Source of the DNA: an uncultured Desulfuromonadales bacterium
GTDB lineage: Bacteria; Desulfobacterota; Desulfuromonadia; Desulfuromonadales; Geopsychrobacteraceae
Direction of reading: 5' to 3'
DNA: 35,543 nt
NCBI GenBank assembly: GCA_947259685.1
Contig: CAMYNC010000016.1
Location: forward strand, 1-35,543
Shown here: piece by piece, positions 1 to 35,543 of the stretch
Position numbering within the stretch: the first letter of the stretch is position 1
Layout: the number at the start of each line of letters is the position of its first letter
Translations under genes and position numbers: made by a program
Notes under the pieces: generated by a model
What the model was told of the DNA's origin: nothing
Seen by the model: the letters and a program-made list of their open reading frames with translations, nothing else
Databases searched by the model: none

Positions 1-122
1 TTTTAACCGGCGAATCTAACGGAATCAGTCCCCCGAGTCAAGCACTTACGGAGCTTTTTAAAATTAAAAAAAACGCCGTAATTTTGGGACATTGTTTTAG
101 TTTTAAAGGGACACCAGGAAGC

Positions 123-1218
123 CTACTTTCCTTGCAATAAATAGGCTTCAATAAAACCTTCCAAATCGCCATCGAGGACGGCATCAGTGTTGCCGACTTC
201 ATGACTGGTGCGATGATCCTTGACCATCCGGTAAGGGTGCAATACATAAGAACGGATCTGACTCCCCCAGCCGATCTCCTTCTTATCCTCTGAAAATGCC
301 GCGGCCTCCTCTTCCTTCTTACGCATTTCCTGCTCGTAGAGCCGGGCCTTAAGCTGCTTCATCGCAGTCGCCCGGTTTTTGTGCTGGCTCCGTTCGTTCT
401 GGCAGGCAACGACAATTCCACTTGGGATATGGGTAATTCTGATCGCCGAGTCGGTCTTGTTGATATGCTGCCCCCCTGCGCCGCTGGCCCGGAAGGTGTC
501 GACCTTGATATCCTTTTCTTCGACTTCGACCTCGATAGAATCATCCAGCTCCGGAAAGACAAACACCGAGGAAAAAGAGGTGTGGCGACGAGCACTCGAA
601 TCGTATGGAGAAATCCTCACCAAGCGGTGGATGCCATTTTCCGCCTTCAGGTAGCCGTAGGCGTACTCTCCGTCAACGCTGAAGGTCGCACTCTTGATCC
701 CCGCTTCGTCTCCTGCCTGACATTCCGTCAATTCCGTCTTGAAGCCCTTACGCTCGCAATAGCGCAGGTACATCCGTAACAGCATTTCCGCCCAATCCTG
801 GGCTTCGGTGCCACCTGCCCCGGCATTGATCGTCAGGGTCGCGCAGCTGGCATCATGCTCACCGGAAAGCATTCGGGCGAACTCCATTTGCGCCACCTGC
901 TTCTCGACCTCCGGCAGCAGTTCATTGACCTCTTCCAGGGTGTCCTGATCTTCTCCCTCTTCACCCAGCTCAATCAGAACCTGAAGATCCTCCAACTCGC
1001 TGTTAGCTGTTTCCCAGGACTCAACAATTTTCTGCAACCCGGTCCGCTCACGCAACAGATCCTGAGCGGCATCACCCTGATTCCAGAAATCGGGCTGAGC
1101 TATTTCTGCCTCAAGCTCTGAGACCCGTTCCTTTTTGGCAGGAACGTCAAAGATACCTCCATAGTTCCTGAAGCTTTTCTTGTAATTCTTTGACGGTCTC
1201 TTTGGGTTCACGGAACAT
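123..1218 (-). CDS. prfB: Peptide chain release factor 2 (RF2), expressed by programmed +1 frameshift
   Basis: RF2 recognises UGA and UAA stop codons and triggers peptide release on the ribosome. The conserved GGQ motif is present (SGAGGQHINKTDS), as is the RF2 block GIHRLVRISPYDSSARRHTSF. I start the gene at ATG 1218-1216, nine bases after AAGGAG. The zero frame reads MFREPKETVKELQEKL..WRYL (23 codons) and hits TGA at 1149-1147. Shifting +1 after CTT continues as DVPAKKERV and gives 364 residues, the usual RF2 length. A simple open-reading-frame start about seven bases further in gives a nonsense N-terminus (MNPKRPSKNYK), so annotation without the shift is wrong. RF2 normally autoregulates: when it is scarce the UGA is read slowly and the shift is favoured. 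One oddity is that the usual SPF stop-recognition tripeptide reads SPY (codons at 603-611). Confidence 0.95.
1146..1160 (-). promoter_or_regulatory. prfB programmed +1 frameshift site
   Basis: On the minus strand the bases read GGAGG TAT CTT TGA C. This is the canonical RF2 slippery site: an internal Shine-Dalgarno-like GGAGG three bases before CTT, an in-frame UGA, and a C as the next base, which makes UGA a weak terminator. The ribosome slips from CUU to UUU and continues with GAC. The amino acids before and after the site match RF2 only if the shift is made. Confidence 0.95.
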
Positions 1219-1333
1219 CGTTACAATCTCCTTAAGATAGTTTGAATAGCCGCTAAGTATAACTTAAATAAAAACGGAAAAACAGCCCGGGTTTCGAGCG
1301 GCAACCGCAAGGCGATGGCGCAAGAGCCTGTCG

Positions 1334-1387
1334 CAGAACAAAAACGTTCAAGGCGACTCATGCACCGCCGTAAAGGTTTTCGTTCTG
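1334..1387. repeat. Imperfect 54-bp inverted repeat between fur and prfB
   Basis: The outer arms are CAGAAC-A-AAAAC and GTTTTC-GTTCTG (11 of 12 bases complementary). They enclose an inner GGCG...CGCC pair, so the RNA could fold into one long interrupted hairpin. It lies downstream of the fur stop and upstream of prfB, which are both transcribed leftwards. There is no T-tract, so it is not a typical intrinsic terminator. It may be a dispersed intergenic palindrome or part of the prfB leader. I see no other copy in this window. Confidence 0.4.
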
Positions 1388-1430
1388 GGTATAAAGCCTG
1401 TTTGAAGGTAGAAAAGGATCAAGCAGAGGA

Positions 1431-1859
1431 TCAGTTGTTGCTGCAGTCAGTGCAAAGGCCATAAAGCTCAAGACGATGGGTCTGAATGGTGAAATTATGC
1501 TCAGCGGCGACTTTTTCCTGCAGTTCTTCGATCTCAGGTTCTTCGAACTCGATGATCAGACCACACTCCCTGCAAACCAGATGGTCATGATGCTCCTGAT
1601 CGGTCACCGGCTCAAAGCGGGTCTGGCCATCGCCAAAATGGCGCTCGGCAGCGATGCCGCACTCTGCAAACAATTTCAGTGTCCGGTGCACGGTCGCATA
1701 GCCGATCTTCGGGTAGGCGGCGCGTAATTTCAAATAGAGCTCTTCCGTTGAATAATGGGAATCTGACTCGAGAAAGGCTTTAAGGATAAGCATTCTCTGG
1801 TTGGTATTCTTCAGCCCCTTGCGGTTGAGGAACTCGGTAAAATGGCTGATCTGGTCCAT
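1431..1859 (-). CDS. fur: Fur-family metal-responsive transcriptional regulator
   Basis: A 142-residue protein of typical Fur length. The N-terminal winged helix (about 1-80) contains the recognition region ...GYATVHRTLKLF. The C-terminal dimerisation and metal domain has HHDH at 90-93, C96-x2-C99 and a second C136-x2-C139 pair, matching structural zinc sites of Fur proteins. A GGAGG lies 14 bases before the ATG, a rather long spacing. A Fur-box palindrome overlaps its promoter, which supports Fur itself over Zur or PerR, although these cannot be separated by motifs alone. It is a single gene, divergent from glgC. With iron it would repress iron-uptake genes and probably itself. Confidence 0.88.
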   Translation of the reverse strand: MDQISHFTEFLNRKGLKNTNQRMLILKAFLESDSHYSTEELYLKLRAAYPKIGYATVHRTLKLFAECGIAAERHFGDGQTRFEPVTDQEHHDHLVCRECGLIIEFEEPEIEELQEKVAAEHNFTIQTHRLELYGLCTDCSNN

Positions 1860-1885
1860 AATCTCGCTTCATTCCTCCATAACAC

Positions 1886-1900
1886 TGAAAATGATTTTCA
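1886..1900. promoter_or_regulatory. Fur box (7-1-7 palindrome) upstream of fur
   Basis: TGAAAATGATTTTCA is a perfect 7-1-7 inverted repeat and matches the minimal Fur box TGATAATNATTATCA at all but one position per half. It overlaps the end of the fur -10 element and lies 27 bases upstream of the fur ATG, as expected for autorepression. It could also influence the divergent glgC gene. Confidence 0.72.
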
Positions 1901-1928
1901 AAATAGTCAGCTGAAGGGCAAAGGTCAA
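1900..1928 (-). promoter_or_regulatory. Predicted sigma-70 promoter of fur
   Basis: On the minus strand TTGACC (1928-1923) and TATTTT (1905-1900) are separated by exactly 17 bases. The transcript would begin inside or just after the Fur box and give a short leader before the GGAGG ribosome-binding site. Confidence 0.6.
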
Positions 1929-2056
1929 GGAAAAAGTTTTCCTGATTTTCCGATATAAATATTTAATATATTTAGCCGATTCTAAGGTTGCTAAAGAGCC
2001 ATTCTAAAGGTTTAATTGTAGCTACTAAACTATATAACCCTCAAGGAGAATGCTCA

Positions 2057-3340
2057 ATGGTCCAACAGCCGAACGAAAATGTGATCTATCGCTATGTCAG
2101 CCAGTTGACGCGAGATACTCTGGTGTTGATTCTTGCCGGCGGCCGCGGCTCCCGACTCTACGAATTAACCGATTACCGCGCCAAGCCGGCGGTCCATTTC
2201 GGCGGCAAGTATCGGATCATTGACTTCCCCCTCTCCAACTGCGTCAATTCCGGTCTGCGCCGCATCGGCATTTTGACCCAGTATAAATCTCATTCCCTGA
2301 TTCGACATCTGGTCCGCGGCTGGAGCCACTTCAAGCAGGAGTTGAATGAATATGTCGAGATCCTGCCTGCTTCCCAGCAAAACTCTGAAGACTGGTATCA
2401 GGGAACCGCCGATGCCGTCTATCAGAATTTAGATATCATTCGGGCGACTCGCCCCAAATACATTATGATCCTTTCCGGCGACCATATTTACAAAATGGAT
2501 TATCGGCCGATGCTTCTTGAACATGTCGAAAAAGGTGCAGATATGACTGTCTCCTGCCTGGAGGTACCTGTTGAAGAAGCCGCCGGTGCCTTCGGGGTTA
2601 TGAGTGTCGACGACCAAAGCCGGGTTCTCGACTTCACCGAAAAACCGCAGAAGCCTGCTGAAATACCCGGTAAACCGGGCCTCACCCTGGCTTCCATGGG
2701 CAACTATATATTCAATACCGAATTTCTTTTTGACCTGCTTGAAACCGATGGCCAGAATCGAGATTCGGACCATGATTTCGGGAAAAATATTATCCCATCA
2801 ATCATCCATGACCAAAAGGTTATCGCCTACCCCTTCCGGGACCCGGAAACCGGCGGGCTGGCCTACTGGCGCGACGTAGGCTCACTGGATGCCTTCTGGG
2901 AAGCCAATATGGAGATGATTTCGCCAGCGCCTGAATTGAACCTGTACGACCAGAACTGGCCGGTTTGGACTTATCAACGCCAGTTGCCACCGGCGAAATT
3001 CGTCTTCGATGATGACGATCGGCGCGGCGCGGCAGTCGATTCAGCCGTCTCCGGGGGGTGTATCATTTCAGGCTCCAAGCTGAGAAAATCGTTGCTATTT
3101 TCCGATGTCAGAATTCATTCTTTTTCCTCCATCGAAGAAACCGTCATTCTGCCGGAAAGTGAAATTGGTCGGAACTGCAAGATCAAGCGGGCGATTATCG
3201 ATCGTGGCTGCAAGGTTCCGCCCGGCACCGAGATCGGTTTCGATCCTGAGCAGGACAAGGCGAATGGTTTCCGCATAACCTCAAAAGGGGTCGCGCTGGT
3301 GACCCGCAAAATGCTGGGGCAACCCGGCGGCTACGATTGA
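2057..3340 (+). CDS. glgC: Glucose-1-phosphate adenylyltransferase (ADP-glucose pyrophosphorylase)
   Basis: Makes ADP-glucose from ATP and glucose-1-phosphate, the committed step of bacterial glycogen synthesis. The nucleotide-binding loop [15 protein letters not shown], the sugar-phosphate region [20 protein letters not shown], the GDHIYKMDY motif and the YWRDVG motif are all present. A C-terminal left-handed beta-helix region follows ([14 protein letters not shown]...IDRGC). I choose ATG 2057 because AAGGAG lies eight bases before it. An upstream in-frame ATG at 1988 would add 23 residues with no homologous counterpart and no ribosome-binding site. The result is 427 residues, close to the 431 of E. 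coli. No other glycogen genes are adjacent. It is divergent from fur and ends at an intrinsic terminator. Confidence 0.95.
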
Positions 3341-3366
3341 TTTAATGCCGCCAGACCAAAACGAAC

Positions 3367-3411
3367 AAAAAGGGCACCAAGACCAAGCAAAGGGCCTTTG
3401 TGCCTTTTTTG
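3367..3411 (+). terminator. Intrinsic terminator after glgC
   Basis: The left arm AAAAAGGGCAC pairs with GTGCCTTTTT (one bulged G), and the right arm doubles as a six-T run. It starts 26 bases after the glgC stop. Confidence 0.7.
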
Positions 3412-3522
3412 TTAGCGCCCGGTATTGGTTAGGATGCGACCATTCAAAAGACTCCTGGATTTCAGATTTACCACACCCGATATGGCTGCCCCGCAGCCCC
3501 AGCATCCGGTATAACCCTTGAG

Positions 3523-3559
3523 AAAAGCACCCCTCTGCCGAAACCGATAGGGTGCTTTA
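3523..3559 (-). terminator. Intrinsic terminator after the encapsulin operon
   Basis: On the minus strand AAAGCACCC and GGGTGCTTTT form a nine-base-pair stem ending in a T-run, about 50 bases beyond the encapsulin stop codon. The rest of the 3412-3609 gap shows no gene or clear element. Confidence 0.65.
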
Positions 3560-3609
3560 GAAAAATGGGCCGAGACCGGTTTATCGATAGCAGCATATTT
3601 AGCAGTTTC

Positions 3610-4428
3610 CTAGCCACCAGCAACATAGGGAATCACAGCGGCCGGTTCAAGAATCCGGAAGGTAAAGGATTCGCTGTAGTACAGCTTAACCTTCTCGGCG
3701 GTATGGGCTTCATAACCGACCGAAAGATCCTGGCCGATGATCAGTTCAAAATCACCGCCTCGGGATGAAACCATAAAGGCCTCATCGGCATAATCACCGG
3801 TGAGATAAGGACTGAGTACCACGGTGCCACCGAGGATATTTTCCGCCTGCATCTTCACCGGATAACCCTGCACGTGAGCTGACATCTTACTCCATAACTT
3901 CGGGCCGACCACGAAGGAGTATGGCCCTTCAATGGAACGCTCAGCAAAGATCGTGACCCCCTGAGCTATGGTCTCCAGCAACTGTTCCGGTTGCGAACCG
4001 ATGGTCAAACACTCGGAGCCGGTGCAGACCTTCAGGCCTTTGATGTTCGCTTCATTTAAACCATGGTAAACCACCATCTCTTCAAATATGGCGATTTTCC
4101 GCGCAGCATCCTCGAGGCTGGAAAGATCGACATCTTTCGCTCCGCGGACCACATTGTCCATTTCTTTGATATCCAGATCGAAAGGGATACGTGCTTCAAC
4201 CAGGTGATGAACCTTATGGATTCCATAGTTCAACCCACCCTTAGGTTGTTTCTTCGGATAATCGAGTCGCCCCTCGGGCACGCCGGGAAAATCGGTGCCC
4301 ATCGGACCACTGACATCGACCACTTTCCGAGCCGAGAGCATGGCGGTCAGGGTGCGGGTTGCCTGCTGATCGATCTCAATCCAGGCTTCGGCCGGAATCG
4401 GCGCCAGTTCTCGCTTCAAAATATCCAT
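3610..4428 (-). CDS. Encapsulin shell protein (family 1, HK97-fold nanocompartment)
   Basis: Self-assembles into an icosahedral protein shell that encloses a dedicated enzyme. The 272 residues align along their whole length with the Thermotoga encapsulin type: N-terminal LKRELAPIPAEAWIEIDQQA, the DVSGPMG segment, VDLSSLEDAARKIAIFE, IEGPYSFVVGP, and the C-terminal SRGGDFELIIGQDLSVGYE followed by ESFTFRILEP. The length fits a small T=1 (60-mer) shell, which is an inference. AAAGGAG lies five bases before the ATG. The gene sits 48 bases downstream of a hemerythrin carrying a loading peptide, so the two form one operon and the cargo is clear. It ends at its own terminator. Confidence 0.95.
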   Translation of the reverse strand: MDILKRELAPIPAEAWIEIDQQATRTLTAMLSARKVVDVSGPMGTDFPGVPEGRLDYPKKQPKGGLNYGIHKVHHLVEARIPFDLDIKEMDNVVRGAKDVDLSSLEDAARKIAIFEEMVVYHGLNEANIKGLKVCTGSECLTIGSQPEQLLETIAQGVTIFAERSIEGPYSFVVGPKLWSKMSAHVQGYPVKMQAENILGGTVVLSPYLTGDYADEAFMVSSRGGDFELIIGQDLSVGYEAHTAEKVKLYYSESFTFRILEPAAVIPYVAGG

Positions 4429-4476
4429 AAAAACTCCTTTGGGATCTATCTATAAAGTTTCACTGATCGTTTTCGC

Positions 4477-4989
4477 TCACTCTTTCAAACTCCCAATTCC
4501 CAGGCCGATGGCCGCCGACCTGTTGGCTTTGGCGCCCGAGGTATCAATGCCGCCGGGCACATTTGGCAGGCTGACATTCAAGAGTTTGTCCTTAGCTTCA
4601 AGAAATAGCTCCCCCAGGGTCACCAGATCTTGGGCAGCAAGCAGTTGCCGGGCCAGCGGAAAGACTTCAGCTTCTTCTTCATCAAGGTGATGAGCTGTGT
4701 ATTCGCCCAACCCTTCAACTTTTATCGGAAAGCGATCGTGCTCACGCGGAAAGTCTTCGGCATCTTTAAGAATCAACTCAATAATATGATGCTCGTTGAC
4801 GGCTTCAAGTGACGCATGCCTGGCAGATGAGACCTGCTCCAGCAAATCGTAAAAATATTTTTCTTCCATGGTGTGATGAACAACCAGATGGTGAATAAAC
4901 TCTTCGAAAATGGTCGGATCAGCTTCAGCTTGCTGGCCGAGTTGCCTTAATATTTGATGGTGTTCAACTAACGCATCGACAATATCCAT
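4477..4989 (-). CDS. Hemerythrin-like diiron protein with encapsulin-targeting peptide (encapsulin cargo)
   Basis: A 170-residue HHE-type hemerythrin domain (about 1-135). Histidine and carboxylate clusters expected to bind two irons are visible: H10-H11, H33-H34, H38-H39 with E42-E43, H67-H68, and H100-H101 followed by D103 and three glutamates. Then comes a flexible Gly/Pro/Ala linker (about 138-160) and a terminal GLGIGSLKE, which matches the known loading-peptide pattern L-G-I-G-S-L-K/R that docks cargo inside encapsulins. It is the first gene of the operon, 48 bases before the shell gene, with AAGGAG five bases before its ATG. Such proteins bind or react with O2, NO or peroxide through the diiron centre. 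The exact substrate here is unknown. Confidence 0.93.
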   Translation of the reverse strand: MDIVDALVEHHQILRQLGQQAEADPTIFEEFIHHLVVHHTMEEKYFYDLLEQVSSARHASLEAVNEHHIIELILKDAEDFPREHDRFPIKVEGLGEYTAHHLDEEEAEVFPLARQLLAAQDLVTLGELFLEAKDKLLNVSLPNVPGGIDTSGAKANRSAAIGLGIGSLKE

Positions 4990-5004
4990 AGAATCTCCTT
5001 GGAA

Positions 5005-5017
5005 TTGATTTAATCAA
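5005..5017. promoter_or_regulatory. 13-bp palindrome before the hemerythrin-encapsulin operon
   Basis: TTGATT-T-AATCAA is a perfect inverted repeat just upstream of the hemerythrin ribosome-binding site. It resembles an FNR/CRP-type half-site pair (TTGAT...ATCAA), but the spacer is three bases rather than the required four. It is an operator candidate for an unidentified regulator. Confidence 0.35.
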
Positions 5018-5168
5018 CAAGGTCCATCTTCGAGCCTTGGTCAATACAATACAACTGCTAGCCAGACAGGGACCGATTGCCTCTAATATGGTGTGAGTTT
5101 ATCGCAATTATTTGAGAAGAAAAGCTGGCCGGCTAAAACTGATTACACCGCTTCGTTTCGAAAAATAT

Positions 5169-5209
5169 TTCCGCCCGCACTTGCGGAATGATGGCTGCGG
5201 AAGGATAAT
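5169..5209 (+). promoter_or_regulatory. Predicted promoter with overlapping inverted repeat for the selenoprotein gene
   Basis: TTGCGG (5181-5186) and GATAAT (5204-5209) are 17 bases apart, giving a start site about 20 bases before the gene. An inverted repeat TTCCGC-N8-GCGGAA (5169-5188) covers the -35 box, and a further GCGGAA half-site lies in the spacer (5197-5202). This arrangement suggests repressor control. The regulator is unknown. Confidence 0.45.
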
Positions 5210-5239
5210 TACTTTGGACTTCAAGCTAAGGAGACTAAT

Positions 5240-5890
5240 ATGAGGTTTCAGCGAATTCTCTGCCTGCTGTTGGCATTCGGTCTGTCGGCAACACCTCTCT
5301 GGGGTCAGCCATCTGCGGCTGCAACCAAAATCCCGGATGCTCCCGAGAAGATCTGTCCGCTGCCGGTCGGCAGTGTCATGCCACAGATAAATCTCCAGAC
5401 CCTGGACGCCAAACCTTTTGACCTGAATGCGCAGTTGAAAACCAAACCGAGTATTTTGATCTACTTTCGTGGCGGCTGGTGACCTTACTGCAATCTCCAG
5501 TTGGGAGAACTGATCAAAATTGAACCGCAGCTGCTCAAACTTGGCTACCAAATCATCGCCATCAGCGCCGACAGCCCGGATTTTTTACGCCAAAGCGATA
5601 AACAGCATCAACCGAACTACCTCTTGCTTTCCGATAGCGACATGCAGGGAGCCAAAGCACTCGGGATTGCCTGGCAATTGAACAAGGAGAGGTACGAACA
5701 ATACAAAAACTATGGGATCAATCTGGAAGAAAAATCTGGCCAGACCCACCACCTGCTGCCGGTCCCGACCGCCTACGTGATTAATACCGATGGCATCATC
5801 AAGTTCGCTTACACCAATCCAGATCACCGCATCCGCATTAGTCCGGAAGTATTGCTGGCGGCGGCAAAGGCTGAAGCCGGGTCAGAGTAA
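5240..5890 (+). CDS. Exported peroxiredoxin-like (AhpC/TSA, thioredoxin-fold) selenoprotein, Sec at codon 81
   Basis: The reading frame runs from ATG 5240 (AAGGAG six bases upstream) to TAA 5890, 216 residues if the in-frame TGA at 5480-5482 is read as selenocysteine. Residues 1-23 are a signal peptide (MRFQRILCLLLAFGLSATPL), so the protein is probably periplasmic. The thioredoxin-fold core includes PSILIYFRGGW-Sec81-PYC84-NLQLGEL. Cysteine homologues of this peroxiredoxin-like family have CPYC here, so Sec replaces the catalytic cysteine in a U-x-x-C redox motif. Homology continues in frame after the TGA (IIAISADSP, VPTAYVINTDGIIKF), which rules out a true stop. A SECIS-like hairpin follows the TGA. 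The predicted role is thiol/selenol peroxide reduction or disulfide exchange. It is divergent from the encapsulin operon. Standard gene callers would split it in two. Confidence 0.88.
5480..5512 (+). promoter_or_regulatory. UGA selenocysteine codon with bacterial SECIS hairpin
   Basis: TGA is at 5480-5482. The bases CAGTT (5498-5502) and AACTG (5508-5512) form a perfect five-base-pair stem around the loop GGGAG, with the loop guanines starting 21 bases after the UGA. This satisfies the loose bacterial SECIS rule of a short stem-loop with a G early in the apical loop, 16-37 bases downstream. A competing stem TCTCC/GGAGA also exists. SelB, selenocysteine tRNA and SelA lie outside the window. 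Confidence 0.75.
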
Positions 5891-5930
5891 GGTCACTCTA
5901 AGGACATCAGCGGCCGGCGATAGATTCTGC

Positions 5931-6683
5931 TCAGCCCAGGGAGGGTGGGAAAATCTGGTAAAGATAACCGGTCAGCCGGGTGAACAGATCGAAAAATAAC
6001 AGGACACCTGCGATCATCAACAGAATCCCGGTACCGATTTCCACGATACGGATATGCTTCTTGAAACGATCAAAAAAGCTAAGAAAGGAATGGAACAATA
6101 TCGCGGAGATCAGAAACGGTACTCCCAGCCCGAGAGAATAGATCGAAAGCAGCAACACGCCCTGCCCTACGCCACCGGCACTGCTGGCGGCAATCGCCAG
6201 AATCGCCCCGAGAATCGGTCCGATGCAGGGTGTCCAACCGGCAGCAAATGCCACTCCAACCAAAAAGGTGCCGATATACCCGGTCGGCTTGTTTCTGACG
6301 TGAATGCGCTTCTCACCCAGCAGAGCGCCGATATGAAAAAGTCCGCTCAGATGAAGCCCAAACAGGAAAATCAGCACACCGCCGGCTTTCTGAATGACCC
6401 CCAGCCATTCGCGCATATGCATCTGAAAGGAGCCTGATGCCAGTCCGGCAAGGGCTCCCAGGGTGATAAAAACGACCGAGAACCCGGCGATGAACACCAG
6501 CGAATGACTGATGACCGTAAACCGGACTTTGGCACTGGCATGGGCGTCTTTAAGTTCGCCGAAAGAAAGTCCCGAGATATAGGTCAGGAATGACGGGATC
6601 AGCGGTAGCACACAGGGGGAAAAATAGGAGAGTAAGCCTGCAGAAAAAGCAATCCAGATCGTGACGTCGGTCCCTGCTTCCAT
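5931..6683 (-). CDS. ccdA: CcdA/DsbD-type transmembrane thiol reductase
   Basis: A 250-residue membrane protein with about six hydrophobic segments. It carries the two family cysteines in LSYFSPCVLPLIP (C24) and GWTPCIGPILGAI (C153), which move reducing equivalents from cytoplasmic thioredoxin across the membrane. It is the last gene of a five-gene operon and lies 18 bases after the TlpA-like thioredoxin, its likely periplasmic electron acceptor. Together they would keep periplasmic cysteines reduced, for example for cytochrome c maturation. GGAG lies six bases before the ATG. It is convergent with the selenoprotein gene, with no obvious terminator in the 40-base gap. Confidence 0.9.
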   Translation of the reverse strand: MEAGTDVTIWIAFSAGLLSYFSPCVLPLIPSFLTYISGLSFGELKDAHASAKVRFTVISHSLVFIAGFSVVFITLGALAGLASGSFQMHMREWLGVIQKAGGVLIFLFGLHLSGLFHIGALLGEKRIHVRNKPTGYIGTFLVGVAFAAGWTPCIGPILGAILAIAASSAGGVGQGVLLLSIYSLGLGVPFLISAILFHSFLSFFDRFKKHIRIVEIGTGILLMIAGVLLFFDLFTRLTGYLYQIFPPSLG

Positions 6684-6701
6684 TCTCGCTCCTGCTCTTG
6701 C

Positions 6702-7241
6702 TTAACCGTTTAACAGAAAATTGAGCATCGTGGTGGTTTTGGGTGACAACCAGTCGCGGCCGCCAATAATCTTCTCAACGACAGTGCCATTACGATCGAT
6801 AACGAAGGTTTCCGGGAAACGGAACACCTTGTAGCTATTCTGCACCTCGGCAGCGGTGTCAAGCAGGATCGGAAAGGTATAGTTTTTCCCCGGCAGAAAC
6901 CGGCTAACAGCCTGATATCCCTCGGCTTCGACATTGACCGCCAACAGTACCAGGCCCTGATCTTTATAGCGCTGATGCAGCTGTTCCATCGATGGCATCT
7001 CTTCGCGGCAGGGTGGACACCAGGTGGCCCAGAAGTTTAATAGTACAACTTTACCGCGAAATTGGCTGAGAGTCACCTCATTCCCCTGCATGTCGGTCAG
7101 GGAAAAATCGGGGGCCGGATGGTTGACGCCGTCCCCCACCACCGACGGCTGAGCATTCGTCGAAGAGTCTTCACAGCCAGCCAGTAAGCCGAGGCAGAGC
7201 AGAGAAAAGCAGCAGAGTTTCAATAATGTTAGAAAACGCAT
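6702..7241 (-). CDS. TlpA/ResA-like lipoprotein thioredoxin
   Basis: Begins with a lipoprotein signal (hydrophobic stretch then LLAG-C23), so the mature protein is lipid-anchored in the periplasm. The thioredoxin domain has NFWATWCPPCREEMPSM, where the two cysteines form the redox pair, and a cis-proline region FRFPETFVIDRNG. ATG 7241 is preferred over the adjacent upstream TTG because GAAGGA lies eight bases before it. It is 179 residues long and about 20 bases downstream of the DegP gene. Being immediately before ccdA, it is the likely substrate of that protein, acting in cytochrome c or general disulfide reduction. Confidence 0.88.
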   Translation of the reverse strand: MRFLTLLKLCCFSLLCLGLLAGCEDSSTNAQPSVVGDGVNHPAPDFSLTDMQGNEVTLSQFRGKVVLLNFWATWCPPCREEMPSMEQLHQRYKDQGLVLLAVNVEAEGYQAVSRFLPGKNYTFPILLDTAAEVQNSYKVFRFPETFVIDRNGTVVEKIIGGRDWLSPKTTTMLNFLLNG

Positions 7242-7264
7242 CAACAGATTCCTTCTCTTGGCTG

Positions 7265-8575
7265 TCAGGGTAGTTCGATCAGATAAGCCCGATTGCCACG
7301 GACAACAGTAAACTCCAGCGGCAAGCGCCCGAGTCGATCCTCCATCAGTTCGGCAAAATCGCTCAGCCTACTCACCTCGCGCCGATCGACCTTTACCAGC
7401 AGATCCCCAGGGCGAATTCCGACTCTGTCCGCCGGTGAGCCGGTCTCAACCTTGGCGACCACCAGGCCGGCTCGTCCCTGATGCAGATCAAAGCCGAAAG
7501 TTCGCCGAGTATAGGCCATCAGATAGCCTTCGGGCAAGGCGGATAAGGCGACGTTTTTTTCTATCATTTGCAAACCTCTTAATACCGAAAGCTGCAATCG
7601 ATCATCGGGTGTGTAGGTCTGCAGTAGGGAATAAAAATGTTCGGCCGAGGAGATGGGCACACTGTCGATAGCGAGAATCACGTCCGCAACCTGTAGCGCT
7701 GCTTTTTGCGCCGGTGAATCGGACAGAATTTCTTCAACCAGAATACCCCCTTCGCCATGCGACCTGACAAAAGAATCCCCCACCTCTCCCGGCACCACGC
7801 CAAGAAAGGCCCGGCGCACCCGGCCATGCTCGATCAGATCGTTGAGAACCCGTTTGGCCGTATCGATCGGGATAGAAAAACCAATCCCTTGGGCCTGACG
7901 AGCAATAGCGGTGTTGATGCCGATCAGTTCGCCGTTGATATTGATCAACGGCCCCCCAGAGTTGCCCGGATTGATTAACGTATCGGACTGAATAAACACC
8001 GAGGAATAAGTGTCTGCCACCTGGATTCGACGTTGGGTCGAACTGATAATTCCGGTGGTAATCGAGTGGCCCAGGCCGAGCGGGTTGCCGATGGCAATCA
8101 CCGACTCGCCAAGCAGTAAATCATCGGAACGGGCCGGTTCTAAAAAAGGGTAACTGCCCGGTTCTTCAATCTTCAGCACGGCCAGATCGATCCGGCTGTC
8201 TTTGCCAACCAGGATCGCCTCAAGCTCTTTGCGCCGATCCGGCAGGGCGACAAAGATCCGCGAGGCCTTATTGATGACATGGGCATTGGTGAGAATATAG
8301 CCATTGGCATTGATGATCACTCCAGAACCGAGCGACTGAGTCTGGTAGCTGCGGGCAGGAAACATCTCGGAAAAAAACTGGTCGAAGATGGAATCGCCAA
8401 AGCCGAAAAACGGGCTGCTGCTCCGCCGAACGATTTGTTCGGTGCGGATATTCACCACAGCGTCGCGCACCTTGGCAACCGCTTCAACCACCGCTGTCCG
8501 CCGTTGGGCGGCCTCCGCCGGTGTCAGCGGGAATAGACAGAGTAAAAAAATTAACAATAAGCGAGAAAACAACAT
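7265..8575 (-). CDS. Periplasmic serine protease, DegP/HtrA family
   Basis: An ATP-independent protease/chaperone for misfolded envelope proteins. After a signal peptide (MLFSRLLLIFLLCLFPLTPA) the catalytic triad is visible: H99 in ILTNAHVI, D130 in RIDLAVLKI and S206 in NPGNSGGPL. Two PDZ domains follow, one around AFLGVVPGEV...DVILAIDSVPI and one around GLVVAKVETGSPADRVGIRPGDLLVKVD. I place the start at ATG 8575 because AGGAG lies ten bases before it and this gives a clean signal peptide. The upstream in-frame ATG at 8608 has no ribosome-binding site and overlaps the response regulator. It is 436 residues long. Its place right after a kinase-regulator pair suggests envelope-stress control. 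Confidence 0.9.
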   Translation of the reverse strand: MLFSRLLLIFLLCLFPLTPAEAAQRRTAVVEAVAKVRDAVVNIRTEQIVRRSSSPFFGFGDSIFDQFFSEMFPARSYQTQSLGSGVIINANGYILTNAHVINKASRIFVALPDRRKELEAILVGKDSRIDLAVLKIEEPGSYPFLEPARSDDLLLGESVIAIGNPLGLGHSITTGIISSTQRRIQVADTYSSVFIQSDTLINPGNSGGPLININGELIGINTAIARQAQGIGFSIPIDTAKRVLNDLIEHGRVRRAFLGVVPGEVGDSFVRSHGEGGILVEEILSDSPAQKAALQVADVILAIDSVPISSAEHFYSLLQTYTPDDRLQLSVLRGLQMIEKNVALSALPEGYLMAYTRRTFGFDLHQGRAGLVVAKVETGSPADRVGIRPGDLLVKVDRREVSRLSDFAELMEDRLGRLPLEFTVVRGNRAYLIELP

Positions 8576-8588
8576 TGGAACGACACTC

Positions 8589-9938
8589 CTAAGAGGTTTG
8601 AATCGCATATTTTTCTAACCGATAGAGCAAGGTATGCCGGGGAATGCGCAAAAACGCTGCCGCCTTGGTTTTATTGCCACTGCAGCGCCGCAGAGCCTCT
8701 TCAACCGCTTCTCGTTCCAGGTCTTCAAGGGAATACCCTTCTTCCGGCAGGTTGAGGACACCGCCATTTTGCACCCGCGGACGACCGATCCTCAGCGGCA
8801 GGTCGACCATTTCCAGCAGATCTCCCTGACGCAGAATCAGCATCTGCTCGACAACGTTCTCCAGCTCACGCACATTTCCCGGCCAATCGTAATTCTGCAA
8901 ATGTTCAATCACCTCAGCAGCAAACCTGACCCCGACATCGGCCTGATGTTTGCGCAAAAAGAAATCGAGCAGCAGCGGAATATCCTCTTTACGTTGCCGT
9001 AGCGGCGGCAGAGCCATCGGCACCACCGCCAGCCGGTAGTATAGATCTTCGCGAAAACCGCCGGTCTGCATCGCCTCTTCCAGATCGCGGTTGGTCGCTG
9101 CGACCACCCGCACATCGACCTGCTCGGAGATTCCACCGACCGGTTCAAACTCCTGTTCCTGCAAGGCCCGCAACAATTTCGGCTGCAGGTCGATCGGCAA
9201 TTCGCCGATTTCGTCCAGAAACAGGGTACCACCATCAGCCAGGGAAAACTTGCCCTTGCGATCTTTGACCGCGCCGGTAAAAGAGCCTTTAATATGGCCG
9301 AAAAGTTCGCTCTCGATCAGGTCCTTGGGAATCGCCGCGCAGTTTACCGCGACAAAGGGGCCATCGGCACGAGTCGAGCCACGGTGCAGCGCCTTGGCTA
9401 TCACCTCTTTCCCACTACCGCTTTCACCACTGATCAGCACCGAAGCCTGACTGACGGCAACCTTTTCAACCCGCTGCAATAGCTGTTGCATGGCCGGAGC
9501 CTGACCTATGATCTGGCCGTTGTCGATACTGCCGGCCAGGGCATCTTTGAGCTGGGTATTCTCTTTCCGCAGTTTGCCGAATTCAAAAGCCTTGGCCACT
9601 GCCAAACTGAGCTGATCGCGACTGAACGGCTTGGTCAGGTAATCATAGGCTCCCGACTTCATCGCTTCGACGGCTTTTTCGACCGAGCTGAAGGCGGTAA
9701 TTATAATCACCAGGGTCTGCGCGTCCAGCTCAAGGACTGCATCGAGAACTTCATATCCACTCATTTGCGGCATCTGGACATCGGTTATCACCAATGGCGG
9801 CCGATGGCGGCGGAACAATTCGATCCCTTCCTCGCCATTGGCTGCGGTCAGCACCTGGTAGCCAGCTTCCTGCAGGTTGAATTCGGTGACCCGCCGCAGC
9901 GAAACATCATCGTCTATCAACAGAACCTGTTTTGCCAT
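8589..9938 (-). CDS. Sigma-54-dependent response regulator (NtrC family)
   Basis: Three domains in 449 residues. A receiver (1-120) has D53 in VITDVQMP and the conserved lysine in YLTKPF. An AAA+ domain has Walker A GESGSGKE, Walker B GGTLFLDEIGELP and arginine fingers in FREDLYYRL. A Fis-type helix-turn-helix lies at the C-terminus (NKTKAAAFLRIPRHTLLYRL). The sigma-54 contact loop is GSFTGA instead of the usual GAFTGA. Its start overlaps the kinase stop by one base (TAATG), so the pair is translationally coupled. A sigma-54-like promoter and a palindrome lie upstream of the operon, a possible target. Confidence 0.93.
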   Translation of the reverse strand: MAKQVLLIDDDVSLRRVTEFNLQEAGYQVLTAANGEEGIELFRRHRPPLVITDVQMPQMSGYEVLDAVLELDAQTLVIIITAFSSVEKAVEAMKSGAYDYLTKPFSRDQLSLAVAKAFEFGKLRKENTQLKDALAGSIDNGQIIGQAPAMQQLLQRVEKVAVSQASVLISGESGSGKEVIAKALHRGSTRADGPFVAVNCAAIPKDLIESELFGHIKGSFTGAVKDRKGKFSLADGGTLFLDEIGELPIDLQPKLLRALQEQEFEPVGGISEQVDVRVVAATNRDLEEAMQTGGFREDLYYRLAVVPMALPPLRQRKEDIPLLLDFFLRKHQADVGVRFAAEVIEHLQNYDWPGNVRELENVVEQMLILRQGDLLEMVDLPLRIGRPRVQNGGVLNLPEEGYSLEDLEREAVEEALRRCSGNKTKAAAFLRIPRHTLLYRLEKYAIQTS

Positions 9939-11074
9939 TAAGTCTCCTCAGCAGCGTAGCGATGATCTGCCGGCTGTAAAATCAAGGTAAAGACCGTGCC
10001 CCCCTCAGGCGGGCAGTCGACACTGATCCGCCCGCAGTGGTTGCGAACAATTCGGTGGGTGATCGCCAGGCCAAGGCCGGTGCCATCATCTTTGGTGGTA
10101 AAAAAAGGATTAAACACTTTATCCAGATATTCTTGCGGAATCCCCGGCCCGTTGTCCTGAAAGACCATTTCAATCTGTTCTTGAGTGGCCGCTGTCCTGA
10201 TCCACAGCTGCCCAGCAGGCGGCATCGCTTGCAGGGCATTGAGGACCAGATTCAAAAAAACCTGCTTGAACTGTGCCGCATCTCCAATAGCGGTCGGCAG
10301 GGGCTGCTCATCCCAATGGACTGAGATCCGTTTTTTAAGCGCCGGCGGCTGAGTTAATTGCAGGACTTCTTGCAGCACCTGGTCGGGGCGGAAATCATTT
10401 TTCTCAGTATTCTTTGCCCGCGCGAAACTGAGAAAATCCTCCAGCACCTTGTTCAGGCGATCAACCTCACTGATAAGAATCTGGGAAAATTCAGCGTAGC
10501 GGTTTTCCGGCGGAAAGGCGTCGCGCAAAATCTCAGCCGTGCCACGGATCGACCCCAGCGGGTTACGGATCTCATGGGCCATCCCGGCGGAAAGCTCTCC
10601 TAAGGCCGTCAGACGGTCGGCCTGCCGCAGTTGATCTTCAATCTCCAGAATCAGGTCGGCCTGCTGCCGGAGCTTATCGTAGCTGGCGGTCAGCCGCTGA
10701 GCAGATTCTTCGGCACGCAGCCGCTGCCCATGCTCTTTCGATGACAAAAACCCGGTGAGAAAGCCGATGGTATTGTAGAGCAGAATCTCCAGATACTGTT
10801 CAAGATGGCTGGATGGCAAGTGCCCCCACTGAAACAGCACATGCGGAGCATAGAGAAAAGAAACCAATAATCCGGTTCCGACTCCACCACGAAGCGAAAA
10901 CCAGATCCCCCCCAAAACAATCGGCAGATAGTAAAGGCGCCGATAGATATCATGGACGGTGGAATGGTGCGTAGCGGTCAGATAATGCAACGCAGTGATT
11001 GCGCCGACCATCAGCAGGAGCGCTGCCAGGCGTAGCAGCTGTTGCCTATCCATTTTCAACGGTAATCCGATCAA
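9938..11074 (-). CDS. Membrane sensor histidine kinase
   Basis: 378 residues. About four hydrophobic segments lie at 11-110 with short loops, so there is no large periplasmic sensor domain and the signal is probably membrane-borne. A coiled coil (115-155) leads to the dimerisation domain with phospho-accepting H167 in AGMAHEIRNPLGS. The ATPase domain has NALQAMPP (N box), DNGPGIP and GTGLGLAI. I use TTG 11074, with GGAG six bases upstream. The internal ATG at residue 8 has no ribosome-binding site. It is first in the operon kinase, regulator, DegP, TlpA, CcdA. It is NtrB/ZraS-like in architecture. Confidence 0.9.
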   Translation of the reverse strand: MIGLPLKMDRQQLLRLAALLLMVGAITALHYLTATHHSTVHDIYRRLYYLPIVLGGIWFSLRGGVGTGLLVSFLYAPHVLFQWGHLPSSHLEQYLEILLYNTIGFLTGFLSSKEHGQRLRAEESAQRLTASYDKLRQQADLILEIEDQLRQADRLTALGELSAGMAHEIRNPLGSIRGTAEILRDAFPPENRYAEFSQILISEVDRLNKVLEDFLSFARAKNTEKNDFRPDQVLQEVLQLTQPPALKKRISVHWDEQPLPTAIGDAAQFKQVFLNLVLNALQAMPPAGQLWIRTAATQEQIEMVFQDNGPGIPQEYLDKVFNPFFTTKDDGTGLGLAITHRIVRNHCGRISVDCPPEGGTVFTLILQPADHRYAAEET

Positions 11075-11126
11075 GTTAAACTCCAGAGAAAATACCTTTT
11101 CCCGACAAACCCCTGAGGAATAATCG

Positions 11127-11141
11127 TCAACAAACTGTTGA
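11127..11141. promoter_or_regulatory. Palindrome, candidate enhancer site for the sigma-54 regulator
   Basis: TCAACA-AAC-TGTTGA is a perfect 6-3-6 inverted repeat in the intergenic region between the kinase operon and the small exported protein. It lies about 85 bases upstream of the sigma-54-like promoter, a normal distance for an enhancer-binding protein, and about 55 bases upstream of the kinase start. Confidence 0.45.
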
Positions 11142-11211
11142 ATATTCTACACAAGCGATCTGAAACTGTCTAGTCCGCCCCTTAAGTATCTGTTTTTGCT
11201 ACATTAAGGTT

Positions 11212-11228
11212 TTGGCATGGGGCTTGAA
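11212..11228 (+). promoter_or_regulatory. Sigma-54-like -24/-12 promoter
   Basis: TTGGCATG-N4-TTGAA matches the sigma-54 consensus YTGGCACG-N4-TTGCW except for the second C of the -24 element and the -12 GC, which reads GA. The GG to G spacing is the required ten bases. Transcription would start near 11238, giving a leader of about 48 bases to the small gene at 11286. Confidence 0.45.
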
Positions 11229-11285
11229 AATAAGAAAAACAACCACCATATTTCAGCATTCACGACTCAAAAAAGGAGAGTAACC

Positions 11286-11471
11286 ATGAGAAAAAATACT
11301 TTAACTATCGCTTTCGCCAGCATTTTCGCCGCCGCACTGATCGCTTCCGGCCCTGCCAAGCTCAGTGAAAAAGAACCGGGGATAACTGATTACCGTGACC
11401 CAGTTTTTAACTCCAGTCCCCGCCCGACGGACCAAGACCTCGGTATTGGCGACTACAGTGATCATGGATAA
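11286..11471 (+). CDS. Small exported protein of unknown function (61 aa)
   Basis: I do not recognise this protein. ATG 11286 is preceded by AAAGGAGAG at a good distance. An upstream in-frame ATG at 11217 lies inside the predicted promoter and is rejected. Residues 1-24 form a signal peptide (MRKNTLTIAFASIFAAALIA) with likely cleavage around SGPA. The mature part is about 37 residues, acidic and cysteine-free, and contains two related motifs, GITDYRDP and GIGDYSDH. A strong terminator follows, so it is transcribed alone. Its position divergent from a kinase/sigma-54 regulator/DegP operon suggests it is an output or signal of that system, which is an inference. Confidence 0.6.
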   Translation: MRKNTLTIAFASIFAAALIASGPAKLSEKEPGITDYRDPVFNSSPRPTDQDLGIGDYSDHG

Positions 11472-11508
11472 TTGTTAAAAGCAGGAACGCTGCCACAATT
11501 CTCTACCG

Positions 11509-11534
11509 AAAGGGCCCATACCTAGGGCCCTTTT
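11509..11534 (+). terminator. Intrinsic terminator after the small exported protein
   Basis: AAAGGGCCC and GGGCCCTTT form a perfect nine-base-pair stem with a seven-base loop, followed by TTTTCTCTT. It may also work weakly on the other strand. Confidence 0.8.
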
Positions 11535-11600
11535 CTCTTGCCTGCAGGATGGACAGCTGCCGGCTTCTAAGCTATGCTGCCTCTGCTTTGGAGGAGTTGC

Positions 11601-12542
11601 ATGGCCCTGCTTATTGAAACTATTGCTATTGTTCTGCCGGTATTTCTGGTAATTGGCTTGGGGTATCTTTTGATGCGCCTGAGGCTGTTTGACAGCAGTT
11701 TTTTGCAACAGACCAATCGGCTGGTTTACGTGATTTTCCTGCCTTTGCTGCTGTTTCATAAGATCGGCAAGGCCGACTTTGCCAGCTCTTTCAATGGCCC
11801 GCTGGTAATCGGCTCGTCACTGGTAATTATTTTCGGTTTTTTTCTAACCTACAGCTATGCGGCTATGCGGAAATATCCGCCGGCGGTGCGCGGCAGCTTT
11901 AGCCAAGGCTCCTTTCGTGGCAACCTGGCCTACGTCGGGCTGGCAATCTGTTTGAATGCCTATGGCGACGATGGCCTGACCCGTGCCGGCATTCTGATGG
12001 GTTTTCTGGTGCCGGTGTTGAATTTGTTTGCCATTCTCGCTCTGTTGCTGCCACACAAGCACTCCTCAGCTGATGAGCAGGTCAACTGGCTGGCTCAGGT
12101 GGCTCTCAATCCTCTGATCATCGCTTCGTTTCTCGGCATCATTTGGAGTTTCTGGCAACTGCCGATTCCGCTGATCATCGATCGGGCTCTCGGCATTACC
12201 ACAGGCCTGACTTTGCCGCTGGCGTTGCTGGCGATTGGTGGTTCGTTTTCTCTGGAACGCCTTAAAGGGGACCTCCTCCTGGCCGGCCTTTCAAGCAGCG
12301 TTAAGCTGATGCTCCTGCCGGTGGTTGCGGCCTTGCTGTTATTGTTATTCCGTGTCCAAGGAACCGACCTTGGAATTGGCATTCTGATGGCAGGCACGCC
12401 AGCGGCCACCGCCACTTATATCATGGCCCACCAGTTAAAAGGCGATGCAGAGCTGGCCGGCTCGATCGTCATGCTTTCAACACTGGGCTCAGCTTTTAGC
12501 TATACGATCATACTGTTACTGCTCAAAGGGTCTGGCTTATGA
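11601..12542 (+). CDS. AEC-family (auxin efflux carrier-like) permease
   Basis: A 313-residue inner-membrane protein with about ten hydrophobic segments arranged as two similar halves, as in the Mem_trans family. Typical stretches are NRLVYVIFLPLLLFHKIG and GSFRGNLAYVGLAICLNAYG in the first half and GIGILMAGTPAATATYIMAH in the second. ATG 11601 has GGAGGAG six bases before it. The longer reading from 11574 lacks a site. Members carry small organic anions such as malate or malonate, or other metabolites. The substrate here cannot be inferred. It is followed at about 180 bases by a methyltransferase on the same strand. Confidence 0.85.
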   Translation: MALLIETIAIVLPVFLVIGLGYLLMRLRLFDSSFLQQTNRLVYVIFLPLLLFHKIGKADFASSFNGPLVIGSSLVIIFGFFLTYSYAAMRKYPPAVRGSFSQGSFRGNLAYVGLAICLNAYGDDGLTRAGILMGFLVPVLNLFAILALLLPHKHSSADEQVNWLAQVALNPLIIASFLGIIWSFWQLPIPLIIDRALGITTGLTLPLALLAIGGSFSLERLKGDLLLAGLSSSVKLMLLPVVAALLLLLFRVQGTDLGIGILMAGTPAATATYIMAHQLKGDAELAGSIVMLSTLGSAFSYTIILLLLKGSGL

Positions 12543-12648
12543 CCTTGCCACTGTCTTGATCTGGCTGCCGCTCCCCAACCAGAAACAGTTGTTACCGGCA
12601 ACGTTCAGATGCATATAGCGACAGTTTTTGGCGAATTTAGAGCTGGTC

Positions 12649-12668
12649 GCGCGTTAGAGACAACGCGC
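12649..12668 (+). other. GC-rich perfect hairpin in the gap before the methyltransferase
   Basis: GCGCGTT and AACGCGC form a perfect seven-base-pair stem with loop AGAGAC, followed by a C-run and not a T-run. It may be the end of the permease transcript or a leader structure of the next gene. The remaining 12543-12726 sequence shows nothing clear. Confidence 0.35.
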
Positions 12669-12726
12669 CCCCACCCGAACAATCAAGCTGATTTCAGACA
12701 ACAGACCCTATCCCAAGGGAAAGGGG

Positions 12727-13341
12727 TTGAGAACGCTGGAGAAAACATTGAAAGAGAACTACCAACCATTTCTAATTGGCCATCGGTTTCGCGTTCAGCC
12801 ACCTGATGCTCTACACCCTGTTGACAACCGCATCAACCTGCTTATGGAACGTGGGGCTTTCGGTTCTGGAGAACATGAAACCACCGATAGTTGCCTCAAG
12901 ATACTTGAAGAAATGGCTTTCAACGGCAGCGAGAAAGTTCTTGATCTTGGCAGTGGCACCGGGATTCTCTCAATTGCTGCGTTGCTTCTGGGCGCTGGGA
13001 AAGGCTATTGCGTTGATATAGAAACAGCTGCCGTTGAAAATTGCCAGCGCAATTGCGAGGTAAATGGGGTCGGCCACCGGGCGCAGCATCTGTGCGGCAC
13101 CCTTGATCAGCTTGAGGCCGATTCTTTCGATTTATTGTTGGGGAACATTTATGGTGACATTCTGCTGAAGGTCGCAGAAAAGATGGTCAGCCTTGCCGCA
13201 CCGGGGGCGCTACTGCTGTTGTCAGGAATTCTCTGGGAATATAATTTTGATGTCCGCCAGAAGTACCAGCGACTTGGCTGCGAAGTGGTGGAGAACCGGA
13301 TGCTGAGCGAGTTCAGTACAATCCTCATGCGGAAGAAATAA
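12727..13341 (+). CDS. PrmA-like SAM-dependent methyltransferase (short form)
   Basis: 204 residues with the catalytic core of ribosomal protein L11 methyltransferases. It shows GAFGSGEHETTDSCL (family: AFGTGxHxTT), the SAM-binding VLDLGSGTGILSIAALLLGA, an acidic CVDIE at the end of strand two, and LLLGNIYGDILL in place of the NI-L-A motif. The roughly 80-residue N-terminal L11-recognition domain of PrmA is missing, so L11 may not be the substrate. ETF-beta lysine methyltransferases are related to this family. The start is uncertain: TTG 12727 follows AAGGG, while TTG 12748 follows GGAG six bases upstream. Confidence 0.78.
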   Translation: MRTLEKTLKENYQPFLIGHRFRVQPPDALHPVDNRINLLMERGAFGSGEHETTDSCLKILEEMAFNGSEKVLDLGSGTGILSIAALLLGAGKGYCVDIETAAVENCQRNCEVNGVGHRAQHLCGTLDQLEADSFDLLLGNIYGDILLKVAEKMVSLAAPGALLLLSGILWEYNFDVRQKYQRLGCEVVENRMLSEFSTILMRKK

Positions 13342-13358
13342 CCCAGCGGCAAAATCAT

Positions 13359-14969
13359 CTATGATCTTGCCACTTCATTCCAGACAACCGTCCGGTTGCG
13401 ACCGTTTTTTTTCGCTTCATAAAGGGCTTTATCAGCGCAACTGACCAACTTCTCAAGGCTGTTTCCGTCCTGAGGAAAAGCCGCTATTCCAAGGGAAATG
13501 GTTACTGGAACCAGTTGCCCCTGAGCTCTGACATGTAGAGATTCCACCAACTCGCGGAGTCGCTCAGCGACCTTCCAAGCCCCTTGGTTATCAGCATCTT
13601 CAAGGAGGATGGCAAATTCTTCGCCGCCGGTCCGTGCTGCGAGATCGACCGAACGCACGACGGCGTCGAACAATTTAGCCACCTGGCGCAACACTTCATC
13701 CCCAAAGGGGTGGCCATAATTATCATTGATCTGTTTAAAATGATCAATATCGCAAAGCACGATAAACAAACCACCCGAACGGCGCCGGGCCCGGTCCAGC
13801 ATCGCTTCGAAGCCACGCTGGTAAGCGCGTCGATTGGCAATCCCGGTTAAACTGTCGATGGTCGCCATGCGGTTGATCTGTTCATGGGAATGGGCCAGAT
13901 CGATTTTAATCGCCACCTGAGCTGCGACCAGCTCCAAGATCGTCCGACAGGTGCGACTGAACATGCCCTGCTGTTTTGCGGCGACAATCAAGGCACCAAC
14001 GCTCTCCCCCTCCTCTTGGTGCAGTGGAACGATCGTTAACGATCGATATTCGGCAAACAGATGGGCTGGACTGAAAACCGGCGAAGTTCCGCGATAGTCA
14101 GCATTTTCCGGCAGGCTAGTGGAATATTTCAGGACCTGCCCAACCAGCCCCTGGTTTAGCGGAAAGCTTTTACCTTTTAACTCCGCCGCGTTGTCCCCTT
14201 CCACGTAGGCGATTCGATGCTGGGTTTTCTCTGCCAGGCTAAGGGCAATAAAATCAGCAGGCACAATACTACGAATCGCTTTTGCCGTGGCCTCAAATGC
14301 AGAATTCAACCCGAGAGCTGAATTTAACTGCTGCAGCCCGTCAAAAGCTCGGCGATAGGCATGCCGTTCGCGGTCGCTGCGGTAGAGGGTTCGCGCCTGG
14401 ACCACGTTAGCGGCCAGATTTTCGGCCGTCATTCGAACCATGCGCTGCTCTTCCTTCGACCAAGTGTCAGTCTGCTGGCGATCGATACACAGCATGGCCA
14501 GATTCTCCGTTTGTTCCAACGCCTCCGGCAACGGCAGGCGCAATATCATAAAGCTGCCGACCTTGCCTTGCTCTAAGTAGTAGGGTATTGGGGGAGAAGA
14601 AGGCCGTAGCGGAGCGAGGAGTAACTCAGCATGATCTTTTAAAATTGTACCGGTGACTCCGCTACCAAGGGTAAAAGGGCCTGGCTGCAGGCTTTTTTCG
14701 GCTGTAGAGACGCTATAGATCGACAGCTGGTCGGCCTGAGGTCCAGCCCAGAGTAAGACCGCAGAGGTGAGTTGTAAAGCGTGCCGAAGCATCTCTAACT
14801 GCAATTGGCAACTGGTGTGGAGTTGCTTGATGATTGTCTCACAGAGTGGTGCTTCAATCCCGCTAGTATGACCACAATGCAAAGGCAAAACTGCAGAGTC
14901 AAAATCTTCGGTAGTTACTCGAAAAGCTGCTGGTGAATTCTGGGAGATTTTCGCTAACCATCGTTTCAT
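13359..14969 (-). CDS. GAF-GAF-GGDEF diguanylate cyclase
   Basis: 536 residues without membrane segments, so soluble. Two GAF-like sensory regions (about 50-185 and 205-355) precede a GGDEF domain (about 365-530). It shows DSLTGIANRRAYQ, DIDHFKQINDNYGHPFGDEVL and an active-site loop GGEEF, the form found in working cyclases that make cyclic di-GMP from two GTP. RSVD, five residues before GGEEF, is the RxxD inhibitory site, so the enzyme should be product-inhibited. There is no EAL domain. The ATG has only a weak ribosome-binding site. It is convergent with the methyltransferase, with a 17-base gap. Confidence 0.92.
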   Translation of the reverse strand: MKRWLAKISQNSPAAFRVTTEDFDSAVLPLHCGHTSGIEAPLCETIIKQLHTSCQLQLEMLRHALQLTSAVLLWAGPQADQLSIYSVSTAEKSLQPGPFTLGSGVTGTILKDHAELLLAPLRPSSPPIPYYLEQGKVGSFMILRLPLPEALEQTENLAMLCIDRQQTDTWSKEEQRMVRMTAENLAANVVQARTLYRSDRERHAYRRAFDGLQQLNSALGLNSAFEATAKAIRSIVPADFIALSLAEKTQHRIAYVEGDNAAELKGKSFPLNQGLVGQVLKYSTSLPENADYRGTSPVFSPAHLFAEYRSLTIVPLHQEEGESVGALIVAAKQQGMFSRTCRTILELVAAQVAIKIDLAHSHEQINRMATIDSLTGIANRRAYQRGFEAMLDRARRRSGGLFIVLCDIDHFKQINDNYGHPFGDEVLRQVAKLFDAVVRSVDLAARTGGEEFAILLEDADNQGAWKVAERLRELVESLHVRAQGQLVPVTISLGIAAFPQDGNSLEKLVSCADKALYEAKKNGRNRTVVWNEVARS

Positions 14970-14992
14970 CGGATAGAGCCCTGGCTTGCTTC

Positions 14993-15020
14993 GAATTATT
15001 TGAACGATCTAATTTGTCAA
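14993..15020 (-). promoter_or_regulatory. Possible promoter of the diguanylate cyclase gene
   Basis: A perfect -35 TTGACA (15020-15015) is followed after 16 bases by a weak -10 TAATTC (14998-14993), about 25 bases upstream of the start codon. Confidence 0.35.
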
Positions 15021-15068
15021 ATCGGCATCCTAACATGTCTAACAATAATTGAAGAGATCTTTTTAACC

Positions 15069-15096
15069 AAAAAAAGGCGGATCCGAAGATCCGCCC
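15069..15096 (-). terminator. Intrinsic terminator of the sdhCAB operon
   Basis: On the minus strand GGCGGATC-TTCG-GATCCGCC forms a perfect eight-base-pair stem capped by a stable UUCG tetraloop, followed by seven Ts. It begins about 28 bases after the sdhB stop. Confidence 0.92.
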
Positions 15097-15123
15097 AATG
15101 AGAATAGAGATTAAAGCCTTCAG

Positions 15124-15861
15124 TTAAACCATAGATTTAATATACTCACGGTTTAGTTTGGCAATAAATTTAACATTAATACCCTTCGGACAAGCTTCCT
15201 GGCACTCATAGTGGTTGGTGCAGTTACCGAACCCTTCCGCCAGCAGCGCGTCGGTCATGTTCTTAACGCGGGCCTTGGCTTCTCCTTCACCCTGCGGCAG
15301 AACCGCAAGCTGGGCAACCTTGGCGCTGGTGTAGAGCATAGCTGAGCTGTTCGGACAGGAAGCAACGCAAGCACCGCAACCAATACACTCAGCAGCGTCC
15401 ATCGCGTAATCAGCTACCGGCTTCGGAATCAGCAGGGCGTTACCGTCAGCAACACCACCGGTGTGGCAGGAGGTGTAACCGCCGGACTGCATGATCACTT
15501 CAAGAGCATTCCGATCAACAATCAAATCCTTATGGATCGGGAAGGCCTTAGCGCGCCATGGCTCGATGAAAATCTCATCGCCATCGTTGAAAGAACGCAT
15601 ATGCAGCTGACAGACAGTAGTTCTTTCCTGTCCACCGTGTGGCTTACCGTTGATGACCTGCGAACACATCCCGCAGATCCCCTCGCGGCAGTCGTGATCG
15701 AAAGCGATCGGATCTTGGCCAGATTTGATCAGATCCTCGTTGACATCGTCGAGCATTTCGAGAAAAGACTGATCTTCACTGACACCTTTCGCTTGATAGG
15801 TCTCAAGCTGTCCTTTAGCCTCTGGCCCCTTCTGGCGCCATACATGCAATGTCAGGTCCAT
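15124..15861 (-). CDS. sdhB: Succinate dehydrogenase / fumarate reductase iron-sulfur subunit
   Basis: 245 residues carrying three iron-sulfur clusters that pass electrons between the flavin and the membrane quinone. An N-terminal [2Fe-2S] ferredoxin domain has CREGICGMC and a later TTVCQLH cysteine. A C-terminal domain has [12 protein letters not shown] for [4Fe-4S] and [15 protein letters not shown] for [3Fe-4S]. It overlaps the flavoprotein stop by one base (TAATG), so it is translationally coupled. It could equally be called frdB: in relatives such as Geobacter this complex works in both directions. Confidence 0.93.
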
Positions 15862-17777
15862 TATTTGTAACTCCTCACGGCAAGTTTGACGTTTTCGAAC
15901 TTCAAGGGCTCTTTGTGCAGCTCAGGCTCTTTATCTGCACCCTTGAATTCCCAGGCCGCGGCATAGGCGAAGTTTTCATCATCACGCATCGCTTCACCGT
16001 CATCGGTCTGGTGCTCAGTCCTGAAGTGACCGCCACAGGATTCCTCACGGTGCAGGGCATCCTTGGCGAAAACTTCGGCGAACTCGAGGAAATCGGCCAG
16101 ACGGCCGGCATTTTCGAGCTGCTGGTTGAGCTCACCGGCTTCACCGGTTACGTTGACGTTGTTCCAAAATTCGTCACGTATTTCCGGAATCCGCTTGAGG
16201 GCGTTTTTGAGGCTGGCATCGCTTCGCGCCATACCGGCATCTTCCCACATCACCGAACCGAGTTCACGATGCAGTTCGCTGACAGTCTTCTTGCCGTTGA
16301 TGTTAAGCAGTTTGTTGGCCTGTCCTTCAACTTCTTCAACCGACTTCTGGAACTCGGGGTGATCTTCCTTAACGGTTCCGGGAGTAATGCCGGCCAGGTA
16401 GCCGGCGATGGTGTAAGGAATAACGAAATAACCATCAGCCAGACCCTGCATCAGTGCCGAAGCACCGAGACGGTTGGCACCGTGGACCGAGAAGTTAGCT
16501 TCACCCAGAACGAACAGGCCGGGAACGTTGCTCATGCAGTTGTAATCGACCCAGAGACCACCCATCGAGTAGTGCGGTGCCGGATAGATACGCATCGGCT
16601 GCTTGTATGCATTCTCGTCGGTGATTTTCTCGTACATTTCAAACAGGTTTCCGTAGCGCTCGGCAATCGTCGGCTGACCAACACGATCGATGGCGGTCTG
16701 GTAATCGAGGTAGACACCACGCTTACCAGGTCCGACGCCACGCTCGTCGTCACACTGCTCTTTAGCGGCACGGGACGCGATATCCCGTGGAGCCAGGTTA
16801 CCGAAGGAGGGGTATTTCCGCTCCAAATAGTAGTCGCGATCTTCGTCAGCGATCTCAGCTGCCGGCTTGTCGCAATCTTCCTTCTTCTTCGGCACCCAAC
16901 AACGACCATCGTTCCGCAGTGATTCGGACATCAGCGTCAGTTTCGACTGCTTGTCGCCATGCTGCGGGATGCAGGTCGGATGGATCTGAGTGTAGCAGGG
17001 ATTAGCGAAGTAAGCGCCCTTTTGGGCTGCTTTCCAGGCCGCGGTCACACTACAACCCATGGCGTTGGTGGACAGGTAGAAGACGTTGACATAGCCACCG
17101 GTGGCCAGAACCACGGCATCGCCCCAGTGGGACTCAATCTTGCCGGTGATCAGGTTACGGACGGTGATACCCTTGGCAACCCCATCAACCACCACCAGGT
17201 CGACCATTTCGGTACGCTGGTGCAATTTAACGGTACCGGCTTTGACCTGACGCGACAGCGCCGAGTAGGCGCCAAGCAGCAGCTGCTGACCGGTTTGACC
17301 ACGAGCGTAGAAGGTCCGGGAAACCTGAGCACCACCGAAAGAACGGTTGTCGAGGTAACCGGCATAGTCACGGGCAAAAGGAACGCCCTGGGCAACACAC
17401 TGATCAATAATGTTGTTCGATACCTGAGCAAGACGCCAGACATCGGCTTCACGGGCGCGGAAATCGCCACCCTTGATGGTGTCGTAGAACAGACGGTAGA
17501 TGGAGTCACCGTCGTTCGGGTAGTTTTTGGCAGCGTTGATACCACCCTGTGCTGCAATCGAGTGAGCGCGACGAGCGCTGTCCTGATAGCAGAAGGCTTC
17601 CACGTTGTAGCCGAGTTCGCCGAGCGATGCAGCGCCAGCGCCACCGGCGAGGCCGGTACCAACAACCAGAATTTTGTATTTACGCTTATTCGCAGGATTG
17701 ACCAGCTTCATATCGAAGCGATGCTTATCCCAGGATTTTTCAATCGGTCCTGTGGGTGCTTTTCCGTCGAGAATCAC
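15861..17777 (-). CDS. sdhA: Succinate dehydrogenase / fumarate reductase flavoprotein subunit
   Basis: 638 residues with covalently bound FAD, interconverting succinate and fumarate. The dinucleotide fold [21 protein letters not shown] lies near the N-terminus, and the flavin-linking histidine is in [17 protein letters not shown]. The substrate-domain stretch [20 protein letters not shown] is also visible. It begins at GTG 17777 with a GGGGG ribosome-binding site about seven bases upstream, 12 bases after sdhC. Together with one five-helix anchor it makes a type B (Wolinella/Bacillus-like) complex. In anaerobic respirers such as Geobacter this enzyme serves both the TCA cycle and fumarate respiration. 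Confidence 0.94.
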
Positions 17778-17789
17778 TATATAACCCCC

Positions 17790-18458
17790 TTACTTAATGC
17801 CAACGAGGAAGACAAAAGGAATCATCACGTAACCGATCAGAAAGACGACTGCTACCAGTTTACCGACAGCGATCACCTTGTCCTGACTTGGACCGTTATT
17901 GAAACCAAGAGTCTGAACGAAGCTGGAGAGGCCATGACTTAGATGGAAAAACAGTGCAAACATGGCGGCAATGTACACCAGCGAAACAAAAACTTTTTCG
18001 AAGCTGAGCTTGACCATCGAGAACACATCGGGACGACCGTTGACCAGGTTCTGGATAGCGGCGGTCGCATCCGTATGAACGACGTGCATGGTAAAGTGCA
18101 GCAGGTGATAGACCAGGAACATCAGCAGAATGACGCCAGTATAGATCATCGATTCGGCAGCAAAGGTGGTCTTGAGTTTTTTCTTGATTGCGTAGGCTTC
18201 AGGAGAAGCGCTGCTGTTTTCCATCGACAGTTGAATACCGAAGGTGATATGAACGGCGAACAGCGCCAGCATGATCCCGCGGAAGATCCAAACAATCGGA
18301 CCCAGGCTGTGCAGTTTTTCTGCATAAATGTTAATTGCTTCGGACCCGGCAAAGACGGACATATTACCGAGCAGGTGGACAGTAATGAAGCCCGCTAGTA
18401 ACAGGCCGGTTACTGCCATCAGAATTTTTCTTCCCACAGTGCTTGTTGTCAAATGCAT
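17790..18458 (-). CDS. sdhC: Succinate dehydrogenase / fumarate reductase cytochrome b membrane anchor
   Basis: 222 residues with five hydrophobic helices, the single-subunit diheme b anchor of type B complexes. Candidate heme histidines lie in GFITVHLLGN, LFAVHITFG, YHLLHFTMHVVH and LFFHLSHGLSS. It binds and reduces or oxidises quinone. I start at ATG 18458 (MHLTTSTVGRK), with GAGG upstream. The in-frame ATG at 18530 would add 24 polar residues that do not belong to the family and would lie inside the leader. It is first in the sdhCAB operon. Confidence 0.9.
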   Translation of the reverse strand: MHLTTSTVGRKILMAVTGLLLAGFITVHLLGNMSVFAGSEAINIYAEKLHSLGPIVWIFRGIMLALFAVHITFGIQLSMENSSASPEAYAIKKKLKTTFAAESMIYTGVILLMFLVYHLLHFTMHVVHTDATAAIQNLVNGRPDVFSMVKLSFEKVFVSLVYIAAMFALFFHLSHGLSSFVQTLGFNNGPSQDKVIAVGKLVAVVFLIGYVMIPFVFLVGIK

Positions 18459-18660
18459 AGTTTCATTTCCCTCGAGAATGTGAATTGATTGCCAATCAGG
18501 AAACTGCCTCCTTGATTCAATCACCGTCATGCCTTGCTGGGCGGCTCAAGGCCCGGCACGTCGCTCCTCCTGAAACTGAGCCTGTTCTCTCCCTGGCGGC
18601 CCCCGCCAGTGTTCAATCCTCCTAAGCATCAGCGACATCCTTTCGGTGTCTAAACGTAAA
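18459..18660 (-). promoter_or_regulatory. Long structured 5' leader of the sdhCAB operon
   Basis: About 200 bases before sdhC are rich in potential RNA structure on the minus strand. Three hairpins stand out: GACACC-GAAA-GG-A-TGTC (18650-18634), a perfect CTGGCGG/CCGCCAG stem (18609-18593), and GGCTCA...TGAGCC (18582-18543). Several GGAGG strings and a 27-codon open reading frame are interleaved with them. I do not recognise a known riboswitch class. Attenuation, a metabolite-binding leader or a small RNA are possible. Confidence 0.4.
18546..18629 (-). CDS. Possible 27-codon leader peptide upstream of sdhC
   Basis: ATG 18629 is preceded by AAAGGA eight bases upstream and the frame runs to TGA 18548-18546. 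The peptide (MLRRIEHWRGPPGREQ..., then Gln/Glu/Arg rich, ending RRAGP) has no recognisable function. Its codons span the strong CTGGCGG hairpin and reach into the third hairpin, so its translation would change the folding of the leader. It could also be chance. Confidence 0.25.
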   Translation of the reverse strand: MLRRIEHWRGPPGREQAQFQEERRAGP

Positions 18661-18708
18661 TTGTTTATTCAACGAAGCTGAACCGATCCATAAAGATGAA
18701 ATCAAATC

Positions 18709-18721
18709 GTATACTGTATAC
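18709..18721. promoter_or_regulatory. GTATAC-T-GTATAC palindromic operator upstream of sdhCAB
   Basis: A perfect 13-base palindrome about 250 bases upstream of sdhC, set in a very AT-rich tract (18722-18770). On the minus strand the TATACA within it could act as a -10 box, so the bound protein would control sdh transcription. GntR-type regulators often bind TATAC-containing palindromes, which is only suggestive. The rest of 18661-18820 shows no gene. Confidence 0.45.
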
Positions 18722-18821
18722 TAAAAATTATTAAAAAATTAAACAAAAAAAGACTGAAATAGATAAATTCTAATCATGCGGTCGAGGCAGAAGCCCGGGG
18801 AAGACTTCAGGGATGGATAGA

Positions 18822-18858
18822 TAAAAAATAGCCGAAAAGGCGAACCCTTTTCGGCTAT
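18822..18858 (-). terminator. Intrinsic terminator after valS
   Basis: On the minus strand ATAGCCGAAAAGG pairs perfectly with CCTTTTCGGCTAT (13 base pairs, five-base loop) and is followed by TTTTTTAT. It starts nine bases beyond the valS stop. Confidence 0.92.
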
Positions 18859-18866
18859 CAGCTTTG

Positions 18867-21524
18867 CTATTTCAGCGCCAGAATCTTCTCCAAGCTCTGC
18901 TGAAGAATAGTTAACTTCTCTTCGGCGGCAACCAACTTGCCTCGATCTTTCTCCAGCACCTGGGGGGGAGCGTTGGCAACAAACTTCTCGTTGGAAAGTT
19001 TTTTATTGAAAAAAGCCACATCCTTTTCGACTTTTTTGATCTCTTTGTCCAGGCGCGCCTCTTCCTCAGCGACGTTAATCAGACCCGCAAGCGGGATTAA
19101 TACTTCAACATCTCCGGCGACCTGAGTCGACGCCTGCTTGGGATGCTCGAGACCGACCGCCACCTGCAGCTCCTCAACCCGCGCCAGCGATTTGATATAG
19201 CCCTGGCCGGCCTTGATGGCCTCAACCGAGGCTTCCGACTTTGCGTCAAGAGCCACGGCAATCCGTTTGCCCGGCGGCACGTCCAGTTCACCACGGATGT
19301 TACGGATGGCACGGATCACTTCCATCAGCAGATCCATCTGCCCAACGGCTGCAGCGTCTACAGCGAGGACAGCGGCGGTCGGGTATTGAGCCTGCATAAT
19401 TGACACGCTGGCGCGCTCACCTGGCAACGCCTGCCAGATCTCTTCTGTCACAAAGGGCAGCAGCGGATGTAACAATCGCAGCAACCCCTCGAGAACAGTG
19501 AAAAGTACTGTTTGCGCACGCTTACGGGCAAGCGGGTCCTCGCCGTAGAGATCGCCTTTGCTTAGCTCGACATACCAGTCACAGAACTCATGCCAGGTAA
19601 ATGAGTAGAGGCTGCTGGCAACATCGTTGAACTTGTATTCGGCAAGTGTCCTGTTCACTTCAACCGCGGTTTTGGCAAAACGATCGAGAATCCACTGGTC
19701 GGCCAGCGACAGTTCAAAATCGGCCAGCTTTGCTGCTGCGGGATTAAAATCCTCCAGATTCATCAAGGCAAAGCGGCTGGCATTCAAGAGCTTATTGACG
19801 AAGATGCGGTAACCGCCGATCCGTTCGGTAGAAAGCTTGATATCCCGTCCCATCGCGGCAAAGGCGCAGAGGGTAAAACGGAAAGCGTCGGCACCATACT
19901 CATCTACAATCGTCAGCGGGTCGATGACATTGCCCTTGCTCTTACTCATCTTCTGCCCCTGGGCATCGCGCACCAGGGCATGGATATAGACTTCCTTAAA
20001 GGGAACCTGATCCATAAACTTGAGGCCCATCATCATCATTCGGGCAACCCAGAAGAAGAGGATGTCAAAGCCGGTGACCAGACAGCTGGTCGGGTAAAAC
20101 TTTTGCAACGCTTCAGTCTGTTCCGGCCAGCCCATGGTTGAAAAAGGCCAGAGGGCCGAAGAGAACCAGGTATCAAGAACATCTGTTTCCTGACGGAGAT
20201 TACTGCTGCCGCAGTGTTTACAGCTGCTGGCATCCTCCATAGCGACAGTGATCTGCTCGCAATCATCGCAATACCAGGCGGGAATTCGATGGCCCCACCA
20301 GATCTGCCGGCTGATGCACCAGTCCTGGATGTTGTACATCCACTCGTAGTAGGTTTTTTCCCATTGGGCCGGAACAATTTTGGTCTCGCCGGTTTCGACC
20401 GCCTTGATCGCCTCTTTCGCCAGCGGGCCGACCGCTACATACCACTGCTTACTCATGTACGGTTCAATGATCGTCCTACAGCGGTAACATTCACCAACCG
20501 CGTTGGAATAATCGTCTACTTTTTCGAGCAGTCCCTGGCCGTTGAGATCGGCAACTACATTTTTGCGGGCCTGGTAACGCTCCTGCCCCTGGTAGGGCCC
20601 ACCGTTTTCGTTAACCAGACCCGACTCATCGAGAACGTTGATGATCTCCAGCTCGTGACGCTTACCGATTTCAAAGTCATTGAAATCATGGGCCGGGGTA
20701 ATTTTCACCGCGCCGGAACCGAACTCCATATCGACATAGTCATCGGCAATGATCGGGATCTCCCGATTGACCAGCGGCAATAGAACGGTCTTGCCGATCA
20801 GTTCCTGATAGCGCTCATCTTCGGGGTTGACCGCCACGGCCGTATCGCCAAGCATGGTTTCCGGGCGGGTGGTCGCCACCACCAGCACCCGCTCAGTGCC
20901 CTTGACCGGGTAGCGCAGGTGCCAGAGGTTGCCCTGTTTGTCGTCATGCTCAACCTCAAGATCGGAAAGGGCGGTATGGCAACGCGGACACCAGTTGATC
21001 AATCGATTATCGCGGTAGATCAACCCATCTTCGTAGAGGCGGACAAAGACTTCACGAACCGCCTTGGACAACCCTGCGTCCATGGTAAATCGTTCGCGCT
21101 GCCAATCGCAGGAGGCCCCGAGCCGCTTGAGCTGGTTGATGATCTGGCCACCTGATTCTTCGCGCCACTGCCAGACGCGCTGCACAAATTCATCCCGACC
21201 GAGATCGTGGCGGTCTTTGCCGGCAGCCGCCAGCTGCTTCTCAACCACATTCTGGGTGGCAATGCCGGCATGATCTGTGCCGGGCATCCAGAGCACCTCG
21301 TGCCCCGTCATCCGCTTCCAGCGGCAAAGAATATCCTGCAGGGTGTTATTGAGCGCATGCCCCATATGAAGAACGCCGGTGACGTTGGGCGGTGGAATAA
21401 CTATGGAGTAATGTGGCTTGGAAGATTTTTCGTCGGCGTGGAAATCGCCACGCTGTTCCCAGACATCAAACCATTTCTGTTCAACCTGTGCCGGTTCGTA
21501 ACCCTTCGGCAGTTCTTTTTTCAT
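18867..21524 (-). CDS. valS: Valyl-tRNA synthetase
   Basis: Attaches valine to tRNA-Val. A class I synthetase with PPPNVTGVLHMGHALN (HIGH motif at 53-56) and KMSKSKGNVIDP. It also has the large CP1 editing insertion (GTERVLVVATTRPETMLGDTAVAVNP) that hydrolyses mischarged threonine. Zinc-type cysteines occur in CDDCEQIT and CKHCGSS. The C-terminal coiled-coil arm characteristic of ValRS is present (EEEARLDKEIKKVEKDVAFF). ATG 21524 is chosen, ten bases after AAGGA. A GTG nine bases upstream touches the ribosome-binding site. It is 885 residues, normal for the family. It is monocistronic and bounded by terminators on both sides. Confidence 0.97.
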   Translation of the reverse strand: MKKELPKGYEPAQVEQKWFDVWEQRGDFHADEKSSKPHYSIVIPPPNVTGVLHMGHALNNTLQDILCRWKRMTGHEVLWMPGTDHAGIATQNVVEKQLAAAGKDRHDLGRDEFVQRVWQWREESGGQIINQLKRLGASCDWQRERFTMDAGLSKAVREVFVRLYEDGLIYRDNRLINWCPRCHTALSDLEVEHDDKQGNLWHLRYPVKGTERVLVVATTRPETMLGDTAVAVNPEDERYQELIGKTVLLPLVNREIPIIADDYVDMEFGSGAVKITPAHDFNDFEIGKRHELEIINVLDESGLVNENGGPYQGQERYQARKNVVADLNGQGLLEKVDDYSNAVGECYRCRTIIEPYMSKQWYVAVGPLAKEAIKAVETGETKIVPAQWEKTYYEWMYNIQDWCISRQIWWGHRIPAWYCDDCEQITVAMEDASSCKHCGSSNLRQETDVLDTWFSSALWPFSTMGWPEQTEALQKFYPTSCLVTGFDILFFWVARMMMMGLKFMDQVPFKEVYIHALVRDAQGQKMSKSKGNVIDPLTIVDEYGADAFRFTLCAFAAMGRDIKLSTERIGGYRIFVNKLLNASRFALMNLEDFNPAAAKLADFELSLADQWILDRFAKTAVEVNRTLAEYKFNDVASSLYSFTWHEFCDWYVELSKGDLYGEDPLARKRAQTVLFTVLEGLLRLLHPLLPFVTEEIWQALPGERASVSIMQAQYPTAAVLAVDAAAVGQMDLLMEVIRAIRNIRGELDVPPGKRIAVALDAKSEASVEAIKAGQGYIKSLARVEELQVAVGLEHPKQASTQVAGDVEVLIPLAGLINVAEEEARLDKEIKKVEKDVAFFNKKLSNEKFVANAPPQVLEKDRGKLVAAEEKLTILQQSLEKILALK

Positions 21525-21586
21525 CTTGCCCACGTCCTTTTATCTATGCAGCGGTTATGAAATGAATTTATTCGGGGGACAATAAA

Positions 21587-21626
21587 GGGGGGAGGCAAGG
21601 AAGTCAAGACCTCCCTGCCTCCCCCC
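21587..21626 (-). terminator. Strong GC-rich hairpin terminator after the acidic response regulator
   Basis: On the minus strand GGGGGGAGGCA and TGCCTCCCCCC form a perfect 11-base-pair stem, with further AGG/CCT pairing inside, followed by TTTATTGT. It sits about 30 bases after the stop codon. Confidence 0.7.
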
Positions 21627-21658
21627 TGGGGAGTAATTATTTGGCGCGCTGATCAGGT

Positions 21659-23959
21659 CTATTCAGCACCCTGCTTGAGCCTGCGGATCTCTTCACGGAT
21701 CATCGATTCCGCCAGGTCAGGCACCACCTCCCAGGCAATCTGCTCAAGCATTTCGTTGGCAAGCTTTTCAATCATCGGCCCAGCCACCTTGGTTACTACT
21801 TCCTTGAGTTCATCTTCGGAAAGTTTACGCAGCTGCTGTTCCACCTGCTCGATAGGAGCATCCAGAGACGTCTCCGACTCAGTAGTCCTGCTGCTGGTGG
21901 CGGCGACCCCGGCCGCCACACCCGCAACAGCAACACTGGCAGTCCCTGCAAGGCTGGCAACGGCAGGCTCCGGCTCATCCTCTTCTGCTGCAGACGCATC
22001 AAAGAAAAAGCCTTCGTCCTCTTCAACTTCAGCAGCAACAATCTCTGCCGCCGGGTCTAGCTCCAGTTCCTGAACCGAGTCAATAAACCCATCTTCGCTC
22101 GCCGCGGCTTCAACATCAGCCTCGGAGGACAATTCTTCCTCTTCGACAGCTGGAAAGCTGTCTTCGAGTTCACTCAGCTGTTCGTCTGCCTCGTCATCCG
22201 CTTCGGTAGCAGCAACGAAAGCATCCTCTTCGTCCTCCTCAACTTCCGCAACAGCAACAATTTCGGCAACCTGCTCGAGCTCCTGAACCGGCTCGCCAAT
22301 CTCTGCTTCGCTCCCAGCCTCGCCAACCGCAGTCTCGGAGAACAATTCTTCCTCCTCGACAGCGGGAAAGCTGTCTTCGAGCTCGTTAAGCTGTTCGCCT
22401 GCCTCGTCATCCGCTTCGGTAGCAGCGACGAAAGCACCCTCTTCGTCCTTCTCAACTTCCGCAGCAGCAACAATTTCTGCCGCCGGCTCGGGGACCTGAA
22501 CCGGCGCGACGATCTCTTCTTCGCTCCCAGCCTCGTCAAGCGCAGTCCCAGAGAACAATTCTTCCTCTTCGACAGCTGGAAAGCTGTCTTCGAGCTCGTT
22601 CATCTGTTGGTCTGTCTCGTCATCTGCTTCGGTAGTGAGGACAAAAGCCTCATCTTCTGTCTCATCGGCGGTAAACAGCTCATCACCTCCATCGGCAACA
22701 GCACTGTCCGGCAAAGGTTCTTCCGCCAAAATATCCTCTTCAGCCAAATCGAGAATTTCTTCATCAGCATCCAGGTCCGCTTCGTCCAGGGCAACAACTT
22801 CGGCCAAAGCAGCTTCCTGCTCAGGCAAGTCGAGAATTTCCTCCTCAGCAACCAGGTCCGCTTCTTCGAGGGCAACCTCTTCGGACAAAGCTTCTTCCAG
22901 CTGGGGCAAGTCACTCAATTCCTGGGCCGACTCATCAAGGACCAAGTCCTCATCAGCGGGGGATTCTGCAATCAGTTTTTCACTTGCCAGCAGCGGCGCC
23001 ACCTCAACTGGCTCCGGCTGTAAATCTTCAATTTCAGCAAACTCAGATAACTCGGCACTGACCGATTCCTCAACCTGTCTATCTCCAGGCTCCAACAGAT
23101 CATCATTATCACTGGCAAAACTATCGAAGGCACTGGATACCGCAGCCTCAGGCTCTGTCTCTTCGGCCGTAGCGAAACCAATAGATTCAGCATCGATATT
23201 AAGATCGGTTTCGGCTTCGGAAGTATCCAGTTCCTCAATTGGAACCTCTCCACTCCTCAGTTCTTCGGCTGCAGACAGAATAAGCTCGTCCGACCCTGGG
23301 TCAGTTTCTGCCGCAACAGGCTCCAGCTCTTCCTCCTCAAAAGAGACAGCATCCCAAATATCCTCAGTCGCTGCTTCTTCAGCCGCCACCTCCGGCAGTT
23401 CAGCATCAATCTGCCCCAAGCTGGACTCAGTGGCCTCGGGTTCTGCTTCAGAACTGGATGCTATCGCTGCTGCGGCAGACGCCAAAACAGGTGCCAGCGT
23501 TTCAACCGGCGCTTTCTCCTGCAGCGGTTCCGCCATTTCTTCTGCAGGTTGGTCGACCAGTGATTCCTCTGCCGCATCCAATCGAACTGGTTCGGCAGCT
23601 AGCAATTGCTCAACCTTATCGAGCAAAGCCTGAGATTCGAACGGCTTCGACAACCAGCCATCGGCTCCAACAGCCTGAGCCCGCTCCTCATCGAAATGAT
23701 CGAAGGTTCCCGGCAACAACATAACCGAGGTTTCAGCGAGACGAGGATTGCTTTTTAATGCCTGACAGAGCTCAAAGCCATCCTTCCCAGGCATCGAAAC
23801 GTCGGCGATCACCAGGTCGGGCAATTCCTGCTCAGCTTTTTCGTAGGCATCATCGCCATTGTCGGTCACCAATAATTGATAGTCTTCGGTGGCGAAGATA
23901 ATACCGATGACTCTCTGAATCGTCACACTGTCATCGGCTAGCAGCAGCTTTTTTGTCAT
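21659..23959 (-). CDS. Receiver-domain protein with long acidic repeat linker and conserved C-terminal helical tail
   Basis: 766 residues. An N-terminal receiver (1-120) has acidic D9-D10, phospho-accepting D53 in VIADVSMP and the lysine in GWLSKPF. The next roughly 580 residues are almost all Glu, Asp, Ala, Ser, Val and Leu, with no aromatic core, and contain tandem repeats of 71 and 27 residues. The final 70 residues form a helical, conserved-looking domain (EQVEQQLRKLSEDELKEVV, then IAWEVVPDLAESMIREEIRRLK). There is no DNA-binding or enzymatic domain, so it probably acts by protein contact or localisation. ATG 23959 follows GGAGG at five bases and overlaps the preceding CheW gene (ATGA). 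Receiver-plus-acidic-linker designs occur in polarity and chemosensory proteins of myxobacteria, an analogy only. Confidence 0.85.
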   Translation of the reverse strand: MTKKLLLADDSVTIQRVIGIIFATEDYQLLVTDNGDDAYEKAEQELPDLVIADVSMPGKDGFELCQALKSNPRLAETSVMLLPGTFDHFDEERAQAVGADGWLSKPFESQALLDKVEQLLAAEPVRLDAAEESLVDQPAEEMAEPLQEKAPVETLAPVLASAAAAIASSSEAEPEATESSLGQIDAELPEVAAEEAATEDIWDAVSFEEEELEPVAAETDPGSDELILSAAEELRSGEVPIEELDTSEAETDLNIDAESIGFATAEETEPEAAVSSAFDSFASDNDDLLEPGDRQVEESVSAELSEFAEIEDLQPEPVEVAPLLASEKLIAESPADEDLVLDESAQELSDLPQLEEALSEEVALEEADLVAEEEILDLPEQEAALAEVVALDEADLDADEEILDLAEEDILAEEPLPDSAVADGGDELFTADETEDEAFVLTTEADDETDQQMNELEDSFPAVEEEELFSGTALDEAGSEEEIVAPVQVPEPAAEIVAAAEVEKDEEGAFVAATEADDEAGEQLNELEDSFPAVEEEELFSETAVGEAGSEAEIGEPVQELEQVAEIVAVAEVEEDEEDAFVAATEADDEADEQLSELEDSFPAVEEEELSSEADVEAAASEDGFIDSVQELELDPAAEIVAAEVEEDEGFFFDASAAEEDEPEPAVASLAGTASVAVAGVAAGVAATSSRTTESETSLDAPIEQVEQQLRKLSEDELKEVVTKVAGPMIEKLANEMLEQIAWEVVPDLAESMIREEIRRLKQGAE
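22021..22659 (-). repeat. Three tandem 213-bp coding repeats in the acidic linker
   Basis: The same block recurs at exact 213-base steps: its GACAGC.GGAAAGCTGTCTTC string starts at 22145, 22358 and 22571. Each unit encodes 71 residues including FVAATEADDEA, ELEDSFPAVEEEEL and AAEIVA. The copy nearest the protein N-terminus is the most diverged. Boundaries are approximate. The DNA similarity suggests recent duplication, and copy number may vary between strains. Confidence 0.85.
22749..22910 (-). repeat. Two tandem 81-bp coding repeats in the acidic linker
   Basis: A 27-residue unit, EEADLVAEEEILDLP-like, is repeated with an 81-base period (the string TCGAGAATTTC starts at 22749 and 22830). 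A third, degenerate unit (LDLAEEDILAEE) follows in the protein. Confidence 0.7.
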
Positions 23960-24417
23960 TGATGCCTCCCCGCACCACAAGATTTGGCCCCCGGTATCTG
24001 GAGTGCCTGAATCAAGCTCATTATCAGAATATCGACATCCAGGATAGCGAAGATATTCTGCTGGTAGTTAAATTCACCAGATTTGGCTGTCGCGTTCATT
24101 TCTGCAGAAAAACTAATCTGCCCTTTTGTTTCTGGAACAATGCCGACAGTCGCATCAGCCGGCAAAGCGATCATGCCTGCTTCAGATTCCATCAGCACGG
24201 CATATTCAGCAAGAGAACCCGCAGCACCATGCTTAAACAGCAACTCATGCAGATTAAGCAGCGGCACCAGGCGTGCATCATCAACCAGAACCGACATCAC
24301 TCCATGCGGCAGCTTCGGCAATAAAAAGCAACGAGAATGATGCTTTATCCGAAGCAAACGGGACAAAGGCACCGCATAACAGAATCCCGCAAACTGAAAC
24401 AGGCCAAGCCGGCTCAA
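23956..24417 (-). CDS. CheW-like protein (first of two, atypical)
   Basis: 153 residues with a CheW-type beta-sheet pattern: FQFAGFCYAVPLSRLLRIKH at the start, a VMSVLVDDARLVPLLNLHELL middle, and AVLMESEAGMIALPADATVGIV. Such proteins link receptors to CheA kinases. The match to canonical CheW is weak, so the name rests partly on the neighbouring gene. It starts at TTG, overlapping the stop of the upstream CheW gene (TTGA), and its own TGA overlaps the ATG of the receiver protein, so all three are translationally coupled. Confidence 0.65.
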   Translation of the reverse strand: MSRLGLFQFAGFCYAVPLSRLLRIKHHSRCFLLPKLPHGVMSVLVDDARLVPLLNLHELLFKHGAAGSLAEYAVLMESEAGMIALPADATVGIVPETKGQISFSAEMNATAKSGEFNYQQNIFAILDVDILIMSLIQALQIPGAKSCGAGRHQ

Positions 24418-24866
24418 ACGATTTCCCCCAAGGAACCGTAGTAATGCTGGGGCTCAAATACAATGAACAGCTCCTGGTCAAGGAGCAAAACCTTCTGGTA
24501 ATATTTGCTCAAAGCCTCTTTCAGCAACGGGGGAAATTCGCAGTCGCGGAACTTTTCCCCAGAACTGATCCCACCGATCTGATCGACCAGCAGGCCCCAA
24601 TTCCCTTCCGAACTGTTCAAGACCAAGACAACTTTTTCCTTAAACGGCACTGTCGAGATGACATCCAGACGGATTGTCGGATCGACAACCGGGATGCGGG
24701 TCTGTCGAAAATGCAAGGCCCCAATGATGCCAAGAGGCAAATCGCTGCGCGACAAATCGAGGTCGTCGGCAAGCTGTTCGCGGATCTCCACCACACTAGC
24801 CAAATCCAGAACGAAGCCGATTTCATCCAACCGAAAGACTAATTGCCTGTCAGCAATACCGTCCAT
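24414..24866 (-). CDS. CheW-like scaffold protein
   Basis: 150 residues with the CheW fold: RQLVFRLDEIGFVLDLASVVEI at the N-terminus, LGIIGALHFRQTRIPVVDPTIRL in the middle and VVLVLNSSEGNWGLLVDQIGGI later. It is expected to couple a receptor to a histidine kinase, but no CheA, receptor or methylation gene lies in the window. I prefer ATG 24866. A TTG at 24899 would add 11 residues of unlikely sequence. It is first of a three-gene coupled set, CheW, CheW-like and acidic receiver protein. Confidence 0.8.
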   Translation of the reverse strand: MDGIADRQLVFRLDEIGFVLDLASVVEIREQLADDLDLSRSDLPLGIIGALHFRQTRIPVVDPTIRLDVISTVPFKEKVVLVLNSSEGNWGLLVDQIGGISSGEKFRDCEFPPLLKEALSKYYQKVLLLDQELFIVFEPQHYYGSLGEIV

Positions 24867-24980
24867 AGCACCTGCACAGCAAAACCTCCCTACCGCCAAC
24901 TACAAATTGGCTCCAAAATTATCATAGAGAATTCTAACTGTCAAGATCTTCCCTAGGGAAATTCAATAAGTTACCATACA

Positions 24981-26021
24981 TCAAACAGCCCTCCAAGGCT
25001 GCGGAAGAAACAGTTGCCGATACAGGGACACAGCGAACCGATCAGTCATCCCCGCGATGAAGTCGGCCACCGAGACCTCCAGGTCGTCACCTGCAAGGCG
25101 TCGTCCCCCATGCTCTAGAAAAACTGCTTCGTTGTCCATAAAATAAAGAAAAAGTTCCCGTAACAGGTGGGATGCCTTGACAAAGTCAGCATGCACCCGG
25201 TCGGAGCGATAGACATGCGTAAACAGCCAGCTGCGTAAGGCGCGAATCACCTGATCCATCTCAGCGGAGATCCGAATCGCTTGCCCACCAGAGGCCAACG
25301 TAGATTCCAGCAGATCTCGTACCATGCGATCAATCCGCTGGGAATGCTGCAAACCGATAACTTGCGAAATATCCCTGGGGACATCCCGCCGTCCGATGAC
25401 CCCACCACGAATAGCATCATCCAGATCATGGCTGACGTATGCAATAATATCCGCCAAACGAACCACCTGTCCTTCCAGAGTACAGGCGCTAGCCGCGGGC
25501 CCAGGCGACAATAGTCCGCCTTGCCCTTTTGAGTGTTTAAGGATTCCATCCCGCACTTCATAAGTCAGATTCAACCCACGGCCGTCCTTTTCCAACAAAT
25601 CAACAACCCGCAAACTCTGCCGAACATGGTGAAACCCACCAGGAACAAGTTCATCGAGCAGACGCTCTCCAGCATGGCCGAAAGGAGTATGACCAAGATC
25701 ATGCCCCAAGGCAATCGCCTCGGTGAGATCTTCATTAAGCCGCAAAGCACGGGCAATGGTCCTGGCAACTTGAGACACTTCAAGCGTGTGAGTTAACCGG
25801 GTGCGATAATGATCTCCTTCAGGAGATAAAAAAACTTGGGTTTTATACTTCAGCCGTCGAAATGATTTACAATGCAAAATCCGATCACGATCATGTTGAA
25901 AGACTGTGCGGATAGAGCAGGTTTTTCCTTCAACCTCTCGCCCTCGTGACTGAATACTCCGGCACGCAGAGTCGGCAAGAGTATCAAGCTCACGTTGTTC
26001 GATAGTTTCTCTGATGCTCAT
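24981..26021 (-). CDS. dgt: Deoxyguanosinetriphosphate triphosphohydrolase-like HD hydrolase
   Basis: 346 residues. Members hydrolyse dNTPs to the deoxynucleoside plus triphosphate and help set dNTP pools. Typical blocks are FQHDRDRILHCKSFRRLKYKTQVF, the metal-binding RLTHTLEVSQVAR and the HD motif IALGHDLGHTPFGHAGE, then DDLDDAIRGG. The length fits the short dGTPase-like type and not the 505-residue E. coli enzyme. GGAG lies eight bases before the ATG. It is about 115 bases upstream of the CheW pair. The intervening sequence contains only a 12-base TTCCCTAGGGAA palindrome. Confidence 0.92.
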   Translation of the reverse strand: MSIRETIEQRELDTLADSACRSIQSRGREVEGKTCSIRTVFQHDRDRILHCKSFRRLKYKTQVFLSPEGDHYRTRLTHTLEVSQVARTIARALRLNEDLTEAIALGHDLGHTPFGHAGERLLDELVPGGFHHVRQSLRVVDLLEKDGRGLNLTYEVRDGILKHSKGQGGLLSPGPAASACTLEGQVVRLADIIAYVSHDLDDAIRGGVIGRRDVPRDISQVIGLQHSQRIDRMVRDLLESTLASGGQAIRISAEMDQVIRALRSWLFTHVYRSDRVHADFVKASHLLRELFLYFMDNEAVFLEHGGRRLAGDDLEVSVADFIAGMTDRFAVSLYRQLFLPQPWRAV

Positions 26022-26158
26022 AAACCAACTCCAAATGCTTATCGCTCATCAATAATCTTGCCATTTTCAAGTTTTTTTATTGTTAATCTTTTTATATATG
26101 TTATCTAAGTAGGATAAAGATAAATTTTTTACTTAATATAGCAATTTAAAATTTCTTC

Positions 26159-26187
26159 TTGATTTCATTTAGTATACACACTAAAAA
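26159..26187 (+). promoter_or_regulatory. Promoter of the MucR gene with embedded operator
   Basis: TTGATT (26159-26164) and TAAAAA (26182-26187) are 17 bases apart. The spacer holds a perfect inverted repeat, TTTAGT-N6-ACTAAA (26168-26185), that reaches into the -10 box. A repressor bound here would block the promoter. MucR/Ros proteins commonly repress their own genes, so autoregulation is a reasonable inference. The remaining 26022-26158 sequence is AT-rich and probably holds the divergent dgt promoter. Confidence 0.45.
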
Positions 26188-26264
26188 GGCACCTTATGTT
26201 ACAGCAGGAGGGGATGCTTTTTAGACGATCACTTTAAACATCCATCCCTACAGGAGAAAAAAAC

Positions 26265-26690
26265 ATGGCAACAATTATGGAAAAGGCTGCTGAGATTATT
26301 GCTGCTCACGCATCCACTACCCCAATGTCAAAAGAAGAGCTAATTTTGGAACTGAGCGAGGTCCATGCAGCCCTTTCCGCGCTGGAAAAAGGCGAGGCTG
26401 TTGCAACAACCGAAACAGCTGGAGATACCCCGGCAGTCTCCCGAAAAAAGGCCTTCGGTAAAGATAAAATCTATTGCATGATCTGCGGCAAAGGTTTCAA
26501 GACCCTCTCCCGCCACCTAAAAACCTCCCATGAAATGACTGCTTCGGAATACCGCAAGCAGTTCGATATTCCACGCAGTCAGTCGCTGGCAGCCAAAGCC
26601 TATTCCGAGCGTCGCCGACAAATGGCGGTCGATCGGGGCCTGGCAGACAACCTGGCGAAAGCCCGGGCGGCGAAAAGCAAAAAGAAGTAA
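26265..26690 (+). CDS. Ros/MucR-family zinc-finger transcriptional regulator
   Basis: 141 residues. The N-terminal helical part (1-45, including ELILELSEVHAALSALEKGE) probably mediates oligomerisation. A single zinc finger of prokaryotic type follows: C71-x2-C74-x9-H84-x4-H89 within CMICGKGFKTLSRHLKTSH, then EYRKQFDIP. The C-terminus is a basic tail (KARAAKSKKK). Such proteins bind AT-rich DNA, often acting as global repressors and on their own promoter. GGAG lies nine bases before the ATG. It is a single gene ending at a very strong terminator. Confidence 0.9.
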   Translation: MATIMEKAAEIIAAHASTTPMSKEELILELSEVHAALSALEKGEAVATTETAGDTPAVSRKKAFGKDKIYCMICGKGFKTLSRHLKTSHEMTASEYRKQFDIPRSQSLAAKAYSERRRQMAVDRGLADNLAKARAAKSKKK

Positions 26691-26713
26691 GCTTTGCGAC
26701 CAGAATAGCTAAA

Positions 26714-26763
26714 ACAACAAACAGTAAAGGCGACCTTCCGAGGTCGCCTTTACTGTTTGTTGT
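26714..26763. terminator. Bidirectional terminator with 23-bp perfect stem
   Basis: The two arms (26714-26736 and 26741-26763) are perfectly complementary over 23 bases around a TCCG loop. The core is AAAGGCGACCT/AGGTCGCCTTT. It lies between the convergent MucR and DUF2914 genes and starts 24 bases after the former stop and nine bases after the latter. Confidence 0.88.
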
Positions 26764-26771
26764 CGATATAT

Positions 26772-27158
26772 TTATTCAAGAGTAAACGGAATTTCGTAGA
26801 GCAGCTGTTGATCTTCATCAAGAATTTGCACCCGCCACTGCCCTGCCCATTGTGGCAGAAAACGCTTTGAGGAATAAGTTCGCCAGTTACTCGAGCGCAC
26901 CGGCAGATCCACCCTGGCGAGTTCGTCATCCTGATACAGCCAGACATGGGTCACTTGAGTGTCTTCCTGAGCACCAACAATCCTGGAAAAACAAAATAGT
27001 TTACCGTAATCGGCCGGATAGGAGTCGATGCTATCAACCGGCATCTGCTCAGCAATAGCAGTGGTAATCCTGGCGTCTTCAACCAGAAGGTCAGTCGCCC
27101 AGACCCAGGTGCCAGGCAAGGCCATCGCAACCAAAATCAGTAGTACTCTCTTTACCAT
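26772..27158 (-). CDS. Exported DUF2914-domain protein
   Basis: 128 residues. A signal peptide (MVKRVLLILVAMALPGTWVWA) is followed by a single DUF2914 domain recognised by FCFSRIVGAQEDTQVTHVWLY, ARVDLPVRSSNWRTYSSKR and QWRVQILDEDQQLLYE. The function of the domain is unknown. The pattern looks like a small beta-sandwich that could bind a ligand outside the inner membrane. The ATG at 27158 has GAGG nine bases upstream. A further in-frame ATG at 27173 has no site. It lies about 50 bases downstream of deoB and may be part of that transcript. Confidence 0.82.
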   Translation of the reverse strand: MVKRVLLILVAMALPGTWVWATDLLVEDARITTAIAEQMPVDSIDSYPADYGKLFCFSRIVGAQEDTQVTHVWLYQDDELARVDLPVRSSNWRTYSSKRFLPQWAGQWRVQILDEDQQLLYEIPFTLE

Positions 27159-27206
27159 AGGATTTTCCCTCATCAGGCATTAGTTGAATACCGATACTCT
27201 CACAAT

Positions 27207-28376
27207 TCATCCCGTAAGTTCACTTAGAAAGCTCTTTCCATACCGTTTGGGAATTTGGAAAAACTCCTCGATAGTCGCAGCAACATCGGCAAAAGACTGC
27301 CGGGTTGCAAGCTTGCTCCCCTGAGCCAGAAACTGCCCCCAAACCAATAAAGGGACATATTCCCGACTGTGATCGGTTCCGGCGGTGGTTGGATCACAAC
27401 CATGGTCGGCAGTAACGATCAAAAGGTCTTCTGCACCAAGTCGAGAGTAGAGCTGGGGCAACCAGCGATCAAATTCTTCTAAGGCCGTGGCAAAACCAAG
27501 GGCGTCTAAACGATGCCCGTAAAGCATATCAAAATCGACCAGATTGCTCATGATTAGGCCCACACTTACCTGATCCAGCGCCCGCAGGGTTTCGGCCATC
27601 CCATGATGATTATCGCTGGTTGGCAAAGAAATGTCCAAGCCTTGTCCACTGAACAGGTCATGGATCTTGCCGACCCCGCAGGTCGTTATCCCATGCTGCT
27701 GCAGCCGATCCAACAAGGTTGGCTCGGGAGGTGCCTGGGGAAAATCATGTCGACCGGTGGTGCGCCTGAAGTTGCTGGCACTCTCGCCGACAAATGGCCG
27801 CGCAATCACCCGACAAACATTGTATGGCAGGAGCATTTTTTCAACCGCGCGGCAGAGTCGATACAGCTGGCCTGGAGAGATAATCCGCTCATGGGCGGCA
27901 ATTTGGAAGACCGAATCACTGCTGGTATAGACAATCGGCCGACCCGTTCGCAGATGTTCCGCTCCTAACTGCCGAAGGATATCGGTTCCACTGGCGGCAA
28001 TATTGCCAAGCGGCCGGCAACCGGAAAGCTTGGAAAACTGAACAATAATCTCCTCTGGAAACCCTTGAGGAAAGGTTTGAAAGGCCTGCTGCAGCCTTAC
28101 ACCGGCCAGCTCCCAGTGACCGGTGACCGAATCCTTTCCGGGACTCTGCTCAATCATCCGGCCATAGCCAGCTTGCGGATCACTGACCGCCGGAACACCG
28201 GCAATTTCAGCCAGATGTCCAAGTCCAAGCTCGGCCAGATTCGGCAGCTGCAAGCCACCTGCAGCCTCAGCAACGTGCGGCAGGGTTGCCGCCGTAGCAT
28301 CGCCATAGACTTCGGCATCAGGCAAAGCGCCGATGCCGACCCCATCTAGAACAATCAAAACAACCCGCCTGGCCAT
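27207..28376 (-). CDS. deoB: Phosphopentomutase
   Basis: Interconverts (deoxy)ribose-1-phosphate and -5-phosphate in nucleoside salvage and breakdown. It belongs to the alkaline phosphatase superfamily, with two manganese sites built from VLDGVGIGALPDA, DNHHGMAETL, TADHGCDPTTAGTDHSREYVPLL and an active-site threonine in KDSVTGHWE. It is 389 residues, the normal length. I start at ATG 28376, which overlaps the deoC stop as TGATG. An upstream in-frame ATG at 28409 would add 11 residues lying inside deoC. It works directly before deoxyribose-phosphate aldolase, encoded by the upstream gene. Confidence 0.95.
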   Translation of the reverse strand: MARRVVLIVLDGVGIGALPDAEVYGDATAATLPHVAEAAGGLQLPNLAELGLGHLAEIAGVPAVSDPQAGYGRMIEQSPGKDSVTGHWELAGVRLQQAFQTFPQGFPEEIIVQFSKLSGCRPLGNIAASGTDILRQLGAEHLRTGRPIVYTSSDSVFQIAAHERIISPGQLYRLCRAVEKMLLPYNVCRVIARPFVGESASNFRRTTGRHDFPQAPPEPTLLDRLQQHGITTCGVGKIHDLFSGQGLDISLPTSDNHHGMAETLRALDQVSVGLIMSNLVDFDMLYGHRLDALGFATALEEFDRWLPQLYSRLGAEDLLIVTADHGCDPTTAGTDHSREYVPLLVWGQFLAQGSKLATRQSFADVAATIEEFFQIPKRYGKSFLSELTG

Positions 28377-29050
28377 CAGCGCTGCGCCGCTCCATGACGC
28401 TGCTGCCATTGTTTGACAATCGTCAGCCCTGCGCTGCTACCGATGCGGCTAGCACCAGCAGCCAGCAGCGCCTGACAAAGGTCAAGATCGCGGATCCCAC
28501 CAGCGGCCTTGACCCCGATCCGGCCACTAGCCACTTTGGCCAGCAATTCAACATCGGCCAGCTGGGCCCCCGAAGGTCCGAATCCGGTCGAAGTTTTTAC
28601 ATAAGCCGCACCGGCTTGAACTACCAGTTCTGTAACGTTTTCCATCTGCCTTGCAGAAAGATAACAGCATTCGATAATGACCTTGACCTTGGCTTCAGCA
28701 GCGGCCAGGACGACCTGGGCAATCTCTTCTTCAACCTGGCCAAAACGCCCTTCGAGCAATTGACCGAGCCAGATGACCATATCGATCTCTTGGGCTCCAG
28801 CGGCAACCTGCTCCAGCGTCTCCTGAATTTTTTGCCGCAGCGAGTTGTAGCCGCAAGGGAAGCCGACTACGCTACCGACCCTGACCTCAGAACCATACAG
28901 GCAATCAGCAGCGAGAGAGACAAACGCCGGTGGGATGCAAACCGAGGCGAAGCCGGCTTCAACAGCTTCTTCGCAAAGGGTCTGAATCTGGTTTGAGGTG
29001 GCATCCGGTCTGAGCAGGGTATGATCGATAAAAGCTGCGGGATTTTCCAT
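28376..29050 (-). CDS. deoC: Deoxyribose-phosphate aldolase
   Basis: Splits 2-deoxyribose-5-phosphate into acetaldehyde and glyceraldehyde-3-phosphate. It is a TIM barrel with Schiff-base K152 in AAYVKTSTGFGPSG, a second lysine K181 in IGVKAAGGIRD and D90 in EIDMVIWLG. The canonical DMVINIGALK segment is altered to DMVIWLGQLLEG, so the lysine normally found there is missing. I choose ATG 29050, which puts IDHTLLRPDA at the usual distance from the N-terminus and leaves a 10-base gap after argJ. ATG 29092 would add 14 residues and overlap argJ. Neither start has a clear ribosome-binding site. It is coupled to deoB. Confidence 0.92.
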   Translation of the reverse strand: MENPAAFIDHTLLRPDATSNQIQTLCEEAVEAGFASVCIPPAFVSLAADCLYGSEVRVGSVVGFPCGYNSLRQKIQETLEQVAAGAQEIDMVIWLGQLLEGRFGQVEEEIAQVVLAAAEAKVKVIIECCYLSARQMENVTELVVQAGAAYVKTSTGFGPSGAQLADVELLAKVASGRIGVKAAGGIRDLDLCQALLAAGASRIGSSAGLTIVKQWQQRHGAAQR

Positions 29051-29060
29051 CGAAACCAGA

Positions 29061-30254
29061 TCAGGTGCGGTAATCGGCGTTAATCTTGACATACTCGTAA
29101 GTCAGATCGGAGGTGTAATAACTAGCCTCCCCACTGCCCTGATTCAGGTTGACGGTCACGGTAAACTCATCCAACTTAAGCACTTCGGACGCTTCCGCTT
29201 CATCCTCCGGACCGGTTGACAGGCCGTTACGCGCTACCGGAATCTGATTGAAACTGATATCGATCCGTTCCTGATCAACCTCGATACCGGAATAGCCAAC
29301 CGCGGCAATAATCCGCCCCCAGTTGGCATCTTCCCCGAAAAATGCCGTCTTCACCAGTTCGGAAGTTGCCACAGAGCAGGCTGCGGTTCTGGCCTGCTGC
29401 TCATCGGCTGCACCAACCAACCGAATCTGCACCAGCTTGGTTGCGCCCTCACCATCCCGCACAATCATCTTTGCCAGGTCAAGCAGGACCCGATCTAATG
29501 CGCGGCAGAATTCATCACCGGCCTCCGTCCCCTCGACAATCGGCTCCAACTGGCTGGCCCCGTTGGCCAGTAGCAGAACCATATCGTTAGTGGAGGTGTC
29601 GCCATCGACGGTAATTGAATTGAAACTTTTCTCCACCGCGCGATTCAGGGCCGTTTGCAGCAGCGCTGGTGAAACTTCGGCATCGGTCAGGACAAAACCA
29701 AGCATGGTCGCCATATTGGGATGAATCATCCCCGCCCCCTTAGCCAGGCCGAGAATACTGTATTCGCCACCGGCCAACCGGCAGCGAGCCGAAGCAACCT
29801 TGGAAAAAGCATCCGTGGTCATGATCGCTTCGGCAACCTGCGAAGCCTGATCACTGGCCAGCTGTTCTGTTAACTGCGGGATGCCCTTTATAAAGGGATC
29901 CAAAGGCATTTGCACGCCGATCACCCCGGTGGAGGCCAGGGCAATCAAATCCTCGGCGAGCCCCAACGACTCAGCCAGCAATTCACTGGTTTTGGCCGCC
30001 AGTTGCAAGCCAGGCTGACCGGTACAGGCGTTAGCATTGCCACTATTAATCAAAACCGCTTGGCAGCACCCTGTCGCGATGCGCGGCTTGGTCAACTGCA
30101 AGGGGGCGGCGATCACCTTGTTCAATGTGAAGGTCGCGGCCGCGGCCGCCGGCTGTTCCGAGCAAATCAGGGCCAGGTCCAGCTTTCCGGATTTTTTTAT
30201 ACCACTGGCAATCCCAGCAAACCGGAAGCCAGCAGGAATATCAATATGACTCAT
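29061..30254 (-). CDS. argJ: Glutamate N-acetyltransferase / ornithine acetyltransferase
   Basis: Recycles the acetyl group from N-acetylornithine to glutamate in arginine synthesis and may also start the pathway with acetyl-CoA. The precursor cuts itself between A182 and T183 in GAGMIHPNMATMLGFVL, making T183 the nucleophile of the beta chain. VLINSGNANACTGQPGL and VDGDTSTND are also typical. It is 397 residues long, three bases downstream of the histidine-kinase gene, with AAGG eight bases before the ATG. No other arginine genes are nearby. Confidence 0.95.
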   Translation of the reverse strand: MSHIDIPAGFRFAGIASGIKKSGKLDLALICSEQPAAAAATFTLNKVIAAPLQLTKPRIATGCCQAVLINSGNANACTGQPGLQLAAKTSELLAESLGLAEDLIALASTGVIGVQMPLDPFIKGIPQLTEQLASDQASQVAEAIMTTDAFSKVASARCRLAGGEYSILGLAKGAGMIHPNMATMLGFVLTDAEVSPALLQTALNRAVEKSFNSITVDGDTSTNDMVLLLANGASQLEPIVEGTEAGDEFCRALDRVLLDLAKMIVRDGEGATKLVQIRLVGAADEQQARTAACSVATSELVKTAFFGEDANWGRIIAAVGYSGIEVDQERIDISFNQIPVARNGLSTGPEDEAEASEVLKLDEFTVTVNLNQGSGEASYYTSDLTYEYVKINADYRT

Positions 30255-30257
30255 CAG

Positions 30258-31964
30258 CTAAGCCTTCAAGAGATTATAAGTCTGTTCGGTCGGCAATAAC
30301 ATGCCGAAGCAGGTTCCCTCACCCTCGACCGGCTCGAGGAAAATATCCCCCTTCATCCGATCGATAACCACCTTGACCAGGGCCAGACCGATGCCGACTC
30401 CATGGGGTTTTTCGGTATCAATATCACCTAATTGTGTATACGAGTTAAAAATCGTCTCCCGCGCATCGAGCGGGATGCTGTGGCCATTATTGAAAACCTG
30501 CAGATAAACGTATTCCAGGTCATCATGCAGACAGGTCTCTGCCTTGACCTTGACAGTGCCGCCATCGCAATTGAACTTCACAGCGTTATCAATCAGCGCA
30601 TTGAAAGCCATGCCGAACTTTTCCTGATCACCATACACCTCGGGCAGATCATCCTGAATATCGATATCGGTGCTGATCTGCCGATCAAGCATTTTTTTGC
30701 TGTAGTATTGAAAGGAATCGGCAATCGACCAGGGCACCCCGAACGATTTCCAACGCCAGATCTCCCGCTCCGATTCAATGGAGAACAACCGCAGCATGCC
30801 GGTGATTAATTTTTCCAGGTTTTCCCCTTCTTCACGAACCTGTCCCAGGTAATCTTTAAAATCCTCTTCGGACAACCGGGAGAAGAAGGTCAGCGCCAGA
30901 TCGACATAGCCCATGATCGAGGTCAACGGGGTCTTTAATTCGTGAGACAGGTTGCAGACCAAGCGGGTTCTGGCCCGGTTCATACGCACCAGATCTTCGT
31001 TGGTCCGCTCCAGGGTTAAAGCCTGCTGGCGCAGATGGTTGACCAATTTGAAGTTTTCCATCGCCAAGGAAACCTGATTGGAAATGGCCACCAACAGCTC
31101 CTGATCCTCAATATCAAAGGGTTCCCCGGAGCGCTTGTTGTTGACATTGATAACCCCGACGATTTCATCGCGAATCTGGATCGGCACCGACAGCAACGAC
31201 TGATCCTTGTAGCGTTGAGCACCTACCGGGCCAGCACTTTTAAACCGGCTATCCTGAGCAATATTTGAGATCAAAACAGGTTCGCGAGTCGCCAGAACAT
31301 GGCCAGAAATACCCTCCCCGCTGGCAACCCGGACCGAACTGATAATACTGTCAGAAAGTCCCCGTGCCGAGGCGATATGCAGCAGATCATCCTCCTTGAC
31401 CAACATCAGGGATGCCACTTCAACGCCAGCTGAATGAACAATGGAATCGAGAATCTGATCGAAAAGCTCTTGCAGATCACTTCCGGAACTGGCGGTTTCA
31501 CCGATCTGCTTCAGCAACACCAGGTCGGTCATCCGCCGCTGTGCCTCCAGCCGCGCCTGGCTCTGATTGACCGCATGGTGATAGGCATCCAGGCCTTGTT
31601 TGACCGCCTCCAGTACCTCTTCCTGGGAAAACGGCTTAACCAGGTAATCGAGAGCTCGTTCCCGCAGCACCTGCCGGGCGACATCGAAATCCTGCTGCCC
31701 GGAGATCATAATCACCTGAATATCTGCAGTGTGCTGCTTGATCATCCGCAACACCTCAACGCCGTGGATGTCGGGCAGGGAGACATCGCAGAACACCAAC
31801 CCGACGCTTTCCCGATCAAGGATTTCGGTGACTTTTGCTCCCAATTCAGAGCGCAGAACCCGGTAATTCTGACTTTCCAGAATATCCTGAAGCAAATCAA
31901 GAATCAGAGGAACATCGTCAACCAGAAGAACGGCCGGGGTTTGCTGATCAAGCTGCTCGGTCAT
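30258..31964 (-). CDS. REC-GAF-histidine kinase hybrid (cytoplasmic)
   Basis: 568 residues without membrane segments. The receiver domain (about 10-125) has phospho-accepting D60 in LVFCDVSLPDI and K110 in YLVKPF. A GAF domain (about 150-305) includes LLSVPIQIRDEIVGVINVNN. The dimerisation domain has H341 in NLSHELKTPLTSIMGY. The ATPase domain has NALIDNAVKFN and GVGIGLALVKVVI, but its G1 box reads NNGHSIP in place of DxGxGxP, so nucleotide binding may be weak. Receiver first and kinase second is a common design for phosphorelay or receptor-independent sensing. ATG 31964 is preferred over the adjacent TTG. It lies 28 bases after secA and three before argJ. Confidence 0.88.
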   Translation of the reverse strand: MTEQLDQQTPAVLLVDDVPLILDLLQDILESQNYRVLRSELGAKVTEILDRESVGLVFCDVSLPDIHGVEVLRMIKQHTADIQVIMISGQQDFDVARQVLRERALDYLVKPFSQEEVLEAVKQGLDAYHHAVNQSQARLEAQRRMTDLVLLKQIGETASSGSDLQELFDQILDSIVHSAGVEVASLMLVKEDDLLHIASARGLSDSIISSVRVASGEGISGHVLATREPVLISNIAQDSRFKSAGPVGAQRYKDQSLLSVPIQIRDEIVGVINVNNKRSGEPFDIEDQELLVAISNQVSLAMENFKLVNHLRQQALTLERTNEDLVRMNRARTRLVCNLSHELKTPLTSIMGYVDLALTFFSRLSEEDFKDYLGQVREEGENLEKLITGMLRLFSIESEREIWRWKSFGVPWSIADSFQYYSKKMLDRQISTDIDIQDDLPEVYGDQEKFGMAFNALIDNAVKFNCDGGTVKVKAETCLHDDLEYVYLQVFNNGHSIPLDARETIFNSYTQLGDIDTEKPHGVGIGLALVKVVIDRMKGDIFLEPVEGEGTCFGMLLPTEQTYNLLKA

Positions 31965-31992
31965 CAATATTCAACCTGTCTGTGGTGGCGTC

Positions 31993-34683
31993 TCAGGAAC
32001 CACAACATTTCTTATATTTCTTACCACTACCGCAAGTACATGGGTCGTTGCGGCCGATCTTATCTTCAGCTCGGGTAGCTGGCTTACGCGCCTGTTCCTC
32101 ACCACCGACACGATTTAGCGACAGCCGCTGCTGCCGTCGCTGAGCCTCCATCCGGTCGACATCTTCTTCGCGAGCCAACTGTACCCGATAAAGCTTCTGC
32201 AATACTTCCTGACGGATGCGCCCCATCATCTCCATAAACAGACTGTAGGCTTCGCGCTTATATTCCTCTTTTGGATTTTTTTGCCCGTAGCCGCGCAGGC
32301 CGATCCCCTCCTTGAGATGATCAATCGACAGCAAGTGATCTTTCCACTGGGAATCGATCGACTGCAACAGCAACACCCGCATCAGGTGATCCATAATCGG
32401 CGGAGTAAACTCTTCTTCTTTCATCTCCAGCCGACCGCTCGCCTGATCTTTCAACAGCTCTAGCAGCTCGTCTTGCCGGCACTGCTCAGGATCAAGCGGA
32501 CTGAGATCGGGTTCAAAGGCAAACTGATTGAGGCAATCTTCTGACAGCCGCACCCAATCCCATTCGGTCGCCGGAGTTTTTTCCGGGCAGAAGGAGGCGA
32601 CAATATCCTCAATCGTCTCTTCTACAATCCCACTGACTGTCTCTTTAAGCTGCTCGCCGGCAAGAACCTCGCGCCGCTGTGCGTAGATAACCTCACGTTG
32701 GCGATTCATGACATCATCATACTCTATCAGATGCTTACGGATATCAAAGTTATGCGCTTCGACCTTTTTCTGTGCATTTTCAATCGCTTTACTGATAATT
32801 CCATGCTCAATCGGTTCACCTTCCGGGATTTTCAGCTTTTCCATAACAAAAGCAACCCGTTGTGAACCGAAGATCCGCAGCAGATCATCCTCAAGGCTCA
32901 AATAAAAGCGGCTTTTCCCTGGGTCCCCCTGACGACCGGAACGACCCCGCAACTGGTTGTCGATGCGGCGCGATTCATGCCGCTCGGTACCGAGAATGAA
33001 CAGCCCGCCTGCCTCAAGAACTGCTAACTTTTCTTTGGCGCAACTCTCTTCAAAGCGTTTAAGCGATTCGGCATATGCGGCCTCGGGGTCTTCGGCCATC
33101 GCCGCCTCCGCTCGCGCCATCATTTCCGGATTACCACCAAGGACAATATCGGTTCCGCGACCCGCCATATTGGTGGCGATAGTGATCGCTCCTTTGCGAC
33201 CGGCCTGGGCCACGATATAGGCCTCGCGCTCATGCTGCTTTGCGTTAAGAATGTTATGGGGAATGCCGCGCTTTTTCAACAGGCTGGAGAGGACCTCCGA
33301 CTTTTCGATCGAAATCGTGCCGACCAGAACCGGCTGCCCCTTTTCGTGGGCCGCGATGATGTCGTCGCCGGCAGCATAGTACTTTTCTTTTTCCGTCTTG
33401 TAGATAACGTCGGGAGTGTCAAACCGTTGCATTGGGCGATTGGTCGGGATAACCATCACCTCCAGTTTATAAATTTCATTGAATTCCGCAGCTTCGGTAT
33501 CGGCGGTTCCGGTCATCCCCGCCAGTTTTTCATACATGCGGAAATAGTTCTGAAAAGTGATGGTCGCCAGGGTCTGATTCTCACTTTCGATCTTGACCCC
33601 CTCCTTCGCTTCCACTGCCTGGTGCAGGCCGTCGCTCCAGCGCCGTCCCGGCATCAGCCGGCCGGTAAATTCATCAACGATCTGCACCTCACCATCTTTG
33701 ACCACGTAGTCGACATCCAGCTTGAACAGCGCATGGGCCTTCAAAGCCTGATTGACATGGTGCAGCAGTTCGATGTTTTTCGGTTCATAAAGGTTTTCGA
33801 TGTTCAACAGCTTTTCGACCTTGCGGACCCCATCCTCGGTCAACGCTGCGGATTTGGCCTTTTCGTCCACTGTGTAATCACCGGTATGGCGTTTGACCGA
33901 TTGGCCGATCTTGCCATCCCGTTCTTCGATGATTTCCCCCTTTTTGAGACGGGGGATAAGCCGGTCGACCATGTAATAGAGGTCGCTGGAAGCCTCGCTC
34001 GGCCCGGAAATAATTAACGGTGTCCGCGCTTCATCGATCAGAATCGAGTCGACCTCATCGACAATGGCATAGTGCAATGGCCGCTGAACATATTCTTCCA
34101 GATCAAATTTCATGTTGTCGCGCAGATAATCGAAACCGAACTCGTTGTTGGTTCCATAGGTGATATCTGCGGCATAAGCCTCTTTGCGCTGCTGGTCGCT
34201 CAACCCATGCACGATGCAGGCAACGTTCAAACCGAGAAAGCTGTAGAGCCGCCCCATCCATTCAGAATCACGACTGGCAAGGTAATCGTTCACCGTGACA
34301 ACATGAACGCCGTTTCCGGTCAGAGCATTCAAATAGGTCGCCAAGGTAGCCACCAGGGTTTTCCCCTCGCCGGTTTTCATTTCCGCGATTTTACCCGAAT
34401 GCAGGACCATGCCGCCGACCAACTGAACATCGAAATGACGCATGCCCAGGACGCGTTTGCCTGCTTCGCGCACCACGCCAAATGCCTCAGGCAGTAGCTG
34501 ATCAAGGCTCTCACCTTGCTCGAGACGTTCCTTGAATTCAGCGGTTTTTGCCTGCAGCTGGTCGTCTGTCAACTGCTCGATAGCAGCTTCCAGAGAATTG
34601 ATCTGGTCGACGATCGGCTGCAATTTCTTCAGTTCACGTTCGTTTTTGCTGCCAACAATTTTCTTCACCAGATTTCGAATCAT
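31993..34683 (-). CDS. secA: Preprotein translocase ATPase SecA
   Basis: The motor that pushes unfolded proteins through SecYEG. It is 896 residues and full length. Walker A is MKTGEGKT (102-109) and the Walker B/DEAD-like box is [19 protein letters not shown]. Further blocks are [16 protein letters not shown]-type helicase segments, [24 protein letters not shown] and the scaffold helix region. The C-terminal zinc-binding tail [19 protein letters not shown], which contacts SecB and ribosomes, is intact. GGAG lies 12 bases before the ATG, a long spacing. It heads a minus-strand run with the REC-GAF kinase, argJ, deoC and deoB. Confidence 0.97.
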
Positions 34684-34766
34684 CGTCTTATATTGCTCCA
34701 GAAAATATCGATATTAAAGGCTGCGGGCGAGAGAAACAGCAAGCATCTCAAGCCCTCAGATCAGGG

Positions 34767-34906
34767 TTTGCCGCACGGCAAAAGAATGGCCGGCATCTTA
34801 GCACATGAAAAGTTTCAGGAACAAGCACGAAAGGAGCTTAAACCGCTGAGATTATCGGGCTTTGCACGCATACCAGGAGTCGGTCAGACAGGCTGACCCG
34901 CAAAGC
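34767..34906. other. Structured non-coding stretch between the M23 peptidase and secA
   Basis: The 253-base gap 34684-34936 holds no convincing gene. It contains a TTTGCC-GCAC-GGCAAA hairpin (34767-34782). It also has a nested pair, GCTTTGC (34859-34865) with GCAAAGC (34900-34906), enclosing GTCAG/CTGAC (34883-34897). None has a T-run, so they may be a weak peptidase terminator or the secA leader. In E. coli, secA is controlled through its leader, but no SecM-like gene is visible here. Confidence 0.3.
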
Positions 34907-34936
34907 TCTGGGGCTTGGGCGAATCCGAAAGGGATA

Positions 34937-35543
34937 TCAAAGGAACTTTCTAGGATCAACCGGCACCGCATTCAAAAAGATTTCGTAATGCAGGTGCGAG
35001 CCGGTCGAACGACCGGTATTACCAACTTCGGCAAGCTTTTCGCCACGCTTGATCCGCTGGCCAGCCTTGACAACATTTTTTGAGTTATGCCCATACAAAG
35101 TACGATAGCCATAGCCATGATCCACCATGACCATTTTCCCGTAACTCGGGGAATAACCAACTCGGGCGACGACGCCGTCGGCAGTCGCAACGACAGCAGT
35201 TCCGGTACTGGCAGCGATATCCAAACCTTCATGCATTGCCCGGCGGCCGCTATAAGGCGACTTCCGCATTCCAAAATAGGATGTCAGCCATCCCTTGGTC
35301 GGCCAACCCGTTGGCGTGGCCCGGCTGATCGAAACCTGGTCGTTGAGAAGATTTCGGACATCTTCCTGGCTCTGGCGGCGCAGATCTATTGCCAGCTGCA
35401 ACTGGTTAATTTGCTGCTGAATCCCGTTAAGCTCGGACGCCATATCCAGTTCAGCAGCACCACCCATGGCGACCGGTAGCGCCTGGGCAGAATCATCCAG
35501 ATCGGCGATCTGTCGCAGTCGCGTTTCGTGACCCTGAGAGACG
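34937..35543 (-). CDS. M23-family peptidoglycan endopeptidase, partial (5' end outside window)
   Basis: The reading frame is open to the right edge, so the N-terminus (signal or membrane anchor) is missing and the ATG at 35467 is internal. A coiled-coil region (about the first 70 visible residues, with LNGIQQQINQLQLAIDLRRQ) leads to a LytM/M23 domain: TSYFGMRKSPYSG, the zinc motif HEGLDIAA (H-x3-D), a YGHNS histidine and HLHYEI (H-x-H). All zinc ligands are present, so it is likely an active cell-wall hydrolase and not a degenerate EnvC/NlpD-type activator. The C-terminus VPVDPRKFL is typical. It is upstream of secA on the same strand. Confidence 0.9.
   Translation of the reverse strand, partial: VSQGHETRLRQIADLDDSAQALPVAMGGAAELDMASELNGIQQQINQLQLAIDLRRQSQEDVRNLLNDQVSISRATPTGWPTKGWLTSYFGMRKSPYSGRRAMHEGLDIAASTGTAVVATADGVVARVGYSPSYGKMVMVDHGYGYRTLYGHNSKNVVKAGQRIKRGEKLAEVGNTGRSTGSHLHYEIFLNAVPVDPRKFL

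Follow-up and report, generated by a model that had tools for sequence, protein, structure and literature searches.

The gene at positions 5240-5890 (+ strand) of the window, the whole 35,543-nucleotide stretch of DNA analysed here, raises the question of whether a frame seemingly interrupted by a stop codon is nonetheless a working gene. A single frame runs from an ATG at 5240 to a TAA at 5888-5890 and comprises 216 codons, one of them counted as selenocysteine (Sec). On a reading of the sequence, a Shine-Dalgarno-like AAGGAG (5228-5233, +) lies 6 nt upstream of the ATG. The sole in-frame TGA occupies 5480-5482 (+), codon 81, where the proposed Sec81 would fall within GGWUPYC and form a UxxC motif (U81-P-Y-C84) with Cys84 (5489-5491, +). 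Under translation table 11, this TGA divides the gene into open reading frames of 80 and 129 amino acids. A sequence-only reading had given these coordinates, the codon count and the single TGA, and had expected standard annotation to split the gene; re-reading of the frame bore out each point. It is very probable that the gene encodes an exported redox selenoprotein, with Sec inserted at the TGA.

The joined frame matches the AhpC-TSA family (PF00578) with 74 bits (curated cut-off 26), the AhpC-TSA/Redoxin domain beginning at residue 43. The post-TGA half alone scores 37.7 bits, and the 80-residue first half alone matched no Pfam family. A protein search of approximately 5.8 billion sequences returned 1431 matches, of which the best 120 were listed. 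Aligned with the joined protein, the full-length matches listed carry Cys in the TGA column in 108 of 109 cases and Trp in one (not counting the query itself, in which C stood in for U), and the second CxxC cysteine is retained in all 109. The TGA thus sits on a conserved active-site Cys of the family, as had been suggested, and the locus presents an in-frame UGA on a conserved Cys column flanked by homology on both sides. The other 11 of the 120 matches listed are fragments of 127-129 residues that start seven codons past the TGA site; one is the window's own, and they are the only matches among the 120 with at least 70% identity. From their sequences, these fragments look like further selenoprotein genes cut by gene finders.

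Genome contigs were scanned with the post-TGA half as the query, because Cys forms are then not favoured. Among the 80 loci kept, the codon is TGA in three and TGC or TGT in the rest. The three TGA loci derive from Deltaproteobacteria MB1D_Bin_3 (L001; 64% identity), Nitrospirae MnB_6 (L002; 46%) and a member of the Desulfobulbaceae (L007; 45%). Within the class of L001, 58 of 277 genomes hold a match at E ≤ 1e-15. Examination of 30 loci gave 31 aligned rows, of which 25 have a stop at the Sec codon and six do not, although the TGA rows are mutually related and do not count as independent cases; in one of the 25, an additional stop lies 36 codons upstream. The group closest to the window consists of four TGA rows (L097, which is L001, with L098, L099 and L100; 52-64%) and one Cys row (L101, 52%). 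At E ≤ 1e-40, the class of G003 (1 of 257 genomes) and the phylum of G002 (2 of 395, sampled from a larger group) yielded only the known loci and L134, a TGA locus added from the phylum of L002. Viral contigs were scanned as well, and none held a relative.

These distributions bear on whether the TGA is a real nonsense mutation in a dying gene. The sibling genome G086 has no gene at the same site, so that loss is evidently tolerated, but this explanation is nonetheless extremely unlikely. The same codon is TGA in seven exported-branch genomes besides the window, across 45-64% protein identity, and the frame beyond it is open to its end. Decay after the TGA had been set beforehand as grounds for abandoning the selenoprotein reading, and it is not seen: residues 82-125 are better conserved than residues 37-80 in six of the seven TGA relatives, including the nearest, L097 (75% versus 55% identity). 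The exception is L133, the same locus as L007, with 43% versus 50%. Additionally, the 11 post-TGA fragments share a mean column identity of 85%, a level that frames in decay would have lost. A sequencing or assembly error that replaced TGC or TGT has next to no probability. The window's fragment occurs on only one contig (58,445 bases) among the matches listed, leaving the reading unreplicated, but the same TGA recurs in independent assemblies from different bacterial groups.

The TGA could otherwise be a true stop followed by a restart at the TTG at 5501, which would yield two separate working polypeptides. The 129-residue reading frame does begin at this TTG, and at least 11 database products have 127-129 residues; however, the later polypeptide would be missing both the UxxC site and the opening strands of the peroxiredoxin fold, the first half by itself matched no family, and such an arrangement is very unlikely. 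Reassignment of the stop, with TGA read as Trp or another residue, is a question on which a stop-free frame alone cannot discriminate, and the single Trp among the 109 full-length matches listed is in its favour. The overwhelming preference for Cys in that column argues against it, as does the window's prfB, which carries a frameshift at an in-frame TGA; prfB makes RF2, the release factor that ends translation at TGA. The probability of reassignment is accordingly vanishingly small. Insertion of Sec at codon 81 remains the preferred reading.

Bacterial SECIS elements typically lie just downstream of the UGA and carry a G among the first two bases of the loop. A candidate hairpin with this feature, UCUCC-AGUUG-GGAGA, is found downstream of the UGA at 5494-5508 (+). 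The sequence-only reading had described a five-base-pair hairpin with a G-rich loop 16 bases after the TGA; the five pairs are correct, but it is the loop that begins at 16 nt, the stem beginning 11 nt past the TGA, and AGUUG is not really G-rich. Against dinucleotide shuffles the hairpin has a z of -0.76, and against synonymous shuffles a p of 0.086 when weighted by codon usage and 0.035 when unweighted. By itself, then, the window's hairpin is weak evidence, and it is the sequence comparison with relatives that makes it strong. All 15 nucleotides are identical in the window, L097, L098 and L099 despite variable neighbouring third positions, L100 replaces one U-A pair with C-G, a compensated change, and the hairpin is absent from the nearest Cys relative.

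When the TGA and Cys sequences were scanned for stems of at least four pairs with G at loop position 1 or 2, 27 of the 28 distinct TGA sequences gave a hairpin of -5 kcal/mol or lower, compared with 17 of the 82 with Cys. When synonymous codons were shuffled without weighting, the hairpin energy was reached in 5% of cases or fewer for 26 of the 28 versus four of the 82. With shuffles weighted by the codon usage of the window, 21 of 29 TGA sequences passed and none of 83 Cys sequences did (78 of them in the exported branch); because the rows are related, all of these counts overstate the independent evidence. Seven of the eight TGA sequences above p 0.05 in the weighted test are exported, and L007 (L133) has a hairpin of only -1.4 kcal/mol. 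Among the eight exported TGA rows, L100 alone falls below 0.05, and the argument for this branch therefore rests on the shared, compensated hairpin and not on single scores.

The machinery for Sec insertion was sought in 16 genomes of relatives, namely those of L001, L002 and L007 and 13 from the class of L001 (the nine nearest to the window by ValS and four with close matches to the gene). The ValS of the window is 91% identical to that of G086 and 87-88% identical to those of six more genomes, all in the class of L001. Both selA and selB (the latter above its cut-off) were found in 16 of 16 genomes, tRNA-Sec above its gathering score in 15 (missing from G079) and selD in 14 (missing from G086 and G087). 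Lack of selB or selC in the genome, the other ground set beforehand for abandoning the selenoprotein reading, was not borne out among these relatives. The cut-off was used for selB because its model matches all 14 control genomes at a loose E-value, only two of them above the cut-off. The window itself contains no tRNA and no Rfam family above the gathering score. In each of the 14 genomes with selD, the best match holds one TGA, which suggests that SelD is itself a selenoprotein in them.

The product would begin with a hydrophobic leader (residues ~1-22; 5240-5305, +; hydropathy 3.02 over 10 residues), likely a type I signal peptide, for which the cleavage site is a guess. The signal peptide proposed earlier is consistent with the hydrophobic start common to all eight exported TGA rows (best 10-residue hydropathy at least 2.46), the other 21 Sec rows reaching at most 1.26; a script set the start codons in this comparison, and a few of the rows are truncated. 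The predicted fold is that of a peroxiredoxin with a thioredoxin-like UxxC site at the start of helix 82-100. The earlier label of peroxiredoxin-like accordingly holds for the fold, but the UxxC site is nearer to ResA and thioredoxin than to the TxxC or TxxU of true peroxiredoxins.

We infer each step of the scheme that follows, from Sec insertion in this organism to cleavage, location, nucleophile, resolver, substrate and reductant. SelB and Sec-tRNA would bind the hairpin at 5494-5508, such that the ribosome decodes the UGA at 5480 as Sec. The leader would export the protein, and the peroxiredoxin fold would place the UxxC pair, Sec81 and Cys84, where the helix starts. Sec81 would then act as the nucleophile that attacks a peroxide or disulfide, and Cys84 would resolve it via an Se-S bond. 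A periplasmic thioredoxin-like protein, perhaps the neighbouring TlpA/CcdA pair, may re-reduce the enzyme.

A tree of 112 rows splits with full support into the exported branch (86 rows, eight with Sec) and the other (26 rows, 21 with Sec). The Sec/Cys label changes six times on the best tree, and the starred branches force at least four changes; a single Sec origin within the exported branch is compatible with these sequences. On this tree, L097 is grouped with the window at a support of 92/91 (not starred). Cys39 (5354-5356, +), part of an [IV]CP[LV] motif, is present in eight of eight exported TGA rows and in three of 78 exported Cys rows. It was considered as a Sec-linked trait and set aside: the Cys relatives L101 and L004, which share an unresolved fork with the exported Sec rows, carry this Cys too, and thus shared descent explains its distribution as well. 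A tentative and rather doubtful proposal is that the exported branch gained Sec independently of the leaderless Prx-like selenoproteins and is a periplasmic selenoperoxidase or reductase in which a third conserved Cys, Cys39 (ICPL), works with the UxxC pair, fed by CcdA/TlpA and moving between phyla as a single gene. In L099 (G126:C120:38763-40087), two TGA-containing Prx-like genes occur in tandem, one with a leader and one without, possibly two selenoproteins for two compartments.

Sec-containing Prx-like UxxC proteins of PF00578 are already in print, as seen in the available portions of five papers (PMC1088965, PMC2398784, PMC9312934, PMC13188914, PMC1794560). These Prx-like thiol:disulfide oxidoreductases also appear there as "Prx-like protein" (Sargasso Sea paper) and "Prx-like 1" (GOS paper), and are listed for Geobacter and other Deltaproteobacteria (PMC13188914, PMC1088965, PMC2398784, PMC1794560). 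On the same portions, the window's protein shares with them PF00578, Sec in UxxC and not TxxU, and common Cys homologues. Its branch is marked by the leader and by fully supported separation from the leaderless Sec branch, the printed families being compared by their descriptions. The addition to this known kind is, on sequence grounds, an exported branch distinct from the one in this class whose Sec proteins have no leader. No exported Prx-like selenoprotein was found in titles or abstract openings by the literature search; the portions available of PMC13188914, PMC9312934, PMC2398784 and PMC1088965 hold no passage on one, and in that of PMC1794560 the word "periplasm" is absent. Secreted serine proteases are named as selenoproteins in the part of PMC2398784 available.

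The exported AhpC-TSA family with CPYC (Bacteroidota, Verrucomicrobiota and others) lies on the same side of the tree and shares both active-site positions, with leaders in the Cys rows printed. Its full-length matches listed reach at most 54% identity to the window, and it differs in having Cys for Sec and in its hairpins, none of the 83 Cys sequences (78 of them from this branch) holding one that passes the weighted test. True peroxiredoxins have a TxxC motif (PMC13188914, in the portion available), and Sec81 occupies the T/S position of that motif, unlike the Sec of the PrxU/TxxU type. The PxxxTxxU motif of a true selenocysteine peroxiredoxin is not found, the site being RGGWUPYC, and the PrxU model (NF040737, selenocysteine peroxiredoxin, TxxU) is absent from the window's NCBIfam matches. 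For PrxQ/Bcp, the Cys in the SPVC stretch of 2cx3 aligns with Cys84 and not with Sec81. Similarity to SelL-related redox proteins (NF040769) is weak, at 36.6 bits versus a curated cut-off of 120, and when four Sec proteins (window, L098, L109, L121) were scanned, no NCBIfam model was matched above its cut-off. The protein is lost in automatic annotation: 11 of the 120 matches listed are post-TGA halves without the active site, two of which are named "peroxiredoxin". It would be recovered by a model built for the exported UxxC branch. This branch, in which one exported enzyme occurs with either Sec or Cys, also offers a test set for the question of why certain bacteria retain selenium in it.

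Convergent with the gene lies a CcdA-like DsbD_TM protein (5931-6683, -; PF02683, 59.7 bits), a possible electron supply, followed by a TlpA/ResA-like thiol-disulfide oxidoreductase (6702-7244, -), a possible partner. At E ≤ 1e-8, the window's ccdA, tlpA, encapsulin and hemerythrin were not found within 9-19 kb around seven TGA loci (L145-L147, L149, L001, L002 and L007), nor around the Cys locus L148. As the neighbourhood is not conserved, the idea of electron supply draws on adjacency in one genome.

The gene also varies within the lineage. None of the nine genomes nearest by ValS holds a close copy: only a distant match was found in G050, G082, G078 and G087, and the other five, including G086, have none at E ≤ 1e-15. 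In the sibling G086, the protein products of prfB, fur and glgC match those of the window at 98.7-99.7% identity, and the hemerythrin-ccdA spacing is ~225 nt versus 941 nt in the window, where the selenoprotein gene lies between; the G086 gap gave only short, scattered aligned blocks and no convincing gene remnant. In G078, G077, G083 and G049, fur adjoins ccdA with neither encapsulin nor selenoprotein gene between. The gene is thus dispensable, and these empty slots make it variable in the lineage.

Further features of the window deserve mention. A Family 1 encapsulin shell protein (3610-4989, -; NF041155, 261.8 bits) stands beside a hemerythrin-domain protein, the C-terminus of which (GLGIGSLKE) we take to resemble an encapsulin cargo peptide. 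The encapsulin is present in G086 and was not found in the fur-ccdA slot of G078, G077, G083 and G049. DNA identity to G086 is 96.7% over 1-3338 (prfB-fur-glgC) and falls sharply to 77.5-80.3% over 3621-11061, and the glgC-encapsulin gap is ~2.5 kb in G086 versus ~0.3 kb in the window; either recombination or a joint in one assembly would account for both. The prfB frameshift site (~1140-1220, -) is a programmed one, with frame 0 ending WRYL-TGA and continuing in +1 as FDVPAKK. Finally, a 773-residue open reading frame (21659-23980, -) joins a response-regulator-like start to long, acidic and roughly repeated Glu/Ala-rich stretches.
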